Below, piece after piece: positions 1 to 64,000 of a stretch of DNA of 64,000 bases. The notes under the pieces were generated by a model, which worked only from the letters and a program-made list of their open reading frames with translations, was not told the origin of the DNA and did no database searches. A program made the translations under genes and the position numbers. Positions within the stretch are counted from its first letter, which is position 1; each line of letters opens with the position of its first letter. The stretch is from Adlercreutzia hattorii (GTDB lineage Bacteria > Actinomycetota > Coriobacteriia > Coriobacteriales > Eggerthellaceae), in contig NZ_AP022829.1 in the NCBI RefSeq assembly GCF_011405655.1, positions 667,001 through 731,000 of the forward strand. Reading direction: 5' to 3'.

Positions 1-300
1 GCGAACCACATCCACGGCTGGTTCGAGCGCAACACGACAGACGGCTACATCGAGAACTGCGAGTACTACCCGGTCTGCAGACAGGACCTCGTATGCCTCA
101 TGGACGACTGCAGGCTCGTGAAAGATGATCGCTTTCTGGCACCAAAGCTCCTGCCTGTGCAGGAGGGATTCTTCTTCGGAGCATTCGGCTACGGCGACGA
201 GTACTACACCGACTGCATCGACCAGACGATCAGCATGCTGGGGCATGTGCTTGAGGAGACCGGCGAGGAGGATGAGCTCTTCTACCACGCTTGGTGGTAG
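1..300 (+). CDS. Phage/ICE-type conserved protein, 5' end cut by window
   Basis: Frame 1 is open from the first base and ends at TAG 298-300, giving 99 residues of a C-terminal part. It begins ANHIHGWFERN and contains KLLPVQEGFFFG followed by an acidic, Tyr/Trp-rich tail ending FYHAWW. This pattern (an AIHxWF start, then LLPTQxGFFFG, then YY..W) is familiar from small uncharacterised proteins of phages and conjugative elements of Gram-positive bacteria; no function is established that I can name. It lies just before the parAB promoter and reads the same way, so it is probably the last gene of the preceding element module. The true start is outside the window. Confidence 0.7.
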   Translation, partial: ANHIHGWFERNTTDGYIENCEYYPVCRQDLVCLMDDCRLVKDDRFLAPKLLPVQEGFFFGAFGYGDEYYTDCIDQTISMLGHVLEETGEEDELFYHAWW

Positions 301-310
301 TGCTCGCAAA

Positions 311-353
311 GTACCCTAAAACAGTTCACAAGTGAACTGTTTTAGGGTACAAT
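311..353 (+). promoter_or_regulatory. parAB promoter inside a 40-bp inverted repeat
   Basis: Bases 311-329 and 332-350 form a perfect 19-bp inverted repeat with a 2-base centre. Within it lie TTCACA (325-330) and, after 17 bases, TACAAT (348-353), which match -35 and -10 boxes. The arms therefore cover the promoter, as expected for an operator used in autoregulation by ParA, ParB or an element repressor. No T-tract follows, so a terminator role is less likely. Confidence 0.6.
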
Positions 354-380
354 ACCGAATGTAATACAAATCCACTCGAA

Positions 381-420
381 GCGCCCAACCTCCAACCTGC
401 GGGCGCGAGATGCAAGGGAG
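381..420 (+). promoter_or_regulatory. Hairpin leader motif, copy a (before parA)
   Basis: GCGCCC (381-386) pairs with GGGCGC (401-406) around a loop containing AACCTCCAA; GAGATGCAAGGGAG follows at 407-420, close to the parA ribosome site. Three further copies with different but still paired stems lie at 20207-20266, 27000-27052 and 27089-27152. The loop carries CCTCC, complementary to Shine-Dalgarno sequence. See findings. Confidence 0.6.
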
Positions 421-431
421 AAAGGACAAGC

Positions 432-1199
432 ATGCGCACCATAGCTATCTCCAACTACAAGGGAGGTGTGGGCAAGACGACGAGCGCCGTGAATCTCGCG
501 AGCATCTACGCCGATGCAGGCAGGCGGGTGCTCCTGATCGATCTCGACCCCCAGGCCTCCGCGACCGACTACTACGGGCTCTACGATAGGGCGAAGGCGG
601 AGGGCCGAAGCTCCATAGAGCTCCTCTATGGGCAAGCCTCCGTCGCCGACCTCGCCTTCGAGACCGGCACGGATAACCTGTCTGTGATCCCGTCGACCAT
701 CGAGCTCGTCGACCAGAACGAGCTGTTGCTCCGCGAACAGAGGCTCAAGTTCGCGCTCGACGACGTGGCAGACACCTACGACATCGCGATCATCGACTGC
801 TCTCCGGTGCTCAAGCGCCTGGCCTTCAACGCCTACCTCGCGGCTGCGGATGGCGGCATCGTCGTAATCCCGGTGAAGCTCGACTCGACGGTAATGCGGG
901 GCACGGCACTCACGGTGGAGGCCACGAAGTCCATCGCAGAGGCGCTTCGCATGCCCTGCCCCAAATACCGCATCCTCCGTACGTGCGTTCCCGGCCGCAT
1001 GACCAAGGCCGAGAGGACGGGGGCAGAGGTGCTCGACCGCTTCTTCCCCGATGCGCAGTTTACGAGCGTGATCCACGCCTCGGCCAAGGTATGCGAGGGA
1101 AGCTGGCAGTGGACGCCGGTGGCATCCTTCGAGCCCGGAAGCAGGCCTGCGCGCGACTATGCGGCCTTGGCGGAGGAGGTTCTCAATGAGCTCGACTAG
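432..1199 (+). CDS. parA: ParA-family partition ATPase
   Basis: 255 residues. The deviant Walker A KGGVGKTT lies at about residues 10-17, followed by LLIDLDPQASAT (Walker A') and IAIIDCSPVL (Walker B), which is the ParA/Soj/MinD layout. ParA ATPases bind DNA non-specifically and position ParB-bound plasmid or element DNA. The ATG at 432 has an AAGGA site six bases upstream. The 3' end overlaps parB by 14 bases, so the two are co-translated. Transcription probably starts at the promoter in the 311-353 inverted repeat, and the hairpin leader 381-420 lies in the 5' UTR. In ICEs, ParAB usually stabilises the excised circular form. Confidence 0.93.
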   Translation: MRTIAISNYKGGVGKTTSAVNLASIYADAGRRVLLIDLDPQASATDYYGLYDRAKAEGRSSIELLYGQASVADLAFETGTDNLSVIPSTIELVDQNELLLREQRLKFALDDVADTYDIAIIDCSPVLKRLAFNAYLAAADGGIVVIPVKLDSTVMRGTALTVEATKSIAEALRMPCPKYRILRTCVPGRMTKAERTGAEVLDRFFPDAQFTSVIHASAKVCEGSWQWTPVASFEPGSRPARDYAALAEEVLNELD

Positions 1200-2094
1200 C
1201 GAAGTCGCCAAGTCTTTCTCGATCTCAGGGCTCCTGGATGAGAAGTCCAAGACGCGCGAGCGCTTCCCCGTCCTTGAGATCGATGTCGACGACATCGCGG
1301 CGCACCCCGCGAACGTCGCATACTCCATGGACGCCTCTGCCATAAGGCAGCTCGCGAGCTCCATCAAGCGCGACGGCCTCACCGACCTCCCGCTCGTGAG
1401 GAAGCTCTCCGACGGCGGCTACCAGATGATATCGGGGCACCGCCGCCTTGAGGCGTTCCGCCTCCTCGCGGAAGACGATGACGCGTTCTCGCGCATTCCC
1501 TGCCGCATCGTCGAGGGAATCACCGACTCTCAGGCGATAACGCTCCTCCACACGGCGAACTACTTCGTGCGCTCGCTCACGGTGACCGAGAGGGCGTTCG
1601 CGACGGAGGCGCTCGGCATCGAGGCGGAGCGGCTCCGCGCGGAAGACCCGTCGCTCAAGGGGAAGCGAACCGAGGACATCAAGGCGGAGATGATCGAGCG
1701 GCAGACCGGCAAGGCCGTATCCGGAAGGACGATCTTGCGCGACGAGAAGATGGCCAAGACCATCCAGAGCGACCTTTCCAGGAACTGGGCGATCGAGGCC
1801 AACGAGGGAAGGCTCTCCGCATCGAGCGTCGAGATACTCAAAGGCCTTCCGAGGGAGAAGCAGACGCGCCTTTACATGAGCCGTCCCGCAGGGCTCTCCA
1901 AGAAGGAGACTACCGAGTACCTCAAGCGCAAGCTCGAACTGGAGAGCCCGTGCGACAGGAGGCTCGTCCGCATCCTCGACGACCTCCGCTCGTACATGTC
2001 CTCGATGGAGGGAAAGCCCTCGAAGGCCGATTGCGAGGCGGTCGCGGAGATACGGCGGGTAAGCGCACGAATCTCGAAGATGTGCATTAAGTGA
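1186..2094 (+). CDS. parB: ParB/Spo0J-family partition protein
   Basis: 302 residues from the ATG at 1186, chosen because GGAGGAGG (about 1172-1179) sits at the right distance; an in-frame ATG at 1159 lies deep inside parA and lacks a site. The N-terminal ParB nuclease-like (CTPase) domain is clear: EIDVDDIAAHPAN, IRQLASSIKRDGLTDLPLVR and the signature ISGHRRLEAF. A central helical region with an HTH-like stretch (TGKAVSGRTILRDEKMAK) follows, then a basic C-terminus for dimerisation. ParB binds parS sites and stimulates ParA. I found no site matching chromosomal parS, so the centromere may be one of the element's own repeats. Confidence 0.9.
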   Translation: MSSTSEVAKSFSISGLLDEKSKTRERFPVLEIDVDDIAAHPANVAYSMDASAIRQLASSIKRDGLTDLPLVRKLSDGGYQMISGHRRLEAFRLLAEDDDAFSRIPCRIVEGITDSQAITLLHTANYFVRSLTVTERAFATEALGIEAERLRAEDPSLKGKRTEDIKAEMIERQTGKAVSGRTILRDEKMAKTIQSDLSRNWAIEANEGRLSASSVEILKGLPREKQTRLYMSRPAGLSKKETTEYLKRKLELESPCDRRLVRILDDLRSYMSSMEGKPSKADCEAVAEIRRVSARISKMCIK

Positions 2095-2130
2095 CCACCT
2101 TGGGACTTATCGGCGCTTAGACGCCGAATC

Positions 2131-2330
2131 CAGCAAGTAGCCTATGGCGTATTACATCTTCGATGACGCCATAGCACTTGCCCCGGGAGGCGATGGAGCA
2201 GTCATGTCGCTTGAGCCTCGTGGGGGCTCCGCTCCGCCAACTCCCGGGGATCTGGCAAGCGCAGGCGCTCGGGACTTGCGCCCTTCACCTCCGCTTGGCG
2301 GGGGATCCCCCGCGCCCCTGATACGAATCT
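2131..2330. other. Candidate oriT region between parB and mobC
   Basis: This 235-base gap before the mobilisation genes holds two dyads: CTATGGCGT (2142-2150) with ACGCCATAG (2166-2174), and CCCCGGGAG (2181-2189) with CTCCCGGGG (2241-2249), plus GGGGATCCCC near 2304-2313. Inverted repeats immediately upstream of a mobC-relaxase pair are the usual place for a MOB-P oriT. The nic site cannot be assigned from sequence alone. The open frame running through the gap from 2144 to 2842 has no family likeness and is rejected as a gene. Confidence 0.45.
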
Positions 2331-2357
2331 TTGGAACAGCAACCAGGAGGTATTCCT

Positions 2358-2777
2358 ATGAACCCCATGAACAAGACCAGGACCTTGAGCTTCCGCCTCG
2401 CGGAGGACGACTACCAGAAGCTCGTCGAGCGCTGCCGCGTGTCGGAGCTCTCGCAGTCCAAGTACCTGCGCTACCTCATCCGCATCCCCATGCTCGCCGA
2501 GGCGGCCAAGGGAGAGATCCCCGACGGCGTCGTCATCGACAGGAAGACGATGCGCCAGATGTCGCGGGAGCTCACGCGCTGGGGCTACCACTACAACCAG
2601 GCCGTGCATGCCATGAACTCGATCAACTACTACATCGTCCACGGCAAGGCGACCACGGAGCTCATCGCCCCCAAGGCCGAGACCATCGAGACGGAGCTCG
2701 CGGCGGTGAACGAGAACGCCGAGCGGATCGTCTACGAGCTGGCACGCATCCAGTGCTCGACGATCATGGAGGCGTGA
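2358..2777 (+). CDS. mobC: MobC-like mobilisation accessory protein
   Basis: 139 residues from the ATG at 2358, preceded by AGGAGG with six bases of spacing; an upstream TTG at 2331 has no site. The N-terminus (TLSFRLAEDDYQKLVERCRVSELSQSKYLRYLI) has the ribbon-helix-helix look of MobC/NikA-type oriT-binding proteins. The middle (MRQMSRELTRWGYHYNQAVHAMNSI) matches the conserved MobC pattern of an Asn-Gln followed by a hydrophobic helix. Such proteins bind oriT and help the relaxase reach single-stranded DNA. It ends three bases before the relaxase start, so the two are co-expressed. Family assignment is by motif only. Confidence 0.82.
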   Translation: MNPMNKTRTLSFRLAEDDYQKLVERCRVSELSQSKYLRYLIRIPMLAEAAKGEIPDGVVIDRKTMRQMSRELTRWGYHYNQAVHAMNSINYYIVHGKATTELIAPKAETIETELAAVNENAERIVYELARIQCSTIMEA

Positions 2778-2780
2778 GCG

Positions 2781-4010
2781 ATGCCGATCCTGAAGCCGAT
2801 ATCGGGGCATGGGTCGGTGGCAGGCATCAGGCGCTACCTTGAGAAGAAGAACCGAGCCATCGGACGCGACGTCCTGAACCTGCCGCTCGACGGAGAGTGG
2901 GTGTGCGAGGATCGCGGCCAGAGCGCGATCTTCGTCGATTGGGACGTGGAGATGGACGCCACGAGGGAAGCCTACGGCACCAACTCAGGGTGGCGAGGCC
3001 TCAAAGCGCGCACCTTCAAGCACTTCGTCATCTCGCCCGACCCGGAGGACCGCATCGACCTCCCCGCGCTGCGCGAGCTCGCGCAGGCATGGGTCGGGGC
3101 TTATTTCCCGGATCACGAGGTGGCGATCGTCTACCACGAGGACAACGAGGGGCGCATCCCCCATGCGCACGTGGTCGTGAACAACGTGAACCTGAAGACC
3201 GGCTACCGCATGCAGACCGAGCATCCCGAGGACTTGAACCGGGCGCTGCAGGACATGGCGCGCGAACGCGGACTTAAGGGGCTCTCTAACGTCATGCCCG
3301 AGAGATCCCAGAAGAGCGCCGGGCTCAAGACGGCGCGTACGCGCCAGAGTATCTACTTCGGGCGCGCCGAGAAGGAGATCATGCGCTCCGGCAACTACTC
3401 GTGGGTTGGCGACATCAGGGCGCGCGTGGCGCTCGCGAAGAACACGTCCCGGAGCGAGGCCGACTTCATGGAGGCTCTCAGACGCCTCGGCATCGACGTG
3501 GCCGACAACTCGTCGAAGGCCCGGCGCGACGACTGGATCTTCTCGCTCGCCGACGATCCGACCAAGAAGGTGTCCGGCGAGAGGCTCGGCTTCACCTTCG
3601 GCAAGCAGATGCTGAGAAGCCGCTTCGAGAGGCAGTCGGCGTACCACCCCGAGCGCAAGACCGAGGGCGAGATACGCCGACGGGCTGTGAACGCCGTTGA
3701 GCTCAACGACCTGCAGGACCTCTCAAGACTCTCAGCCGTCCTTGAGACGTGCGCGAAGTTCGATATCCGCTACCTGGAGGATTTCGATGCGAGGGCCGCC
3801 ACCATCGCCCGAAGGGATCAGCTCGGCAGCGAGGGCTTCAGGCGTCTGACCGAGGCGCGCGTCTACGTCGCAGAGAACAACCTCATGACTCATAGGAGCA
3901 GGAGCGAGTCGGCTCCCGCATCGACGAGGCGGCACGGAAACCAACACCAGCCCGCGCCAAGGACCCAGGAGGCCGAGCAGAGGCGCAACCGCGAGAGGAG
4001 CGACAGATGA
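2781..4010 (+). CDS. MobP-type relaxase / mobilisation nuclease
   Basis: 409 residues. The relaxase domain fills the first 180 or so residues: FKHFVISPDPEDRIDL, then YHEDNEGRIPHAHVVVNN, the HxDN...HxHxxxN metal-binding motif III of MOB-P relaxases (VirD2-like). The catalytic Tyr should lie in the N-terminal part; Tyr in AGIRRYLEKKNR is a candidate. The basic, low-complexity C-terminus ends in RRNRERSDR. The enzyme would nick oriT, stay bound to the 5' end and be carried through the secretion channel via VirD4. MobC directly precedes it, and the stop overlaps the next ATG (ATGA), showing translational coupling. Confidence 0.88.
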   Translation: MPILKPISGHGSVAGIRRYLEKKNRAIGRDVLNLPLDGEWVCEDRGQSAIFVDWDVEMDATREAYGTNSGWRGLKARTFKHFVISPDPEDRIDLPALRELAQAWVGAYFPDHEVAIVYHEDNEGRIPHAHVVVNNVNLKTGYRMQTEHPEDLNRALQDMARERGLKGLSNVMPERSQKSAGLKTARTRQSIYFGRAEKEIMRSGNYSWVGDIRARVALAKNTSRSEADFMEALRRLGIDVADNSSKARRDDWIFSLADDPTKKVSGERLGFTFGKQMLRSRFERQSAYHPERKTEGEIRRRAVNAVELNDLQDLSRLSAVLETCAKFDIRYLEDFDARAATIARRDQLGSEGFRRLTEARVYVAENNLMTHRSRSESAPASTRRHGNQHQPAPRTQEAEQRRNRERSDR

Positions 4011-4579
4011 TAGTGAAGGTCACATACGACGACCAGAAGCTCGATGTTTTCGACACGGCGACCTTCACCGCCGCCACGCCCCTTGGAAAGTCGAACATGC
4101 TCACCAACTTCGAGGTGCGCTTCGACACCTTAGGCGATGGCGGTCTCTGGATGGCCGCCCACAGCTACCAGGCAGAGAAGATGGAAGACAATGACGGCCA
4201 GGTGCCAGCAGCCAGGCGCAGGCGCGGATGGGAGTTCCTCCTCGCCGACGCCGAGGAACTCGGACATGTGGAGCTCGTCGTAGTGGACGGCGAGGCGATC
4301 ATGAAGCGCGTGTTCGGAGAGCTCGTCGACCTGCAGGCGTTCGACGAGGCGGCCTACGAGTGCATCGGAAGCTCCTCGAAGGGGCTGCACGCGAGGATCG
4401 CGGAGCTCTTCGGATACCTCAAGAGGATGACCGGGAAACCGAACCCGAAGGTGCCGGGGATACCGGCAGAGGTGGTGGATGCCGTCATCTCATCGATCGA
4501 GGCGGAGAGCAAGATGAGGGAAAAGGAAGAGGACGAGCAGGCCGAGGAATGGGGCGATATGGATGAAGCTGGTTGGTAG
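4007..4579 (+). CDS. Conserved element protein of unknown function, coupled to relaxase
   Basis: 190 residues; the start codon overlaps the relaxase stop in ATGA. The N-terminal half (VKVTYDDQKLDVFDTATFTAATPLGKSNMLTNFEVRF, then LWMAAHSYQ) looks like a mixed beta domain. The C-terminal half is helical and strongly acidic, ending in REKEEDEQAEEWGDMDEAGW. No signal peptide or membrane segment is seen. I do not recognise a named family. Position directly after the relaxase suggests a role in mobilisation or DNA processing, but that is inference only. Confidence 0.7.
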   Translation: MIVKVTYDDQKLDVFDTATFTAATPLGKSNMLTNFEVRFDTLGDGGLWMAAHSYQAEKMEDNDGQVPAARRRRGWEFLLADAEELGHVELVVVDGEAIMKRVFGELVDLQAFDEAAYECIGSSSKGLHARIAELFGYLKRMTGKPNPKVPGIPAEVVDAVISSIEAESKMREKEEDEQAEEWGDMDEAGW

Positions 4580-4635
4580 TTTTCTGCGTTGGCTTATCAA
4601 AGCGGTGTTCCGCTTCATGTAGGAAGGTGAGATGA

Positions 4636-5319
4636 ATGAAGATCAGCGATTCGACCAGAAGCGATAATGGAAAGCTGGCGGCTGTCTGCGCAGTCCTGGC
4701 CATCATGCTGGCTCTGGGCGTAGCGCTCGTGTCCTGCTCAAGCGACGTGAGCGCAGGGGGGATCGGGGCGAGCCGTGCCGTCGCAGATGCAGCGGGCGGA
4801 GCCGTAGAAGGCATCGATGTTCCGGAGGTCACCGAATCCGGTGAGACCGAGGAGGATTCCGCGACACAAGAATCGGAGGCTGTCGAGTCTGCAAATGATG
4901 AGACGGTATCTCAAGAAGGCGACGGCTCCGTCGATGCGACTGCTGCGACACCGGGGCAACCAGCTTCCGGTTCATCGCAATCCGAACCGAAGAGCGAGAG
5001 CAAGCCGAATGCCTCCGCCCCTGCCCAGAGCGCGCCGCAGAGGAAATGGATCGAGGACACCGAGCAGGTTTGGGTCGTGGACAAGGCCGCGTGGACCGAG
5101 AGCATTCCCGTTTACTCCACCGTGGAGGTCTCGATTTGCAACATCTGCGGACAGAACGTCACGGGCAACGCCTCTGCGCATGCGAAGGCTCATATGAAAG
5201 CCGGCGAAAGTTCGGGACACCACAGCGAGGTGCGCCGCGAGATCACCGGATACGACACAGCGAGCTATGCGGAAGAAGGACATTGGGAAACAAAGGTCGT
5301 GGGAGGTCACTGGGAATAG
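4636..5319 (+). CDS. Surface lipoprotein with CxxC-HxxxH domain
   Basis: 227 residues. A basic start is followed by a hydrophobic stretch (LAAVCAVLAIMLALGVAL) and the lipobox LVSC, giving lipid attachment at about Cys-34. Next comes a Glu/Ser/Ala-rich linker to about residue 130, then a conserved domain: EQVWVVDKAAWTE...VSICNICG...HAKAHMKAGE, ending with GHWETKVVGGHWE. The CNICG plus spaced His residues suggest a zinc-bound knuckle. Such VWVVDKAAW-CxxC domains recur in secreted proteins of gut Gram-positives and their ICEs; function unknown. A small hairpin (AAGCGG/CCGCTT near 4600) precedes the AGGAAGGTGAG ribosome site. Confidence 0.75.
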   Translation: MKISDSTRSDNGKLAAVCAVLAIMLALGVALVSCSSDVSAGGIGASRAVADAAGGAVEGIDVPEVTESGETEEDSATQESEAVESANDETVSQEGDGSVDATAATPGQPASGSSQSEPKSESKPNASAPAQSAPQRKWIEDTEQVWVVDKAAWTESIPVYSTVEVSICNICGQNVTGNASAHAKAHMKAGESSGHHSEVRREITGYDTASYAEEGHWETKVVGGHWE

Positions 5320-5383
5320 CATCCAAGGACTACCATTGCTCGCATGTCCAGCATCCCCGTTATCGCGAAAGTAGGGAACATTT

Positions 5384-5593
5384 ATGACGGAAGTGGAATT
5401 GCTAGCTTTCCAAGACCAGCTCCGAAACTCGTTGTCCAGCATCTCGGGAGTCGCTGAAGCCCTCTCGCACGTGGGCACCGAATCCACTGACTATTGCATG
5501 TGCCAGATGCTCGCGAATGTGCTGAAGGATGATATCGAGGGCATTGTATCCACATGCCCGGAGGAATGGGACATTTCCTATCCGGGGATCTAG
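5384..5593 (+). CDS. Small hypothetical protein
   Basis: 69 residues, ATG at 5384 after a weak purine-rich site. The sequence is a likely helical bundle (FQDQLRNSLSSISGVAEALSHVG) with two Cys in DYCMCQMLANVLKDDIEGI. It has no signal peptide and no membrane segment. I recognise no family. It follows the lipoprotein in the same direction with a 64-base gap. Confidence 0.55.
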   Translation: MTEVELLAFQDQLRNSLSSISGVAEALSHVGTESTDYCMCQMLANVLKDDIEGIVSTCPEEWDISYPGI

Positions 5594-5602
5594 CATGGAA
5601 AC

Positions 5603-5640
5603 GGGAGCCGGTAGTCTGGCCAGTCGCACATCCGGCTCCC
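5603..5640 (+). terminator. Hairpin after the mobilisation operon
   Basis: GGGAGCCGG (5603-5611) pairs with CCGGCTCCC (5632-5640) around a 20-base loop, 10 bases after the preceding stop codon. The T-tract is poor (TTGATCC), so termination is likely but not certain. Confidence 0.45.
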
Positions 5641-5708
5641 TTGATCCAAAGAATAGCCTGTAAGAACTATCTTTTCATTAACTGGCGGCTAATCGATGCT
5701 ACGGTAAA

Positions 5709-5981
5709 TCAGAAGTCCTCGCCGAAGATTTCTTTCCATACCTCCACTGAAACATCTGAGGCTTTGAGCATTTCCTTCATCTGCTCCTGCATAGCGGGAG
5801 GCATAGATGCGAAATCTTCCCTGATTGCCTTGTCCGTTATCTCTTCAACCTTGTCATGGCGCTCTATCAATTCCTTCATTTCTTCGATTTCGTACATGCC
5901 AGGGTTCTCGATAGCTAACCTCTCGCTGAACTCGACAGCCTCTTGCTCAATTTGAGCTCGCCTTAAGTCTTCTTCGCTCAC
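5709..5981 (-). CDS. Small helical hypothetical protein
   Basis: Leftward gene of 90 residues when started at GTG 5981, preferred because GGGGAAG lies six to eight bases upstream; an in-frame ATG at 6065 gives an extra 28 residues without a site. The protein is nearly all charged helix (SEEDLRRAQIEQEAVEFSERLAIENPGMYEIEEMKELIERH), ending VWKEIFGEDF. It looks soluble and coiled-coil-like, with no recognised family. It is divergent from the 6163 gene and may be its regulator or partner. Base composition is lower in GC than the neighbouring core genes. Confidence 0.5.
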   Translation of the reverse strand: MSEEDLRRAQIEQEAVEFSERLAIENPGMYEIEEMKELIERHDKVEEITDKAIREDFASMPPAMQEQMKEMLKASDVSVEVWKEIFGEDF

Positions 5982-6162
5982 ATTCTTCCCCTTGCTCCAC
6001 GAATAATTGTCTTGAAGATCATGTCCCTTTATGGGACATCGCAACGAAGTAAGATCCGATAACATAGAAACTGATATGGATGCCGTGCATTATACCGAGC
6101 TGCATCGGCCTCCTGATAATTCCTAGAATACAATTGTCTCTAAGATAATACTGGAGGACTAG

Positions 6163-6834
6163 ATGAAGAAGAAACTGATCATCGTCAGCAATGAGTCTGA
6201 CAGGAAATACGCAACATACCTGCAACAGCTGATAAGCGCATTCGACGATTCGGATGACAAGCAGGTTGGAACAAAGGACGGCTCGGTCGATGCGGTCGTT
6301 TGGGACGAAAAGCACTACAGGGACAATCTCAATTGCCTTAACTCCACCAATCATATTCTCTTCATCGGCGACAACGAGAGCGCCCGAGAAGCCCGTAGCA
6401 ATATGAATGTCAAGTTCTATGCCGTTGGAATGAGCTACGGTTGGCTTGGCGCGCAGGCATATATGCTCGTGGATGACGGGAGCCTCAACAAGGACAACTA
6501 CGGCGAATTCAAGGAGCTCTGCGAGAAATACGGCAAGACCTTCAAGAAGGAGCTCGATCTTCACTTCAGCCCATCAGAGGCCGAGCAGCAAAACCAGCAA
6601 GCGAAGCCGGATGACGCCATCGCCCTGCTTCCTGTTCCTTTGGCCTTCCTTTCACCTGTTCTCGGGGTTGCGTCTGCTGCCGCCATCCATGGCCAAGCGG
6701 CGGTCAACATAGCCGGACAGGCTCTGGCGAAAGCGGGCGATATGCTTCAGGCCGCCGAAGCGAAGGATCAGCAGTATTCGCTGTTGACCCTGATCTTGTA
6801 TATGGACGGGCTGACGGAGTTCTTGGGCGAATAA
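6163..6834 (+). CDS. TIR-like / Rossmann-type protein with hydrophobic C-terminal segment
   Basis: 223 residues; ATG preceded by GGAGG. The start KKLIIVSNESDRKYATYLQQLISAF resembles the first strand and helix of TIR or TIR-like domains (IFISYSSKD-type), and NHILFIGDNESAREARSN could be the next strand-loop. Residues about 150-180 (IALLPVPLAFLSPVLGVASAAA) are hydrophobic enough to reach a membrane. The catalytic Glu expected of a NADase TIR cannot be assigned. The downstream gene starts one base after the stop, so the two are one unit. GC is lower than in the ICE core, suggesting separate acquisition. Function not established; defence or toxin activity is an inference. Confidence 0.6.
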   Translation: MKKKLIIVSNESDRKYATYLQQLISAFDDSDDKQVGTKDGSVDAVVWDEKHYRDNLNCLNSTNHILFIGDNESAREARSNMNVKFYAVGMSYGWLGAQAYMLVDDGSLNKDNYGEFKELCEKYGKTFKKELDLHFSPSEAEQQNQQAKPDDAIALLPVPLAFLSPVLGVASAAAIHGQAAVNIAGQALAKAGDMLQAAEAKDQQYSLLTLILYMDGLTEFLGE

Positions 6835-6835
6835 G

Positions 6836-8326
6836 ATGGACGTGGGTTACGCAGAAGGGTTTGAATACTATGCGCAGAACGCTGGTGCCCAGATTGCAGC
6901 CAACGACGCCGCAGAGCGTATTGCGCTTGCTGAGGAGGAGATCGCTGCCCTAGCCGAAGCGATAGAGGCGCTAGGTACCAACAAGTCGGTGGATTTCCTC
7001 AGCGGCGATATCGCCGAGTATCTGCTCGCTCATACGTTCAATGTGGACGCGATACTATCCGAGTCTGAAAATCGTGGGACTGTCCCGAGGGTCACAACTT
7101 TCGCTTCTCCGGATATCGTTTTGAACACGGGAGAGGAATTCCAAGTCAAGTCCTACGCCGATGGGGCGAAGAGCGCGAAGGCGCAGTCGGTGACCTATCA
7201 GGAGGCCGCTAACAATCCATCTACAAAAGCAGCTGCCGCACATGCCATCGCCCAAGGCGACGTAGATCAGAGCAGTCCGATATACGAGGGCATGGGGCGC
7301 GTCATACCGAAAGGCCAGACAGAAGATGCTGAGCTTTTTCTGGACAGGAAAGCTGCGAAGGAATCCGTGACGAGAAAGGCGAATGCCCAACGCTATTCGG
7401 AGACCAAAAGCAAGCTGTCTGAGGTCGTCGAGGACAAGAAGGGCATCAAGTCGAAATCATTCTCTCGCGAGGAGTCAAAACAGATCGCACGAGACGCTAA
7501 AGAAGGAAAACTCAATCTCGAAGATTATGGTATCTCCGTAGACCAGATGATAAAAGCGAAGCACATCCTGGCATCTTCTCTTAAGGCGGGCATGTCTGCC
7601 GCGATGATAGCGGCGGTCCTGAAGGCAGGGCCACTCCTTGTCTCTTGTATAGAGGAATTGGTTGCAACCGGCGAGATAGACTTGGATCGATTCCAAGATT
7701 CAGGGACGGATTTGGCAACGAAAAGCGGTTCGGCTTTCGTGACAGGAAGCATCAGCTCCGCGATCGTAGAGGCGATGCGGTCGGGTCTTCTTGGCGAATC
7801 TGTTAAAGATTTCAACCCCTCCATAGTCGCTAGCGCCACTGTTGTCGCTGTGAACGCAATCAGAAACGGTGTGAGAGTCGCTAAGGGAGAGATGGGCAAT
7901 CGCGAGTTTGCCGATGCCGTCGTCAGGGATACTTTCATTTCCGCTGTTGCGTTGGCGGGAGGCGCTGTTGGCCAAGCTACGCTTCCGATGGTCCCGATGA
8001 TCGGATACTTGCTGGGCAGCTTCGTCGGCTCCGCAGTGGGAGGCATTACATACAACGCTGGACAAAGCTTGCTTATGTCGTTTGCTGTCGATAGAGGTAT
8101 CACTTTCTTCGGTATCGTTGACCAGGACTACGAGTTGCCAGAGTCTACGCTTAAGTCTTTAGGCATCGAGGTGTTCGAGTATGAGAGGTTCATGCCAGAC
8201 TCAGCCTCTATCGATATGTTTTCTCCAGATGCCTTGCCCTTCGATACAACGTCTGCCAATAATTACCAGGTCAGTTTTCCGAAGCGAGGTGTCATCGAAT
8301 TCGGGAAGGTTGGCTATATTTCATGA
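6836..8326 (+). CDS. Large membrane protein with PD-(D/E)xK-like motif
   Basis: 496 residues, starting one base after the upstream stop. Residues about 20-50 form an Ala/Glu-rich helix. Residues about 95-112 read FASPDIVLNTGEEFQVKSY, resembling a PD...(E/Q)xK nuclease core in the QVK variant. Residues 160-240 are charged helix (KAAKESVTRKANAQRYSETKSKL). From about 245 to 425 there are several Ala/Gly-rich hydrophobic stretches, e.g. AAMIAAVLKAGPLLV and YLLGSFVGSAVGG, typical of glycine-zipper membrane segments. The tail (residues 430-496) is soluble. I do not recognise a named family. Together with its partner it could be a membrane-coupled effector; this is inferred. Confidence 0.6.
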   Translation: MDVGYAEGFEYYAQNAGAQIAANDAAERIALAEEEIAALAEAIEALGTNKSVDFLSGDIAEYLLAHTFNVDAILSESENRGTVPRVTTFASPDIVLNTGEEFQVKSYADGAKSAKAQSVTYQEAANNPSTKAAAAHAIAQGDVDQSSPIYEGMGRVIPKGQTEDAELFLDRKAAKESVTRKANAQRYSETKSKLSEVVEDKKGIKSKSFSREESKQIARDAKEGKLNLEDYGISVDQMIKAKHILASSLKAGMSAAMIAAVLKAGPLLVSCIEELVATGEIDLDRFQDSGTDLATKSGSAFVTGSISSAIVEAMRSGLLGESVKDFNPSIVASATVVAVNAIRNGVRVAKGEMGNREFADAVVRDTFISAVALAGGAVGQATLPMVPMIGYLLGSFVGSAVGGITYNAGQSLLMSFAVDRGITFFGIVDQDYELPESTLKSLGIEVFEYERFMPDSASIDMFSPDALPFDTTSANNYQVSFPKRGVIEFGKVGYIS

Positions 8327-8570
8327 ATGATATTGCCTTTCTGCCGGTTAGCTATTTAAATCCATTCTCTGAGTTTTAGCTCGCAATTTGAGTGAGAGAT
8401 GCAGCATGGAATAATGGATCTCTCGTCCGGCAACGAACACGGAATGCACTTCTTAGCCAGAAGACGCGCATCGACTCCTTCCGTTTGCCGTTTATTTCAC
8501 TAAGAGCAGTGTCGATGTTGACAGACAGTTAATCGAGCTGCACAACAAGGAAGGGGATATCGCAGTCATA
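8327..8570. other. Gene-free gap before metalloid operon 1
   Basis: AT-richer spacer of about 245 bases between the two-gene module and the metalloid promoter. I see no convincing ORF, repeat or terminator with a T-tract. It probably marks the junction of two acquired cargo blocks. Confidence 0.4.
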
Positions 8571-8571
8571 C

Positions 8572-8602
8572 ATATTGACACTTTTAGATATGTCGATATA
8601 CT
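8572..8602 (+). promoter_or_regulatory. Promoter and ArsR-type operator, metalloid operon 1
   Basis: TTGACA (8575-8580), 16 bases, then TATACT (8597-8602). ATATTGACA (8572-8580) and TGTCGATAT (8591-8599) form an inverted repeat with one mismatch overlapping both boxes, suiting an ArsR-family repressor. The second operon has the same boxes and spacing at 39286-39313. Confidence 0.65.
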
Positions 8603-8641
8603 TCGGAATACATCGAAGATTTTGAATGTATAGGAGCGTGA

Positions 8642-9646
8642 ATGGAAGCGGTCGGATCTTTCTTCATGGATCAGGTGCTCAAGATGCAGTGGCTATCGGA
8701 CTTAGTGGCGAAGCTCGTGGGCGCATTCGGGCTGGATGTCACCTCCCAGTGGGGAGGCACCATCCATTTCTTCATCTACGACACCATCAAGATCGTCATT
8801 CTGCTATGCGTGATGATCTTCATCATCAGCTACATACAGAGTTACTTCCCTCCCGAGCGCAGCAAGCGCATCCTCGGGCGCTTCAAGGGAATCGGCGGCA
8901 CCATAGTCGGCGCACTCCTAGGCACCGTGACGCCGTTTTGCGCCTGCTCGTCCATCCCGCTGTTCATCGCGTTCACGCGAGCAGGACTGCCTCTCGGTGT
9001 CACGTTCTCATTCCTCATATCATCGCCCATGGTGGACATCGCCTCCATCATCCTCATCATGAGCATCTTCGGCCCGCACGTGGCGCTCATCTACACGGTG
9101 GTAGGCCTTATCATCGCCGTTGCGGGCGGCTCCATCATCCAGCATCTGGGGATGGACGACCAGGTGGCTGACTTCGTGCGCGGAGAAGCTGTCGATGCTG
9201 AGCAGGCCGAGGCTATGACCAAAAGAGCACGTGTCTCTTACGCTCTCGAACAGACTGGGCAGACTTTTCGTAAGGTCTTCCCGTTCATCCTTATCGGCGT
9301 GGCCGTGGGCGCACTCATCCACAACTGGATCCCACAGGACATCATTGAGGCCGTCCTCGGCGACGGCAACCCGCTCGCGGTCGTGCTCGCCACACTCGTC
9401 GGCGCGCCCATCTACGCCGACATATTCGGCACCATCCCCATCGCCGAGGCGCTGTTCCAGAAGGGCGTAGGACTCGGAACCATTCTCGCGTTCATGATGA
9501 GCGTCACCGTGCTCTCGATCCCCTCGCTCACCATGCTCTCGCGCGTGGTGAAGCCGAAGCTGCTCGCCGCGTTCGTCGGCATCTGCCTCGTGGGGATGAT
9601 CATAAGCGGCTACGTGTTCAACTGGCTGCAGCCCCTGTTCGTGTGA
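8642..9646 (+). CDS. ArsP/DUF318-type permease, operon 1 first copy
   Basis: 334 residues; ATG after AGGAGCGTG. About eight to ten hydrophobic segments. The signature CACSSIPLFIAFTRAGLPLGV and the matching second-half repeat SVTVLSIPSLTML fit the DUF318/UPF0718 permease family, which includes ArsP (organoarsenical efflux) and predicted metal exporters. The double-Cys CAC in the first repeat could bind a thiophilic ion. It is followed by the 13-aa Cys peptide and a second permease of the same superfamily, so the exporter may be a heteromer. About nine in ten residues match the 39355 copy by eye. Substrate (arsenite, organoarsenical, antimony, other metal) is not decided by sequence. Confidence 0.85.
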   Translation: MEAVGSFFMDQVLKMQWLSDLVAKLVGAFGLDVTSQWGGTIHFFIYDTIKIVILLCVMIFIISYIQSYFPPERSKRILGRFKGIGGTIVGALLGTVTPFCACSSIPLFIAFTRAGLPLGVTFSFLISSPMVDIASIILIMSIFGPHVALIYTVVGLIIAVAGGSIIQHLGMDDQVADFVRGEAVDAEQAEAMTKRARVSYALEQTGQTFRKVFPFILIGVAVGALIHNWIPQDIIEAVLGDGNPLAVVLATLVGAPIYADIFGTIPIAEALFQKGVGLGTILAFMMSVTVLSIPSLTMLSRVVKPKLLAAFVGICLVGMIISGYVFNWLQPLFV

Positions 9647-9656
9647 GGAGGGGCGT

Positions 9657-9698
9657 ATGTGCAGATGCAAGAGGCTCTATAGGTGCAGGTCGGTGTAG
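9657..9698 (+). CDS. 13-residue Cys-rich micropeptide between the permeases
   Basis: ATG 9657 to TAG 9696-9698 encodes MCRCKRLYRCRSV. A strong site (GAGGAGGGG) lies just upstream, ten bases after the permease stop. The second operon encodes MCRCKRRHRCRSV at 40368-40409 in the same position with its own AGGAG site: eleven of thirteen residues are identical, while the bases after both stop codons have diverged. CxC plus a third Cys and many Arg suggest metal or metalloid binding, or a leader peptide regulating the next permease. Function unproven. Confidence 0.6.
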   Translation: MCRCKRLYRCRSV

Positions 9699-9746
9699 GA
9701 CGGCATCTTCGTATGCCCGAATCATCAACGACCTAAAGGAGATAAC

Positions 9747-10691
9747 GTGTTCGACGATCTTTTCACGGTGGAGAACCTGCTCAATGTGCTGGGCACGTTC
9801 GCCTACCTGTTCGGAGAGCTCTTCCTGCTCTTCATCGCCATCAGCTTCTTCGTGGCCCTGTTGCAGGTCTGGGTGTCGAAGGAGCGCATCAAGCGCATCC
9901 TGTCGCGCCCCCACAAGGTGACAAATGCGCTTCTTGGCGCTGCGCTCGGCGCAGTGACGCCGTTCTGCTCATGCTCCACCATCCCCGTTCTTGTGGGGCT
10001 CTTCAAGAGTGGCGCGCCCTTCTCGGGAGCCATATCGTTCCTGATGACGTCGCCCATCCTCAACCCGGCCATCATAGCGCTGTTGCTCGTGTTCTTCGGC
10101 CCGGTGCCCACAGTGACCTACGCCGTCATCACCTTCGCGTTCGCGGTGTGCGCGGGGCTCGTTCTCGATGCGCTCGGGTTCTCCCGCTACATCAAGAACG
10201 TCGCCGTCAAGGGCGGCTGCTGCGGGGGCGACGAGGCAACGTGGGAGAACCTGAAGGGCACGTTCTGGCAGAAGCAGGCGCAGGCCTGCAAGTACGCCTT
10301 AAAAGACGCCATCGGGCTGTTCAAAGGCGTCGTCGGCTGGCTGCTCCTCGGCGCGGGCATCGGGGCCTTCATCTACGGGTTCGTGCCGACCGAGCTCCTG
10401 GAGGGTTTTGCCGGTGCCGACAACCTCTGGGCAATCCCGCTTGCCGCCGTGATTGGCATACCCATGTACATCCGTGTGGAGACGATGATTCCGATCGCGG
10501 GCATCCTCATGGAGAAGGGCGTGTCTTCGGGCATCGTCATCGCGCTAATACTGGGCGGTGCCGGTTGCTCCATCCCCGAGGTGTCGCTTCTGAACAGCAT
10601 ATTCAAGAAGCCGATGGTGGTGACGTTCGTGCTGTGCATCCTGTTGGTGGCCATAGGCACAGGCTTCGCATTCACGCTTGTCATGCCATAG
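9747..10691 (+). CDS. DUF318-type permease, operon 1 second copy
   Basis: 314 residues from GTG 9747, preceded by AAAGGAGATAAC; the homologous gene at 40517 begins with ATG at the same residue, which supports this start. The first half carries FCSCSTIPVLVGLFKSGAPFSGAISFLMTSPILNP and the second LGGAGCSIPEVSLLNSIF, the two inverted halves of the permease family related to ArsP and to SO_0444-type metal exporters. A central soluble loop holds GGCCGGDE, a likely metal-binding site. It belongs to one operon with the upstream permease and the downstream thioredoxin-like gene. Confidence 0.85.
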   Translation: MFDDLFTVENLLNVLGTFAYLFGELFLLFIAISFFVALLQVWVSKERIKRILSRPHKVTNALLGAALGAVTPFCSCSTIPVLVGLFKSGAPFSGAISFLMTSPILNPAIIALLLVFFGPVPTVTYAVITFAFAVCAGLVLDALGFSRYIKNVAVKGGCCGGDEATWENLKGTFWQKQAQACKYALKDAIGLFKGVVGWLLLGAGIGAFIYGFVPTELLEGFAGADNLWAIPLAAVIGIPMYIRVETMIPIAGILMEKGVSSGIVIALILGGAGCSIPEVSLLNSIFKKPMVVTFVLCILLVAIGTGFAFTLVMP

Positions 10692-10743
10692 CGGCATGCG
10701 TGTAGCAAAAGGATAGAAGACCCATAGGAGAAAGGAAAAGGAA

Positions 10744-11112
10744 ATGGGATTGTTCGGAAAGGTGTTCGGCAAAGAAGAGAAGAAGAGCTGCTGCGAGATG
10801 GAAATCGTGGAGGTGCCCGAAGGCGAGCAAGCATCTACGACGTGTGATTGCGGAGGAGCTTGCGATGCGTCCGGAGAGGATCTGGTCACGCTCACCGTCC
10901 TCGGCCCGGGTTGCAAGCGCTGCCATCAGCTCAACGACAATGCGCAGGAAGCGGCGAAAAAGGCTAATGGGAAGGTGAGCGTCGATTACGTTACTGACCC
11001 AGCGGCCATCGCCAACGCGGGCATCATGTCCACACCTGCGCTGCTCGTGAACGGGAAGGTTGTTTCTCAGGGCAAAGTGCTGAGCTCGGACGAAATAGCA
11101 AGTTTGATCTAG
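10744..11112 (+). CDS. Thioredoxin-like redox-active disulfide protein
   Basis: 122 residues; ATG after AGAAAGGAAAAGGAA. The C-terminal 75 residues are a small thioredoxin fold of the TM0996/MTH895 type: VLGPGCKRCHQLNDNAQEAA with CxxC active site, then STPALLVNGKVVSQGKVLS with the cis-Pro. The N-terminal 45 residues are a Cys-rich tail (KKSCCEMEI, CDCGGACD) that could hold a metal ion. Proteins of this type commonly accompany DUF318 permeases and ArsR regulators, probably reducing or delivering the substrate. The 41513 gene is its paralogue. Confidence 0.85.
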   Translation: MGLFGKVFGKEEKKSCCEMEIVEVPEGEQASTTCDCGGACDASGEDLVTLTVLGPGCKRCHQLNDNAQEAAKKANGKVSVDYVTDPAAIANAGIMSTPALLVNGKVVSQGKVLSSDEIASLI

Positions 11113-11129
11113 GCATGTCGGGGGCAACT

Positions 11130-11175
11130 CCGGGATGCATCCATCAGATGAAGGATGCATCCCGGTTTCTCTCTT
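11130..11175 (+). terminator. Terminator between thioredoxin-like gene and arsR 1
   Basis: CCGGGATGCATCC (11130-11142) and GGATGCATCCCGG (11153-11165) form a perfect 13-bp stem with a 10-base loop, followed by TTTCTCTCTT. This separates the permease transcript from arsR, which has its own promoter. Confidence 0.8.
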
Positions 11176-11216
11176 GACCGAACTCTAACCGTAGTGGAAT
11201 ATATTTAGATATATCT
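11174..11216 (+). promoter_or_regulatory. arsR 1 promoter and operator
   Basis: TTGACC (11174-11179), 17 bases, GAATAT (11197-11202), then the AT-rich dyad ATATAT-TTAG-ATATAT just downstream. The second arsR has TTGACA-N17-GAATAT at 41911-41939, so this arrangement is conserved between copies and probably autoregulated. Confidence 0.6.
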
Positions 11217-11243
11217 ATGCATCAGACACGCAAGGGGTCCAGA

Positions 11244-11510
11244 ATGGACACAGAGAAAGAAGCACGAGCTTTCAAGGCCCTCGGTGACGAGAATCGCTTG
11301 AGGATTATCAACCTGATCTCAAGCCAGGGCGAAATCTGCGCATGCCGCATTCTTGACGAACTGGATATCGCGCAGCCAACGCTATCCCATCATATGAAGC
11401 TGCTGAGAGACGCCGGCTTGGTCAAAGCGAGAAAGCAGGGCAGATGGATGCATTACTCGATGGATGAATCAACGATCGAGGAGATCGCGAGATTCCTCCA
11501 TGCACTTTAG
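11244..11510 (+). CDS. arsR: ArsR-family metalloregulator, copy 1
   Basis: 88 residues from ATG 11244 (AAGGGG upstream); this start also matches the METEKT start of the second copy, whereas ATG 11217 lies in the operator. The winged helix reads FKALGDENRLRIINLI, then EICACRILDELDIAQPTLSHHMKLLRDAGLVKARKQGRWMHYSM. The CAC pair in the recognition region corresponds to the CxC of classic ArsR repressors that binds As(III)/Sb(III). It should repress the permease operon promoter and its own promoter until a thiol-reactive metalloid binds. Confidence 0.92.
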   Translation: MDTEKEARAFKALGDENRLRIINLISSQGEICACRILDELDIAQPTLSHHMKLLRDAGLVKARKQGRWMHYSMDESTIEEIARFLHAL

Positions 11511-11516
11511 CAATAC

Positions 11517-12440
11517 TTAGCCCATCCACATGATCTTGCCCATATTTGTCGTATCGTAGCCGCCGAGGGACGAGAACTCCTCCTTCAAGATTCCGGTTTC
11601 GAGGATCCCCATGAGAGCACGCACCGGCCTGGTGTCGATGTCCTTCTTCTTGAACACGAGGTCGTAGCGCTCCTTCTGAAGCGGTACGAAGTCGAGGCCG
11701 TCCACCTGGCGCGCTATCTTCTCGCTGCCGACGGCGACGTCCGCCCGCCCGCGCGCCACCGTGCTGGCGACGGCGATATGGGATTGCACCTCGTTGTCAT
11801 AACCTTCCAATTCTTGCGGGTTGATCCCCGCCGTGCGCAGGTGCTCGTCGAGAAGGATGCGCGACCCAGCGCCTTTCTCGCGGTTCACGATGCGGATCCC
11901 GGGTCTCGCGAGGTCTTCCCATGTTTTCAAGCCAAGAGGGTTGCCCTTGGCTACATAGAATCCTTGCGTGCGGTACGTGAGGTTCACGACCACGGCGGGA
12001 ACGCCCGGGAGGAGCCTTCTCACGAACGGCACGTTGTAGGTGTCGGTCTCGCCATCCCAGAGGTGCGATGATGCCAGCTGCACCTCGTCCTTATAGAGGG
12101 CGGTGAGCGCGTCGTAGCTTCCCACGTACGAGCGGAGGCTGGGCACGCCCGCCTGGTTCATGTAGTTCGAAAGCGCGTCCAAGATTATGTCCTGACCGCA
12201 GATGACGAAGCTCTCAGGCTGGTGCGCAGCGGTGACGAATGGGACTTCCCGCCCTGGGTTTTCGCCTAGCGGCTGATCGCGCTCGATGTACTCCTGAACG
12301 GCTTTCCTTGTGAAACGGAGCTTGCGGCCGACCAGGAACGAGGGCAGCTCCCCTTTGTCCTTGAGGGCGTAGACGGTGCCACGGCTCACCTTCAGCAGCC
12401 TGGCGACTTCCTCAGCGGTCAATGCCTCGTCTTGGTTCAT
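11517..12440 (-). CDS. HTH regulator with molybdate-type substrate-binding domain
   Basis: 307 residues, leftward, ATG 12440 with GGAGCA upstream. Residues 8-55 are an excisionase/MerR-like helix-turn-helix (LTAEEVARLLKVSRGTVYALKDKGELPSFLVGRKLRF). From about residue 75 on is a periplasmic-binding-protein-like domain (FVICGQDIILDALSNYMNQAG..., ASSHLWDGETDTYNVPFVRRLLPG, GLKTWEDLARPGIRIVNREKGAGSRILLDEHL), the one-component architecture related to ModE-like and tungstate/molybdate-sensing proteins. It is divergent from the transporter at 12573 and probably controls it, with AACGAT/ATCGTT dyads (12469-12474, 12507-12512) in the shared gap. Ligand unknown. Confidence 0.82.
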   Translation of the reverse strand: MNQDEALTAEEVARLLKVSRGTVYALKDKGELPSFLVGRKLRFTRKAVQEYIERDQPLGENPGREVPFVTAAHQPESFVICGQDIILDALSNYMNQAGVPSLRSYVGSYDALTALYKDEVQLASSHLWDGETDTYNVPFVRRLLPGVPAVVVNLTYRTQGFYVAKGNPLGLKTWEDLARPGIRIVNREKGAGSRILLDEHLRTAGINPQELEGYDNEVQSHIAVASTVARGRADVAVGSEKIARQVDGLDFVPLQKERYDLVFKKKDIDTRPVRALMGILETGILKEEFSSLGGYDTTNMGKIMWMG

Positions 12441-12572
12441 ACATTGCTCCTTGCGCGAAATCGTGCGAAACGATACGGAACAGTATATAACTCGCTTCGC
12501 TTCTTCATCGTTCGAAACGTCGTGATTGGCCTTGCATTATACTCGCCCAAGCATCAATAGACAGGAGCGTAA
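12441..12572. promoter_or_regulatory. Divergent promoter region
   Basis: The 132-base gap between the divergent regulator and transporter genes contains CGAAACGAT (12466-12474) and ATCGTTCGAAACG (12507-12519), a probable dyad operator, and a -10-like TATACT (12538-12543) for the rightward gene. The -35 box is not clear. Confidence 0.4.
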
Positions 12573-13658
12573 GTGGACGAGCATCTTATCATGTGCGCAG
12601 CATTGACCTTGGCGGTTGGCATCCCTTGCGGGCTTCTGGCCAAGAAGTTCAAGGTGCCTGCCGGTTTCATGATAGGCGCTTTCGTGGGCGTGTCGGTGTT
12701 GAGCATAGCAACCGGCGAGGCGTGGCTTCCTACCGAGACGCGCACGCTCGTGCAGATGGTGGCGGGCGCGTTCGTGGGGTGCTCCCTTGAGCGAAGCGAC
12801 ATTGAGCGGATGCGCGGCTTTTTGAAGCCTATGGTTCTTCTGCTCGCGATCTTCCTTCTGCTGAACTTGGTCGTGGGATTCCTCATATGGGCGACATCTC
12901 CCTTGAGCCTGGTGACCTCGCTCATGTGCGCGGTGCCGGGCGGCATCAACGACACGCCCATCGTGGCCGCCGCCATGGGCGCGAACGCTCCAGACGTGAC
13001 CATCATGCAGCTGATACGCCAGGTGCTCGGCATCGGCGTGTTCCCCATCATGATCGAGGCGTTCGACCGGCTGCGAACGAAACAGGGCCACCCCGACCCG
13101 GGCGATGCGGCGCTGGGAGAGGATGCCAAGCGCGTGAAGTCGAAGCAGAAATCCGCCGCCTCGACCGTGGCCGCCTTGGCCGTGGCCGTCGTCGCGGGCG
13201 CCCTCGGCAAGGCGAGCGGCATTCCCGGCCTTACCTTCACGGCCTCCATCGTTGCCGTGTCCGTCCTGAAGCTCGCCTTCGACTTCGCATTCATCCCCAA
13301 GGTAGTGAAGAAGGGATGCCAGCTTCTCGCAGGTTGCTACTTGGGGACCCTGCTCACGGCAGAAGGGTTTGCGGGGCTGCCCGACCTGATCTTGCCCGCG
13401 CTCATCCTCATCGCAGGCTACACGCTGAACTGCTTCGCCGCCGGTAAGCTTGAGAGCAGGCTGTTCGGCTACGGGCGCAAGGAGGGCATGCTCATGGCCT
13501 CTCCCGCAGGGGCCTCCGACATGGCGCTCATCATGGAGGACCTGCACGTGAAGAACACCGACGTGGTGATCATGCAGGTGATACGTGCTGCCGTGGTGAT
13601 GGCGCTCTTCCCTCAGATCATCAACCTCATATGCTTCATCACCGGAAACCCAGGATAG
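12573..13658 (+). CDS. AbrB-type (PF05145-like) membrane transporter
   Basis: 361 residues from GTG 12573 with AGGAG upstream. About ten membrane segments occur in two similar halves, each with a conserved GG-or-AG-rich pattern: MCAVPGGINDTPIVAAAMGANAPDVTIMQLIRQV in the first and LMASPAGASDMALIMEDLHVKNTDVVIMQVIRAAVVM in the second. This is the duplication typical of AbrB-like/ammonia-monooxygenase-annotated integral membrane proteins (PF05145); these are probable transporters whose substrates are mostly unknown. It is followed after ten bases by GAPDH, so the two are in one operon, and the divergent binding-protein regulator may sense the substrate. Confidence 0.8.
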   Translation: MDEHLIMCAALTLAVGIPCGLLAKKFKVPAGFMIGAFVGVSVLSIATGEAWLPTETRTLVQMVAGAFVGCSLERSDIERMRGFLKPMVLLLAIFLLLNLVVGFLIWATSPLSLVTSLMCAVPGGINDTPIVAAAMGANAPDVTIMQLIRQVLGIGVFPIMIEAFDRLRTKQGHPDPGDAALGEDAKRVKSKQKSAASTVAALAVAVVAGALGKASGIPGLTFTASIVAVSVLKLAFDFAFIPKVVKKGCQLLAGCYLGTLLTAEGFAGLPDLILPALILIAGYTLNCFAAGKLESRLFGYGRKEGMLMASPAGASDMALIMEDLHVKNTDVVIMQVIRAAVVMALFPQIINLICFITGNPG

Positions 13659-13668
13659 GAGAATTCAC

Positions 13669-14676
13669 ATGAAACGTGTCGCTGTGAACGGAATGGGACG
13701 CATAGGGCGTCTGGTCGTGCGCTCGCTATTGGAGTGCGAGGATGTGGAACTCGTTGCCGTGAACGATATCGCCTCCATGGAGACGATCGCATACCTGTTG
13801 GCGCATAGCACGGAATACGGCGCTTTGGGAGAGAGGGTCTCTTTCGACGAGGCAGCGGGGGTGCTCACAATCGGCGAGAAGGCCGTCAGGGCATTCCGCG
13901 AGCCCGACGCCTCCGCGCTGCCCTGGCGAGAGCTCGGGATCGACGTTGTGCTCGAATGCAGCGGGGCGTACTGTTCGCGCGCAAAGGCCGAGGCGCACAT
14001 AGACGCGGGCGCTAAGAGGGTGCTCATCTCCGCCGCAGCGGGAAGCGACGTACCGACCGTGGTGTTCGGGATAAACGACTCTATCCTTACCGAATCGGAC
14101 GACATCATATCTGCCGCATCGTGCTCGACCGTGGGGCTTGCTCCATTCGCGAAGGCTCTGAACGAGGTTGCACCTATCTGCCAGGGCATCGCCACCACCA
14201 TCCATGCGCTCACTCCGTCACAGATGACGCTCGACGACGCGCAGCCCAAAGGCAACCTTCGGCGATCGCGCACGGCATCCGAGAACATCATCCCCACCAC
14301 AGCCGCCTTCGCCCAAGCGGTGGGGCTCGTGCTGCCTGAACTGCAAGGGAAGCTCTCTGGCTATGCTATCAGAGTCCCGGTCACGAGAGGCAGCCTCAGC
14401 ACCTTGTACGCCGTCGTCTCCTATGGTGGCGAGGGAGCGCTCGATGCCGATAGGCTGAACGAATTAATGCACGCACAAGAGAGCTGGATGTTCGGCTACA
14501 CGGAAGAGGAGCTGGTGTCCTCCGACATCGCTGGGACCGACCTTTACTCCATTTTCGACGCTACACAGACGAAGGTGTCGCCGCTTGAGGAAGGATATCT
14601 CGTGGAGGTTGCAGCATGGTTCGACAACGAGACATCCTACGTCTCGCAATACGTGAAGCTCCTGCGCTCGCTATAG
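13669..14676 (+). CDS. gap: Glyceraldehyde-3-phosphate dehydrogenase homologue
   Basis: 335 residues, ATG after AGGAGAATTCAC. The Rossmann start VAVNGMGRIGRLVVRSLLE binds NAD(P). Catalytic Cys is in SAASCSTVGLAP (about residue 151; canonical SCTTN is relaxed), catalytic His in TTIHALTPSQ, and the C-terminal WFDNETSYVSQYVKLL matches WYDNEWGYS. So the active site seems intact. Sequence is divergent from housekeeping enzymes (HSTEYGAL, FREPDASALPW). GAPDH genes also occur in arsenic islands, where the enzyme makes 1-arseno-3-phosphoglycerate for export. The neighbouring metalloid genes make that role plausible here but unproven; erythrose-4-phosphate or general glycolytic use are alternatives. 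Confidence 0.88.
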   Translation: MKRVAVNGMGRIGRLVVRSLLECEDVELVAVNDIASMETIAYLLAHSTEYGALGERVSFDEAAGVLTIGEKAVRAFREPDASALPWRELGIDVVLECSGAYCSRAKAEAHIDAGAKRVLISAAAGSDVPTVVFGINDSILTESDDIISAASCSTVGLAPFAKALNEVAPICQGIATTIHALTPSQMTLDDAQPKGNLRRSRTASENIIPTTAAFAQAVGLVLPELQGKLSGYAIRVPVTRGSLSTLYAVVSYGGEGALDADRLNELMHAQESWMFGYTEEELVSSDIAGTDLYSIFDATQTKVSPLEEGYLVEVAAWFDNETSYVSQYVKLLRSL

Positions 14677-14688
14677 GGCACATGATAG

Positions 14689-15177
14689 ATGCTCAGATAT
14701 GCCAACGGAATAGTGTCCTTGCTGCTGCTGGCGGTATTTTCCGCCCATGCGATCATGGGGGCGTTATTCTGCTGGAGCGTCGCTTCGGGAGAGGTGGGCT
14801 GGGTAGTTTGGGTTGGTGTTTGTATAGCCGTGCTTCACGTGGCTCTGAGTATCGGTACCACAAGGCATATGCTCCACGACGAGGTAAGGCCGCCTAGCGC
14901 AAAGAAGAAGGCGCACCAGCTGAAGAAATGGATCAGCGGTGTTCTTGTCGGAGTTGTGGGTGTGGCGCATGTCTTGACGGTTTTTGAAACTCGCCTGTGG
15001 TTCGTAATCGTGCTGACGTTGGATGTTGCTTTGGCGGCGCATGTCTGTGTATCCGCGAAATCCCTAGTCAGGGATTTAAGGCTTGCCCCGAATTTGAGGT
15101 ACGTAATAAGAGTTGTTGCCATAGCGATCGCCGCGCTCGTTGGGCTGGCTTTTATCGGTACCTTTGTGCCCGCCTAA
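14689..15177 (+). CDS. Four-helix membrane protein, cytochrome-b-like pattern
   Basis: 162 residues, starting 12 bases after gap; no strong ribosome site, so coupling to gap is likely. Four hydrophobic segments are visible: residues about 8-30, 38-58, 80-100 and 105-130, with a fifth at the C-terminus (140-160). Several carry a His near a membrane face (FSAHAIMG, VLHVAL, GVAHVL, LAAHVCV), as in haem-b-binding membrane anchors of fumarate reductase type. I cannot name a family. It converges on the sortase gene with a four-base overlap of the 3' ends. Confidence 0.6.
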   Translation: MLRYANGIVSLLLLAVFSAHAIMGALFCWSVASGEVGWVVWVGVCIAVLHVALSIGTTRHMLHDEVRPPSAKKKAHQLKKWISGVLVGVVGVAHVLTVFETRLWFVIVLTLDVALAAHVCVSAKSLVRDLRLAPNLRYVIRVVAIAIAALVGLAFIGTFVPA

Positions 15178-15848
15178 GCGTGATGCGCATATACTATCGT
15201 CCGAGAATTCCAGGTTTGATAGGAGCAGGTGGTGAAAGCGAAGAGCTGCTCTGCCTCTGCTGGGTCTGAAAGCTGCAAGTCTGCTGCTCCTACAATCTTT
15301 TCAAAGCTCTCTTCTTGATCGATCACCAATCTTTCCCGACTGGCGTTCACCACGTCGATGGCGCAGACCTCAAGATCAAGCGCCTCTCCGCTTCGCTTGT
15401 AGACGATGATGCGGCTGTGTTCTCGGGCGAATTCCTCGTCTATGAAGTCGGCGAACTCGGCAAAAGCCGTCCCGTCGGACATGTGGTGGCCGTAGACTAT
15501 GACGAGCCTGGAATCTATCGAGCACTCGCAGTCAATGTAGGGCGTCCCATACGCCCCCTGGTCGAACACGTCCCTGTAAAGGTATGCGTTCGGGGAATCG
15601 GGCGAGGCCTGCACGACCGGCTCGTCTATTCCCGTGCCTGGCACCTCCACCCATGCGATGACCTCTGCGGGAAGGCTGTCCCAATCGATCTGCCTTCCAG
15701 ACTCTTCCTGGTCATGAAGGCCGTCCAACGCCTCGGTCAGCGCAATGCGATCCTCCTCCGGCGCGCAGAGGACGGTGGCCACGAGCGCGGTGAGTATGGC
15801 GGCCATAATCACGCTCGTAACCCTAACTGCCTTCCTGATTCTCTTCAT
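15174..15848 (-). CDS. srtB: Class B-type sortase
   Basis: 224 residues, leftward. An N-terminal signal anchor (VTSVIMAAILTALVATVL) is followed by the sortase fold: EVIAWVEVPGTGIDEPVVQ, catalytic His in VIVYGHHMSDGT (about residue 121), catalytic Cys in FAFTTCSYQTWNSRTIVYA (about residue 205) and Arg eight residues later. That is the SrtB-like TxTCxY...R arrangement. It lies directly downstream of the adhesin with a YPKTG sorting signal, so it probably anchors that protein. ATG 15848 follows AAGGAGCAAAAG. A terminator hairpin stands between the two genes, so sortase is likely expressed at a lower level. Confidence 0.9.
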   Translation of the reverse strand: MKRIRKAVRVTSVIMAAILTALVATVLCAPEEDRIALTEALDGLHDQEESGRQIDWDSLPAEVIAWVEVPGTGIDEPVVQASPDSPNAYLYRDVFDQGAYGTPYIDCECSIDSRLVIVYGHHMSDGTAFAEFADFIDEEFAREHSRIIVYKRSGEALDLEVCAIDVVNASRERLVIDQEESFEKIVGAADLQLSDPAEAEQLFAFTTCSYQTWNSRTIVYAHHA

Positions 15849-15865
15849 CTTTTGCTCCTTGTATC

Positions 15866-15900
15866 GAAAAAGGGTGGGACGCCCAGCGAGCGCCCCACCC
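15866..15900 (-). terminator. Attenuating terminator between adhesin and sortase
   Basis: On the minus strand an 11-bp stem (15890-15900 with 15872-15882, one mismatch) is followed immediately by TTTTT. Just after it come the sortase ribosome site and ATG. A second perfect 8-bp hairpin (15907-15914 with 15918-15925) lies ahead of it. Partial readthrough would set the adhesin:sortase ratio. Confidence 0.7.
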
Positions 15901-15953
15901 TGCCGTCCTTAGCTCTCAGCTAAGGTTCCTGACGCTTGCGCGAAGGGTCGGTC

Positions 15954-18900
15954 CTAGTCCTCGTCAGCTGCCGCCAGCGCTTCCTCCTCCATCTCTTCGA
16001 TGGCGTCGGTCTGCTTGCGGGAGCGGCGGACGTAGGCATAGGTCGCACCGGCGATGCCGCAGAGCAGGATCACCGCGACGCTGGCAGTTACGGGATCGGC
16101 CTCAGCGAATGCTCCGGTCTTCGGGTATCCCTTCCCGGGGTTCTCGGGCTCGGGCACGGGCTCGGGCTCCGGGAAGCTCACGGTCTGGCCGCCGTCGTTT
16201 ATGTCCTCGTGGGTTGCGACGATGTTCTCCTGTGCGTCTGAGAGCTTCTCGAAGAACACGATGTCATGGCCTGCGAGCTCGCGCGTGTCGATCTCGACCT
16301 CGACGTCGATGATTCCGTCCGGGGTCTCGGGCACGAACTCGGTCGTTCCCACGATGGGAAGGCCGTCATCGCCCAAGATTGGGTTTCCGGTAGCCTTGTC
16401 CATGAGCATGGTGAAGAGCTTGTAGGTGCTGCCCGGCGCGAGCCCGGTGTAGGCAACCGTGTCGATGAGCTTCACGTGCTCGCCGATGGTGCCTGTGTTG
16501 GTGCCGGTCTCGGCGTCGCGCGCCTGGGTGGCGATGTCCGCTATAGCCACCGTCTGCTCCACGTCGTCGATGTCGGCATGAACCATGTACTCTGCCCCCT
16601 CGAACTCCATCGTCTCGAATGCGACGAGCGACTTGCCCGCGAGGCTCGCCCCCGCGAAGGTGAAGGTCACATCCACCGTGCCGCACGACTCATCCGCCGT
16701 GAACGTGGTGGACGCCGTGATCTCGTTGCCCTCGTCGTCGAGCGCGGGCTCGCCCGAGGCCTTGTCCATGAGGGTTCCGCTCACGGTGTACTCGTTTCCG
16801 GGGACGAGGCCCGTGTAGGCGATGGTGTCCACGATGGTGAGCACTTCGCGAGCCTGGCCCTCATGGGTTCCGCTCTCTGAGTCCATGGCGGTAGTCTTCA
16901 TGGTCTTGGGCATGTTCTCAAGCGTGAACTCGTGCGCCTGCGCCATGGCACCGCTCTCGTCCCACTCGATCATTCCCTGGTCGTTCACCGTGAAGTCGGT
17001 GATGGTCGGATTCCCTTCCTCGTCGAGGTCGGCGATCACATAGCCCTCGGGAGCTTCCACCTCTTGGATGTGGTAGCTACCGTGCTTCGCGTAGGCGAGC
17101 GAGATGATCCCGTTCTCGTCGGTCGTCATCTCCTCGTCGAAGGTTCCCTCGTCGTTCCAGATGCGGAACACCGCCCCTGCGACGGGGGTCTCGGGATCGA
17201 GCGCATCGACCTTCTTGATCTCGGGGTCGGTGGGAGTGTCGGTCACTGCCTCCTCGTGGTCGTAGACGGCCACCTCCTGGCCCGCGTACTCCAGCGCCAC
17301 CGTCTTCTCGACGACGTCGAGCGCGTAGCCGTCCTTCGCCTTGGCCTCGTATACCGTGTAGGTTCCGAGGTAGAGCTCGGGCGTGGCCGCCTTGCCTTCC
17401 TCGCCGGTCGTGAGCGTGGCGACGATCTCGCCCTCGTGGGCGCGGATGGTGCCGTCGGGCGTCTGGATGGTCTCGGCCGCCTTCACGATGTAGACGGACT
17501 CATCCACGGCCTCTCCCGTCCAGGAGTCGGACTTGGCGACGGTGATGGTCGCCTTCTGGGGCATGTTCGCGAACTCGATGACGAGCGGGTCGTCCCAGCC
17601 GTTGTAGCCCTCGCCGACATGGAACGCCTTGCCCTCGAGCTCCTGCACGTAGCCGTGGGGTGCCTGGACCTCCTTGAGCGTGTAGTCGCCCTCTTCGAGC
17701 AGCATCGGCAGCGTCAGCTCGCCGCGCTCGTTGGCCGTCCAGGTGTCGATGGTCTCGGTCACGGGGTAATGGGAGGTGTAGGTGACGAGGTTGCCGCTAG
17801 CGTCCTCAAGCTGGAAGCTCACGGGAAGCGGCACCTGCTTGCCGGTCTCGGCGTCGACCTTCACGACCTTGAGAGGGGTCTGCGGGATGTGGTCGCTCAC
17901 GAGCTGCGGCGGGTCGTACTGACCCTCCTCGCGGATCGTGGTCTTCCAATCCTCCACGGGGAGGAGCGTCTTTCCCCACTTCGCCTTGAAGGCATCAGCT
18001 ACGTCTTGCGGGATCACCTCGTGGACGCGGTAGGTTCCGTAGGCCAGCGCTCCCGTCCAGTCGGCGGGCTTGCTCCAGCCGTTCACGTCGGCGTTGTCGT
18101 CTCTGGTGGTGGCGAGCCCGTTCTCGTCGACCGTGATGGTGCACACGCGGTTGCCGGGCTCGACGAGCTTTCCGGTCTCGGGCGAGACCACGGCCTCCTC
18201 GGAGTCGTTGTAGAGCTCGAACTTCACACCGGGCACGAGCACGCGCACGACCTCCTGGGGCATGTCGCCGCCAGGCTCGTCGTATACGGTCACGGACACT
18301 TCCTTCACGAGGCGGAAGTCGCCGCGCTTGACGGTGTCTGGCACCTTGGGCGAGTTGTAGGTGTAGACGGACTCGCCCTGAGCGCCGTCGGGTGTGATGC
18401 GCACGCAGAACACCTTGGGTGCCCCTCCGTGTCCGTCATCGAGGTTGTAGCCCTGCGGGGCCCTCGTCTCCTGGATGAGAACGGTGCCGAGCGGGATGGA
18501 GGCATCGCCGTTTGTCTGGTAGTAGAGCGCGTCTCCTGAGTGCTTGTACTCGTCCGCGAGGTAGGCGAAGCCGTCCTCATCGGTTTCGAACACCCAGGTG
18601 CGCGCGGGCGCGCCAGATGCCTCTGCCGCAGCGGCATCGGCGTAGTCGCCCGCGTAGTAGCGGACGGTGAAGAGAGCGCCTGCGAGCGCGGCGTCTCCCT
18701 GCGGTCGGCTCTCGCCCGTATCGGCGTCGATCTTGCCGACGAGCATGCCGACAGGATCTGACTGCGGGATGTCGGATACGGTCTGGCCGTTAACGCGCGT
18801 GGTCTCATCCGAGGCCACTTTCACCGGATACACGGCCGGGTCGATCGCGTGCCCAGGTGCCTGCTTGGTCTCCTTCACCCAGTAGTCGCCCGGCTCAAGC

Positions 18901-19721
18901 TCCTCCAGGACGCCCCATCCGTCCTTGTCGGTCGTGATTGAGCCAGCCGCGTCCGTGAGGCCCGAGTTGCGGTACACGGTGTAGACCGCGCCCTCCACGG
19001 AGTAGAGCGGGTTGTCCTCGCACATCTCCTCGTTGGCGGTGACCTTCACCAGGTCGATGTTGCCGTAGGGGGTGTACTTGAACGAGAGGATGATCTGGGT
19101 GCCCTCGCCGGTGTAGAGCTGGAACGCCTCGAAGTTCGAGGGAACGTCGGCCGTCCTCGCGGCGATGAGGCGTCCCGACGCGTTCGAGTTGATCATGCTT
19201 CCGTCGGTGCCGAAGCCGATGACGTTCTTCCGGGCCCAGCTCTTGAAGTCGGCGTTGCAGCCGTAGAGCGCGTACGAGCCGTCGGAGGTGTACGTGTCGG
19301 ACACGAGTATGTGGGCGCAGGCCGCGTAGCGGGCTGAGGTCATCTCGGTGCCGTCGTACCACTTGTCCGGCCACAGGCTCGCATCGAATCCGGGGCTCCC
19401 GTAGGCGAACCAGAGGTCAGCCACCACCTCGGCGTTGCGCCCGGAGGGGGCGTCGATGGAGCTCTTGGCGTAGCTGCCGGGAGAAGGCGTTGCCGATTGG
19501 GGATCGGCGCAGTAGGCCATCTCGCCGTCGGCCTCCATCCAGGTGGTGGAGTAGCCGCCGTATGGGATCTTGCCCCCAGTCGTCAGGTTCGCGCTCTCGG
19601 CGGCATAGGCGCTAGTGCCCTGGACGCCGAGCGCTCCGAGCGCCGATGTCAGGGCGATTAGCGCGGCGAGCATGCAGCGCACGACCTTCGAGGCCATCGC
19701 TGCTTCAGTGATGTCTTTCAT
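15954..19721 (-). CDS. Sortase-anchored Cna-B/VaFE surface adhesin
   Basis: 1255 residues, leftward. Signal peptide: residues 1-40 (VVRCMLAALIALTSALGALG...AYAA). The N-terminal domain has MAYCADP, as in TQXA/thioester adhesin domains. Then come SpaA/Cna-B repeats, each with KVDAETG-like starts and ETxAPxGY ends (DYWVKETKQAPGHAI, VLIQETRAPQGYNL, DYTLKEVQAPHGYV, SYHIQEVEAPEGYV). Near the C-terminus are two VaFE-type repeats (SLVAFETMEFEG, DIVFFEKLSD), then the sorting signal YPKTG, a membrane helix and a charged tail. Such proteins stabilise mating contacts or bind host matrix. Internal isopeptide Lys/Glu pairs are likely. It is encoded at the end of the type IV secretion operon. Confidence 0.93.
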   Translation of the reverse strand: MKDITEAAMASKVVRCMLAALIALTSALGALGVQGTSAYAAESANLTTGGKIPYGGYSTTWMEADGEMAYCADPQSATPSPGSYAKSSIDAPSGRNAEVVADLWFAYGSPGFDASLWPDKWYDGTEMTSARYAACAHILVSDTYTSDGSYALYGCNADFKSWARKNVIGFGTDGSMINSNASGRLIAARTADVPSNFEAFQLYTGEGTQIILSFKYTPYGNIDLVKVTANEEMCEDNPLYSVEGAVYTVYRNSGLTDAAGSITTDKDGWGVLEELEPGDYWVKETKQAPGHAIDPAVYPVKVASDETTRVNGQTVSDIPQSDPVGMLVGKIDADTGESRPQGDAALAGALFTVRYYAGDYADAAAAEASGAPARTWVFETDEDGFAYLADEYKHSGDALYYQTNGDASIPLGTVLIQETRAPQGYNLDDGHGGAPKVFCVRITPDGAQGESVYTYNSPKVPDTVKRGDFRLVKEVSVTVYDEPGGDMPQEVVRVLVPGVKFELYNDSEEAVVSPETGKLVEPGNRVCTITVDENGLATTRDDNADVNGWSKPADWTGALAYGTYRVHEVIPQDVADAFKAKWGKTLLPVEDWKTTIREEGQYDPPQLVSDHIPQTPLKVVKVDAETGKQVPLPVSFQLEDASGNLVTYTSHYPVTETIDTWTANERGELTLPMLLEEGDYTLKEVQAPHGYVQELEGKAFHVGEGYNGWDDPLVIEFANMPQKATITVAKSDSWTGEAVDESVYIVKAAETIQTPDGTIRAHEGEIVATLTTGEEGKAATPELYLGTYTVYEAKAKDGYALDVVEKTVALEYAGQEVAVYDHEEAVTDTPTDPEIKKVDALDPETPVAGAVFRIWNDEGTFDEEMTTDENGIISLAYAKHGSYHIQEVEAPEGYVIADLDEEGNPTITDFTVNDQGMIEWDESGAMAQAHEFTLENMPKTMKTTAMDSESGTHEGQAREVLTIVDTIAYTGLVPGNEYTVSGTLMDKASGEPALDDEGNEITASTTFTADESCGTVDVTFTFAGASLAGKSLVAFETMEFEGAEYMVHADIDDVEQTVAIADIATQARDAETGTNTGTIGEHVKLIDTVAYTGLAPGSTYKLFTMLMDKATGNPILGDDGLPIVGTTEFVPETPDGIIDVEVEIDTRELAGHDIVFFEKLSDAQENIVATHEDINDGGQTVSFPEPEPVPEPENPGKGYPKTGAFAEADPVTASVAVILLCGIAGATYAYVRRSRKQTDAIEEMEEEALAAADED

Positions 19722-19732
19722 CTTCCGCCTCC

Positions 19733-20200
19733 TTAGCGCGCGACCGGCTCGGCGCGGCGAGCCTCGCGGTCCTGGTTGGCCGACGCCTCGCGGGCGTCCT
19801 TCGCCTTGTCGTCGAGCGAGGCGAGGTAGGTCTCGCGACCCTTGTTGATCGCCTCCTTGAGCTGTGCTGGCATGACCTTGACGATGTCCTTGACCTGCTT
19901 CCCGTCCTCGTCGAGGACAGGATTCCCGTCGGCGTCGAGGGCGTCCTTCTTGAGCCAGACCTCCTTGTCCGCCAGAAGCGGGATGTCGCGGAAGTTCTCG
20001 CCCTTGAAGCGTGAGGGGTTCACGAACAGGGGCGTGAACTGGTAGTAGCTGACGACCACTCCGTCGATGACGGTGCCCTTCGGCAGCGTCACCGAGTTGA
20101 ACGTCTTGGTCTCGCCGGTCTTGCGGTCGGGGTACTCGATGTTCTCCCTCACGAAGTTCTTGTGCACGGTGACGTAGACGTTCTTCTTGTTGTCTTCCAT
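19733..20200 (-). CDS. Conserved conjugation-associated protein
   Basis: 155 residues from ATG 20200, chosen because AAGGAG lies seven bases upstream; the ATG at 20218 is inside the leader motif. It begins MEDNKKNVYVTVHKNFVRENIEYPDRKTGETKTFNSVTLPKGTVIDG and later has FTPLFVNPSRFKGENFRDIPLLADKEVWLKK; the tail is basic and charged. This is a compact soluble protein commonly found in the transfer modules of Gram-positive ICEs; it is sometimes labelled a DNA-binding protein, but I cannot see the basis for that. It sits 11 bases before the adhesin and shares its direction. Confidence 0.65.
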   Translation of the reverse strand: MEDNKKNVYVTVHKNFVRENIEYPDRKTGETKTFNSVTLPKGTVIDGVVVSYYQFTPLFVNPSRFKGENFRDIPLLADKEVWLKKDALDADGNPVLDEDGKQVKDIVKVMPAQLKEAINKGRETYLASLDDKAKDAREASANQDREARRAEPVAR

Positions 20201-20206
20201 GTGAGT

Positions 20207-20266
20207 GCTCCTTTGCATCTCTTGTCGATCTCTGGGCGCGGCGTTGCTTGGAGGTTTTCCGCGCCC
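20207..20266 (-). promoter_or_regulatory. Hairpin leader motif, copy b
   Basis: On the minus strand GGGCGCGG pairs with CCGCGCCC (20259-20266 with 20234-20241) around a loop with AAAACCTCCAAG; GAGATGCAAAGGAGCAC follows and supplies the ribosome site of the 20200 gene. The stem differs from copies a, c and d yet remains fully paired. Confidence 0.65.
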
Positions 20267-20329
20267 TTCTGCCTTAGCGTTTTCCGCCCGATTCCATAGG
20301 CACCACCTCCTCTCAGGTCGTCTCCGCCA

Positions 20330-21334
20330 TCAGAAGCCGCTCACGATGTCGCGCGCCCAGGCACCGCTCTTCACGAGCGAGAGCACGAGAAGGATGCACA
20401 TGGCCAGGTACTGGAGCGCGTAGGTGAGCCCGTTCGCGATGGCGTCGATGGGCGTCCCCGTCCCGGGGTTCACGGCGACGATGCCGCCCAGGATCACGGG
20501 GAAGCTGATGAGCAGGATCAGGATGATGAGGCCTGCTATGCAGACGGCCCCGAAGCTCTTCAGGTACCCGAGGCCGATCTGGCGCGTCTGGTCGAAGCCA
20601 AGGAAAGCCAGCGGTATCGGCGAGAAGGCCGCCATGATGTAGAGCTGTATCGCTCGCGCCCAGCAGACGACGAGGGCCACGATGTAGGCGATGAGCACGA
20701 CGAGCCAGCTGATGACCGCGACTATCAGAAGCGCCAGGAGCGCGGAGAGGTCGTCATCTGCGGTCACGATGGACACCGCCGTCATGTCGAGAGCGCCGCC
20801 CGTCCCGAACAGCCCCTCCACGCGGTCGATCGCGAGCCCTATCACCTCGTAGATCGCGGCCATCAGGTCGAAGGAGTGCTGGATCAGAAACAGGAACACG
20901 GCGAAGAACACGAGGAGGAACACGACCTCCTTCACTCCCGGCAGCGACTGGCTGCCGTCCATGCGCTGCGAGATCTCGATGAGCTTCAAGGTGAACACGA
21001 GCCCGAGCACCCCGCATCCTATGGGCAGCACCGCCACCTGCCAGACGCCGCGCGCGATGTCGTACATCGACACGTCGCCAGCGCTCGTGAGCATCGTCTC
21101 GAAGGGAGCCGAGAGCACGCCGGTGGCACCGAGCGATCGCATGACGTCGGTCTGCGCGGCGAAGATCCAGTTGCACCAGTCGCGGAGCACCCCGCAGAGC
21201 CATGCGTTGATGTCGTCTGCGATCGAGCCCCACGCGAAGTGCGTCGGGATGAGTAGCGCCGTGAGCAGCGCGAAGGTGGCCGCGAAGGCCAGTATGAACC
21301 GTCTGCTTGAGACGGGGTTTCCTAGCTTCTCCAT
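20330..21334 (-). CDS. VirB6/TrbL-like conjugation channel protein
   Basis: 334 residues from ATG 21334, five bases after the preceding stop; an open frame extends upstream to 21661 but overlaps the previous gene and has no family likeness. A first membrane helix (FILAFAATFALLTALLIPTHFAWG) is followed by WLCGVLRDWCNWIFAAQTDVM and then at least five more hydrophobic segments, including FLLVFFAVFLFLIQHSF and WLVVLIAYIVALVVCWARAIQLYIMAAFSPIPLAFLGF. This is the TrbL/VirB6 pattern (CD1112-type ICE protein), forming the inner-membrane pore with VirB4 and PrgI. It belongs to the leftward transfer operon. Confidence 0.82.
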   Translation of the reverse strand: MEKLGNPVSSRRFILAFAATFALLTALLIPTHFAWGSIADDINAWLCGVLRDWCNWIFAAQTDVMRSLGATGVLSAPFETMLTSAGDVSMYDIARGVWQVAVLPIGCGVLGLVFTLKLIEISQRMDGSQSLPGVKEVVFLLVFFAVFLFLIQHSFDLMAAIYEVIGLAIDRVEGLFGTGGALDMTAVSIVTADDDLSALLALLIVAVISWLVVLIAYIVALVVCWARAIQLYIMAAFSPIPLAFLGFDQTRQIGLGYLKSFGAVCIAGLIILILLISFPVILGGIVAVNPGTGTPIDAIANGLTYALQYLAMCILLVLSLVKSGAWARDIVSGF

Positions 21335-21339
21335 CGGGA

Positions 21340-22122
21340 TCAGAGCGCCTCGATGGTGCCGTCGGATGAGCGTGTGACCGAGATCATGGTCGATGCGCCG
21401 TCGGATGAGCGTGTGACCGAGATCATGGTCGATGCGCCGTCGTCGAGCGTGAAGGTCGTGGTCGCAGCCCCGTTCGCGTAGTCTATCCACGCCTCGGCGT
21501 CCCAGATGGCACGGCTTGCGTTGGGCGATACCGCCGCTGCCCGCGCGGACACGGCCGCCTCGATCTTGGCGGTCTCTACCCCCATGGCCTCTTCCAGCTT
21601 GGAGGTGACGCCCGTGAACGAGAGCGCCCTCTCCCCGAGGAGCACCTTCTTGTACGAGCATGAGAGCGCGTCTGTCCTCAGAACGGTGTCAGCGCCCTCA
21701 GTGGCCACGGTAACGAGATAGGGGCTCGCGGCCTCGGTCAGCGACTTCGAGGCGAGCACGGTCGCCGTTACGGTCGTGTCGGTTGCCTCCTCTGCGTCGA
21801 GCGTCCAGTAGGTGACGCTCGTCTGGCCGTCCTTCGCCTCGACGAACGCGCCCTTGACGATGGAGAGCGTGTAGGCGGGATCTTCTATGCCCGTCCAGGA
21901 GGTGCCGACGAGCGCCTCCATGCCCGCCGCCTTATCCGCGTGCCCTTCTGCAGGTGCGCCTTGCTGGGACGTCGGTGCCTCTTCCTTCTCGATGGCCTCG
22001 ATGGCAGAATTCGTGCTTTCGACGTCCTCGCGGGCGAGCGAGCAGCGTGCCACTCCCGACCCGACCAGCAGCAGCACGGCGATGACGGCGGCTGCGAGCA
22101 TGAGCTTGTTCTTCTTCGGCAT
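21340..22122 (-). CDS. Membrane-anchored transfer protein with internal tandem duplication
   Basis: 260 residues. An N-terminal signal anchor (KLMLAAAVIAVLLLVGSGVARCSL; the Cys is not in a perfect lipobox) is followed by an extracytoplasmic Ala/Thr-rich domain. Strands such as TSVTYWTLDAEEATDTTVTATVLAS and FTLDDGASTMISVTRSSDG suggest a VirB8/TcpC- or NTF2-like beta-rich fold, but no family can be named. The last 30 residues contain a perfect 13-residue duplication (GASTMISVTRSSD twice). It lies between the NlpC/P60 hydrolase and TrbL, a usual place for a bridging component of the channel. Confidence 0.65.
   Translation of the reverse strand: MPKKNKLMLAAAVIAVLLLVGSGVARCSLAREDVESTNSAIEAIEKEEAPTSQQGAPAEGHADKAAGMEALVGTSWTGIEDPAYTLSIVKGAFVEAKDGQTSVTYWTLDAEEATDTTVTATVLASKSLTEAASPYLVTVATEGADTVLRTDALSCSYKKVLLGERALSFTGVTSKLEEAMGVETAKIEAAVSARAAAVSPNASRAIWDAEAWIDYANGAATTTFTLDDGASTMISVTRSSDGASTMISVTRSSDGTIEAL
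21361..21438. repeat. 39-bp tandem duplication, two exact copies
   Basis: 21361-21399 and 21400-21438 are identical 39-base units, in frame, adding 13 residues near the C-terminus of the 260-aa transfer protein. This suggests a recent slippage event that did not break the frame. Confidence 0.9.
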
Positions 22123-22135
22123 TTCCTCTTCCTTC

Positions 22136-23779
22136 CTATCTGATCTTTATGGCGCTCGTGAAGTACGACGCGCCGCTTGCAATCGTGCAGACCGCGCCTG
22201 TGTGAGGCTCGTGGATGTAGCGGTCTTCTCCGATGTAGATGCCCACGTGCCCAGGCCTCCACAGAATGTCGCCTGGCGTTGCCTGAGACACCGGTACCTT
22301 GCGGCCGAACGCCGCCTGGTCCTCGGAGTTTCGCGGGATCATGATGCCCGCCTGCCGATAGCAGTACTGGGTGAGCCCCGAGCAGTCGAGGCCGACCCCG
22401 GGCGTGGTGCCGCCCCACACGTAGGGCACGCCGAGCTGGCTGTAGGCGGCGGCGATGACCGCGTCTGCCGAGAGCGCTCCGCTCTCAAGGTCATCGACCG
22501 TCATCGAGTCGAACCTGCGCAGGTTGTACGCGTCGAGCGCCGCCTTGAGCGATTCGACGTAGGACGACGACGTCGCCCATCCCGCGTCCTTCAGGCCCTC
22601 CGCCATCTTGTCGGAGGAGTGCTCGGCGATGGCATGCCTGATGAGGGCGTTGTCCTTGTAGTGGGAGGCCTGGAGGAACACGCGGCTCCTGAAGCGTATG
22701 CACTCGACGTCTCCCTTGAAGACCGTGAAGTAGGCGGTGATCGTGGACATCTGCCCGGGCGTGTACTCCTCGTGGGTGGTCCACCCGGCCTTGCCCGCCA
22801 CCTCCGGTGCCGAGGCGAAAGATGACGCCCACTTCATCCCGAAGAGGTTGTGGTCGCGCGTCGCGAGCTGGCTCATGGTCTCTCCCTGTCCCGACTCGCA
22901 GATGATCTGCGCGATCGTGCACCCGGCGGGGTGCCCGAACTCCTCCTGGCAGCGTATTGCCTCCTCGACCATCTCGTAGGTGATGCAGGGCGGGAGCCCC
23001 TCCATGGAGTGCTTCTTGTCCTCGGCGTCCCAGAACCCGAAGAGCGCCGATACGATCTGGCCGACGAGGAGCGCAACGAGCACGAAGGCGATGATCCCCG
23101 CGAGAACGCCTCCGGCGGTCGCGAGCCCGCTTCCGCCGACGGCACCGGCTATGGCGGTGCTGCCCGATGCGGATGCCGCCGTCTTCGCGGCACCGCCTGC
23201 TGCCTGTGCGGACGCTTGCGCCGCGCGGGCCTGTCCCGAGGCCGCTGCAGACGGGGATGCCTTGCCCGCTCCTGCGGCTCCGGCGTTCTTGCCCTTCGCG
23301 GCCCCTGCGCCCTTGCCGCCATTGGATGCGCGCGCTGCTCCCTTTGCCTTGCGCTCCCGCGCTGCCGTGATGCCGCGCTTTGCGCCCTTCCCGGCGTCGT
23401 ATGCGCCCTGCGCGCCCTCGAACTCGTCGGTGTCGTCGAGCTCGGATACCGCCCGTCGCTCCAGCACCTGGCGCACCTTGAGCCGTCCGCTGGTCTCGTC
23501 CGCCGCATGCGCCGCCTCCTCGGATGGCCACTGGGCCGAAGCTGGCTCTGCGTCTGGCTTCGATCCTGCGCTTGCTGTGGACGCCTTAGCCTTGCGGGTC
23601 GCGCCCTTCGTGCCCTTCTTCGGGCTGCGCGCGCCGAGGGCGTCCTCCTTGCTTGCGAGCGTGGAGAGGCTCTGGGCCTCGTCGTCTTTCACGATTCCCG
23701 AGCTCACGGCGTCGACCTTCTCCGCCGTGACGATCTCTGCGATGGAGGAGCGGTCCTTGTCGAGTTCTCTCGGATCCAT
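22136..23779 (-). CDS. VirB1-like peptidoglycan hydrolase (glucosaminidase + NlpC/P60)
   Basis: 547 residues. Residues 1-190 are a cytoplasmic Ala/Lys-rich disordered region; a membrane helix follows at about 205-235 (GGVLAGIIAFVLVALLVGQIV). The first extracellular domain (MVEEAIRCQEEFGHPAGCTIAQIICESGQGETMSQLATRDHNLFGMK) is a lysozyme/glucosaminidase-like domain with its catalytic Glu in CESGQG. The C-terminal NlpC/P60 domain has Cys in LDCSGLTQYCYRQ (about residue 466), His in RPGHVGIYIG (about 511) and a third polar residue in YIHEP. It would open the cell wall locally for the transfer channel, as in Tn916-type elements. It starts at the stop of virB4. Confidence 0.9.
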   Translation of the reverse strand: MDPRELDKDRSSIAEIVTAEKVDAVSSGIVKDDEAQSLSTLASKEDALGARSPKKGTKGATRKAKASTASAGSKPDAEPASAQWPSEEAAHAADETSGRLKVRQVLERRAVSELDDTDEFEGAQGAYDAGKGAKRGITAARERKAKGAARASNGGKGAGAAKGKNAGAAGAGKASPSAAASGQARAAQASAQAAGGAAKTAASASGSTAIAGAVGGSGLATAGGVLAGIIAFVLVALLVGQIVSALFGFWDAEDKKHSMEGLPPCITYEMVEEAIRCQEEFGHPAGCTIAQIICESGQGETMSQLATRDHNLFGMKWASSFASAPEVAGKAGWTTHEEYTPGQMSTITAYFTVFKGDVECIRFRSRVFLQASHYKDNALIRHAIAEHSSDKMAEGLKDAGWATSSSYVESLKAALDAYNLRRFDSMTVDDLESGALSADAVIAAAYSQLGVPYVWGGTTPGVGLDCSGLTQYCYRQAGIMIPRNSEDQAAFGRKVPVSQATPGDILWRPGHVGIYIGEDRYIHEPHTGAVCTIASGASYFTSAIKIR

Positions 23780-26374
23780 CTAGCCTCTGCCCCTCTTCGC
23801 GTTGCTCTCGAAGAGGTGCGCGCGCTTGAGCTGCGCGATCTCCTCGGGCTTGGTGTTCCACAGGTCGTAGAGCGCGCCTTTTGGGAAGTCGTCCCGGATG
23901 GGCACGCGCGCGCCTCCCGCGACGAGCAGGCCCTCTCCGGCCTTGATGGACTCGTCGATGTACTCCTTCTCCGCCGCCGAGAGGGAGAGCATGTCCGCCC
24001 AGGCGGCGAGGTCTTGGCTCGCCTGCTTGTGCAGCAGCATGAAATCCGAGTTCAGCACCATGGTGCGGGCGCGCTCGTGGGTGAGCATGTGGGAGGTGTT
24101 CTGCGAGATGCCGGTGCAGATGAGGTTGAACTTGCGCCCCTCCGCCCAGAACTTCGCGAAGTAGTCGATGATGGTCGGGTGCCCGAAGAGCGACTGGACC
24201 TCGTCGATGTAGAGCCAGGTGGTGATGCCCCGCTCGAAGTTCGCGTACATCCGGTTGCGCACCGCCTCTAGTGCGGTGAGCATGCCGAACACCCGCATGT
24301 TGGTTGAGAGGTCGTGCAGATCGATGTTGGTGATGCGGTTGTCGAAGCCCACGTTGGATTGGCGGTTGAAGAAGGAGAGCGCGCCCGTGACGTAGCGCTC
24401 GTATCTGAGCGCGATGTCGCGCGCCTCGGCCTCGGGCTGGCCGTTCAGTATCTCGTGGAAGTCGGAGAGCGTCGGCATGCCCTGCCCGTCGGCGCACCTG
24501 GAGTATGCCGCCTCGACGCATCTCGTGATGATCGACTTGTCGGCTTCGGGAAGGCCTTCCGAGGACTCCGCCATCATCGCCGACGAGAGTGCCAGGAACG
24601 CGTCGATCTTGAACGCGAGCTGGGCGGCGTCCGCGCGCCCCTCCACATCTGAGAGGTCGAAGGGGTTGAGCGCGGTGTCCGCATCCGGGGCGAGCCGTAC
24701 GTTCACGCCGCCCAAGGCCTCGATGAGGTTTCCGTACTCTCCTGCGGGGTCGAAGATGATTATCTCGTCCTCCGGGTAGGCGAGCACGGTGTTGGTGATC
24801 TCGCGCTTCACGGAGAAGGACTTCCCGGAGCCGGGCTTGCCGCAGACGAACCCCATGGGGCTCGCGAGCTTCTTGCGGTTGCATATGACGAGGTTGCCCG
24901 ACTGCTTGGACTGCCCGTAGTAGCCCCCGCCCTCCTGGTTGAGCTCCAGCGAGGCGAAGGGCATCTGCATGGCTATCTGGCCCGTGGTGAGGTAGCGGGC
25001 GACGTCGATGTGGTTCATGCCCAAAGGGAGCACAGAGTTAAGCGCCTGGCGCTGCCGGTAGTAGAGCGGCTCTATCCCGAGCGAGTTGCCCTGCCCGATC
25101 GACACGATCTGGTCCACTTGCCGCTCAAGGGCCTCCACGGTGTCCGCGTAGGTGTAGATGAGGCCGGTGTAGGTGAAGAGGCGCTCGTTCTTGTTGCGAA
25201 GGAAGTCCAGGAGCTCCTCGGCCTCCTCCTTGGAGTACCTCAGCTCCGGCGGCAGGATCGTATAGTCGTAGCCCTTCTTCATCGCGCTCATCTGCTCGTC
25301 GATGATCTCCTTGTCCATCCAGTCGAGCTGGCGCTTCACGAGCGCGAGGGCGTCGGACTGCGCGATGGGCTGGATGTGCAGGTTCACCGAGAGCGGCATG
25401 GGAAGGTCGATGATCTTGGCGAGGTAGTCGTCTTCGAGCATCGAGCCGAACGTGCGGATGGAGACCACGCAGCCGTATGCGTCGTCCACCCGGAATATGT
25501 CCGCCCTGCCGTGCGGCTTGAAGTCGATGAGCGCTGGCGCTATGAGGTCCTTGGTCCTCGTGTTGGACACGGGGCTCACCTTGTCCCAGTCAAACGTGAA
25601 GGGGGATTTCGGGCGAAGCTGCGACTGGATCGCCTCGATGCGCTCGGTGCCGTTCAGGGCGTGGGCCTCGCAGCGGATGCGCGAGAGCGTGTCGATGACG
25701 TCGCCCTTTATGCGCGAGAGCTTCGGCACCGCCTCCCAGACGTCGTCTGCGCCCACCATGTAGGTGAGGTAGCGGTGGCGCGTGAGGTTGGAGACCCCCT
25801 CGCGCATCTTGTCGTTGAGGATCCGGTTGTACTCCTTGGCGTACTTCTCCGTGTCGGGGTCGGACGCCTTGAAGAAGCGTTTCTTGCCGATCTCCTCGTC
25901 GGGGATGGGGACGTTGGCGATGGTGAGTTGGACGCAGGAGTCCGCCCCGAAGTAGTTGTAGAGCGATGAGAGCACGGTGAAGATGTTCTGCTGGTTCTCG
26001 CGCCGCGCCGACTGGTAGGAGATGTCCGAGAACTCGATCGTCTGCGAGAAGAGCCCGTCCTCCACCTGGGCTATGCCGTCCTTGTAGATGGCGTCGTAGC
26101 CGATGTAGGAGGCGATCTCGCCCGCCTGGGCGCGCGCCTTCTTCTGGCGCTTGAGCTTCTCCTCGTGGGCCTTCTTGGATCTATCCGACCTGCTGGCCGA
26201 TCCCATCAGCTGCTTGATGAAGCTCGTCGAGCCCGACCTCTCGCGCTTTGACTTGGCCCGCGCCGCGCGCTCGGATCTGATGCGCGCCTTCGCGAGCTTC
26301 TTCTCAGCCTTGAGCTTCTCCTTGTCGCTCGCTCTCTCTTTCCTTGCACTTTTCGCATTCTCTCGTTGGCTCAT
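23780..26374 (-). CDS. virB4: VirB4-like conjugation ATPase
   Basis: 864 residues. A basic coiled N-terminus (residues 1-110) precedes the conserved VirB4/TraE region. Walker A is GKPGSGKSFS near residue 515, followed by EIIIFDPAGEYGNLIEALGG; Walker B is TTWLYIDEVQSLFGHP near residue 725, and the sensor region reads FNLICTGISQNTSHML. This hexameric motor powers assembly of and transport through the type IV channel. ATG 26374 has AAGGAG nine bases upstream; the first 71 bases overlap the end of the PrgI gene in another frame, so translation of the two is coupled. Confidence 0.95.
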   Translation of the reverse strand: MSQRENAKSARKERASDKEKLKAEKKLAKARIRSERAARAKSKRERSGSTSFIKQLMGSASRSDRSKKAHEEKLKRQKKARAQAGEIASYIGYDAIYKDGIAQVEDGLFSQTIEFSDISYQSARRENQQNIFTVLSSLYNYFGADSCVQLTIANVPIPDEEIGKKRFFKASDPDTEKYAKEYNRILNDKMREGVSNLTRHRYLTYMVGADDVWEAVPKLSRIKGDVIDTLSRIRCEAHALNGTERIEAIQSQLRPKSPFTFDWDKVSPVSNTRTKDLIAPALIDFKPHGRADIFRVDDAYGCVVSIRTFGSMLEDDYLAKIIDLPMPLSVNLHIQPIAQSDALALVKRQLDWMDKEIIDEQMSAMKKGYDYTILPPELRYSKEEAEELLDFLRNKNERLFTYTGLIYTYADTVEALERQVDQIVSIGQGNSLGIEPLYYRQRQALNSVLPLGMNHIDVARYLTTGQIAMQMPFASLELNQEGGGYYGQSKQSGNLVICNRKKLASPMGFVCGKPGSGKSFSVKREITNTVLAYPEDEIIIFDPAGEYGNLIEALGGVNVRLAPDADTALNPFDLSDVEGRADAAQLAFKIDAFLALSSAMMAESSEGLPEADKSIITRCVEAAYSRCADGQGMPTLSDFHEILNGQPEAEARDIALRYERYVTGALSFFNRQSNVGFDNRITNIDLHDLSTNMRVFGMLTALEAVRNRMYANFERGITTWLYIDEVQSLFGHPTIIDYFAKFWAEGRKFNLICTGISQNTSHMLTHERARTMVLNSDFMLLHKQASQDLAAWADMLSLSAAEKEYIDESIKAGEGLLVAGGARVPIRDDFPKGALYDLWNTKPEEIAQLKRAHLFESNAKRGRG

Positions 26375-26762
26375 TGGCCTCTGCTCCTTTTCGTCTTGCG
26401 ATCCTCTTCGCCCTGCGCGTGGGCCTTCCCGCCTCGGTGCGCGGGAGGGACTTGTCTGCCGGGCTCTCGTAGAGGAGCCTCTGGTCTTTCAGGTGGTGGT
26501 TGATCAGAAGGGGCGCGAACTTCTCGGCGCGCATCCCGAACGGCCGCCAGAACCCGGCGAGCCAGAAGGGTATGGATGCGCACATGACGGGAAACGCCGC
26601 GTCGGCGACCTCTATGCCGACCCAGAAGTGGCATATCGCCGCCACGATGATCGCCGACCCGAAGCCGCCCGCCACGCACGCGAGCGTGCGGAAGGAGAGC
26701 TTCCCGACGATCTTCTCCTCGTACTCGCCGATGTCCTTCTGAATGGGGATCTGAAGCGACAT
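26304..26762 (-). CDS. prgI: PrgI-family (VirB3-like) membrane protein
   Basis: 152 residues. The N-terminus (SLQIPIQKDIGEYEEKIVGKLSFRTLACVAGG) is the PrgI signature, followed by two membrane helices (FGSAIIVAAICHFWVGIEVA and FPVMCASIPFWLAGFWRP) and the family motif KFAPLLINHHLKDQRLLYES. PrgI replaces VirB3 in Gram-positive conjugation systems and anchors VirB4. The C-terminal 45 residues are highly charged and are encoded over the start of virB4; they may be less constrained than the rest. Confidence 0.9.
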   Translation of the reverse strand: MSLQIPIQKDIGEYEEKIVGKLSFRTLACVAGGFGSAIIVAAICHFWVGIEVADAAFPVMCASIPFWLAGFWRPFGMRAEKFAPLLINHHLKDQRLLYESPADKSLPRTEAGRPTRRAKRIARRKGAEANEPTRECEKCKERESERQGEAQG

Positions 26763-26777
26763 GGCCTGTCACCTGCC

Positions 26778-26993
26778 TTAGGCGGGCAGCCAGGACGTGT
26801 CGAGCATCCCGAAGTAGACCGCTGCGGCGATGATGATCGCGCCGCCAGCGATGGTGGATATTGCGGAGGCAATCTGGCTGCCTCCCTGCTGCTCTCGTAT
26901 GGCGAGGCCGAGCGAGACCGCGCCCCAGACGACCAGGAAGCCGCCGAGGAAGGTCACGCAGCCCGATACGAGGCTGATGATGTTTGCGAGCAT
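26778..26993 (-). CDS. VirB2/pilin-like small membrane protein
   Basis: 71 residues from ATG 26993; the ATG at 27011 belongs to the leader motif and the AAAGGAA site precedes 26993. Two membrane segments are seen: LANIISLVSGCVTFLGGFLVVWGAVSLGLAI and AISTIAGGAIIIAAAVYFG, separated by the short polar REQQGGSQ. Size, topology and position before PrgI-VirB4 match VirB2/TrbC-like or Maff2-type subunits of ICE secretion systems. It has tandem copies of the hairpin leader upstream, suggesting special control of expression of this high-copy subunit. Confidence 0.75.
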   Translation of the reverse strand: MLANIISLVSGCVTFLGGFLVVWGAVSLGLAIREQQGGSQIASAISTIAGGAIIIAAAVYFGMLDTSWLPA

Positions 26994-26999
26994 GTGGGT

Positions 27000-27052
27000 G
27001 TTCCTTTGCATCTCGATTCGCCAGCGCCTGCGGTACTTGGAGGTTCCAGGCG
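27000..27052 (-). promoter_or_regulatory. Hairpin leader motif, copy c
   Basis: Minus strand: CGCCTG pairs with CAGGCG (27047-27052 with 27025-27030) around GAACCTCCAAGTACCG, then 8 bases, then GAGATGCAAAGGAAC leading into the ATG at 26993. It is the second of two tandem copies upstream of the VirB2-like gene. Confidence 0.65.
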
Positions 27053-27088
27053 GCGGGCTGATGGTAGAATTTCGGGTCGAGGGGCACG

Positions 27089-27152
27089 TGCGTGCTCCCT
27101 TGCATCTCGGCTGCGACGGCCGGTCGCGGTACTTGGAGGTTCTGCCCCGGCC
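27089..27152 (-). promoter_or_regulatory. Hairpin leader motif, copy d
   Basis: Minus strand: GGCCGG pairs with CCGGCC (27147-27152 with 27118-27123) around a 23-base loop with GAACCTCCAAGTACCGCG, then GAGATGCAAGGGAGCAC. It is followed by GTG but no gene-like frame, so it appears to be a duplicated leader about 95 bases before copy c. Confidence 0.6.
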
Positions 27153-27183
27153 CTTGGGTCTAGGTACCTGTCGCAGCCATTAC

Positions 27184-29010
27184 TCACACTTCCATAAGCG
27201 CTCCCTCCCTTCTCGCCCGGTACGCCCTGAAGTCGAACGCCCCCGCGTCCTCTGCGGCCTTGAGCGCCCCGTGCCTCGGGTGCGCCTCAAGCGGGTACTT
27301 CTTGTCCTTGAACGCCTGTGCGCCGTTGATGAGAACGAGCGCCTCGTCGCGCGGCAGCCTCGCAACCTCGGAGGCTTGCATGAGCTCGCGCTCTATGAGG
27401 CCGTAGTTGTGCGTGTAGGTGGGGTTCGCGCCCCGAGAGTCGTTCACGGAGACGTTGGCGACGGTCTGCTTGCCGATCATGTCGGCGATCTTCTGGTTGG
27501 TGTCTGCCGACTTGCCCCCGAGGAACAGCAGCGTGTCGCAGGCGTTCATGATGGTCTTGGCGTTGTTCTCCCCGTATGACTCCTCAAGCTGGGAGAGGGA
27601 CTGCAGGATCATCGAGACCGCGATGTTGCGGCTTCTCGTGACGGTGATCATGCGCTCGAAGTCGGGGATGGTGCCGATGTTTGAGAACTCATCGAACATG
27701 AAGTGGACGCATCTGGGAAGACGTCCCGAGAAGCGCGAGAGCGCCGTCTCGCAGAGCGAGTCGAGCGACTGCTGCATGAGAAGCGCGAACACGAAGTCAA
27801 AGGTCGAGTCCGTGTCCGACATCGAGCAGAAGAGCGCCACCTTCCTGTGCGCGTCGCCCATGTGGTCGAGCTCCATCTCGTCGTAGCGAAGAAGCTCTCT
27901 CATCTCGGCGATGTCGAACGGCTTCATGCGCACGTTGCAGGAGACCATGACGGACTTGAGTGTCTTTCCCGCAGCCACCTTGAACTGCTTGTAGCTTGAG
28001 AGTGCGAAGTCGTCCTCGGGGCGCACGGGGGCGGCCACCTTCACCCATTCGAAGCCTCCGGAGCCGTTGTCGAACGCGCGGGACGCCCGGTCGTACTTCT
28101 TGGCCGAAGGGCTCCTCACGAGCCTCTCTCCGGTCTCAAGCTCGTTGAAGAGCATGTCGAGCGGGCTCAGGTAGTCCTCGTCGTCCTCGCGGGCGTCCGC
28201 GAGAGAGAGCAGCGACAGGAGCCCCGGCACGTTCCTGTCCTCCTCAGGGCAGTGCAGAAGGAGGTAGGAGACGAGGGCCGTGTAGAGGAGCTTCTCGGCG
28301 TTCTCCCAGAACGGGTCCCCTGCATGGTCCTTGTCGCCGGTGGTGTTCTTGATGAGGCACTCCACGAAGCGCAGCGTCGCCGCCTCGCCGTCGATGTAGG
28401 CGATGGGGTTGAAGTGCATGGAGCTTGCGAAGTCTATGGTGTCGAATGTCTTGATCTCGTAGCCGAGCCCTTCGAGGACGTGGCCCATGTCGTGGATGAG
28501 GGTGCCCTTGGGGTCGGTGATGAAGTAGTTGGCGTTTCCCTGCATGAGGTTCGGCTTCACGAAGTAGCGCGTCTTTCCCGTGCCGGGGCCGCCTATGACG
28601 AGCACGTTGTCGTTCGTCTCGGTCTTCTGGTCGTGGGCGGTGTCGATCAGGCGGATGCTCGCCTGCTTGGTGAGGATGATGTTGTTGTCGGCGTCCTTGC
28701 GATCCGAATACGCCTCGATCTCCTTCGCCGTCGCCCAGCGCGCACTCCCGTGCTCCTCGCCCTTGCGGTAGCGCCCCCTGCGCTCCCACCATCTGACCCA
28801 TACGAGCCAGACGGCGCACGCGCAGGCGCATCCGATAGCGAGCGGAAGAGGATCCATCGACGGGATCGCCCCTTGCGCCGCGAGACCCATCGCCTTGGAC
28901 ACGAGGTCGGCCTCGGAGCTTCCTGCGGCCATGACGGCTGCCGTGGCGGCGTTGCCGACAAGCAGGGCTGCGCCCGATAGCGCCGCGATGAGGATGAGCT
29001 CCGACTTCAT
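27184..29010 (-). CDS. virD4: VirD4/TraG-type coupling protein
   Basis: 608 residues. Two N-terminal membrane segments (residues 5-30 and about 55-75) are followed by the coupling ATPase: Walker A VIGGPGTGKTRYFVKPN near residue 140, then NYFITDPKGTLIHDMGHVLE and a Walker B-like CVHFMFDEFSNIGTIPDFERM near residue 440, with TRSRNIAVSMILQSLSQLEESYG. This is the type IV coupling protein that brings the relaxase-DNA complex to the channel. The start overlaps the upstream gene's stop by four bases. The hairpin leader tandem follows its stop codon. Confidence 0.95.
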   Translation of the reverse strand: MKSELILIAALSGAALLVGNAATAAVMAAGSSEADLVSKAMGLAAQGAIPSMDPLPLAIGCACACAVWLVWVRWWERRGRYRKGEEHGSARWATAKEIEAYSDRKDADNNIILTKQASIRLIDTAHDQKTETNDNVLVIGGPGTGKTRYFVKPNLMQGNANYFITDPKGTLIHDMGHVLEGLGYEIKTFDTIDFASSMHFNPIAYIDGEAATLRFVECLIKNTTGDKDHAGDPFWENAEKLLYTALVSYLLLHCPEEDRNVPGLLSLLSLADAREDDEDYLSPLDMLFNELETGERLVRSPSAKKYDRASRAFDNGSGGFEWVKVAAPVRPEDDFALSSYKQFKVAAGKTLKSVMVSCNVRMKPFDIAEMRELLRYDEMELDHMGDAHRKVALFCSMSDTDSTFDFVFALLMQQSLDSLCETALSRFSGRLPRCVHFMFDEFSNIGTIPDFERMITVTRSRNIAVSMILQSLSQLEESYGENNAKTIMNACDTLLFLGGKSADTNQKIADMIGKQTVANVSVNDSRGANPTYTHNYGLIERELMQASEVARLPRDEALVLINGAQAFKDKKYPLEAHPRHGALKAAEDAGAFDFRAYRARREGALMEV

Positions 29011-29555
29011 CGGGTCTTCACCTCGACCTTCTCGATCTGCCTCGTCGCCTCCTTGGCCTCGTGCGCCGCCTTGGACGCGGCCTTCGCTGCCTCGGCCTTC
29101 TTCTCCAGCGGCTCCTGGTCGCGCTCCTCGGTGAGCTCGCGCTCGCGCATCTTGCAGGCGCGCTCCGCCGCCGCATCGACGTCGTGCTCAAGGTTTCCGA
29201 ACACCTCGTCGACCTCGGGGGCGTCTGCCACTCTGAACACCAGATGGTCGCGCCCCTCGACATCGACGAAGTCGTGCTCGATGGCGGCTTCTGTGAGCCT
29301 CTCGCCGATGATCTCCCTCAAGGTCGCGTAGTCGGGGAGCTCCTCGAACTCCGAGAGGTTCAATCGTGCGTACTCGCGAACACCCTCGCGCTCGGCTTCC
29401 GCTGATGGCTCCTCGATCTGGCCCCTCAGGTTCCTGATGGCGCTCTTGAGCCTCTCGGCGCTTGCCCGGATAGCATCCTGGCTCGCGTCCTGGCCCATCC
29501 TGAGCATCCAGTCGAAGAGCTTCTCTCCGCTCTCGTCTCCGAAGTCGCTTGCCAT
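29007..29555 (-). CDS. Transfer-module protein upstream of virD4, possibly PcfB-like
   Basis: 182 residues. No membrane segment. The N-terminus (GEKLFDWMLRMGQDASQDAIRASAERLKSAIRNL) is helical; a compact domain follows (LPDYATLREIIGERLTEAAIEHDFVDVEGRDHLVFRVADAPEVDEVFGNLE); the C-terminus is a long Ala/Lys/Glu helix. In Gram-positive elements the gene before virD4 often encodes PcfB/DUF3801, and the domain's layout is compatible with that, but the match is weak. The stop overlaps virD4's ATG, so it is certainly co-translated. Confidence 0.6.
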   Translation of the reverse strand: MASDFGDESGEKLFDWMLRMGQDASQDAIRASAERLKSAIRNLRGQIEEPSAEAEREGVREYARLNLSEFEELPDYATLREIIGERLTEAAIEHDFVDVEGRDHLVFRVADAPEVDEVFGNLEHDVDAAAERACKMRERELTEERDQEPLEKKAEAAKAASKAAHEAKEATRQIEKVEVKTR

Positions 29556-29574
29556 GTCGCCCTCCTCTTCTCTT

Positions 29575-30318
29575 CTATCGGATCGTCTCGCGCGCCTCGC
29601 TTGCGCGGTCGGCGCGTTGCTGGTTCTCGGATGCGCGCAGCGCCGCCTGCGTGCGGTCAGCTAAGCTCTCCGTCGTCCTCTCGGCCTTGTACTGCTCTGC
29701 CCTCTCCACCTGGGACTTGATCACGTCTAGAAGGGACATTCCCTCCTGCGTCTGGTCGACCATGTAGTCCTGGGTCGGGGCGTTGACGGTTAGGAGCTTG
29801 CCCATGTGGCTGAGCGCCACGTGGATCCGGAAGTCGTCGTTTCTCGCGGCCACCCAGCCGTCGTCGAGATAGGGGAAGGCGTTGCCTGTCCACTGCATGT
29901 CGGATTTGGGGGGAAGGTAGTGCAGGTGCTTGCACTCATCGACCGTGGCGAGGCGCATCCCCGCGACGTAGCGGGTGAGCTCCGAGATGTCTCCCGCGAT
30001 CCTCTTGAAGCTGAGGGACTCGAAGGGAACCCAGGTCTTCCCGTCCTGCTTGAGCGTCCACCACTCGTCGCCCCCGTCCACCTGCTGGATGAACGCGAGG
30101 TCGCCGTAGACGACTCCCTGCCTGATGGCCCAGTTCCCGGCCTTGAAGAAGTCGGAGAGGTCCTCAAGCGAGAAGCAGCGGTCGAACTCGTAGGGGTACT
30201 CCTCCAGATAGGGGTCGTCCTGCCAAGCGTATCCGCCGCGCTTGACCCAGCCGTTCTTCTGGCAGATCGCCTCAAGGCTTTCCTGTTCCTCTGCCGTGAC
30301 CGGCACCATGTTGTACAT
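29575..30318 (-). CDS. Hypothetical element protein, 247 aa
   Basis: Starts at ATG 30318, downstream of GAGGAGGAGA and a perfect hairpin (30334-30357); the open frame continues upstream to 30531 but those residues are low-complexity and lack a site. The protein has many aromatic residues (KNGWVKRGGYAWQDDPYLEEYPYEFDRCFSLEDLSDFF and MQWTGNAFPYLDDGWVAARNDDFRIHVALSHMGKLLT), suggesting a compact soluble fold, and a charged helical tail. It is probably an ICE-specific accessory protein; I recognise no family. It lies between the replication loader and the transfer genes. Confidence 0.6.
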   Translation of the reverse strand: MYNMVPVTAEEQESLEAICQKNGWVKRGGYAWQDDPYLEEYPYEFDRCFSLEDLSDFFKAGNWAIRQGVVYGDLAFIQQVDGGDEWWTLKQDGKTWVPFESLSFKRIAGDISELTRYVAGMRLATVDECKHLHYLPPKSDMQWTGNAFPYLDDGWVAARNDDFRIHVALSHMGKLLTVNAPTQDYMVDQTQEGMSLLDVIKSQVERAEQYKAERTTESLADRTQAALRASENQQRADRASEARETIR

Positions 30319-30333
30319 TTCCGTCTCCTCCTC

Positions 30334-30357
30334 GGGAGCCGACGCATGTCGGCTCCC
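30334..30357 (-). promoter_or_regulatory. Perfect 10-bp hairpin just before a ribosome site
   Basis: GGGAGCCGAC (30334-30343) and GTCGGCTCCC (30348-30357) flank a four-base loop. On the transcribed strand the hairpin ends right before GAGGAGGAGA of the 30318 gene. No T-tract follows, so it looks like a 5' UTR element rather than a terminator. Confidence 0.5.
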
Positions 30358-30500
30358 CTCGGTTCGGTGGTTCGGCGGCGAGGCGCCGTAAGTCGTCCTC
30401 GCCCGGTTGCGTTTGTGAGAGTGTTTCGGCTGACCCGCTTCTCCTCGCCGCCCTGCAACGGTTATAGCGTGGTCGATTCCCTGATGGGACGGGGATTTTT

Positions 30501-30530
30501 CGCACAGTCCCGCATGGTCACGGATAGTCA
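30501..30530. repeat. Iteron-like decamers, set 1
   Basis: Three consecutive 10-base units, CGCACAGTCC, CGCATGGTCA and CGGATAGTCA, at the 3' edge of the DnaC-like gene. A related set of three lies at 32441-32470, so the pair flanks the replication genes. Confidence 0.55.
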
Positions 30531-31316
30531 CTTATCCATCAAACCCACATTTTTCCTCGGCGGGAGCACGACCAGTCGGCATGTCTCCTTGAGCCTCTCG
30601 ACTATCGCCTCGGCGCTCTCGCGCTCCCCGCTGCGCCCCATGCGCGACTTGAGGGCGTCGGGCGCGTACTGCGACGTGACCACGGTCGGCTTCATGTTCT
30701 CGTAGCGGTCGTTGATGATCTGGAAGAGCGTGCCCATGACCCAGGAGTTCGCGTTCTCCTTGCCGAAGTCGTCGATGATGAGCACGTCGTATCCCGCATA
30801 GCGCTCGACGCCCTGCTTGGATGGGGCGTCGTAGCTCGCCTTGATCTCGTCGAGCATGGAGAGGGACGACGTCATGAGCACGCTGTACCCGCTTGCGAAG
30901 AACGCCTTGGCGAGCGCAGTGGCGCAGTGCGACTTGCCCGCGCGGGAGGGGCCTGTTATGTAGAGTCCCACGCCCGATCTCATATCGAAGGCGTCCAGGT
31001 ACTCGGCGATCTCTCGCCTGTCGACCTTGGCATGGGCGAATCGGGGCTTCACGCCGCACCGCCTTAGCGCCTCGGCCTCGGCTTTGGCCTTTCGCTTCCT
31101 CTCGGCCTCCTCTGCGAGCGCTCGCTCCTCGCAAGCGCCGTCGCACTCGCACTCCTTGGCCCCGATCCAGATGACCTTGCCGTTGAAGCCGAGGAGTCCG
31201 ATGGGGTCGAGGAGGTTCCCGCACCATTCGCATCTGCGCTCTGCGGGCTCCTCGTATTCCAGGCCGCGCTCCTCGGCCGATGCCAGGGTGATGATGCGGC
31301 TCTCCTCATCTGCCAT
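30528..31316 (-). CDS. dnaC: DnaC/IstB-like helicase loader ATPase
   Basis: 262 residues. An N-terminal zinc-binding segment (RRCEWCG...KECECDGACEE) precedes a helical linker and the AAA+ domain: Walker A YITGPSRAGKSHCATALA (about residue 125), Walker B VLIIDDFGKENANSW (about 180), sensor 1 PTVVTSQYAPDAL, and an arginine-finger region RLKETCRLVVLP. This matches DnaC-type primosome loaders of phages and ICEs, which place the helicase at an origin. It forms a replication unit with the next HTH protein, flanked by two sets of decamer repeats. Confidence 0.85.
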   Translation of the reverse strand: MADEESRIITLASAEERGLEYEEPAERRCEWCGNLLDPIGLLGFNGKVIWIGAKECECDGACEERALAEEAERKRKAKAEAEALRRCGVKPRFAHAKVDRREIAEYLDAFDMRSGVGLYITGPSRAGKSHCATALAKAFFASGYSVLMTSSLSMLDEIKASYDAPSKQGVERYAGYDVLIIDDFGKENANSWVMGTLFQIINDRYENMKPTVVTSQYAPDALKSRMGRSGERESAEAIVERLKETCRLVVLPPRKNVGLMDK

Positions 31317-31331
31317 CGCGCAGCTCCTTTC

Positions 31332-31793
31332 CTATCCTTCTTCTTTGTATTCTTCTTTGTTTTTAAGGTGCCAATTTGGCACCCCCTCAGGCGACATCCT
31401 GTCATCCCCTCCATGCTTGGAAGCGGACGATTTGTCAGGGAGTGACAACTTGTCAGGTGCGCAGGACGTCCTCTTCGCGCGATGGCCGAGCACGTAGCTC
31501 CTCGTTGTCATCCCGTCCCTTGCCCATTCGCCTCCGGTCTCGGCGATAAGTCCTCTCTGCTCCAGCTCGGACACTGCCCTGATGACGGAGCGCTCGGACA
31601 CGCCGAGGTAGGTTGAGGTCCTCTTGCGGCTCTCGTAGAACGTCCCGCCGTCCTTGCAGAATCCGTAGATGCGCGCGAACACGAGCAGCGCTGTGCCCTT
31701 GAGCCCGAGCTCCTTCCACATGAAGGGGTGCAGGACCAGGAAGGCGTCGCCGTCGCGCGGGCGCACGGGATCTCTCTTCGCATGCATCGGCAT
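31332..31793 (-). CDS. Replication-initiator-like HTH protein
   Basis: 153 residues. The core (GDAFLVLHPFMWKELGLKGTALLVFARIYGFCKDGGTFYESRKRTSTYLGVSERSVIRAVSELEQRGLI) is the winged helix found in replisome organisers and HTH_36 proteins of phages and ICEs, where it binds the origin. The C-terminal 45 residues are polar and probably disordered, possibly contacting the DnaC-like loader encoded 15 bases downstream. It would recognise the decamer repeats nearby, which is inference. A TGACAAcTTGTCA stretch lies inside the gene (31443-31455), resembling the core of the 25-bp palindrome found elsewhere. Confidence 0.75.
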   Translation of the reverse strand: MPMHAKRDPVRPRDGDAFLVLHPFMWKELGLKGTALLVFARIYGFCKDGGTFYESRKRTSTYLGVSERSVIRAVSELEQRGLIAETGGEWARDGMTTRSYVLGHRAKRTSCAPDKLSLPDKSSASKHGGDDRMSPEGVPNWHLKNKEEYKEEG

Positions 31794-31796
31794 CGC

Positions 31797-32036
31797 CTAC
31801 CCGACGCCGATTTTCGAGAAGTTGCGCATGGCCCAGTCGAGCAGCTCGGCCCTGAACGCGATCGAACCCTTCTTCTGGCCCTCCATGCGCCTCAGTGGCA
31901 GGGGGTCGTTGCCCCTCTTCGAGAGCTCCCATACCTTGTTCTTGCTTATGCCTAAGAGCCGGGCTACCTCGTAGGCGTTGTAGATGTCCTGCACGGGCAC
32001 CGGCTGCTTCGATGAATCGTCAAAGATCTCGGGCAT
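31797..32036 (-). CDS. Excisionase-like helix-turn-helix protein 1
   Basis: 79 residues from ATG 32036, selected because AGGAG lies five bases upstream. Residues 15-65 (NAYEVARLLGISKNKVWELSKRGNDPLPLRRMEGQKKGSIAFRAELLDWA) are the winged HTH_17/excisionase type. It may act as a recombination directionality factor or as a regulator of the replication and transfer operon. It follows the second excisionase-like gene and precedes the replication HTH by three bases. Confidence 0.75.
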   Translation of the reverse strand: MPEIFDDSSKQPVPVQDIYNAYEVARLLGISKNKVWELSKRGNDPLPLRRMEGQKKGSIAFRAELLDWAMRNFSKIGVG

Positions 32037-32077
32037 ATACTCTCCTGTTCTTCGTTCGAACAGACAGCCCGAGGCTC

Positions 32078-32329
32078 TCAAGACCCTTGCTGGCCTGAGC
32101 CCGATAGGCGATCGAGCATCCGCTCGATCGCCGATGGCGTCACCCTGTAGAGGCGGCCGAGGTTCACTGCCTCAAGCTCGCCCTTGCGGATCAGCTGGTA
32201 GACTTTCGCTGTCGAGACGCCGAGGCTCTCGGCGACTTCTCCTACGCTTAGGAGCCGGGGAGACTTCATGTCGTTGGTCTGGTTGGGCACTGGCTCCTCG
32301 CGCTTCATTTCCCTGATATCTTTTGGCAT
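32078..32329 (-). CDS. Excisionase-like helix-turn-helix protein 2
   Basis: 83 residues. SPRLLSVGEVAESLGVSTAKVYQLIRKGELEAVNLGRLYRVTPSAIERML is a textbook excisionase-family (HTH_17) domain. It is the first gene of the leftward replication/transfer operon, a common place for a regulator or Xis. No integrase is next to it in this window. The ATG at 32329 has a weak purine site; an internal ATG (MKSPRLL) would leave the domain intact. Confidence 0.75.
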   Translation of the reverse strand: MPKDIREMKREEPVPNQTNDMKSPRLLSVGEVAESLGVSTAKVYQLIRKGELEAVNLGRLYRVTPSAIERMLDRLSGSGQQGS

Positions 32330-32440
32330 TTGTATTCCGCCTTCTTTGTGCTCGTTTCTTCAACTTCTGTCGAATGCTCTCGACTTTTCTTGATGGCGGC
32401 GATGATTGCAGGTTTTCCGGGTTGGTGCTTCGTGATTTCT

Positions 32441-32470
32441 GCGCACAGTCCCGCACAGTCCCGCATAGTC
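32441..32470. repeat. Iteron-like decamers, set 2
   Basis: Three consecutive units, GCGCACAGTC, CCGCACAGTC and CCGCATAGTC, in perfect 10-base register, i.e. on one face of the helix. They match the 30501-30530 set and suit an initiator or repressor binding array. Confidence 0.6.
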
Positions 32471-32531
32471 ACAAATTCGCTAAACCCACACAGCTGCCTG
32501 ATTCGAGGTGGCCCATCTGTCTGTTCTTTCG

Positions 32532-32562
32532 GACAAAAAAGCCCCGACGTTTGTTGGGGCTT
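32532..32562 (-). terminator. Minus-strand factor-independent terminator
   Basis: Read on the minus strand, AAGCCCC (32556-32562) pairs with GGGGCTT (32539-32545) around a 10-base loop and is followed by TTTTTTG. No minus-strand protein gene ends here, so it would terminate a short RNA antisense to the leader of the 32637 small ORF. Confidence 0.75.
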
Positions 32563-32636
32563 ATCGTGGCACCTTGAATCAGCGCGAGGTTCTTGGTGAC
32601 ATATCTGGCTTCTTCGTGTCCGACGGCGAACTGGCC

Positions 32637-32756
32637 ATGATCGTGTATCTCTCGGCTCTCATGCCGGTCCTCCTTCCCGGTCTTGTCGGCGCTGTTGCGT
32701 CGGACGCTTGGAACCAGTTTCGGGCAAACGCCCGTTTGAAACACTTCTTGCGTTGA
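32637..32756 (+). CDS. Small hydrophobic peptide, candidate type I toxin
   Basis: 39 residues: one membrane helix (IVYLSALMPVLLPGLVGAVA) followed by a polar, basic tail (NQFRANARLKHFLR). This resembles Fst/TxpA-like type I toxins in size and layout, though not in a specific motif. A strong terminator on the opposite strand 75 bases upstream suggests an antisense RNA covering its leader, the usual type I arrangement. The ribosome site is weak, as is common for such toxins. Evidence is structural and indirect. Confidence 0.4.
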   Translation: MIVYLSALMPVLLPGLVGAVASDAWNQFRANARLKHFLR

Positions 32757-32895
32757 TAATAAACCCGATATCGAGAGACAGTTGTTCCAAAAAGGGACAC
32801 CCATCTTGATTGCGATGATGTAATATGCGATGTTGACATGCTGTAACAATTCGACGTCATCGCTCGAGAGGTCGGTTGAGTTTAGCGGAAGAGAG

Positions 32896-33810
32896 ATGAG
32901 TAGGTTGGCAGAGGAAAACACCCCGAAGAAGCAGCACTACGTGCCCCAGTACTACCTGAGGCGCTTCTCGGATGATTGCGACAGCCTCTGGGTTTACAAC
33001 CGCAAAACGGGCAAGACCTACAAGAGCAGATCGGAAGATGTGTGCGAGCGGAACTATCACTATGAGATGGAGGCGAGATGCCAGAGGAGCTGGCACGGGC
33101 GTCATCTCCTTCCCGGGAAGATCGAGAAGAAGCTCTCCCAGATAGAGGGTGAGCAATCGGCTCTCCTGCGCAAGATAGATATCCAGATTGATGCCGGGCG
33201 CGTTCATGAAAAGGAGCGAAGGGCGCTTTCGTGGCTGGTCGGACATTTGATAGCAAGGCACCCTGCAATGCTTGCGAACTATGAGCCAGATTACGATGCA
33301 ATGTACAGCGATCCTGAAGTGAGATGGGGCTGTGAGGTTTTGGCCCAGGCGGGAATGGCTGACGAGATCGAGGTGCTGGCTCATGGTGCGAACCAGATGG
33401 TGCTCGCGCTTTGGCGATGCAAGGGGAGTCCCACGTATTTCGCCAAGAGCGACCTCGAAAGACTGCGCTGCCACTTCATCAGGCCGCAGGGGGAGGCTCG
33501 CTTCATCACCTCTTCCCTCCCTCCGCATTTCAATACGACACTTTGGAAAGATGGGAAGTACCACATCGACGACCTCACGCTTCCGCTGTCCTCCACACTC
33601 GCGGTAGTCTATTCCGGCGCGGGGCCGACGAAGTGCGACGTCCTAGAGGTTCCAGACAGCACTGTTGTCAGGCTGAACTCCGGCTACTTCGTCTCGGAGC
33701 CCGCGTGCGAGCAGGTGGTCTCCGGAAGAAGAGAGGATCTCGATCAAGCCCGTATTTTCGCCCAGCGCTTTCGCATCAGTGCAGCTTCGACCCGAAGGGA
33801 AAATCGTTGA
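32896..33810 (+). CDS. DUF4238 domain protein
   Basis: 304 residues from ATG 32896, downstream of GGAAGAGAG; the ATG at 32830 has no site. KKQHYVPQYYLRRFSDDCDSLWVYNRKTGKTY is the hallmark of DUF4238, and the rest fits its all-helical core (RRALSWLVGHLIARHPAML) and the C-terminal beta part (FITSSLPPHF...LPLSSTLAVVY). DUF4238 proteins are of unknown function and are often found in variable and defence-rich regions. It stands alone at the start of the cassette zone, and the first 25-bp palindrome begins 36 bases after its stop codon. Confidence 0.85.
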   Translation: MSRLAEENTPKKQHYVPQYYLRRFSDDCDSLWVYNRKTGKTYKSRSEDVCERNYHYEMEARCQRSWHGRHLLPGKIEKKLSQIEGEQSALLRKIDIQIDAGRVHEKERRALSWLVGHLIARHPAMLANYEPDYDAMYSDPEVRWGCEVLAQAGMADEIEVLAHGANQMVLALWRCKGSPTYFAKSDLERLRCHFIRPQGEARFITSSLPPHFNTTLWKDGKYHIDDLTLPLSSTLAVVYSGAGPTKCDVLEVPDSTVVRLNSGYFVSEPACEQVVSGRREDLDQARIFAQRFRISAASTRRENR

Positions 33811-33845
33811 TGCCGTGATTACTTGCGAATGTTCGCAGGTCAGCG

Positions 33846-33870
33846 CCACTGTGACAATTTGTCGCAGCGG
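33846..33870. repeat. 25-bp palindromic site P1
   Basis: CCACTGTGAC, five bases AATTT, then GTCGCAGCGG: the left arm is identical to the other three copies and the right arm has two changes. It lies between DUF4238 and the polymerase gene. Other copies: 35612, 38538, 42909. Confidence 0.8.
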
Positions 33871-34015
33871 GTTTGGGCGAAACCTCCATCCGAGTCCCGT
33901 CCTTTCTGCTTCGGAAAATCCACAGTCTGTTCGATTGACTGAATAAGCGATCGGGTGCATCATAGGGATTCACGATAATCGAACGCATGTTCCCATTGTA
34001 TAGCGAGGAGGTGCC

Positions 34016-35290
34016 ATGGGCGACAGGGTCATCATGCATATCGACATGAACGCCTTCTATGCGAGCGTCGCCCAGCATCTCGATCCCGGGCTGAGGGGCA
34101 AAGCCGTGGCTGTGGCGGGCGACCCGGAGCGCAGGAACGGTATCATCCTCGCGAAGTCCCGGGAGGCGAAGGCCTGCGGCGTGAAGACGGCCGAGGCGAT
34201 CTGGCAGGCCAAGCAGAAGTGCCCGGACCTCGTAGTCGTGCCGCCCGACTACGCCGCCTACAAACGCTACTCGCGACTGGCGCGCATGATCTACTACGGC
34301 TACACCGATTTAGTCGAGCCATTCGGCCTCGATGAGTCGTGGATCGACGTCACCGGATCGCTACAGCTGTTCGGGGGCGACGCCATGCTCGTGGCGAGGG
34401 AGATATCGGAGCGCGTGAAGTCCGAGATCGGGCTCACCGTGTCTATCGGCGTCTCGTGGAACAAGGTCTTCGCCAAGCTCGGGAGCGACACCGATCCGGG
34501 CGACGGAATCGTCCCCATAACGCGCGAGAACTTCCGCGACGTCGCATGGCCCATGGCCGCTTCCGAGATGGTCTACGTCGGTCCTGCCACCATGCGCAAG
34601 CTCCACTCAGCCGGATACGAGACCATAGGGGACCTCGCACATGCCGGGGACCACTTTCTGAAGAGGCGCTTCGGCAAGATCGGCATCATGCTGCGCGCGT
34701 TCGCGAGAGGCGAGGACGCGAGTCCCGTGAAGGCCATGGATCCCTCGAAGGCCGATGTGGACTATGTTGTGAAGGGAATCGGCAACGGCCTCACCGCCCC
34801 GCACGACCTCGAATGCGACTCCGACGTGAAGGCCCTCGTCTGGCTCCTATCCGAATCCGTGGCGCAGAGGCTTCGCGAGTCACGGATGCGCTGCCGGACG
34901 GTGTCGGTGGGGGCGCGGTTCGCACGCGACCTTTCCGGCTACTCAAGGCAGAGGACGCTGAGGACCCCGACCTGCCTCGCGAGGGACGTCGCGAACGTCG
35001 CCATGGGACTTCTGCGCTCGAACCAACCGATCGACAAGGAGCATGCGCTCAGAGCCGTGCACGTGCGCGTGACCAATCTCGTTCCCATGGACGTGCCCGT
35101 GCAGTGCGAGCTCTTCGGGGACGCCGAGAAGACAGAGCGCCTTGAGAGACTAGACCTCGCGATCGACGCGCTGAGGGGGCGCTTCGGCAACACCTGCGTC
35201 AAGCGGGCGGTTGAGCTCACCGACGAGGTCATGTCCGGTCTCGACATCAAGCGCGACAACACCATCCACCCCGTAGGGTTCCTCAGGTAG
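34016..35290 (+). CDS. Y-family DNA polymerase (DinB/UmuC type)
   Basis: 424 residues, ATG after GAGGTGCC. The palm motifs are intact: VIMHIDMNAFYASVAQ (first Asp), then EPFGLDESWIDVTGS (Asp-Glu pair) and SIGVSWNKVFAKLGSD. The little-finger region follows (KGIGNGLTAPHDLECDSDVKALVWLLSESVAQRLRES). This is a translesion polymerase of the kind carried by plasmids and ICEs of Gram-positives (UvrX/UmuC-like); it bypasses lesions with low fidelity. No LexA-type SOS box was recognised upstream. The small next gene is probably co-transcribed, and the pair is bounded by palindromes P1 and P2. Confidence 0.93.
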   Translation: MGDRVIMHIDMNAFYASVAQHLDPGLRGKAVAVAGDPERRNGIILAKSREAKACGVKTAEAIWQAKQKCPDLVVVPPDYAAYKRYSRLARMIYYGYTDLVEPFGLDESWIDVTGSLQLFGGDAMLVAREISERVKSEIGLTVSIGVSWNKVFAKLGSDTDPGDGIVPITRENFRDVAWPMAASEMVYVGPATMRKLHSAGYETIGDLAHAGDHFLKRRFGKIGIMLRAFARGEDASPVKAMDPSKADVDYVVKGIGNGLTAPHDLECDSDVKALVWLLSESVAQRLRESRMRCRTVSVGARFARDLSGYSRQRTLRTPTCLARDVANVAMGLLRSNQPIDKEHALRAVHVRVTNLVPMDVPVQCELFGDAEKTERLERLDLAIDALRGRFGNTCVKRAVELTDEVMSGLDIKRDNTIHPVGFLR

Positions 35291-35299
35291 GCGGCCGTC

Positions 35300-35575
35300 A
35301 TGGTCGAAGGCATCTCGGGAAGGGTCAAGCGATACGTTAGCGTCACGGCGCGCATGGACGAGGACGGTCGCGTGCGGCCGCTATCCATCCAGTGGTACGA
35401 CGGCAAGACCTATCCCATCGACGAGGTCAAGGACGTGCGCCGCGCCTCGTCGCGCAAGGTAGGCGGAGACGGCATCTGCTACACCATCCGAATCGGCAAC
35501 AACGTCACCTACCTGTTCTACGAGGATCCGCGCTGGTTCGTTGAAGAGGTCGTCAAGGACGGCATGTCCGCATAA
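35300..35575 (+). CDS. Small polymerase-linked protein
   Basis: 91 residues, nine bases after the polymerase stop. It starts with ISGRVKRYVSVTARMDEDGRVRPLSIQWYDGKTYPIDEVKDVRRASS, then YTIRIGNNVTYLFYEDPRWFVEEV: a small beta-barrel look resembling the DUF6504-like proteins found next to Y-family polymerases in actinobacteria. That suggests an accessory role in translesion synthesis. The similarity is judged by pattern only. Confidence 0.7.
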   Translation: MVEGISGRVKRYVSVTARMDEDGRVRPLSIQWYDGKTYPIDEVKDVRRASSRKVGGDGICYTIRIGNNVTYLFYEDPRWFVEEVVKDGMSA

Positions 35576-35611
35576 AAGCTCGCATTTCTTGAGCAAAACG
35601 CCAGTTCGGTG

Positions 35612-35636
35612 CCACTGTGACAATTTGTCACAGCGA
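35612..35636. repeat. 25-bp palindromic site P2
   Basis: CCACTGTGAC, AATTT, GTCACAGCGA; 36 bases after the 91-aa gene, almost the same distance as P1 from DUF4238. Left arm conserved, right arm slightly degenerate. Confidence 0.8.
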
Positions 35637-35954
35637 ATGCGGGCACCGTTCCCGTCCGTTGGGCTGATGCGCTCTATCCCGTGGCCTCCGTCGCCTCAGG
35701 TGCGCCCTGCCCCGCCTCTCATCCAGGCACGCTCGCACGGAACCCGCCATGCGCGCTGCAAGGCGCGCCCTTCCTGCGCAAAACCCACACATGCATATCT
35801 CGTTCCTTTGACTGCCGCATGTGCAGGTTGCGGACGTACGTCCTTTGCGAAGAAGCCCGCTTTCCTCCTTGCAGCGCAGGCGGAACCCGCGCACGACCCC
35901 GGATCACGAGGCGGTGGCACAGGGCGACCGCCGAAAGACAAGGAGGTCTTCAAA
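35637..35954 (+). other. Long GC-rich leader upstream of the 218-aa gene
   Basis: 318 bases without a convincing gene. The frame of the next gene is open through most of it, but the residues are low-complexity and the strong AAGGAGG site fixes the start at 35955. A hairpin (GGCGGT 35910-35915 with ACCGCC 35927-35932) precedes that site. Promoters were not recognised. Confidence 0.4.
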
Positions 35955-36611
35955 ATGGGAAATCGAGCAGTCATCACCACGCCGGACAAGAACCTGGCAC
36001 TCTACCTCCACTGGAACGGCGGCCGCGACGCGGTCGAGCCGCTGCTCAAGTACTGCGAGCTTCAGGGCTACCGTCCTCCGAGCCAGGACTGCTACGGATG
36101 GGCGCGGATGGCCCAGGTGGTCGGGAACTTCTTCGGCGGGTCGCTCTCGGTGGGCATAGAGCGATACCGAAACCTTGGCGACCAGGGCGACAACGGCGTA
36201 TACGTCATCGATGGTTGGAAGATAGTCGATCACTACGCCACGGATTACGACGAGGACTGGAACGCGGTCGGCCTGAGGCACATCGACCCTTCCGCCGAGC
36301 AGAGCGGATACGACTTCGACGAGATGCTTCACGCCTTCGATGAGGCGATGCCCGAGAACCTGAGGCTCGGCGCCTTCCTGGACGCCGAAGAGGTGCCGGT
36401 GTCCGATGTCCGCCTGGGCGACAAGGTTTGGATGAGCGCGTACGAATCCAACCCCGAACTCTTCGAGGTCGTGGGCTTCGGCGCAGACGATGCCCCCAGG
36501 GGCTTCAAGGGAATCCCCTTCGTCAACCGCTACGATCACGACGGCGACTACTCCTGGAACGGCAACAACTACATCGACGCCGACACCTGCCGCATCGCCC
36601 CGCGCGTGTAG
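35955..36611 (+). CDS. Conserved hypothetical mobile-element protein
   Basis: 218 residues; ATG eight bases after AAGGAGG. GNRAVITTPDKNLALYLHWNGGRDAVEPLLKYCELQGYR at the start and YVIDGWKIVDHYATDY later are typical of a protein family seen in phages and ICEs of gut Gram-positives (the NRAVI...LYLHWNGG pattern); its role is unknown. The last third (VRLGDKVWMSAYESNPELFEVVGFGADD...YDHDGDYSWNGNNYIDADTCRI) may be a separate beta domain. No membrane segment. It begins the cassette between P2 and P3. Confidence 0.7.
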   Translation: MGNRAVITTPDKNLALYLHWNGGRDAVEPLLKYCELQGYRPPSQDCYGWARMAQVVGNFFGGSLSVGIERYRNLGDQGDNGVYVIDGWKIVDHYATDYDEDWNAVGLRHIDPSAEQSGYDFDEMLHAFDEAMPENLRLGAFLDAEEVPVSDVRLGDKVWMSAYESNPELFEVVGFGADDAPRGFKGIPFVNRYDHDGDYSWNGNNYIDADTCRIAPRV

Positions 36612-36636
36612 AAGCCTCCAGCTCCGCAACGACCAC

Positions 36637-36657
36637 GGGCGCGGCCAAGCCGCGCCC
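36637..36657 (+). promoter_or_regulatory. Perfect 9-bp hairpin before a ribosome site
   Basis: GGGCGCGGC (36637-36645), loop CAA, GCCGCGCCC (36649-36657), then CCTACAGAAAGGA and the ATG at 36678. There is no T-tract. It resembles the hairpin at 30334-30357 in placement. Confidence 0.5.
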
Positions 36658-36677
36658 CCTACAGAAAGGACAGGCAC

Positions 36678-36959
36678 ATGAATGGAAACGACATCTTCGC
36701 GACGCGCAGAGAGGATATAGTCGATCCCTCCAAGCTTACGCGCAGGGAGCTGCTCAGCGCCATCTACTGGCTCAACCAGGAGCTCACGGGCCGTGCGATA
36801 TTCGGCGGGGCTGCGGCTTGCGATTACGTCGAGCGCGAGCTGAAGAGGACTTCCGCCAATTCGAAACCGGTGCTCATCGAGAGGTTCAACGATATGGTGG
36901 ACGAGCTGATCGGGACCGATCCGTATTCCCGCGTGCTTCGGATCTACAGGAAGAATTAG
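36678..36959 (+). CDS. Small hypothetical protein
   Basis: 93 residues; ATG with AAAGGA upstream. Mostly helical (PSKLTRRELLSAIYWLNQELTGRAIFGGAAACDYVERELKR ... VLIERFNDMVDELIG). No signal peptide, membrane segment or recognised motif. It follows the 218-aa gene in the same direction. Confidence 0.55.
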   Translation: MNGNDIFATRREDIVDPSKLTRRELLSAIYWLNQELTGRAIFGGAAACDYVERELKRTSANSKPVLIERFNDMVDELIGTDPYSRVLRIYRKN

Positions 36960-37026
36960 CGGCAATCGACGAGCAGGCCTCGGATCGCTAGCGGTCCGGG
37001 TCTGCTCGCCGTGGCGGCATGGCGCA

Positions 37027-37069
37027 AACATTTGCACTGAATCTATGCTATTATGTCAGTGTGGTTGTT
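37027..37069 (+). promoter_or_regulatory. AbiE operator/promoter
   Basis: AACATTTGCACTGA (37027-37040) and TCAGTGTGGTTGTT (37056-37069) form an imperfect dyad (10 of 14 pairs) immediately before the abiEi start, with TATGCTATTAT between the arms as a -10 candidate. AbiEi antitoxins are known to bind inverted repeats at their own promoter. Confidence 0.5.
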
Positions 37070-37070
37070 T

Positions 37071-37670
37071 ATGGCAAATAGAAGCGAACAGAGGATCGAG
37101 CGCCTGCTCGACGAGAACAACGGCGTCCTCATCGCCTCGGAGGCGATAGGCTCGGGGATCCCGAGGAACGCGGTCTACGACTTCGCGAGGTCGCGCGGGC
37201 TGGAGAAGGCGTCCCCGGGCATCTTCGTGGACGCCGACGTGTTCCCCGACGAGCTCTACCTGCTCCAGGCGCGCTACCCCAAGGTCGTGTTCTCGCACGA
37301 GACGGCCCTCTACCTCCACGACATGGCCGAGCGCGAGCCCGTCCCCATCGCCATCACGGTGGAGTCGGGCTACCACTCGGGGTCCCTCAAGGACCAGGGC
37401 GTGAGGATCTTCTACGTGAAGCCGGAGTGGTACGGCCTCGGGATCTCCGAGGCGGAATCGCCGGGCGGCCATATTGTGAGGGCATACGACAGGGAGCGCA
37501 CGGTATGCGACGTCGTGCGCAGGAAGGCGGCCATGGACCCCGCCGCCTACGGGTACGCCCTCCGCAGGTACGCGGCGAGCAGGGGGAAGGACCTCGCCAA
37601 GCTCGGGCGCTACGCCAGGGAGATGGGGGTCGAGAGGCAGGTGCAGCAGGCGATGGAGGTGCTTCTGTGA
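37071..37670 (+). CDS. abiEi: AbiEi-family antitoxin
   Basis: 199 residues from ATG 37071 (a GTG-like upstream extension to 37053 lies in the operator). The N-terminal winged helix (LLDENNGVLIASEAIGSGIPRNAVYDFARSRGLEKASPGIFVDAD) and the conserved core (VVFSHETALYLHDMAEREPVPIAITVESGYHSGSL ... GGHIVRAYDRERTVCDVVRRK) are typical of AbiEi type IV antitoxin and transcriptional regulators. AbiEi counteracts AbiEii without direct binding and represses the operon. The stop overlaps the toxin's GTG start by four bases. Confidence 0.92.
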   Translation: MANRSEQRIERLLDENNGVLIASEAIGSGIPRNAVYDFARSRGLEKASPGIFVDADVFPDELYLLQARYPKVVFSHETALYLHDMAEREPVPIAITVESGYHSGSLKDQGVRIFYVKPEWYGLGISEAESPGGHIVRAYDRERTVCDVVRRKAAMDPAAYGYALRRYAASRGKDLAKLGRYAREMGVERQVQQAMEVLL

Positions 37671-38545
37671 TCAAGGGCGCGCGCAGGGTGAAGGACCTGA
37701 TCCGCAACAAGGCCGAAGGGGACAGCAGCAGGTCCCAGGCGCTCTTGCGCCACTACGCCATGGAGCGGTTCCTGGAGAGGCTCGCGAACTCCCCATACCG
37801 GGACAACTTCGTGCTCAAGGGCGGCATGCTGATGTCCTCGCTCGTGGGCGTGGACCAGCGCAGCACGATGGACATCGACACGACCGTCAAGGGATTGACG
37901 CTCGATACGGGCAACGCCCTCAAGGTCGTGGAGGAGATCGCCGTCGTCGAGCTCGACGACGGCATGGAGTTCCAGGTCGGCGGCGCGGGAGAGATCATGG
38001 AGGACTCCGAGTACGGCGGCGTGAGGATTGCGCTCACGGCCCGCATGGAGAAGACCCGCATTCCCCTGAAGATCGACATATCGACGGGGGATGCGATCAC
38101 CCCGGCCGAGGTCATGCTCAAGTACCGCCTCATGTTCGAGGACCGCGACATCAGCATATGGGCGTACCCGGTGGAGACCGTGCTCGCGGAGAAGATCGAG
38201 ACCGCCCTCGCGAGGGGGACCCTCAACACGAGGATGAGGGACTTCTACGACGTCTACATGCTCCGCGAGCTGGACGGGGGCCTGAAGCCGTCCAACCTGA
38301 GAGCGGCGCTTGAGGCCACTATCGAGAAGAGGGGCAGTGGCGTCAGTGCATCCAGCTACGCTCAGACGTTGGCCGAGATAGAAGGCAGCGCGACCATGGC
38401 GGAGAGATGGCGATCCTACGGCCTATCGAACCCCTATGCCTCCTCGATCGCGTGGACGGACGCCGTCGGGTCGATTCGCCTCCTGTGCGACGCGTGCTGG
38501 CAGGGTGCGCGAGATCCCCAAAAGGGCAGTTCGAATCCACTGTGA
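37667..38545 (+). CDS. abiEii: AbiEii/AbiGii-family nucleotidyltransferase toxin
   Basis: 292 residues from GTG 37667 (GGAGG upstream, GTGA overlap with antitoxin). FVLKGGMLMSSLVGVDQRSTMDIDTTVKG contains the GG and DxD motifs of the AbiEii nucleotidyltransferase fold; IPLKIDISTGDAI and VETVLAEKIETALARG are the other conserved blocks. AbiEii homologues transfer nucleotides to tRNA or other targets and arrest growth, giving phage resistance. The stop codon lies within palindrome P3, and the last 20 or so residues are Ser/Arg/Gly-rich and unlike the family core, so the C-terminus may have been altered by insertion of the palindrome. Confidence 0.9.
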   Translation: MIKGARRVKDLIRNKAEGDSSRSQALLRHYAMERFLERLANSPYRDNFVLKGGMLMSSLVGVDQRSTMDIDTTVKGLTLDTGNALKVVEEIAVVELDDGMEFQVGGAGEIMEDSEYGGVRIALTARMEKTRIPLKIDISTGDAITPAEVMLKYRLMFEDRDISIWAYPVETVLAEKIETALARGTLNTRMRDFYDVYMLRELDGGLKPSNLRAALEATIEKRGSGVSASSYAQTLAEIEGSATMAERWRSYGLSNPYASSIAWTDAVGSIRLLCDACWQGARDPQKGSSNPL

Positions 38546-38562
38546 CAAATTGTCACAGTGGA
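38538..38562. repeat. 25-bp palindromic site P3
   Basis: CCACTGTGAC, AAATT, GTCACAGTGG: perfect, and extends one more pair (T/A) to 27 bp. It includes the abiEii stop codon. It shares CAGTTCG three bases upstream with P2. Confidence 0.85.
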
Positions 38563-38617
38563 GTGATCGTGCTGCTTTCTTCCACCAGATTGGACGTTAA
38601 GAAGGCCACAGGGCGTT

Positions 38618-39020
38618 GTACTCACTTGGAACTCACTTTGTACTCAGGATTTCGCATATTCCCTGTTCGGGCTTTTACACCCCTATGTCAAATTTATTCC
38701 TGAGATATTCCTGGTAATAAATTTGCAGACCAAACAATCGGGATTTCGACATTTTTGTACTCAGCATTATCGAAATAAGAGAAAATCACCTGCTCGCAGG
38801 CGCTTTATTGCAGCGCCGTATTTATTCCCTTTTCAGATTGTGTAAATCGGTGATTTCGGGTGAGTACAAAACGATACTGTTAATGAGTTTAACCAGGTGA
38901 ACGCAATGATACGAGTTGGACGACATGGCATGATTTGGCACATTTTGTACATCTAGCGGGCAAAACTACGATTGAGTGGGAGTGAGTTTTACCAGTTCAG
39001 AGGCGCTATTTTGCTTCACC
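38618..39020. repeat. Non-coding element, copy A
   Basis: About 400 AT-rich bases with GTACTCACTT, GAACTCACTT and GTACTCA in series at the left, an internal GTACTCA (38757-38763), an inverted TGAGTACAAAA near 38860-38870, and ATTGAGTGGGAGTGAG at the right. It aligns by eye through most of its length with 44861-45225, and in outline with 42457-42840. No ORF. It precedes the second metalloid operon and is followed by a terminator. Confidence 0.8.
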
Positions 39021-39113
39021 ATTACTTTCTAATTCTTTGTAAAACTGTGTAATTCTCCACAAGGATTTTGCAAGCCACTCGATTATCCTCTCACTTTCGA
39101 TTTGATTGAAAAT

Positions 39114-39145
39114 GACCCGTCAAAGCCTTGACGGGTCTTTCTTTT
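39114..39145 (+). terminator. Strong terminator after element A
   Basis: GACCCGTCAA (39114-39123), loop AGCC, TTGACGGGTC (39128-39137), then TTTCTTTT. No gene ends here; it would stop a transcript through element A before the metalloid promoter at 39286. Confidence 0.85.
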
Positions 39146-39280
39146 CCCGGTTCCAATACTGTATATTGGCGGCTTCTGGAGTGCTGTGCCTAGAGACAAT
39201 GTTTCAAATATGCGCTTAGATTTCAGATTCCTTAGCTTTATAACTTTGAATTGTTTTAAGAATCCAGCGATTCATAGACT

Positions 39281-39313
39281 ATACATTGACACATTTCAAT
39301 GTATGAATATACT
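39281..39313 (+). promoter_or_regulatory. Promoter and ArsR-type operator, metalloid operon 2
   Basis: TTGACA (39286-39291), 16 bases, TATACT (39308-39313). ATACATTGA (39281-39289) and TCAATGTAT (39296-39304) form a perfect 9-bp dyad over the promoter. The same boxes and spacing occur in operon 1. Confidence 0.7.
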
Positions 39314-39354
39314 AAGCGTATTACATAGACGGTTATCGATGTAAAGGATTTATA

Positions 39355-40359
39355 ATGGAAGTGGTCGGCTCGTACCTTATGGATCAGGTGCTCAAGATGC
39401 AGTGGCTTTCGGATCTTGTGACCATGCTCGTGGGCGCATTCGGTTTGGACGTCAACTCCCAATGGGGAGGCACGATACATTTCCTCATCTACGACACCGT
39501 CAAGATAGTCATTCTGCTCTGCGTGATGATCTTCATCATCAGCTACATTCAGAGCTACTTCCCGCCCGAGCGCAGCAAGCGCATCCTGGGGCGGTTCAAG
39601 GGCATCGGCGGCAACATCGTAGGTGCTTTGCTTGGCACGGTGACGCCGTTCTGCGCCTGCTCTTCTATCCCGCTGTTCATCGCGTTCACGCGCGCGGGGC
39701 TCCCGCTCGGGGTGACGTTCTCCTTCCTCATCTCGTCTCCCATGGTGGACATCGCCTCCATCATCCTCATCATGAGCATCTTCGGCCCGCACGTGGCCCT
39801 CATCTACACGGTGGTGGGACTCGTGATCGCAGTGGCGGGGGGTACCGTCATTCAGCACCTCCACATGGATGACCAGGTGGCCGACTTCGTGCGCGGCGAG
39901 GCGGTGGACGCCGTGCAAGCCGAGACGATGACGAAGCAGGAGCGCGCGACCTACGCACTCGGGCAGACGGCGGAGACTTTCAAGAAGGTGTTCCCCTTCA
40001 TCCTCCTGGGCGTCGCCATCGGCGCGCTCATCCACAACTGGATCCCGCAGGACATCGTCGAGGCGGTCTTGGGCGACGGCAACCCGTTTGCCGTCGTGCT
40101 CGCGACGCTCATCGGCGCTCCCATCTACGCCGACATCTTCGGCACCATCCCGATCGCCGAGGCGCTCTTCGGCAAGGGCGTGGGACTCGGCACCATCCTC
40201 GCGTTCATGATGAGCGTCACCGTGCTCTCGATCCCCTCGCTCACCATGCTCTCGCGCGTGGTGAAGCCGAAGCTGCTCGCCACGTTCGTCGGCATCTGCC
40301 TTATCGGCATGATCATAAGCGGGTACGTGTTCAACTGGCTGCAGCCATTGTTCGTTTAG
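39355..40359 (+). CDS. ArsP/DUF318-type permease, operon 2 first copy
   Basis: 334 residues, the paralogue of the 8642 gene and of identical length. CACSSIPLFIAFTRAGLPLGV and SVTVLSIPSLTML are unchanged; differences cluster in the N-terminus (MEVVGSYLMDQ) and in the cytoplasmic loop around residue 180-200 (VDAVQAETMTKQERATYALGQ). The ATG is preceded by AAAGGATTTATA. Both copies seem intact, so either dosage or different substrate/inducer range could be selected. Confidence 0.85.
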   Translation: MEVVGSYLMDQVLKMQWLSDLVTMLVGAFGLDVNSQWGGTIHFLIYDTVKIVILLCVMIFIISYIQSYFPPERSKRILGRFKGIGGNIVGALLGTVTPFCACSSIPLFIAFTRAGLPLGVTFSFLISSPMVDIASIILIMSIFGPHVALIYTVVGLVIAVAGGTVIQHLHMDDQVADFVRGEAVDAVQAETMTKQERATYALGQTAETFKKVFPFILLGVAIGALIHNWIPQDIVEAVLGDGNPFAVVLATLIGAPIYADIFGTIPIAEALFGKGVGLGTILAFMMSVTVLSIPSLTMLSRVVKPKLLATFVGICLIGMIISGYVFNWLQPLFV

Positions 40360-40367
40360 GAGCTCTT

Positions 40368-40409
40368 ATGTGCAGGTGCAAGAGAAGACATAGATGCAGG
40401 TCGGTGTAG
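40368..40409 (+). CDS. 13-residue Cys-rich micropeptide, operon 2
   Basis: ATG 40368 to TAG 40407-40409 encodes MCRCKRRHRCRSV, with AGGAG seven bases upstream and eight bases after the permease stop. It is the counterpart of the 9657 ORF (11 of 13 identical, same position). Conservation of frame, length, Cys spacing and ribosome site argues for translation. Confidence 0.6.
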   Translation: MCRCKRRHRCRSV

Positions 40410-40516
40410 GCCTCCCGGGTTTCAATTGACGACCGTATAGCTGATTCGATTGATTGCGGCCGATGGGCTTTGGGCCATACCCCTTCCCATCGGCATGCGA
40501 ACCCAAGGAGGCATAG

Positions 40517-41461
40517 ATGTTCGACAACTTATTCACCGTGGAGAACCTGCTCAACGTTCTGGGCACGTTCGCCTACCTGTTCGGGGAGCTCTTCCTGCTC
40601 TTCATCGCCATAAGCTTCTTCGTGGCCCTGTTGCAAGTGTGGGTGTCGAAGGACCGCATCAAGCGCATCCTCTCTCGTCCCCACAAGGTCACCAACGCCG
40701 TGCTCGGCGCGGCGCTCGGGGCGGTGACGCCGTTCTGCTCATGCTCCACCATCCCCGTGCTGGTGGGGCTCTTCAAGAGCGGCGCTCCGTTCTCGGGAGC
40801 CATATCGTTTTTGATGACATCGCCCATCCTCAACCCGGCCATCATCGCGCTTTTGCTCGTGTTCTTCGGGCCCGTTCCCACGCTGGTTTACACCGTCATC
40901 ACCTTCACGTTCGCGGTGTGCGTGGGGCTTCTGCTCGACGCTCTCGGGTTCTCCCGCTACATCAAGAACGTCGTCGTCAAGGGCGGGTGCTGTGGAGGCG
41001 ACGAGGTCACCTGGGAGAACCTGAAGGGGACGTTCTGGCAGAAGCAGGCTCAGGCATGCAAGTACGCCTTCAAGGACGCCATAGGGCTGTTCAAGGGGGT
41101 CGTCGGGTGGCTGCTCCTCGGCGCGGGCATCGGAGCCTTCATCTACGGATTTGTTCCCACCGAGCTTCTGGAAGGGCTTGCCGGGGCGGACAACCTCTGG
41201 GCCATCCCGCTTGCCGCCGTGATCGGCATCCCCATGTACATCCGCGTGGAGACGATGATCCCCATCGCGGGGATCCTCATGGAGAAGGGCGTGTCAGCGG
41301 GCGTCGTCATCGCGCTCATCCTGGGCGGCGCGGGCTGTTCCATCCCCGAGGTGTCGCTTTTGAACAGCATATTCAAGAAGCCCATGGTGGTGACGTTCGT
41401 GCTGTGCATCCTGCTGGTGGCCATAGGCACAGGCTTCGCGTTCACACTCGTCATGCCCTAG
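40517..41461 (+). CDS. DUF318-type permease, operon 2 second copy
   Basis: 314 residues, same length as the 9747 paralogue and nearly identical. The motifs FCSCSTIPVLVGLFKSGAP, the loop GGCCGGDEVTWENL and AGCSIPEVSLLNSIFKKPM are all present. ATG 40517 with AAGGAGGCATAG upstream. The gap after the micropeptide is longer than in operon 1 (107 against 48 bases) and differs in sequence. Confidence 0.85.
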   Translation: MFDNLFTVENLLNVLGTFAYLFGELFLLFIAISFFVALLQVWVSKDRIKRILSRPHKVTNAVLGAALGAVTPFCSCSTIPVLVGLFKSGAPFSGAISFLMTSPILNPAIIALLLVFFGPVPTLVYTVITFTFAVCVGLLLDALGFSRYIKNVVVKGGCCGGDEVTWENLKGTFWQKQAQACKYAFKDAIGLFKGVVGWLLLGAGIGAFIYGFVPTELLEGLAGADNLWAIPLAAVIGIPMYIRVETMIPIAGILMEKGVSAGVVIALILGGAGCSIPEVSLLNSIFKKPMVVTFVLCILLVAIGTGFAFTLVMP

Positions 41462-41512
41462 CGGCATGAGAAGCATATAGCAATGAAGGCCCATTAGAGA
41501 AAGGATAGGAAG

Positions 41513-41875
41513 ATGGGACTGTTCGGAAAGGTGTTCGGCAAAGAGGACAAGAAAGATAGCTGCTGCTGCGACATGGAGATCGTGGAGGTACCCGAGGGCG
41601 AGGAGGCACCTGCGGCATGCGAGTGCGATTCATCTGGGGCGGATGCAGTCGTGCTGACCGTGCTGGGGCCGGGATGCAAGCGCTGCCACCAGCTCAACGA
41701 TAACGCGCAGGCCGCCGCATCGAAGGCGGGCGGCGCGGTGAGCGTGGAGTACGTCACCGACCCGGTAGCGATAGCCGAGGCGGGCATCATGGCTACGCCT
41801 GCGCTTCTCGTGAACGGCAAGGTCGTCTCGCAGGGCAAGGTGCTCGCGCAATCGGAGATCGAGGAGCTCCTGTAG
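41513..41875 (+). CDS. Thioredoxin-like redox-active disulfide protein, copy 2
   Basis: 120 residues; paralogue of 10744. CxxC in GPGCKRCHQLNDNAQ and cis-Pro in ATPALLVNGKVVSQGKVL. The N-terminal tail again holds a Cys cluster (KDSCCCDMEI and ACECDSSG). It likely transfers electrons or metalloid to the permease pair encoded just upstream, an inference from gene order seen twice in this window. Confidence 0.85.
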   Translation: MGLFGKVFGKEDKKDSCCCDMEIVEVPEGEEAPAACECDSSGADAVVLTVLGPGCKRCHQLNDNAQAAASKAGGAVSVEYVTDPVAIAEAGIMATPALLVNGKVVSQGKVLAQSEIEELL

Positions 41876-41910
41876 GCGGAAGCCGCTATCTGACGGGGTG
41901 CGTTCTGCGC

Positions 41911-41960
41911 TTGACAGCCGTAACATCCTGATTGAATATATAGATAAGCATCAATTTCTA
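41911..41960 (+). promoter_or_regulatory. arsR 2 promoter and operator
   Basis: TTGACA (41911-41916), 17 bases, GAATAT (41934-41939), then TTGAATATATAGATAAGCATCAA, whose ends TTGA...TCAA form a dyad. Matches the arsR 1 promoter in boxes and spacing; unlike operon 1, no clear terminator separates it from the thioredoxin-like gene. Confidence 0.6.
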
Positions 41961-41972
41961 AGGTTTGGAATC

Positions 41973-42248
41973 ATGGAGACAGAGAAGACAGCGCTGCTAT
42001 TCAAGGCTCTCGGAGACGAGAATCGCTTGCGTATCCTAAAACTTGTATCCCAAGGAGAGGATCTCTGCGCCTGTCGTATTCTCGACGAGCTCGACATCAC
42101 CCAGCCCACCTTGTCTCATCACATGAAGATATTGAAGGATGCCGGTCTGATCAGCGCTAGGAAGCAAGGGCGCTGGATGCACTACTCGATCAGCGAGAAC
42201 GCAATCAACAAGGGCGTTGAGTGCCTACAGCGTTTTCGAACGGAATAG
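41973..42248 (+). CDS. arsR: ArsR-family metalloregulator, copy 2
   Basis: 91 residues from ATG 41973, homologous to the start of copy 1; the upstream ATG at 41898 lies in the promoter. FKALGDENRLRILKLV, DLCACRILDELDITQPTLSHHMKILKDAGLISARKQGRWMHYSI. The CAC metal-binding pair is retained. The C-terminal 15 residues differ from copy 1 (NKGVECLQRFRTE against IEEIARFLHAL), which may alter dimer pairing so the two repressors do not mix. Confidence 0.9.
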   Translation: METEKTALLFKALGDENRLRILKLVSQGEDLCACRILDELDITQPTLSHHMKILKDAGLISARKQGRWMHYSISENAINKGVECLQRFRTE

Positions 42249-42310
42249 GCACTCTAATTCGCGACTAGTCTAGTTCATGGAAGCTGCTGGAGGCTTTTCT
42301 TCTGCTGAAT

Positions 42311-42337
42311 GGCCGAGGGCATCCCTCGGCCTTTCTT
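42311..42337 (+). terminator. Terminator of metalloid operon 2
   Basis: GGCCGAGGG (42311-42319), loop CAT, CCCTCGGCC (42323-42331), then TTTCTT. Perfect 9-bp stem, 62 bases after arsR 2. Confidence 0.85.
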
Positions 42338-42456
42338 ATGCTCTGCTATCTCTGCCTTGACCTAAGTCAGTCTAGTCTCCGCAGAACAATGGCTCTCGCA
42401 TGGCGGCTAATGGCTTGGATGTGATGTTTTACAGTGATTTGGCCTTCGGAGACACT

Positions 42457-42840
42457 GAACTCATCGTGAACTCACTTTGAACTCATGGTTTTTCGTTTGC
42501 GCAGTTCAGGACTTTACACCCATAGTCTGTTTTTATTCCTGCGTTATTCCTGGGTATAAATGTGAGTCCTGTATAATGGGTAGTTGAACTCAACATAAAC
42601 ATGTGCAGAGAGTTTCGGCTGGTCAGACAAAGTGTTTTCTAGTTTTCTTATTTACTCCCTCATGCTAAGACTAGAGATTGCGAAATAAGTGAGTTCAAAT
42701 TGGTACTAGGAATGCTCGACACTAGTCGGACATCCTATGATGAGGTGATACGAAATGACTCTGCTCGAACAATTATCCGCCCCTAAAACTATCGAGTGGG
42801 AGTGAGTATTACCAGGTCAGAGGCACTATTTGGCTTCACT
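42457..42840. repeat. Non-coding element, copy B (diverged)
   Basis: Same layout as copy A: GAACTCATCGT, GAACTCACTTT, GAACTCA in series, TTTACACCCATAG, TATTCCTGCGTTATTCCTGG, an internal TTGAACTCAACA, inverted GTGAGTTCAAA, and the tail CGAGTGGGAGTGAGTATTACCAGGTCAGAGGC. In this copy the outer motif is GAACTCA and the inverted one is TGAGTTC, whereas copies A and C have GTACTCA and TGAGTAC. The change is matched on both sides. Confidence 0.75.
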
Positions 42841-42908
42841 AGCTTCGCGGCAAGGAGGCCATAGATGCCTGCCTGTTCTAGTTTTCTCGAAGTGTCGCCT
42901 GCTCAGGG

Positions 42909-42933
42909 CCACTGTGACAATTTGTCACAGTGG
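42909..42933. repeat. 25-bp palindromic site P4
   Basis: CCACTGTGAC, AATTT, GTCACAGTGG: perfect. It lies 18 bases upstream of the small membrane protein gene, between its likely promoter region and ribosome site. Confidence 0.85.
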
Positions 42934-42950
42934 TTCAGGAGGGTCTTTTG

Positions 42951-43130
42951 ATGGGCTGGATAATAGCGATACTTGTCATCGGGTTGGCAATAGCCGGATT
43001 GGTTGGAGGAGCTGTCTTGCACCCGCTACTCTACGGTCTGTTCATCGCCTCGATACTGATTGTTCCTCTATGGCTCGGGTCTTCGATCGTCTACGGCATC
43101 ATAGATGCGATCTTCGGAAAGAGGCGATAG
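42951..43130 (+). CDS. Small two-helix membrane protein
   Basis: 59 residues from ATG 42951 with AGGAGGG upstream; a GTG at 42930 is inside palindrome P4. Two hydrophobic segments are seen (WIIAILVIGLAIAGLVGGAV and LLYGLFIASILIVPLWLGSSIVYGII), ending in basic FGKRR. No family recognised. Confidence 0.6.
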   Translation: MGWIIAILVIGLAIAGLVGGAVLHPLLYGLFIASILIVPLWLGSSIVYGIIDAIFGKRR

Positions 43131-43209
43131 GCCATAGGGTGTGCAAAAGTGGCTCTCCGTGCCTGCCGTTATAATTACATGTGAAGGAACCATAAACGAG
43201 GGAAACAGC

Positions 43210-43599
43210 TTGGCCGACATCAGATGCAGGAGATTCTCGGACATTCTCAGAACCAAAGAGGATCACTACCCATATTCAGACAGGTACATAAGCGAGGTTC
43301 ACGACTCGTCCACCAAGACGGGAAGGACCGAGCGCGAGCACATGGTCGAATGGTTTCGCGCGAACGAGACCAAGGGAAGCGGTTCGTACAGCAGGCAGAC
43401 TCCGAACTCCAGCGCGAGACGATGCTGCAACAGCCTGATGAACGCTGCCTCGCTCCTCTGGATCGCCGAGGCTGTCGGTATAGACGAGCTTACCGTGAAG
43501 ATTGCATATGAGGCTGCTGTTGGTGCCGGAGATTATCGCCGAGCATGCGGGGCGATTCGAAAGACCATCACCTGGGACATGGTCTACGCCTGCGTATAG
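43210..43599 (+). CDS. Hypothetical cassette protein
   Basis: 129 residues if started at TTG 43210, preceded by GAGGGAAACAGC; the frame is open upstream to ATG 43141, which lacks a site. Soluble, helical: RCRRFSDILRTKEDHYPYSDRYISEVHDSSTKTGRTEREHMVEWFRANETKGSGSYSRQTPNSSAR, then SLMNAASLLWIAEAVGIDELTVKIAYEAAV. No recognised family. It precedes the DUF3800 gene in the same direction with a gap of about 150 bases. Confidence 0.5.
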   Translation: MADIRCRRFSDILRTKEDHYPYSDRYISEVHDSSTKTGRTEREHMVEWFRANETKGSGSYSRQTPNSSARRCCNSLMNAASLLWIAEAVGIDELTVKIAYEAAVGAGDYRRACGAIRKTITWDMVYACV

Positions 43600-43753
43600 C
43601 CACGAGAGGTCACGATTTCGTGTAGGGCGGAATTGCCTGTTGTCGCAGGAGCTCGCAGGCCTTATAATATTCAGCAACGGACTGGTCGAATAGATCTTGG
43701 TCCACCCTGCGGCGGGGATATTCCCCGCCATTTCTATATCTAGGAGCAATACC

Positions 43754-44434
43754 TTGTCTGACCTTGGGATATTCATCGACGAATCTGGAGACGTAGGGTC
43801 GAACTCCGAGTTCTATCTGATCACGATGATACTCCATGACCAAGCATCGAGCATCGAACAGCAGGAACAAAAGCTTTGCTACGAGCTCGATCTTCTGGAT
43901 GCGCATCCTGAAGAAGCAGTCCACTCCGGTCCCATAGTCCGCAAAGAGGACGAATGGAAGGACGTCGATCTCGAAAAGCGCCGCAAGGTCTTCTTCAAGA
44001 TGTTCTCGTTCATGAGGCTTAGCCCTATCAGCTACAAGACGTTTTCCGTCAGGAAGAGGGAATGCGCCGACCGGTTCGCGCTGAGGGGGCGGCTCGCAAA
44101 CGAGCTGGGCTCTTTCCTGAGGGACAACCTCGCTTTCTTCCAGGGATTCGAGTCGGTCATCGTGTACTACGACAACGGTCAGGCTCTTGTCACGGACCTC
44201 ATCAACACCGTGCTTTGCGCGTATCTGACGAATGTGGATGTCCGCAAGATAGCTCCCTCCGAATACAGGCTGAGCCAGGCGGCGGACATGGTCTGCACGC
44301 TGGAGCTCATGAGGGAGAAATCTGAAAATGGCGCGGGCATGAGCAAGTCCGAGCTCATCTTCTTCGAGAGCAGGCGAAGGCTCAGCAAAGTGTTCCTGAA
44401 GACGCTGAAGGGACTGGAGTTTCCCAAGAGCTAG
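43754..44434 (+). CDS. DUF3800 domain protein
   Basis: 226 residues from TTG 43754, chosen because TAGGAG lies eight bases upstream. LGIFIDESGDVGSNSEFYLITMILHD is the DUF3800 signature (FxDESG), thought to have an RNase H-like fold with the first Asp/Glu as metal ligands. The later VIVYYDNGQALVTDLINTVL and RLSQAADMVCTLELM also fit. DUF3800 proteins are of unknown function and are often found in variable, defence-type regions. It is in the zone between elements B and C. Confidence 0.85.
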   Translation: MSDLGIFIDESGDVGSNSEFYLITMILHDQASSIEQQEQKLCYELDLLDAHPEEAVHSGPIVRKEDEWKDVDLEKRRKVFFKMFSFMRLSPISYKTFSVRKRECADRFALRGRLANELGSFLRDNLAFFQGFESVIVYYDNGQALVTDLINTVLCAYLTNVDVRKIAPSEYRLSQAADMVCTLELMREKSENGAGMSKSELIFFESRRRLSKVFLKTLKGLEFPKS

Positions 44435-44529
44435 CTCACGGGGGAACCGAGCCTCTCGTGGCATTACCGCCGCAGCTCCACCCGGAGCGCGCGTCTTCGC
44501 AAACGAGTACTTGAGATAGGAGAATTACC

Positions 44530-44745
44530 ATGGAGTCACCCAGGGTCCTGCCAGAAGCGGGCGACAGGGTTCGATTCGAATTCGACGGAAACCTCATCTC
44601 CGGTACCGTATTCGTCGTCGACCCTAGGGGTGGCGGCGTTTGTTTCGGTATTTGCCCCAGCTGCGATGTGAGAGCCGATGACGGCACGCTTCACAAGCAT
44701 GTCCCCATCAACGAGGTCGAGCCTTTATCGGTTGAGCAGAGGTAA
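44530..44745 (+). CDS. Small SH3/KOW-like protein
   Basis: 71 residues; ATG after TAGGAGAATTACC. VLPEAGDRVRFEFDGNLISGTVFVVDPRGGG looks like a small beta-barrel of SH3 or KOW type, followed by CFGICPSCDVRADDG with a Cys pair. No family can be named; DNA, RNA or protein binding is possible. Confidence 0.5.
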   Translation: MESPRVLPEAGDRVRFEFDGNLISGTVFVVDPRGGGVCFGICPSCDVRADDGTLHKHVPINEVEPLSVEQR

Positions 44746-44860
44746 GTTGGCGGGCCCCTTCTTCGCCGCATGCTGGATCTGGGCGGCAAATGGGCAGCCG
44801 ATGCATGCTGCCAAGCGGTTTGGGGCGATTTTGCTCTGCGAACCGGCTCATAAAGACCCT

Positions 44861-45225
44861 GTACTCACTTGGAACTCACTTTGTACTCAGCGTTTCACGT
44901 TCTGCCTGTTCAGGCCTTTACACTCCTATGCTGAATTTATTCCTGAGTTATTCCTGGTAATAAATTCGCGGAGTAAACGATCGGGATCTCGGCATTTTTG
45001 TACTCAGCATTTTCGAAATAAGAGAAAGCACCTGTTCACAGGTGCTTTATTGTAACGCCGTATTTATTCCCTTTCCGAGGTGTGTAAAACGGGATTTAAG
45101 GTGAGTACAAAACGATACTGTTGATTTGCTTAACTAGGTGGACGTCATGATGCAGGTTGGACGACATAACATGATTTGATACGTATTGTACGCCTGACGG
45201 CAAAAACTACGATTGAGTGGGAGTA
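44861..45225. repeat. Non-coding element, copy C
   Basis: About 365 bases, closely matching copy A in order: GTACTCACTT, GAACTCACTT, GTACTCAGCG; TTTACACTCCTATG; AATTTATTCCTGAG, TTATTCCTGGTAATAAATT; TTTTTGTACTCAGCATT; CACCTG-TTCA-CAGGTG hairpin then CTTTATTG; GCCGTATTTATTCCCTTT; GGTGAGTACAAAACGATACTG; ends ACTACGATTGAGTGGGAGT. No ORF. It is followed by a hairpin (45263-45292) and the broken fic gene. Confidence 0.85.
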
Positions 45226-45262
45226 GGGGTTCTCCTCTTTCCTTTGACGCTTGATCACCCTA

Positions 45263-45300
45263 GCGGGTGCTCTCCGTAACGAGGGCACCCGCTTCATTAT
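45263..45300 (+). terminator. Hairpin after element C
   Basis: GCGGGTGC (45263-45270) and GCACCCGC (45285-45292) with a 14-base loop, then TTCATTAT. A weak T-tract; termination of a transcript through element C is possible. Confidence 0.5.
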
Positions 45301-45312
45301 GAGGAGCGCCCC

Positions 45313-45983
45313 GTGGATGCCCTGCAATTCACGCGCGATCACCAGGCTTATTTCGAAGACTACGTGACACGCAGCACATACCACTCGAACGCCATCGAGG
45401 GCAGCACGCTGTCCTTTGCCGAGACCTATGCCATCCTCTGGAACGACAACACCATGAAGGTGACGGCCACGGCTCGCGAGCTGTACGAGGCGATCAACCA
45501 CAAGTACGCCCTGGCCACGGCATCGGAAAACATGGACGACCCTCTTTCGGAGCGGCTTGTCAAGGCTATAGCGCGGGATTCAACCGCAACATAAGCGGCA
45601 TCGACGACTATCGTCACGGCCAGGTGATCATCCGCGGGGCGGAGCACCTGCCGCCGGCCGCCAATCAAGTGAACCAGCTCATGATGCAGCTCGTGTACGA
45701 GTACAACCACGACGAGGGAGGGGACCCCTTCCTGCGCGAGGCTCGCTTCCATGTCCGCTTCGAGAGAGTTCATCCCTTCGAAGATGGCAACGGTCGGACA
45801 GGTCGCATCCTCGTAAATCGCGGTCTCATGCGCGCCGGCCTCGCCCCAGTAGTGATTCTCGTGGAAGAGCGCGCTGCCTACATGGACTTGCTGGCGCGCA
45901 GCGACTACGATGGTCTGGCCGCCATGCTGCGCCGCCTGTCCGAGGCGGAGACCGAGCGTATGGAGAGATTCGCCGAGCTATGA
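45313..45983 (+). pseudogene. fic: Fic-family protein gene with a frameshift
   Basis: The first frame (45313-45594) carries the N-terminal inhibitory motif in STYHSNAIEGSTLSF and stops at TAA. The homologous reading continues in the +1 frame from about 45575 (GFNRNISGIDDYRHGQVIIRGAEHLPP) to TGA at 45983, including the Fic active site HPFEDGNGRTGR. One missing base in GCGCGGGA near 45570-45577 explains the break; both halves are otherwise intact. Fic enzymes transfer AMP from ATP to target proteins. As it stands the enzyme cannot be made without frameshifting or sequencing error. Confidence 0.8.
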
Positions 45984-46276
45984 TGGTGCCCGAGGGCCGT
46001 AGGTGTTCATCCTTGACTCAGGGCTGCACCTTGACTTTCTCGCAGCCCGGACTGGGTTATTCGGTGGCTTGCAGAACCGAATAAGATGGTTTGTGAGCGC
46101 CTATAATTCATTGTAGAGGATGTTTAGACAGCCTGCGGGATAGGGTTTTCTCTTGGGCGTGCGGCATCCGAACATCCACGTCGAGGAAGTGATACTCAGC
46201 CTTATTGCGAAGTGCATCTTTTTTCGCCGGCACAGGGCTTTTCGCACTACAATATGTATTTATACGGTACAATTAG
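45984..46276. other. Gene-free gap
   Basis: About 290 bases of lower-GC sequence between the broken fic gene and the 543-aa gene. Nothing beyond scattered stop codons is seen. Confidence 0.4.
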
Positions 46277-46293
46277 TGTATCGATAAGATACA
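46277..46293 (+). promoter_or_regulatory. Operator-like dyad before the 46310 gene
   Basis: TGTATC-GATAA-GATACA is a perfect 6-bp dyad 17 bases upstream of the start codon, within AT-rich sequence likely to hold the promoter. Confidence 0.4.
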
Positions 46294-46309
46294 AAATGTG
46301 AGGTGTGGT

Positions 46310-47929
46310 ATGAACGATAGAGAGCTTCGGTTGTTCAATCTGTGGGCTATCAGGACAAAGGATGAGCTTCTGGGAGCCATCGATGAATATATCGACAGGA
46401 TTGAGCAGCATGATGATATTGAAATAGTGCGTAAAGGTCGTTCGAAACCCCTTGTAGACGTCATGAAAGACTTCAGAAAGAAGGTTGCAAGAACTCCTCT
46501 CGCTGATCTCGACCAGGATTTCTGTGCTTATGAGGTTGAGATTACAGATACGGAAATCGAGCTCAGCATTAATGCGTTCAAAGACATAGTCGTTGATGAT
46601 AATGGCGAGATTCTAAAGAGTTCTTCCGAAGTTACACCCGAAATCATAGTAGTGAGCGCGCCGTATATTCCTATAGACCAATTTGCTGAGATGCAGGGAG
46701 TGAAGGCTGCGACCGTGCGACAATGGATTCGCCGGGGGAAGATTCGAAATGTTAAGAAGCTCGGATCTGAGTGGATGGTTGCTTCTACAGAGGGGCAGCC
46801 TGAGAGAGGGTTCACTGGTGGAGTGTTCTACTGCACCGATCAAGACGGGGACATGAGCAGACTCTTCCCTTTAAAGGAGGGAACTCATTCGATAGAGCTG
46901 TGGAAGGCAAACCAGTACAGCGAAGAATGTTTGGCGACCATGCGCGATTTTGACCACCATGTACTTGATGAGATAAAACTGAACAGGGTCGCTCGGGAGA
47001 AGCTCGAACACGCTTTAGCCGCTTCTCCCGAAGTGCGCTTTCAGAGCACTTTTATAGATGTCATAGATCGGAAAGCGTCGTCGTCTCGTGATGACGCTAA
47101 CAGCCAGCCAGAAGGTGGCTGGAGCGATGTGGCTGGGACGCAAATCGATGACCTCTCTATCGACTGTCTGCTGAAAGAAATTAGTGGTGATGGCTATGTG
47201 CGAGATTTGGCGATAAGCTTAGCTCACTTATGCTTCAGGAATGGTCCGGTCGAAGATATGCACGCAGAAGGCAAGCTTGACGACACGGATATGATGGAAC
47301 TAAATAAGTACATGGTTGACCATCTCGGATTGTTCCTCTTGTTGCTAGGTTTGTCAGACTTTAGCTCACTGAAGCGAATTCTTTGGTTTCATGATCAGTG
47401 CGGTTCTGATTGGGATAGCCCGGATGTCCAAAAAATGCTCCATGATTACCATATTTCGACCGATCGATTAAAGGCGCTAGCCTTCAATCGTGATCAGGCA
47501 GCTGCGTGCAGGTGTTCGAGCAATACGGCTCCAGCTGGGCTTACGCGCCTAGCGCCTGTGCCCTCAAGTGATCATGATCCAGACGAACCTTTGGCGGACT
47601 GCCCGATCTGCGGGTCGAATGTTCTCATACGCAAACCGATGACAAACCTTTCGTTTGCTGTGGATCACGGCAAGACTGTTCATACGAACAAAGAGCTTGC
47701 AAATGCAGCGCATGTTCCCATTCAACTTGTGACCGATATGCAATTCGTTGAAAGGGTCAAGAGCGCGAGTGAAAAGCAGCGTGAGCGCATGAAGGCAGTC
47801 GCCGATGTCTTGGATGTTCCGCTTGACTATCTTCTTGCATTTAACCCGAATGCCTCTACCATCAGTTGCGGTGATTGCCATACAACTGCACCATGGTCTG
47901 TTTGGAGTGCGCGTCGGCCCTGGCGATGA
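46310..47929 (+). CDS. Unrecognised multi-domain protein with internal HTH and Cys pair
   Basis: 539 residues from ATG 46310 (GAGGTG upstream; ATG 46298 is a less likely start). Residues about 1-90 are helical and charged. Residues about 120-150 (IPIDQFAEMQGVKAATVRQWIRRGKIRNVKKLGSEWMV) are a MerR/excisionase-like HTH. The middle, about residues 160-390, includes FLLLLGLSDFSSLKRILWF. A CPICG motif near residue 440 suggests half of a zinc site. Codon use and GC are below the ICE core, suggesting a separate origin. No family recognised; a DNA-binding regulator or defence component is possible. Confidence 0.6.
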   Translation: MNDRELRLFNLWAIRTKDELLGAIDEYIDRIEQHDDIEIVRKGRSKPLVDVMKDFRKKVARTPLADLDQDFCAYEVEITDTEIELSINAFKDIVVDDNGEILKSSSEVTPEIIVVSAPYIPIDQFAEMQGVKAATVRQWIRRGKIRNVKKLGSEWMVASTEGQPERGFTGGVFYCTDQDGDMSRLFPLKEGTHSIELWKANQYSEECLATMRDFDHHVLDEIKLNRVAREKLEHALAASPEVRFQSTFIDVIDRKASSSRDDANSQPEGGWSDVAGTQIDDLSIDCLLKEISGDGYVRDLAISLAHLCFRNGPVEDMHAEGKLDDTDMMELNKYMVDHLGLFLLLLGLSDFSSLKRILWFHDQCGSDWDSPDVQKMLHDYHISTDRLKALAFNRDQAAACRCSSNTAPAGLTRLAPVPSSDHDPDEPLADCPICGSNVLIRKPMTNLSFAVDHGKTVHTNKELANAAHVPIQLVTDMQFVERVKSASEKQRERMKAVADVLDVPLDYLLAFNPNASTISCGDCHTTAPWSVWSARRPWR

Positions 47930-48130
47930 ACGCGTCGTCGTTTCTGCTTCTGCGCAGAACGCCTTTCAGCGCTACAGGTGTTTTCTGTAGTTGAATTGCG
48001 AAGGATGCATTTGGCTATACCGTGCGAGATATCAATGGCATTCCTGCCATCGTGAAGGACTATGGCTCTGCAATGGACTTCATGCGCGATCGTCGGACTT
48101 AAAGCGTTATTTGAAACCAAATCCCTATTA

Positions 48131-48180
48131 TTGCTCATGCCAAAACCTTCCCAAATATGGTAAGGTTTTGGCATGAGCAA
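48131..48180 (+). promoter_or_regulatory. Perfect 19-bp inverted repeat over the abiEi-like start
   Basis: 48131-48149 and 48162-48180 are perfect inverted repeats with a 12-base centre; the right arm includes the ATG at 48173. It is a strong candidate operator for autoregulation by the AbiEi-like protein and would also hide the start codon in an RNA hairpin. Confidence 0.7.
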
Positions 48181-48703
48181 ATACGAGGAAATATACGAAG
48201 TAGCAGCCGATAACTACGGGATTGTGACCCGGGATGAAGCGGCAAGGATGGGGGTCTCCGATAAGGAGCTGTCCCGTTTTACCTCCGATGGAAGGCTGAC
48301 CCGTATTGGGCGCGGCGTCTACCGCATTAAGCACCACGTTCCCGGCAATCTTGATCCTTACGCCGAGAGCGTTGCTCTGGCGGGTCCCGGTGCGTACCTC
48401 TACGGCGAATCTGTCCTCGCCATGTTCGCGCTTTGCCCCACTAATCCCGCCAAGATGTACATCGGCACGCCGAGGCGCATCCGCAGAAAGCTACCCGAGG
48501 GAATGAAGGTAGTGCAGCGAAAGGGCGCCAAGGACGTTACCGAGTACGAGGGCATACCCTCACAGACGGTCGTGGCGGCCATCAGCTCGTGCGTGGGCAA
48601 GATCATGCCCGATAGGCTTCAGGAGGCCGTTTGGGAAGCGCGGCGGCAGGGCCTATTGGGGAAAGACGAGGCGGAGAAACTCGATAGGGAGGTGTCAATC
48701 TGA
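48173..48703 (+). CDS. AbiEi-family antitoxin/regulator, orphan
   Basis: 176 residues. YEEIYEVAADNYGIVTRDEAARMGVSDKELSRFTSDGRLTRIGRGVYRI is the N-terminal winged helix; YAESVALAGPGAYLYGESVLAMFALCP ... KMYIGTPRRIRRKLPEGMKVVQRK is the conserved antitoxin core. It belongs to a different AbiEi subgroup from the 37071 gene. The cognate toxin has been lost: only 14 codons remain overlapping the stop (48703-48747). The antitoxin may persist as a repressor or anti-addiction factor. Confidence 0.85.
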   Translation: MSKYEEIYEVAADNYGIVTRDEAARMGVSDKELSRFTSDGRLTRIGRGVYRIKHHVPGNLDPYAESVALAGPGAYLYGESVLAMFALCPTNPAKMYIGTPRRIRRKLPEGMKVVQRKGAKDVTEYEGIPSQTVVAAISSCVGKIMPDRLQEAVWEARRQGLLGKDEAEKLDREVSI

Positions 48704-48747
48704 TGCTAAAGAGACCGAACAGTCTCATCGAAGAGATCGCCCAATAG
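48703..48747 (+). pseudogene. Remnant of the cognate AbiEii-type toxin
   Basis: ATG 48703 overlaps the antitoxin stop (TGATG) as in intact abiE pairs, but the frame ends after MLKRPNSLIEEIAQ. This start resembles the first residues of AbiEii-type toxins, so a deletion or stop mutation seems to have removed the rest. Confidence 0.55.
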
Positions 48748-49062
48748 CTGTTTGCGGCGAATAAATCCCATTTCAGGCTTACGTGGACAATGTGCCCGCG
48801 TAGTAAGGGAGGCGGACGATTTCCGGAACAGTCCGCTATGCTGCGAGCTGCATAGGAATCTGGGACGGAAGCATCAGCGTTCCCTTATGAAGCTTTAGGC
48901 TTGTGAAAAACAAGAGGAACGGTGCAAACGGGAGAGGGGAATCTTGGGGAATTCGGCTCGACCTTCTCGCGCTTGTGCGCGCCGCTTATTATATATCTCG
49001 CGCTCTGCCGGCTATCCTGTCACAATGAGACTTGAAGAATATGATTCGACGAAGGAGCAGAC
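48748..49062. other. Gene-free gap before the glycosyltransferase
   Basis: 315 bases without a gene. GCGC-TTGT-GCGC (near 48971-48982) is a small hairpin, followed by TATTATATATC, a plausible -10 region for the glycosyltransferase. No remnant of the lost toxin could be read. Confidence 0.4.
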
Positions 49063-50208
49063 ATGCGCATCGCGCTCGTGATGGACGATATGCCCGTCCG
49101 CTCCAATGGCACATCCTCTACGGCGTTGCGCTATGCGGATGCCCTGCGCGAGCAAGGCCATGAGGTCATCTGCGTGGCCTTTGGCGCGGATGACCCCGAT
49201 AGCTTCGATGTGCCCGAGCATCACATCCCCGTCGTGACTCCGGTTGCCGAGGGGCTCGATTTCCACTTCGCGCTGCCTGACGAGGCGGTCTTCGATGAAG
49301 CATTCGCCGATGTTGACGTCATCCATATCTTCCTCCCCTTCGCCTTAGGCCAGGCGGCTCGCGATTGGGGGCGAGCCCACGGTGTGCCGGTGACGGCGGC
49401 ATTTCACTTGCAGCCGGAGAACGTCACCTACAACGCGAACCTGGGGGCAGCGCCCTTGGTTTGCGATGCCATCTACAGGCTGTTTCGCGACTGGCTCTAC
49501 GGCGACATCCGCCATATCCATTGTCCGAGCCAGATGATCGCCAACCAGCTGCGCAAGCATGGCTACCGGAGTCAACTCCATGTCATATCCAATGGCGTGC
49601 CCAAGGCGTTCTGCCCAGGAGAGGGCGAGAGCTTCAATGATGGCCTTGTCCATATCGTCACCGTCGGTCGTCTCTCTCACGAGAAGGACCAGGCAACCAT
49701 CATCCGCGCCATCGAACGTTGCTTCCATAGGGATCAGATCCGGCTGCATATCTGCGGTAAGGGCCCGCTTAAGCACAAGCTTGAGCACGAAGGGAGCCGC
49801 CTGCCCCATCCTCCTATCTTCGAGTATCGGTCCATCGATGACCTGATAGCCCTGGAGCGAGCGTGTCCTTTGTACATCCATGCGTCGATTGCAGACATCG
49901 AGGCCATGAGCGTATTGGAGGCTCTCGCCTGCGGCTGCGTCCCGATCATCGCCGAGGCCGAGATGAGCGTGCCCTCTCAGTTCGCTCTCTGTGGGGAGAG
50001 CCTATTCGAAGCTGGTGACGACGAGCGCCTTGCCGAGCTCATTGACTGGTGGCTCGATCATCCCGAGAAGATCGCGGAATGGAGCCCGCGTTATGCTGCA
50101 GAGGGCATGGGCGATCATGTGGAAAAGTGCGCCGAACGCTTCGCTGCGATGCTGGAAGAGGCCATTGCCGACGACCTTTCAGCCTATGGGGAAGAAGCCC
50201 GAAGTTAG
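49063..50208 (+). CDS. GT4-family glycosyltransferase
   Basis: 381 residues; ATG after AAGGAGCAGAC. GT-B fold: N-terminal Rossmann domain with MRIALVMDDMPVRSNGTSSTALRYADALREQGHEVICVAFG, acceptor side VIHIFLPFALGQAARDWGRAHGVPVTAAFHLQPEN, then the donor domain VHIVTVGRLSHEKDQATIIRAIERC and the C-terminal ExxxxxxxE region ASIADIEAMSVLEALACGCVPIIAEAEMSVPSQFAL. This matches the family of alpha-glycosyltransferases, acting at the membrane on lipid or wall glycans. The donor sugar cannot be told. It stands alone, convergent with the surface protein gene. Confidence 0.9.
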   Translation: MRIALVMDDMPVRSNGTSSTALRYADALREQGHEVICVAFGADDPDSFDVPEHHIPVVTPVAEGLDFHFALPDEAVFDEAFADVDVIHIFLPFALGQAARDWGRAHGVPVTAAFHLQPENVTYNANLGAAPLVCDAIYRLFRDWLYGDIRHIHCPSQMIANQLRKHGYRSQLHVISNGVPKAFCPGEGESFNDGLVHIVTVGRLSHEKDQATIIRAIERCFHRDQIRLHICGKGPLKHKLEHEGSRLPHPPIFEYRSIDDLIALERACPLYIHASIADIEAMSVLEALACGCVPIIAEAEMSVPSQFALCGESLFEAGDDERLAELIDWWLDHPEKIAEWSPRYAAEGMGDHVEKCAERFAAMLEEAIADDLSAYGEEARS

Positions 50209-50262
50209 CCGCAGGCGCACTTCTCTGCGGAGCCTTGCAGTTCTCCCGTCTTTCTGCCGCCG

Positions 50263-53200
50263 CTAGCTTCGCTTGCCCTTCTTCCAGAGCCTAACCACAG
50301 CGGTAGTCCCGATCCCGATAATGGCAATGATCAAAACAACCAAGTAGGAATGCCACCACTCTGCTTCTGCTGTTTCCAAATCCGCTTCCACGATTTCGTA
50401 TGACTCGCCAGATGCTAAAGGAACATAAGCGTCTTCAAACACGACGAGTGGCTGTGTGATTCGGGAGGTTCCATCAGAAGAGGTGATGAGCACTTGGTCA
50501 CCCTCTTTCACTCCAGGAGCCTTCACCCAATTGACAAGCTCGAAAGCGTCCGGGGTATCGGGCTCGTACCCAGGCTGTTCAGGGCTCGATGTGCCGGAGC
50601 CCTGCGAGCCCTCAGGGGCGGGGCTCGATGTGCCGGGGCCCTGCGGACCCTCAGGGGCGGGGCTCGATGTGCCGGAGCCCTGCGGACCCTCAGGGGCGGG
50701 GCTCGATGTGCCGGAGCCCTGCGAGCCCTCGGAGGGCGAGCCATCAACACTAGGCCACTCCCAATGTCCGTAAGCAGATCCGTCATCGGTGAAGAACAGT
50801 ACCAGCTTGTCGCCGTCCTCCAGCGTGTAACCGGCCAAACCCACGCTAGGCGTCGTCCCGTTCACTGAATACAGCCAGCCGGAATTCGGGCCGCGACTCT
50901 TCTCTGCGAGCACGGTGCCGTCCGGTCCGGTGATGGAGCTCACATAGCTGCCTTTGTGCTGGTAGTTGCCCGCAGGAACCATCTGCTTGAACACATCCCA
51001 TGCCGTTGTGCCTTCGGGCAACTGCTTGTATTTGCCTGAGTACAGAACGCGCGATCCGTCGGTCACAGCGAAGTTCACATCGACCGGTGCCCTACGCGCC
51101 ATCGCCATAAGTGGGTTGCTCGTTCCGCGCACGAGTATCTCCGCGCTCACTTCCTGATTGTATAGAGCCGCGAGGTCCTTGTACTGCGCGTAGGTTATGG
51201 GATCTTCCGCGTAAAGCTTGCCGTACTTTCCGTATACCTTGTGGGAAAGCACACTTTTGATGGTGACCGCCTTCGGCTCGGCCTGGCGGGTCACCAGCAG
51301 GTTCTCGTGCGACACCACTTTCGCATTCGAGGACTTGAACAGACGCCACAGCTCCAGCTCTTCCCAGCCGTCCTGCGCCACGGGCACGATGCCCGTGTTC
51401 TTCTCTTGTGCGCTGTCGCGGACCCATACGAGCTCCCCGTTGTCGTCAGCGTATACCTCGAAAAACGGAGATAGGTTAACGGTGACCTCGTTTGCGGATG
51501 GGTTCGCACCTGCGTTGAGGCCGTCGAAGTAATGCTGCTTTGCCTGCTCCATGAGATCGAATTCCGAAGCGAGGTCGGAAAGCTCGATGGGCTTCACGCG
51601 GATGGTGAAATCCTTGGTCGCCTTGACGCCGGTGTCTTTGTCGGAAAGGGAAACGGAAAGCGTCGCGAGGCCTTCCATGTTCGCGCTGCGGGCGAGGCTG
51701 CCCGTGCCCATGGGGCGAAGCACGGAGACTCGGGCGCTGTTGCGCACGTCGGGTACGGTCAATAGCGTGCCGTCGCTGCTTGCAAGCGTAACGGGGTAGT
51801 ACTTGCCGTCCACGCCGAAATCGGCCGTCGTGGGAAGCTGGATGTCGTTCTCGACAGTGTAGATGCCGCCGGCATCGGGCTGAAGTCGTACGCCGGTGAC
51901 GCTATCGCGCAGGCCTGCCTTGGCAAAGCCGGCGTCGAGCTTTGCCATAAGCTCGCTTTTGATCTGCTGTGCCCTTGCGCCGTCCAGCGAGTCGACATGC
52001 ACGGGGAAGGTCTGCTCGACTGCGATCTCGGGTTCACCCATTGCCGTGCGCTGGAAGACGACCTTAGCGGTTAGCGTCACGTCCTTCGGCGTTTCTCCGC
52101 ACTTCACCTTGCCGACGTACGGGGCGAACAGCGTGTCGGCCGTGCCCTGGTTCTCGCTGGATACGGAGATGACGGATGGGTCGGAGGAAGTCCATGTGAT
52201 CTGCGCCCAAAGCTTTCCGCTTGCAACCTTGGGAAGTGAAAGGTCGGTGCTTACGTTGGTGGTGTCGCCAAGGTCGACCTGCGAGAGAACGTCTGCCGCC
52301 AGCATGGCTTTGACCTTCTGGGCGTTCCAATAGACGATGACGGGAACAGTCTTCTGAACGGTGGCTCCGGCTAAGGAAAGGTCGATAGTGATGCGGTAGG
52401 AGCCGAACCATTGCGCGCGGAAGCCGTCGGGGTCTGCGTAGAAGTAGGTGATGTTGCCTTCTTGGTCGATGGCGGAGCAGTTGTCGGTGCCGTTCGTCTT
52501 CTCGATGGATTTCAGGGCGACCGTGATATTCGGGTGCTTCGCATGGATCATATCGACGACGTTGGCGTCCTTGCCGAACTCGGGGTAGAGCGTCGAGAGT
52601 GATGCGGCTATCTCGTCAAGTGTCTTGTCGGTTGCGGGCGGAACGTCGGGGTTGGGCTCGTCAGGACTGGGGCCGGGCGTGGGATCAGGATCATCGGGAT
52701 CGACGGGGCCGGGTGCCGTGCCGCCGATGATGACGCTATGAAGGTAGGCGGGGTCGTCCGACTGCACGCAGCTTTCTCTCTCGACTGTGCCCGTGCCCGC
52801 GCCTGATATGCGCGTGACATAGCCGCATGTTCTGATGGTGGATGAGCCGTAGAGGAAGTCGACGATGTCGCTTGCGGTGTCTGAGCCCGAAATGGCGCCG
52901 GTGCTGTAGCAGCGCTCGATACTTCCGTTGTTCTGCAGCTGGCCGCAGATGCCGCCTGCACGACTGGTTCCAGTCACGGAACCGGTGTTGTAGGAGTTCT
53001 CGATGGTGGTGTACTTCGCATACCCGACGATGCCTCCCGCAACGCCGCCCGACACGGAACCAGCATTGGAGCAGCTCGAGAACGAGGCGGACTGCGAGGC
53101 GCTGTTGCCAGCGTAGCCAACCAGACCGCCTGCGTAGGCTGTGCTTCCTTTGGCGCCTGTCGAGACGCTTCCTGAGAAGCTGCATCCGGTGAGCGAGCCC

Positions 53201-53892
53201 TGCTGCACTTTGCCTACGATACCGCCGACATAGGCCTTGGTGGAAGACACCGTGCCGCTCACATGAAGGTTCTTGATGGTGGCACCGTTGATACCGCCGA
53301 AGAAGCCAACGTTCGTAGTAGTACGATTCACGCTCAAGTTCGTGATGCTATGGCCGCAGCCATCGAACACGCCGCTGAACGCTTCGGTGATATAGCCGCT
53401 TGATGGATAGAAGGGCTCCCACTCGCCAACGGAGATGTCAGACGTCATCTTCACATGGACGCCAGGGTTGTCGTTCATGATGCCGCGTAGCAGCTCCAGG
53501 TCTTCCACGGAACCGACGAGAAAGGGGTCAGTTTCCGTGCCACTGCCCGCAAGATCGTCCTGAGGCTGAATGAGCTCTTGAGCCTCGCTGACGCTTGTGG
53601 GCTCATCTTCGGCTTCAACCGATTCGTACGACTTCTCATCGGCGCCAGAGTCATCGAGCGCTCCGTCCACAGGCGAAATGGGCTGCTCCGGAGCGGCAGG
53701 AAGGGGAGGTTCCGTAGGCTCATCGGCCTCAGCAGAGCCTGCCACCTCATCTGATGAAGCTGGTGCTCCAGTTGATTCAGAAAGGTTAGGAGAGGTTTCC
53801 GCAACCGTATCTTGTGCAAATACAGAGGTAGGCGTGAACGAGAAACAGAGCAGAAGGGACAAAAATGCGCAAACGAACTTAGAGCCGGACAT
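50263..53892 (-). CDS. GLUG/DUF4430 cell-surface protein, probable cobalamin-linked
   Basis: 1209 residues from ATG 53892, with GAGGTG six bases upstream; the open frame extends to 54012 but that part lies in the riboswitch. Signal peptide VCAFLSLLLCFSFTPTSVFAQ, then a Glu/Ser-rich linker. GLUG repeats occupy about residues 170-330 (VGGIVGKVQQGSLTGCSF, AGGLVGYAGNS, AGGIVGYAKYTTIENSYNTG). Long beta-rich bacterial Ig-like regions follow. A DUF4430 (transcobalamin-like) domain lies near residues 1000-1080 (GTTAWDVFKQMV ... GPNSGWLYSVNGTTPSVGLAGYTLEDGDKLVLFF). Four 13-residue Pro/Ser repeats and a C-terminal anchor (SYLVVLIIAIIGIGTTAVVRLWKKGKRS) follow. It likely captures a corrinoid at the surface. 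Confidence 0.85.
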   Translation of the reverse strand: MSGSKFVCAFLSLLLCFSFTPTSVFAQDTVAETSPNLSESTGAPASSDEVAGSAEADEPTEPPLPAAPEQPISPVDGALDDSGADEKSYESVEAEDEPTSVSEAQELIQPQDDLAGSGTETDPFLVGSVEDLELLRGIMNDNPGVHVKMTSDISVGEWEPFYPSSGYITEAFSGVFDGCGHSITNLSVNRTTTNVGFFGGINGATIKNLHVSGTVSSTKAYVGGIVGKVQQGSLTGCSFSGSVSTGAKGSTAYAGGLVGYAGNSASQSASFSSCSNAGSVSGGVAGGIVGYAKYTTIENSYNTGSVTGTSRAGGICGQLQNNGSIERCYSTGAISGSDTASDIVDFLYGSSTIRTCGYVTRISGAGTGTVERESCVQSDDPAYLHSVIIGGTAPGPVDPDDPDPTPGPSPDEPNPDVPPATDKTLDEIAASLSTLYPEFGKDANVVDMIHAKHPNITVALKSIEKTNGTDNCSAIDQEGNITYFYADPDGFRAQWFGSYRITIDLSLAGATVQKTVPVIVYWNAQKVKAMLAADVLSQVDLGDTTNVSTDLSLPKVASGKLWAQITWTSSDPSVISVSSENQGTADTLFAPYVGKVKCGETPKDVTLTAKVVFQRTAMGEPEIAVEQTFPVHVDSLDGARAQQIKSELMAKLDAGFAKAGLRDSVTGVRLQPDAGGIYTVENDIQLPTTADFGVDGKYYPVTLASSDGTLLTVPDVRNSARVSVLRPMGTGSLARSANMEGLATLSVSLSDKDTGVKATKDFTIRVKPIELSDLASEFDLMEQAKQHYFDGLNAGANPSANEVTVNLSPFFEVYADDNGELVWVRDSAQEKNTGIVPVAQDGWEELELWRLFKSSNAKVVSHENLLVTRQAEPKAVTIKSVLSHKVYGKYGKLYAEDPITYAQYKDLAALYNQEVSAEILVRGTSNPLMAMARRAPVDVNFAVTDGSRVLYSGKYKQLPEGTTAWDVFKQMVPAGNYQHKGSYVSSITGPDGTVLAEKSRGPNSGWLYSVNGTTPSVGLAGYTLEDGDKLVLFFTDDGSAYGHWEWPSVDGSPSEGSQGSGTSSPAPEGPQGSGTSSPAPEGPQGPGTSSPAPEGSQGSGTSSPEQPGYEPDTPDAFELVNWVKAPGVKEGDQVLITSSDGTSRITQPLVVFEDAYVPLASGESYEIVEADLETAEAEWWHSYLVVLIIAIIGIGTTAVVRLWKKGKRS
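50582..50737. repeat. 39-bp tandem repeat, four units
   Basis: Four tandem 39-base units (50582, 50621, 50660, 50699) encode 13-residue SSPAPEGPQGSGT-type repeats near the C-terminus of the surface protein; the fourth is partly diverged. A flexible wall-spanning stalk is likely, with length variation by slippage. Confidence 0.85.
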
Positions 53893-53917
53893 GATCGGCA
53901 CCTCTTTCCCAGGGCTA

Positions 53918-54085
53918 TCGTGCGATGGAGAGGTGTTCCGACTTTGCCTCATCAAAGCAGCCACCGTGCCCGGCGAGGACGAAATGGCAATCTGGAGGAT
54001 TACATCGCCCAAGATGCTGCTTTTCGGCGTTTACGGTTACTGGTATAGCGGAGGATTCTCACCTCCATTCCCACTCAGAGCTGCA
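53918..54085 (-). ncRNA. Probable cobalamin riboswitch
   Basis: On the minus strand, GTGGGAATGGAGGTGAGAATCCTCCGC (54048-54073) matches the cobalamin core GGGAA...GGTG-AAATCC..GC, CAGTAACCGTAA follows like CAACTGTAA, and AGTCGGAACACC (about 53935-53946) matches the B12 box. It lies just before the ribosome site of the DUF4430 surface protein, a sensible target. A pairing between its 3' part and the GAGGTG site is likely. Confidence 0.7.
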
Positions 54086-54302
54086 GCATGTGCGGCAGCT
54101 CCGTACCCCCTGCATGCGGGCGCACTCCATCAATGCCAAAACAACAATCACATTATAGGCTATCGATTAAAGGGTGCGCTAGTATGAATATTATCCCAGG
54201 GCTACTCCAACACAGTAGTCGGAAGTGGCTTGTAAGCCTCGCCCTTGACGTCTTCGAGGTTGGAGACGGCTTCGCACATCAAAGACAACGAAGAGTCGGG
54301 CC

Positions 54303-54572
54303 GTGCGATCGGCGATGCCCAGCTCGAAGGAACGGGGTACAGCTACACGCTCTCTCATCTCCGGCAAGCACAAGATGGTGATCCTGTACTGCCTTATGGA
54401 GTACCAGCCGGTTAGGTTCAACGAGCTGAAGCGCTACCTCGGGAAGATCTCAGACAAGACGCTCTCCCAGAACCTCAAGGAGTTGGAAGGGGATGAGTTG
54501 GTCCGTCGCAAGGTGTATCCGCAGATCCCTCCCAAGGTCGAGCACTCGCTTCCGAATCAAAATAGACAATAA
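54303..54572 (+). pseudogene. HxlR-family regulator fragment
   Basis: SGKHKMVILYCLMEYQPVRFNELKRYLGKISDKTLSQNLKELEGDELVRRKVYPQIPPKVEHSL covers the winged helix of HxlR regulators, but the part before it (normally CPVE...) does not match and the end diverges after PKVEHSL into NQNRQ and a stop, where PxVEYSLTEYG and 20 further residues are expected. The gene seems truncated at both ends, probably by insertion of the following ATPase region. Confidence 0.7.
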
Positions 54573-54652
54573 AAGAATTAAATATACTTAATGCTATATC
54601 AGATAGGAATGATAGAATTAAGCAGATTTAATTCTATCGAAAGGAACCCGGA

Positions 54653-55897
54653 ATGATTCTGCGAACGCAATATCTCGAAAGGATTCGTCCGTTCTACGAC
54701 TCTGAGTTGATTAAAGTCATTACCGGGGTGAGGCGTTGCGGCAAATCCGTCTTGCTGAGGCAAATAGCGGACGAAATCCGTGCGGAGCATTTCGATTCTA
54801 TGGAACCGGACACGCTGGTGTTCGTCGATTTCGACGACTACGCCAACCGCGAACTCACCGATCCCGACAAACTCTACCGTCACATCAAGCCAAAGCTCTC
54901 CGACGAGCGTAAAACCTACCTGCTTTTTGACGAGATTCAGAATGTGCGCGATTTCGAGCTCGTGGTTAATTCGTTCAATACGACCGACAACGTCAGCATC
55001 TTTTTGACGGGTTCAAACTCGAAGCTGCTATCGGGCGAGCTTGCAACGCGCTTGGGTGGTCGTACGGTGTCGTTTCATGTGATGCCGTTCAACTTCCGAG
55101 AGTTCTGCTGCTTCAAAGAGGCCCAACTTCATTCGGAGGCTTCCGAAGGACATTTGGATGAATCGATGCTTTTGGATGAGTACCTGACATGGGGAGGTTT
55201 TCCCTTGGTGTGCGGGCAGGAGCTGGCCGAGTCGCGGCGTGTGGTTCTCGACAATCTGTACAACTCCATCGTGCTCCGAGACATCATTCAGCGCAACAAG
55301 GTATCCTCCGCAACGACTCTTGAAAACGTGCTGGATTATCTGATTGCCAACTCGTCATCGACGGTGTCGGGCAACAACATCGCCGCCGAGCTAACCGACT
55401 CGGTTCGGAAGGTGTCCGCGCCAACGGTTTACGACCTCATTCGCTACATCGAAGAGGCCTACGTTGTGGGAAGAGCGGAGCGCTACGATATCCGCGGAAA
55501 GAAGAAACTGCGATTCGAGGCTAAAGAGTATGTGTGCGATCTCGGATTGTTCCATCTTCGGAAGAACCGAGTCAAAGATGAGTGGAACTGCGTCGTTGAG
55601 ACGGTAGTCTATAACGAGCTGATCTCGCGCGGTATGCAAGTGTATGTGGGAAAGCTGCACAAGAGCGAGATAGACTTCGTTGTCGAAAGAGACGGGCGTC
55701 GTTGCTACGTTCAGGTCGCCTACGTGATGGCCAGTGAGTCAACGATTGATCGTGAGTTCGGAGCGCTGGAGGCCATTGGCGATAGCTATCCCAAGTACGT
55801 GGTCTCGATGGACCCTGTTGTCGCGAGCAGGAATGGCATCACTCATGTGAGGCTGATCGATTTTCTGCGTGACGAATCATTGCTCCGCTTGGGTTGA
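54653..55897 (+). CDS. AAA ATPase with DUF4143 domain
   Basis: 414 residues; ATG after AAAGGAACCCGGA. The N-terminal P-loop is IKVITGVRRCGKSVLLRQI (about residues 22-40), Walker B YLLFDEIQNVRDFE, sensor FLTGSNSKLLSGELATRLGGR. The C-terminal DUF4143 domain (DYLIANSSSTVSGNNIAAEL ... VYDLIRYIEEAYVVGRAERYDIRGKKKL) ends in a restriction-endonuclease-like part with VVYNELISRGMQVYVGKLHKSEIDFVV (E...D..VxxxxxxxVQV). Such proteins are widespread, of unknown role, and often mobile. The last 169 bases are duplicated, in degraded form, at 56941-57104. Confidence 0.9.
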   Translation: MILRTQYLERIRPFYDSELIKVITGVRRCGKSVLLRQIADEIRAEHFDSMEPDTLVFVDFDDYANRELTDPDKLYRHIKPKLSDERKTYLLFDEIQNVRDFELVVNSFNTTDNVSIFLTGSNSKLLSGELATRLGGRTVSFHVMPFNFREFCCFKEAQLHSEASEGHLDESMLLDEYLTWGGFPLVCGQELAESRRVVLDNLYNSIVLRDIIQRNKVSSATTLENVLDYLIANSSSTVSGNNIAAELTDSVRKVSAPTVYDLIRYIEEAYVVGRAERYDIRGKKKLRFEAKEYVCDLGLFHLRKNRVKDEWNCVVETVVYNELISRGMQVYVGKLHKSEIDFVVERDGRRCYVQVAYVMASESTIDREFGALEAIGDSYPKYVVSMDPVVASRNGITHVRLIDFLRDESLLRLG

Positions 55898-56068
55898 GGT
55901 CGCTGCCGGTCGCTGTGTCTCGCAAGCGCCATGGCAGGGCCGCTCTTCCAGAGAGGCTTCGTTGTGGTTGCTCCGCGGCTGTGCATCGATGGGCTACTTG
56001 ATTTGACATCTTGGACGAGAGATGATGTCTTGGACGTTCCGGAAAGTCATTCTACTAAGGAGCGCGAA

Positions 56069-56941
56069 ATGATTCTTCGAGAGTGCAACCATCCGGTGGC
56101 GCCAGCTCGTGAGAGCCGTGCCTCGAAAACCCTCAGAGCCGTCGTGTACGGGGCTGCTGTGGGCGATGCGCTTGGGGTGCCTTATGAGTGCATGGAGCGC
56201 GGCACCTTCGCATGCGAGGGCATGGTCGGTGGGGGAGCGCACGGGATGCCTGCGGGCACGTTCTCGGACGACACGTCGCTGATGCTTGCGACTTGCGACA
56301 GTATCAGAGCTTGCGGCGGCGTCGATGTGGACGACATGCGTAGCCGCTTCCGGGCTTGGCTCTACGAGGGCGCGTACACTGCCGACGGTCGCGCCTTCGG
56401 GGTCGGCAACGCCACCGCTACTGCGCTTCTCCAGGGATTCGGCTGCGACGGCGAGCGTTCTAACGGCAACGGGTCGCTCATGCGCATCGCGCCGCTGGCC
56501 CTTACGGACGCGACCGACGATGAGGTCAGGGCGGTGTCGGCCATCACGCACGCCCATCCGATATCCACGGAGTCCTGCGTTTTCTTCGTGCGCGCCCTGA
56601 GGGATGTGCTGGAAGGGGAGGGGCTGGAAGAGGCCATCGGGCGCAACATTCCCGGTGACGAGCGCTTCGCTTTCCTGGAGGGCATCCGGGGACTGCCCCG
56701 CGACGAGATCCGCTCGACGGGCTACGTCCTGGACACCTTGGGCGCCGCGCTCTGGTGCGCGTGCAACACCGACAGCTACGAGGAATGCGTGACGGAGGCG
56801 GTGAACCTGGGCGGCGACTCCGACACCACCGCCTGCGTCGCTGGCGCGCTGGCAGCCGCCCTCTACGGCTACGATTCCATTCCCCGGCAATGGCTGAACC
56901 AGCTCCGCGGGAAAGAGGTTATCGAGCGGTGCCTATTCTGA
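56069..56941 (+). CDS. ADP-ribosylglycohydrolase (DraG-like)
   Basis: 290 residues from ATG 56069, six bases after AAGGAG; upstream frame to 55931 lacks a site. RAVVYGAAVGDALGVPYE, TFSDDTSLMLATCDSI, NGNGSLMRIAPLAL, AITHAHPISTESC and NLGGDSDTTACVAGALAAALYG are the five conserved blocks of the ADP-ribosylglycohydrolase family, with all metal-binding Asp residues present. It removes ADP-ribose from proteins or cleaves related small molecules. It is inserted between the DUF4143 ATPase and a degraded copy of that gene's 3' end, suggesting insertion with duplication. Confidence 0.9.
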   Translation: MILRECNHPVAPARESRASKTLRAVVYGAAVGDALGVPYECMERGTFACEGMVGGGAHGMPAGTFSDDTSLMLATCDSIRACGGVDVDDMRSRFRAWLYEGAYTADGRAFGVGNATATALLQGFGCDGERSNGNGSLMRIAPLALTDATDDEVRAVSAITHAHPISTESCVFFVRALRDVLEGEGLEEAIGRNIPGDERFAFLEGIRGLPRDEIRSTGYVLDTLGAALWCACNTDSYEECVTEAVNLGGDSDTTACVAGALAAALYGYDSIPRQWLNQLRGKEVIERCLF

Positions 56942-57104
56942 TGGCCGGTGAGGCAACGATCATTCGTGGGTCTTGAGCGCTGGAGGCCATTGGCGATAGA
57001 AACCCTCGAAGCCCTCGATGGACCCTGTTGCCGTGGGCGGGAATGGCATCACCCGTCTGAGGCCCATCGGCTTTCTCAGCGACGAATCATTGCGCCGCTT
57101 GTGT
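56941..57104 (+). pseudogene. Degraded copy of the DUF4143 gene 3' end
   Basis: ATGGCC-GTGAG-CAACGAT, GCGCTGGAGGCCATTGGCGATAG, CTCGATGGACCCTGTTG, GGAATGGCATCAC and GACGAATCATTGC-CCGCTTG occur in the same order as at 55729-55897, with many substitutions and small indels. The frame is broken. It directly follows the ADP-ribosylglycohydrolase stop codon. Confidence 0.8.
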
Positions 57105-57151
57105 TTCGCGCATTGGGTGCCCGATTCATTGTTTGCGTCCGTGCAACTTAA

Positions 57152-57252
57152 AAGTGTCGTTAGCTCGTTTGAGGCTTTGTAACGACGAAATTTCATGATA
57201 AAGTGTCGTTAGAATACTATATAAGACTTTAATAGCTCTAAAGTGTCGTTAG
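57152..57252 (+). promoter_or_regulatory. Three AAGTGTCGTTAG operators upstream of fic
   Basis: The 12-mer AAGTGTCGTTAG occurs at 57152-57163, 57201-57212 and 57241-57252, with spacings of 49 and 40 bases; the last ends eight bases before the fic start. Inverted or variant copies follow the gene (58519-58592). Confidence 0.75.
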
Positions 57253-57260
57253 GATGCGCT

Positions 57261-58427
57261 ATGAAAATAGAGAACAACGGGCAGGGCTTTCTCAGGAAAA
57301 ACCTTACAGGAGAGTTGGAGTACTCTTCATTCGTGCCAACGCCGTTATCGAGAGTGGCCGCCCTGGAGCTTAGCTCTGACACCGTAAAGCTGCTCAGCGC
57401 TTGCTCGAGGAAGATTGGCGAGCTTGAAGGTATGCTCAGATTTGTTCCGAATGCTTCGATGTATCTGGCGATGTACGTTCGCAAAGAAGCCTTGCTGTCG
57501 GCGCAAATTGAAGGAACGCAGTGCACGTTTGACGATATTCTCGACCCGTCCAATGTCGGACTTACTCGCAAAGATGTGTCTGACGTGGTCGCCTACGTTA
57601 AGGCGACGGAGTATGCGGTGAAAAGGATGCAGACGCTTCCTCTTTGCGCGCGTCTTCTTAAGGAGACGCATGAAGTGCTGCTTGAGGGGACGCGCGGACA
57701 GGAAAAGAATCCCGGACAGATGAGAGTCTCTCAAAACTGGATAGGTCCAGCTGGCTGCACGCTGCGCGATGCATCGTTCGTTCCTCCAAACGTCGACGAT
57801 ATGGCCGATGCCCTTTCGGAAATGGAGGCATTCGTAAACAACGAGCATGGAATTGACCCTATTGTGAAAGCGGCGCTCGTTCATTATCAGTTTGAGACCA
57901 TCCACCCGTTTCTCGATGGCAACGGAAGAATCGGAAGGCTCCTGATAACGCTCTCGCTAATGAATGATGGCGTCCTAAGCGGTGCGGTTTTCTACCCTTC
58001 CTATCAGCTGAAGCTGCGGCGAAGCGAGTACTACGCCATGCTAACCAAGGTGCGCGAGTGCGGCGCCTACACAGAATGGGTCGAATTCTTCTGCGACTGC
58101 TTGCTGGCAAGCGCCGAGGATGCGGTTAGGGCGATGGAGTTGCTTGTCAACCTGAGGAACAAAAACGCATCCCTCATCAACGAGGAAATGGGACGGTCGG
58201 CCGGCAACGGTCAAAGGCTTTTGGAGCTGATTGAGGGCAATCCGATTGTCGATGTGAACTTCGTGGCAGAGCAACTCGAGATTTCAAGGACAACTGCGGT
58301 GAAATTGGTGAAGTCTTTCTGCGACCTGGGCATATTGGCACAGCTTGAGGCTAACAAGCAGCGATATCGGGTCTATCTGTACGAAGATTATCTTGCCATT
58401 CTTCGGCGCGGGGGAGATCCGTTGTAG
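57261..58427 (+). CDS. fic: Class II Fic protein with C-terminal winged helix
   Basis: 388 residues from ATG 57261. The inhibitory helix motif is in LSAQIEGTQCTFDD (about residues 75-85), the Fic core in IHPFLDGNGRIGRLLITLSLM (about residue 215), and the flap in CTLRDASFVPP. The C-terminal 80 residues (LLELIEGNPIVDVNFVAEQLEISRTTAVKLVKSFCDLGIL) are a winged HTH. Such Fic proteins AMPylate or otherwise modify targets and are often toxins. The HTH could bind the repeated GTCGTTAG sites around the gene, making it self-regulating (inferred). Active-site residues are intact, unlike the other fic in this window. Confidence 0.9.
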   Translation: MKIENNGQGFLRKNLTGELEYSSFVPTPLSRVAALELSSDTVKLLSACSRKIGELEGMLRFVPNASMYLAMYVRKEALLSAQIEGTQCTFDDILDPSNVGLTRKDVSDVVAYVKATEYAVKRMQTLPLCARLLKETHEVLLEGTRGQEKNPGQMRVSQNWIGPAGCTLRDASFVPPNVDDMADALSEMEAFVNNEHGIDPIVKAALVHYQFETIHPFLDGNGRIGRLLITLSLMNDGVLSGAVFYPSYQLKLRRSEYYAMLTKVRECGAYTEWVEFFCDCLLASAEDAVRAMELLVNLRNKNASLINEEMGRSAGNGQRLLELIEGNPIVDVNFVAEQLEISRTTAVKLVKSFCDLGILAQLEANKQRYRVYLYEDYLAILRRGGDPL

Positions 58428-58518
58428 ACGCCGTGGAGGGAAGCGCCTTATTCGCGGGGCGCGGCGCCTGCCAAGTGCCTGACGGTCTAAATGCGCCGTT
58501 AGCTCAGCTGTCAATCCT

Positions 58519-58592
58519 CTAACGATACTTTATCTCGGTAGTCTTTCGTTAGATGATTGTCAGGGGCTGCAGCGACTTTAAGCTGTCGTTAG
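58519..58592. repeat. GTCGTTAG repeats downstream of fic
   Basis: CTAACGATACTTTA (58519-58532, inverted), TTTCGTTAG (58544-58552) and TTAAGCTGTCGTTAG (58578-58592) are related to the three upstream operators. The repeats therefore bracket the fic gene. Confidence 0.6.
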
Positions 58593-58631
58593 AAAAAGCC
58601 CGAGCCGATAGTTGCGGCTATCGGCTCGGGC
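58592..58631 (-). terminator. Terminator of the DUF5692 gene
   Basis: Minus strand: GCCCGAGCCGATA (58619-58631 read in reverse) pairs with the arm at 58598-58610, a perfect 13-bp stem with an 8-base loop, followed by TTTTT. Confidence 0.85.
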
Positions 58632-58667
58632 AAGAATTCAAGGCATGCCGGATCGGGTGGAATGCCC

Positions 58668-59630
58668 CTACTTGTTCTCCTCCACGATGCGCTGGTAGGC
58701 CTTCGTGCCGGCGTAGATCTGATCCTTCAGCGGGTTCAGCTTCAGTTTGCGGATGCGGTAGAGCTGGTAAGCCGCCAGCGCCACATTCGACGCCAGCGCG
58801 ATCAGGCTCACCGCGAAGAACGCCATGGGGTTGTGCGTGGTCGGGATGGGGGCGAGCACGTCGGCGAACTGGGGCACTGTCATCACGAACATGATCCACA
58901 GTGCCAGTGTCTGCGCCCGATGCTGCAGCCATGCACCGCGCTTGATGAAGAACGTCGGGATGGTGCAGGCCAGAAGCAGCGCCAGGCCGCAGTAGGCTGA
59001 GTGATCCGAGATGCAGTTGTAGGTGTAGGCGAAGTTCCAAAGGTCGTAGGCGATGATCCAGGCCCAGATCATGTCCGGCCAGATCATGTCCTTCGACGGG
59101 TCCTTCGAAATGAAGATGCCGAACCAGCCGCAGATCGTGAGGATGTTCAAAATGCCCGCGATGCCGTTCATAATGTTCCACGGGCCCGATATCGTCCACA
59201 GGTTCTCGACGACGCCGCCCTCCCACAGCGCGAAGCCGAACACCTGGAAGTCGCGGATGACCGCCTCGGCGATGTTGATCGCCAGGATGAGCGGCGGAAA
59301 GCACAGCGCCCAGCGCTTCTCGTACAGGTAGTGGATCTTGCCGTCCTTGCCGCGCCATTTCACAAAGCGCAGGGCTATGAACCCGAGGCACCCCGCCAGC
59401 GCGGAGTAGGTCTTCACCCAGTTGAACCAAGTTCCCGTGCCGTACTCGTTGCCGGGTGCGGCGGTTTCGGGCCACACGAACAGGGTGAGCGCGATCGGCA
59501 CAAGCGCGAACAGGGCGAGCCCGCACCACAGTTTGACGCGCCCCAGCTCGTTGAAGGCCATCAAAGCGAAGAGGGCGAACAGCCAAATGACCCAGTAAAT
59601 CGGATCGGCTGCCTGGTAGAGGATGCCCAT
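58668..59630 (-). CDS. Multi-pass membrane protein, probable DUF5692 family
   Basis: 320 residues from ATG 59630, with AAGGAG six bases upstream. About nine hydrophobic segments, including IYWVIWLFALFALMAFNELG, LALFALVPIALTLFVWP, NIMNGIAGILNILTICGWFGIFI and YCGLALLLACTIPTFFIKRGAW, with conserved-looking WPDMIWAWIIAYDLWNFAYTYNCISDHS. It resembles DUF5692 proteins of Eggerthellaceae; function unknown. It is divergent from a TetR regulator that probably controls it. The family name is from memory of the pattern and should be treated as likely, not certain. Confidence 0.75.
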   Translation of the reverse strand: MGILYQAADPIYWVIWLFALFALMAFNELGRVKLWCGLALFALVPIALTLFVWPETAAPGNEYGTGTWFNWVKTYSALAGCLGFIALRFVKWRGKDGKIHYLYEKRWALCFPPLILAINIAEAVIRDFQVFGFALWEGGVVENLWTISGPWNIMNGIAGILNILTICGWFGIFISKDPSKDMIWPDMIWAWIIAYDLWNFAYTYNCISDHSAYCGLALLLACTIPTFFIKRGAWLQHRAQTLALWIMFVMTVPQFADVLAPIPTTHNPMAFFAVSLIALASNVALAAYQLYRIRKLKLNPLKDQIYAGTKAYQRIVEENK

Positions 59631-59814
59631 GGAGTCTCCTTTCGTCGGCATGTGCCCGCGCGTTTCAGAAGCGGGAATGCGGCTTGCGATGCGCCCGTGT
59701 GCGGGCCGATTCGCTTAAAGTCTAGCAAATGCCGGTATCGCAATACTTCACAAAAGGCTATGATTTGTGCAGGACATTTCGCGGAGGAGAGACGGGACGT
59801 TCCAGGGGATGACG

Positions 59815-60483
59815 ATGATGCGCGACTACGGGAAGATGACGCCGCTGCAGGCGGCCGGCTGCGTACGGGAGAGGCGCCGAGACCTGAAGGAATCGCGACG
59901 CCTGACCGACACGCCGGGCGCGATTGTGGCCACGGCACGGAAGCTCTTCGAGCAGAGAGGGGTGCGGGCAACCTCCATTGCGGCCATCGCGAAGGAGGCG
60001 AACGTCACCCGTGAACTTATCTACTACCACTTCGCAAACCGCAACGGGCTGATTGAGGCGGTCATCGACGACTACGTGGAAGACTTGGTGGAAAGCGTGA
60101 TCGTGTGGAACGAGGCGCGGGTCTTCGGCGACACGCCGGGGTCGCTGAAGAAGTGCATCCAGACGTTTCGCTACTCCCTCTACGACAGGGCGGGAAGGCC
60201 GCGCCCGGTGATAGCCGTCCTGGAGGAGCTGGGCGTGCGGGACGCCTTTGACGTGCGCGCCACGCGCGAGACGGCGGACTGCCTGGCGAACCATATCGCG
60301 AAGGAGTACGCGGCTTACCACCGGATTGAGATCGAGCTGGTGCACGAGATGTTCTGCGTCGTGATATTCGGCCTGGTGGGCCTCGTGAAGATGAACCCCC
60401 GGATAGAAGACGATGTCCTCATGAAGGTGATAGAGCAAACCCTGCGCCTCGACATGGCGCCGCTTGAGGCGGGGGAGGGGTGA
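59815..60483 (+). CDS. TetR-family regulator
   Basis: 222 residues from ATG 59815 (AGGGG six bases upstream); ATG 59809, 59818 or GTG 59767 are possible alternatives. The HTH is canonical: GAIVATARKLFEQRGVRATSIAAIAKEANVTRELIYYHFANRNGLIEAVIDDYVEDL. The ligand-binding helices follow (FRYSLYDRAGRPRPVIAVLEELGVRDAF and FCVVIFGLVGLVKMN). It is divergent from the membrane-protein gene at 59630 with a 184-base shared promoter region, the usual arrangement for control of that gene by a small ligand. Confidence 0.9.
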   Translation: MMRDYGKMTPLQAAGCVRERRRDLKESRRLTDTPGAIVATARKLFEQRGVRATSIAAIAKEANVTRELIYYHFANRNGLIEAVIDDYVEDLVESVIVWNEARVFGDTPGSLKKCIQTFRYSLYDRAGRPRPVIAVLEELGVRDAFDVRATRETADCLANHIAKEYAAYHRIEIELVHEMFCVVIFGLVGLVKMNPRIEDDVLMKVIEQTLRLDMAPLEAGEG

Positions 60484-60744
60484 GCCGCTTCGCTTTAAAG
60501 GCATTGTGCCATGAACTTGCCGAGAATGTGGGAGCAGTCGCCCCCGCCCCCTCATGCTGAAGGGGTTGATGGTCTCGAAGAGGAATGACAGGTAAAGACA
60601 GCGAGTAAGGTCTATAGAGTGGCAGCGGAGATGGGCTGGTCGGACTAATGCGGCGCAAAAACGGTTTAAGTGTTCGTCTGAACATGCGATGCTGTGTCTA
60701 TGGGTAGAATGTGGGTGACCGCAAATGCGTTACTGGAGTTCAGC

Positions 60745-61491
60745 ATGAGAGCATTTATTCCTTGCAAAGATCATGTGCCATACAATGTAAACTTTTATTC
60801 TGCGTGGCTCGGATTCTCCGATATGGGCTTTGAAACTATTCCATATTTTGACCCCTCGGAGCTTTTGGGCGTCGAGAGGGGAGATGTCGTAGTTGGCGGG
60901 ATCGGCTCCTGTCAAGCCGTGTTGCGCAGATTCGGAGTCCAAATTCCGCAGATCAACTATCCAGAGTCTCTAACACCGTTCCTGGGAAGGGAATTGTGGC
61001 GTTCAACCATCAACCAAGTGAACAACGACATCAAATCATGGCCGCTTTTTGTAAAGCCAGTCGAAGACAAAAAGTTCACGGGCAAAGTCATCAAAGGCAT
61101 ATCTGACCTTGTTGGTTGCGGCATAAGCGGCGAAAATCCTCCGGTTATTTGCAGCGAAGTCGTAGATTTCGGGGCTGAGTGGCGCTGTTTCGTGCGTTAT
61201 GGGGAGGTATTAGATGTGCGCCCTTACAAGGGCGATTGGCGGCTCCATTTCGATCCTTCGACTATCGAGAGCGCTGTGAAGGAATACCGGGATGCACCTG
61301 CTGGCTATGGGATCGATTTTGGGGTGACAGCAGACCGGCGAACACTTCTTGTCGAAGTGAACGACGGATATGCGCTCGGCTGCTATGGACTGCAGCATGA
61401 TCTTTACGCCCAGCTGCTCTCTGCTCGTTGGAGCGAGCTCATGGGCGTCGAGGATGAGCTTAGCTACATCGGCGTGCACTCAGGTATGTGA
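60745..61491 (+). CDS. ATP-grasp protein (R2K clade type)
   Basis: 248 residues from ATG 60745, with CTGGAG six bases upstream. The ATP-grasp core is visible: WPLFVKPVEDKKFTGKVIKGISDL (nucleotide-binding Lys), VICSEVVDFGAEWRCFVRYGEVLDVRPYKGDW, AVKEYRDAPAGYGIDFGVTADRRTLLVEVNDGYALGCYGL (metal-binding Glu/Asn). This is the R2K type found in phages and bacterial gene clusters for peptide-like modification of unknown targets. It stands alone. Confidence 0.82.
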   Translation: MRAFIPCKDHVPYNVNFYSAWLGFSDMGFETIPYFDPSELLGVERGDVVVGGIGSCQAVLRRFGVQIPQINYPESLTPFLGRELWRSTINQVNNDIKSWPLFVKPVEDKKFTGKVIKGISDLVGCGISGENPPVICSEVVDFGAEWRCFVRYGEVLDVRPYKGDWRLHFDPSTIESAVKEYRDAPAGYGIDFGVTADRRTLLVEVNDGYALGCYGLQHDLYAQLLSARWSELMGVEDELSYIGVHSGM

Positions 61492-61776
61492 GTCAAGGCT
61501 TCGGGGCCTTCTGGCTTTTCAGGCAACGGTGCAGACGGGAAAGGCTGGTTTCGATTTTCGACCGAGCTGAAACGTTCCGCTAACTTATCGAGCGCAAGCA
61601 AGTTTCTAGGGCGGTCTTGCTGCCCGAGATTGCCGTATCCCAAAGAGCGTTCATTTCGAGTGAGTAGACGTTGTTAGCGTCGGGCGAGAATAGCCACCTA
61701 AAGTCAAACTAGTTCAGCCAAATTCCAGTCAAGCAAAAACAGCCATTGCGACGCTGCTGGCCCTACACTGGTGTAC
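61492..61776. other. Gap holding the left edge of the IS21-family element
   Basis: About 285 bases without a gene. The insertion's left terminus probably lies in the last 80 bases (TTCAGCCAAATT near 61711-61722 could pair with AATTGGCC at the window end). No other feature is seen. Confidence 0.4.
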
Positions 61777-61804
61777 GCCAATACGCCAGAAGACAAGGAG
61801 GACC

Positions 61805-63118
61805 ATGAATGACAACGAGCGCAATGGCCTGCAGGAGATTATAGACAAGGCCATATCGGATATCGCCCGGACGGAGGGCGATTCCTTCGAACTCGACAAG
61901 ATGAACCTGGCCGAATTCTCGCGAAGAACGGGGCTCTCGAGATCGAGGGCCCGCACATTGAAAGCGAGAGGTTTCGTCGTCGCGCCCCACGGGCGCTGCG
62001 GGATGCGCGCTGCCACGACGGTGATCAGCGGCTTCGAGGGCATTGTGAACGCCCTGCTCTCGGAGGGCGTCACCAACTCCGAGGTCGTTTTCGAGCGCAT
62101 CAGGGGCCAGGGCTACGAGGGCGGCAGGACCACCGTGAAGAACTATATCGCCGCGCATGCCGACCTGGTTCCCTCGAAGAGGAGGCTCGCGGGCGCCGAC
62201 CCGCAGGCGAGCCGCGGCAGGAGATTCTCCACATCGCCCGGCGAGTCCTACCAGATGGACTGGGGATTCGTCGATGTCGAGGACTGGACCGGAGGCATGT
62301 TCAGAATCGCGTGCTTCGCGATGGTGTGCCACCACTGCGGCACGTGCTACGTGGAGTTCTTCCCCAATGCGCGCCAGGAGAGCCTGTTCATCGGCATGAT
62401 CCACGCGTTCGCGGTGATGGGGGTGCCAGAGTGCGTGCTGACCGACAACATGAAGTCGGTGGTGCTGCGGCGCGACATCGACGGCAGGCCCGTATGGCAG
62501 GCCGACTACGCCGCGTTCATGTCGTGCGTCGGGTTCAAGACGAAGCTGTGCAAGCCCAGGCACCCGTTCACGAAGGGCAAGGTCGAGCGACTGATCAGGT
62601 TCGTGAAGGGCAACTTCCTGGCAGGGAGGAGGTTCTGCAACGCCACCGACCTGAACGCCCAGGCTCTCGAATGGTGCGCAGCGCAATCCGGGCGCTACCG
62701 CAGGGCGGTCGACTGTGTTCCGGCCGACGAGCACTCCGCAGCCTGCGCGCCCGCCGCGTCCGTGCTCGCGATGACCCACGAGCTGGCGCTCTACCTGTGC
62801 CCCCGCCGACGCATCAGCTTCGACGGGTTCGTCAGCTACGAGGGCAGGCGCTTCGGCGTGCCGTACTGGTATCCGGGGAGGGAGTGCCGCGTCAACCGCG
62901 ACGGGGAATGGCTGCACATCTACTCCGACGACCTCTCTCGCGAACTGGCGGCTCATCCCGTGACATGGGGCCGCAGGGACAGCTGCTGCGACGACCAGTA
63001 CGCCGACGTCCAGCCGGTCGAGCTGCCGACGGCCCCCGTGACGACCGTCATCGCCCGGCTGGAGCCTCCCAAGGGAAAGCCCGGGTTCGACAAGTTCGAC
63101 TTCGAGGGGAGGCTGTAG
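61805..63118 (+). CDS. istA: IS21-family transposase IstA
   Basis: 437 residues; ATG after AAGGAGGACC. An N-terminal HTH (MNLAEFSRRTGLSRSRARTLKARGF) and a second (SNEVVFERIRGQGYEGGRTTVKNYI-like region) are followed by the DDE core: first Asp in SYQMDWGFVDV (about residue 153), second in CVLTDNMKSVVL (about 213), Glu in HPFTKGKVERLIRFVKGNF (about 261). The C-terminal beta domain (RRISFDGFVSYEGRRFGVPYWYPGRECRVNRDG) is typical. It cuts and joins DNA together with IstB, whose ATG follows two bases after its stop codon. Confidence 0.93.
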   Translation: MNDNERNGLQEIIDKAISDIARTEGDSFELDKMNLAEFSRRTGLSRSRARTLKARGFVVAPHGRCGMRAATTVISGFEGIVNALLSEGVTNSEVVFERIRGQGYEGGRTTVKNYIAAHADLVPSKRRLAGADPQASRGRRFSTSPGESYQMDWGFVDVEDWTGGMFRIACFAMVCHHCGTCYVEFFPNARQESLFIGMIHAFAVMGVPECVLTDNMKSVVLRRDIDGRPVWQADYAAFMSCVGFKTKLCKPRHPFTKGKVERLIRFVKGNFLAGRRFCNATDLNAQALEWCAAQSGRYRRAVDCVPADEHSAACAPAASVLAMTHELALYLCPRRRISFDGFVSYEGRRFGVPYWYPGRECRVNRDGEWLHIYSDDLSRELAAHPVTWGRRDSCCDDQYADVQPVELPTAPVTTVIARLEPPKGKPGFDKFDFEGRL

Positions 63119-63120
63119 CC

Positions 63121-63933
63121 ATGGGCGACACGGAAGATGCCGCGGCCGTCTACGATCGCGTGAGCGCCCGGGCGGCGTCGCTCGGAGTGGCGATAGCCCC
63201 GGAGGAGCTGGCCGAGCTGGCCGTGCGCCACAGCATGGGAGGCGGCGAGCTCGCGGCGCTCGACGCCGTGTTCTCCTATCTGGCGGACAAGCGTCACGAC
63301 CAGGTGATCGAGACGCTGCTCAAGCTCAGCAGGCTGCCGCAGAAGGCCCCCAAAACCTTCGCCGGCTTCGACTTCGACCGCATACGCGGCCGGGACGCGG
63401 GGGCGCTGCGCAAGCTGCCGGCGCTCGCGAACCTGCATGCGCGCAAGAACCTGGCGTTCATAGGGCCGGGCGGCATCGGAAAGACCCACCTGGCCCAGGC
63501 CTATGGCCGGGAGTGCTGCCTGAACGGCTACAAGACGTACTACCTGAAGGCCACGGAGCTGAGGGACAAACTGAGGAGGGCCGCCGATTCCGGCAGCGTC
63601 TCGCGAGCCGTCGCCGCGCTGGTGAAGCCGTCCTGCCTCATAGTCGACGAGGTGGGGCGGTGCACGTTCGACAAGGCGTGCACGGATCTCTTCTTCGATG
63701 TCGTCGACCGGCGCTACGAGAAGGACTGCGCCAATACGATGATATTGACCAGCAACACGCCCACGAACAACTGGGACGAGTTCTTCACCGGCGACGACAC
63801 CCTGCTCTGCACTCTCGACCGCCTGTTCGACCGTGCATCTGTGTTCGTGATGAAGGGCGCCAGCTTCCGCGGCGCTGAACTTGAGATCTTCTCAGTCGAG
63901 ACAACGCCGCTGGCAGTTAGGGCGACCGCATAA
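63121..63933 (+). CDS. istB: IS21-family ATPase IstB
   Basis: 270 residues from ATG 63121. Walker A is FIGPGGIGKTHLAQAYG (about residue 116), Walker B CLIVDEVGRCTFDKACTDLFFDVVDRRYEK, sensor MILTSNTPTNNWDEFF, and the C-terminal DRLFDRASVFVMKGASFRG is the standard IstB end. It selects and remodels target DNA for IstA. Both genes are intact, so the element may be active. A frame open from 62311 runs into it but is not used. Confidence 0.93.
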   Translation: MGDTEDAAAVYDRVSARAASLGVAIAPEELAELAVRHSMGGGELAALDAVFSYLADKRHDQVIETLLKLSRLPQKAPKTFAGFDFDRIRGRDAGALRKLPALANLHARKNLAFIGPGGIGKTHLAQAYGRECCLNGYKTYYLKATELRDKLRRAADSGSVSRAVAALVKPSCLIVDEVGRCTFDKACTDLFFDVVDRRYEKDCANTMILTSNTPTNNWDEFFTGDDTLLCTLDRLFDRASVFVMKGASFRGAELEIFSVETTPLAVRATA

Positions 63934-64000
63934 GGCAGCAGAAGGCAAAGGTAAATCGCAACTAGAATCACTGGCGTATTGGCGAAATTAAATTGGCCGG

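Follow-up and report, generated by a model that had tools for sequence, protein, structure and literature searches.

A predicted cobalamin riboswitch ahead of a DUF4430 surface protein gene in Adlercreutzia hattorii

The leader at 54082-53890 on the minus strand of the window (the whole stretch of 64,000 nucleotides of the Adlercreutzia hattorii genome analyzed here) is, judged by its sequence, a cobalamin riboswitch, and the gene behind it encodes a surface protein of 1209 amino acids that carries a DUF4430 domain. Very probably, the locus serves B12-repressed surface capture of cobamides, a reading in which we infer the ligand, the direction of the switch, corrinoid binding, and hand-over. 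The leader would act as a translational cobalamin riboswitch: with ample cobamide (adenosylcobalamin or a related corrinoid), loop L5 would kiss a CCCUGG loop immediately 5' of the Shine-Dalgarno (SD) sequence and turn translation off, and when cobamide is scarce, the membrane-anchored surface protein would be made. Its DUF4430 domain, predicted to have the beta-domain fold of transcobalamin, haptocorrin, and intrinsic factor, would capture extracellular cobamides and probably hand them over to importers, either an ECF transporter resembling CbrT or ABC transporters of the BtuCD type. The pairing of riboswitch and DUF4430 is general and extends beyond this locus.

Table 1. Features of the predicted riboswitch and of the gene downstream (window positions)
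Feature	Position	Strand	Basis
Predicted cobalamin riboswitch, aptamer and expression platform, start codon included	53890..54082	-	held-out model R1, Rfam RF01689
P3 5' arm GAGUG, U54073 bulged	54072..54076	-	sequence, R1 alignment
P4 hairpin GGAGG-UGAGAAU-CCUCC	54050..54066	-	54-relative alignment
P5 with loop L5 (ACCA, 54044-54041)	54038..54047	-	pair counts in 82 distinct sequences
P6, CCG 54036-54034 and CGG 53940-53938, around insert	53938..54036	-	82 distinct sequences
Structured insert within P6, 88 nt	53944..54031	-	subtype comparison, folding
B12 box AGUCGGAACACC	53932..53943	-	subtype consensus
P3 3' arm CCUC	53930-53933	-	sequence, R1 alignment
L13-like CCCUGG, complementary to L5 CCA(G), proposed kissing loop	53909..53914	-	subtype conservation
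SD-like AGAGGUG, complementary to CACCUCU 53935-53929	53899..53905	-	sequence
CDS, 1209 aa, most likely ATG start 53892	50263..53892	-	sequence, Pfam
Best of 4 GLUG motif stretches (residues 308-335)	52888..52971	-	PF07581
DUF4430 (residues 961-1034)	50791..51012	-	PF14478
Four 39-nt tandem repeats encoding a Gly/Ser/Pro-rich spacer	50582..50738	-	repeat scan
C-terminal membrane helix and basic tail (residues 1179-1209, by eye)	50266..50358	-	sequence

Aptamer and ligand

The initial annotation had proposed a cobalamin riboswitch in the minus-strand leader and had named the lack of a significant match to the cobalamin model as its refutation. That outcome did not occur: an Rfam search matched the AdoCbl-II model RF01689 to 54089-54014 on the minus strand with 42.7 bits against a gathering cutoff of 36.5 (E value of 6.8e-7 for the 64-kb window searched), so that the leader passes a curated cutoff of clan CL00101. 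R1, a covariance model that draws on 54 relatives and on no sequence of the host genome, scored 104.3 bits (E value of 2.2e-28) against 54082-53890, covering model positions 1 to 155 of 155 and ending at the start codon. The three motifs on which the proposal was based were all found again, GGGAA..GGTG at 54072-54061, CAGTAACCGTAA at 54042-54031, and AGTCGGAACACC at 53943-53932, the last of which, called B12-box-like at the time, proved to be the genuine B12 box, located beyond an insert in P6.

The P3, P4, P5, and P6 core and the B12 box are all present, with one bulged U in P3. The base-pair covariation score was 0.259, versus 0.083 (standard deviation, 0.008) for shuffled alignments, and none of 500 shuffles scored as high. 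For P3, the covariation observed among relatives was reached by 0 of 5000 arm swaps; P4 was paired in 100% of the cells of the 54-relative alignment, with changes on both sides at three of its five pairs. The middle pair of P5 is A-U in 64, G-C in 13, and C-G in 5 of the 82 distinct sequences (the labels P5 and L5 follow by analogy the description in PMC10907184), and all 82 conserve the CCG and CGG arms of P6. The B12 box consensus AGUCGGAnnnC[CU] was found in 84/84 members of the subtype.

The leader shares with RF01689 and RF00174 (clan CL00101) the P3-P6 core, the B12 box, L5/L13 complementarity, and the position ahead of B12 uptake genes, but it departs from RF01689 in P6. The RF01689 consensus has a P6 loop of 7 positions, whereas the leader has an insert of 88 nt and the Eggerthellaceae subtype one of 15 to 135 nt (median of 52 nt in 84 members); the leader is therefore filed as a cobalamin riboswitch only, without a subclass. 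Folded in isolation, the insert reached −35.3 kcal/mol. Because it intervenes, Rfam misplaces the 3' boundary and skips the true B12 box. The RF01689 alignment also lacks the P3 3' arm and leaves 5 positions unfilled. We rejected the Rfam P1 (AUGCUGC with GCAGCAU) as part of the aptamer since its 3' half sits in the P6 insert and is paired within the insert's own fold. Further differences are the L5 sequence, UACCAG in the leader versus the UCCCG consensus quoted in PMC10653944, and the position of the SD sequence 3' of L13.

A minority reading that deserves some weight is that the RNA prefers another corrinoid form, such as cobinamide or a particular cobamide, over adenosylcobalamin. In its favor, the AdoCbl-II core carries a P6 insert missing from RF01689, and cobalamin riboswitches are described as broadly sensitive to corrinoid cofactors in the title of PMC9600662; however, these ligands are not separable by the sequence evidence here.

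The encoded protein and its genomic setting

A TTG start at 54012 was rejected since translation would begin inside the aptamer and the ORF would overlap it. From the N terminus to the C terminus, the protein has a signal-peptide-like segment (by eye), GLUG motifs (PF07581, 55.3 bits over the whole protein), DUF4430 (PF14478, 42.6 bits versus a cutoff of 23.8, in agreement with the DUF4430 surface protein first proposed), repeats, and a membrane helix. The proposed wall anchoring fails because an LPxTG-type motif is absent, both from the last 60 residues and from the C termini of the 33 large DUF4430 ORFs listed; with a single C-terminal membrane helix and basic tail instead, the protein looks, from its sequence, membrane anchored rather than sortase anchored to the wall. 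Two functions suggested by matches in the GLUG-bearing N-terminal part were rejected, zinc metalloprotease (residues 202-321, 23.7 bits versus a cutoff of 3000) and IgA1 protease (3n6z, residues 116-343).

The likeness of DUF4430 to transcobalamin had been part of the initial annotation. Sequence profiles gave no significant transcobalamin match (profile A1 found nothing among solved B12 carriers at an E value of 0.01, and the sole transcobalamin match of profile A3 was transcobalamin-2, at rank three with an E value of 0.78), and structure comparison was used instead. For the modeled segment 50758-51105 (pLDDT of 90.2), the best 16 matches among solved structures were all chains of transcobalamin, haptocorrin, and intrinsic factor, with Z scores of 10.9 to 13.2, versus 8.1 for the next unrelated fold, and 16 to 21% identity in the structure alignments. 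The predicted domain thus bears out the likeness and has the fold of the C-terminal beta domain of these animal B12 carriers, but here it is a single domain within a bacterial protein that looks membrane anchored. Cobalamin_bind, the Pfam family of the N-terminal alpha domain of the transcobalamin family, is absent from the protein's Pfam matches at E values up to 1, and the protein is therefore not filed in the transcobalamin/intrinsic factor/haptocorrin family.

The host genome has only two AdoCbl-II matches and only two DUF4430 genes, with one match ahead of each gene. The dominant riboswitch subtype of Eggerthellaceae gave 85 matches, 65 of them with at least 8 kb of downstream sequence; DUF4430 follows in 59 of these 65 loci, EcfT, EcfA, and an S component in 48, and DUF4430 and/or a complete ECF transporter in 63. 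The suspected tie to B12 uptake is supported by the gene order riboswitch-DUF4430-EcfT-EcfA-S in many relatives, where the ECF operons begin with large DUF4430 proteins. Across the 138 genomes of the family, 25 have DUF4430 without an RF01689 match and 8 the reverse; in Bacillota, a cobalamin riboswitch precedes the DUF4430 gene in 21 of the 24 loci that were scanned, which had been selected with bias. The S component of one relative's operon has as its best solved match 6fnp_A (E value of 3.4e-9), from the vitamin B12 transporter ECF-CbrT (PMC5997447, a paper in which the word "riboswitch" does not occur). Relatives additionally encode DUF4430 proteins upstream of such a transporter, which is not found beside the 1209-amino-acid gene: ECF genes adjoin neither riboswitch of the host genome, which encodes a CbrT-like S component at G000:C1:80828-81433.

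This isolation of the locus, together with a single diverged DUF4430 domain (30 to 46% identity to aligned relatives) in a protein made mostly of GLUG and other surface sequence, would suit an adhesin or stalk that no longer binds corrinoids and is kept in the B12 regulon by a real riboswitch. We hold this to be improbable, given the predicted fold, the large DUF4430 proteins that lead ECF operons in relatives, and a comparison with Adlercreutzia muris, where the reading frame is intact (98.0% identity in the coding region) and identity over the 200-nt riboswitch stretch is 100%.

Expression platform and direction of control

CCCUGG lies no more than 50 nt from the B12 box in 79/84 subtype members (1.06 expected from shuffles). 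Neither L5 nor L13 varies in alignment A4, and their pairing therefore shows no covariation. The CCCUGG motif ends 8 to 19 nt upstream of the ATG in 74/76 members, a spacing that would suit a start site masked by the kissing interaction, and an SD-like motif lies between the two in 75 of the 76 members that have both marks. A conserved P13 stem was supported neither by arm swaps (438/2000, a test that is low powered where both arms are conserved) nor by folding (mean z of 0.08, 68 sequences); a candidate specific to the window, AUCGCAC/GUG(C)CGAU, was spotted by eye. A crude scan of 53850-54350 gave 0 terminator-like sites and 0 sigma-70-like promoters; this disfavors transcription attenuation, and translation control is therefore preferred.

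The same region would allow the opposite logic, in which CACCUCU blocks the SD sequence AGAGGUG without ligand and ligand-driven formation of P3 frees it, switching translation on. The P3 3' arm shares sequence with a perfect 7-nt complement of the SD sequence, this SD pairing is present in the lowest-energy fold of the expression platform, and an activating corrinoid riboswitch is described in PMC10653944. However, the pairing is shorter in most relatives (by eye), the CCCUGG-ATG spacing fits repression, and corrinoid riboswitches have historically been known as repressors of biosynthesis and uptake genes (PMC10653944), which makes activation quite a remote prospect. A chance match or decayed relic, to which the P3 3' arm missing from the Rfam alignment might point, is refuted at the sequence level by the held-out R1 score, the presence of that arm beyond the insert, and the identity of the stretch in a second genome, and we give it almost no credence.

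A possible cobamide relay at the cell surface

We think it rather likely that DUF4430 proteins correspond in bacteria to transcobalamin and intrinsic factor and that, in Eggerthellaceae and in many Bacillota, they form a surface relay for cobamide capture under one cobamide riboswitch. DUF4430 proteins on stalks, anchored in the membrane and reaching about 2,600 amino acids and three DUF4430 domains, would work with a smaller one close to the membrane to supply an ECF importer of the CbrT type. In both groups, DUF4430 is placed in cobamide uptake by RNA control and gene order, so that a domain labeled as of "unknown function" and predicted to share the fold of animal B12 carriers becomes a named, testable family. 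No link between bacterial DUF4430 and cobalamin was found in the open-access literature searched.

B12 capture by Gram-positive gut bacteria is poorly known. If the relay exists, Gram-positive bacteria would have their own equivalent of BtuG, one that could compete with the B12 carriers of the host, which share its fold; models of B12 competition among microbes and between microbe and host would change, and the origin of the animal B12-carrier domain would come into question. BtuG and BtuH of Bacteroides have the role proposed here, surface B12 capture in gut bacteria (PMC6143338 and PMC8941943), but belong to another phylum with another cell envelope; the likeness drawn here is one of role.

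The gene content of A. hattorii favors the uptake reading: its genome has one gene with a B12-binding domain, a MetH-like ORF of 972 amino acids adjoining an MTHFR-like ORF (both named by eye), and no more than a single TP_methylase gene, as expected of a B12 user without corrin-ring synthesis.

The riboswitch and its subtype

The initial annotation had placed a cobalamin riboswitch ahead of a DUF4430 gene, and a cmscan search of the whole window bears this out: two matches exceed the Rfam cut-offs, one of them to AdoCbl-II (RF01689), and all three leader motifs named in that annotation are present in the sequence. In the Rfam alignment, the 3' arm of P3 is unfilled and P6 is closed on the wrong letters, because an insert (88 nucleotides [nt] in the window and 15 to 135 nt across relatives) lies within P6 and the true B12 box, as seen from the relatives, lies beyond it. 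The box, AGUCGGAACACC, is found past this insert, where it had been proposed. R1, a covariance model built from an alignment of relatives (A4) that includes same-genus sequences and none from the window's genome (thus, the genome was held out, not the genus), matches a single site in the window and two in the whole genome.

Coordinates of the features (window positions unless a locus or contig is named)
Feature	Position	Strand	Details
RF01689 match	54089-54014	minus	42.7 bits, cut-off 36.5, E 6.8e-7
R1 match	54082-53890	minus	104.3 bits, E 2.2e-28, 155/155 positions
B12 box	53943-53932	minus	
DUF4430 gene	53892-50263	minus	ATG at 53892, 1209 aa
Tandem repeats	50582-50738		four 39-nt units, 93% matches
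DUF3800-XI RNA (RF02975)	43678-43726	+	49.9 bits, cut-off 37.8
ORF overlapped by DUF3800-XI RNA	43697-44434	+	
Second DUF4430 gene, own genome	L005 10453-10956		167 aa
CbrT-like S component, own genome	G000:C1:80828-81433		38% identity
Homocysteine S-methyltransferase-like ORF, own genome	L172 11403-12422	-	PF02574, 21.5 bits, cut-off 22
Subtype riboswitch and 446-aa ORF, G088	L068 ~1133-2473	+	
Tandem riboswitches, G065	L119 1001-1097 and 1276-1350		

A4 comprises 54 natural sequences, cut from 57 rows by removal of three near-duplicate or own-genome rows, with longer sequences and four odd ones excluded beforehand. The named structure pairs 94.5% of its cells, against 85.2% in shuffles, with double changes at 9 pairs and a covariation score of 0.259 (shuffles, 0.083, standard deviation 0.008; reached by 0 of 500), and this support collapses when the structure is shifted by 1 to 3 columns. 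The P3 arms of 75 distinct sequences scored 10.43 when paired within species and 8.78 (standard deviation 0.23) when swapped, and none of 5,000 swaps reached the observed score. The pairs of P6 and of the proposed L5-L13 contact are invariant in A4, so covariation is neutral on both, and two tests for a conserved P13 stem among subtype relatives gave no support.

RF01689 matches (E of 0.001 or better) occur in 86 of 138 genomes of the family, and of the 105 hits listed, we examined 104 in their genomic context (the window's own genome supplied two and other genomes 102; G005:C48 was left out). By motif, 84 of these (85 counting the near miss L084) form one subtype, marked by L5 UACCAG (or UGCCAG) and P6 CCG/CGG. 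The B12 box is present in 84/84 members and is followed within 50 nt by CCCUGG in 79, where shuffles would yield 1.06. Among the 76 members with both CCCUGG and an ATG, CCCUGG ends 8 to 19 nt upstream of the start codon in 74, and an SD-like stretch lies between the two in 75. The 19 remaining hits are unlike the subtype; 7 likewise precede DUF4430. At L068, a subtype riboswitch lies upstream of an ORF that is neither DUF4430 nor ECF and looks radical SAM-like by eye, possibly corrinoid or haem related.

DUF4430 proteins and gene context

The window's protein contains GLUG motifs and DUF4430 (residues 961 to 1034), and no further Pfam family exceeded the cut-off. By eye, the N terminus resembles a signal peptide and the C terminus consists of a membrane helix and a basic tail. 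None of the 33 large DUF4430 ORFs listed has an LPxTG end, counting two whose C termini are uninformative (L112 and L144) and four rows that are two pairs from tandem riboswitches. The tandem repeats encode a Gly/Ser/Pro-rich spacer near the C terminus.

Downstream sequence of 8 kb or more was available for 65 subtype hits out of 85. A same-strand DUF4430 gene follows in 59, an EcfT, EcfA, and S component set in 48, and one or the other in 63, most frequently in the order riboswitch, large and/or small DUF4430 protein, EcfT, EcfA, and S (identified by similarity to the L074 and L069 genes). The L074 S component belongs to the Pfam ECF S-component families (ECF-ribofla_trS on top), and its best match is 6fnp_A (E 3.4e-9), described in part of PMC5997447 as the vitamin B12 transporter ECF-CbrT. 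Across the 138 genomes, 78 have both RF01689 and DUF4430, 25 DUF4430 alone, 8 RF01689 alone, and 27 neither (Fisher P of 4e-8, a mere guide because the genomes are related and the stricter filters used lose weak hits). L088 and L119 (G067 and G065) carry tandem cobalamin riboswitches upstream of one giant gene with three DUF4430 domains.

The window's own genome has two RF01689 hits, each directly upstream of one of its two DUF4430 genes, the second encoding a small protein with a lipobox-like start; no ECF genes adjoin the riboswitch at either locus. An ABC ATPase ORF adjoins its CbrT-like S component, and an ORF with a weak homocysteine S-methyltransferase match, just below the family cut-off, lies beside these ECF genes. 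With one B12-binding domain gene (a MetH-like ORF of 972 amino acids), a single TP_methylase gene, and importer-type genes, including four FecCD permeases, the genome looks like that of a B12 user by import.

Among the best 80 of 444 relatives in a DUF4430 scan of named genomes, the closest is Adlercreutzia muris DSM 29508, identical in the domain (100%) and in a 200-nt riboswitch stretch (100%), with 98.0% identity in the coding region. The two coding regions are of unequal length in the alignment, and the difference of 39 nt would fit the gain or loss of a single repeat unit. EcfT, EcfA, and S lie on the DUF4430 strand at 27 of the 80 loci. A direct Rfam scan of 24 of them, a biased sample in that 23 were chosen for an apparent hit in a whole-genome search of 50 records, found a same-strand upstream RF00174 riboswitch at 21 and none at L177, L188, and L205.

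Predicted fold and mode of control

An AlphaFold2 model of the window's DUF4430 domain, made with 38 aligned relatives, has a pLDDT of 90.2. In a Foldseek comparison with solved structures, chains of transcobalamin, haptocorrin, and intrinsic factor take ranks 1 to 16, followed at rank 17 by 3u7z, a Ruminococcus gnavus protein. With VIA-align, the B12 carriers reach Z scores of 10.9 to 13.2 and 3u7z one of 10.5, whereas the next fold scores 8.1. The modeled domain thus shares its fold with the B12 carriers, which by itself is no proof of corrinoid binding. Fold and gene order together lead us to infer that DUF4430 would bind corrinoid and then hand it over to importers.

Passages of PMC10907184 describe how, in env8, the ribosome-binding site becomes hidden when ligand binding docks the loop of P13 onto L5. 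The window's leader resembles env8 in having an L13-like CCCUGG just upstream of the SD, and because of this layout translational repression by the ligand-bound leader appears the likeliest mode of control. An activating switch is possible, given a 7-nt complementarity between the 3' arm of P3 and the SD. No terminator-like site was seen around the leader.

Cobalamin riboswitches and ECF-CbrT are already known, and PMC4350170 describes DUF4430 as the C-terminal part of the animal carriers. A search of an open-access library of published papers turned up none that deals with DUF4430 of bacteria in connection with cobalamin. BtuG and BtuH of Bacteroidetes, as portrayed in sections of PMC6143338 and PMC8941943, would be functional analogues of the DUF4430 system.

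Elsewhere in the window, a DUF3800-XI RNA overlaps the start of an ORF, which we take to encode a DUF3800 protein-like product.
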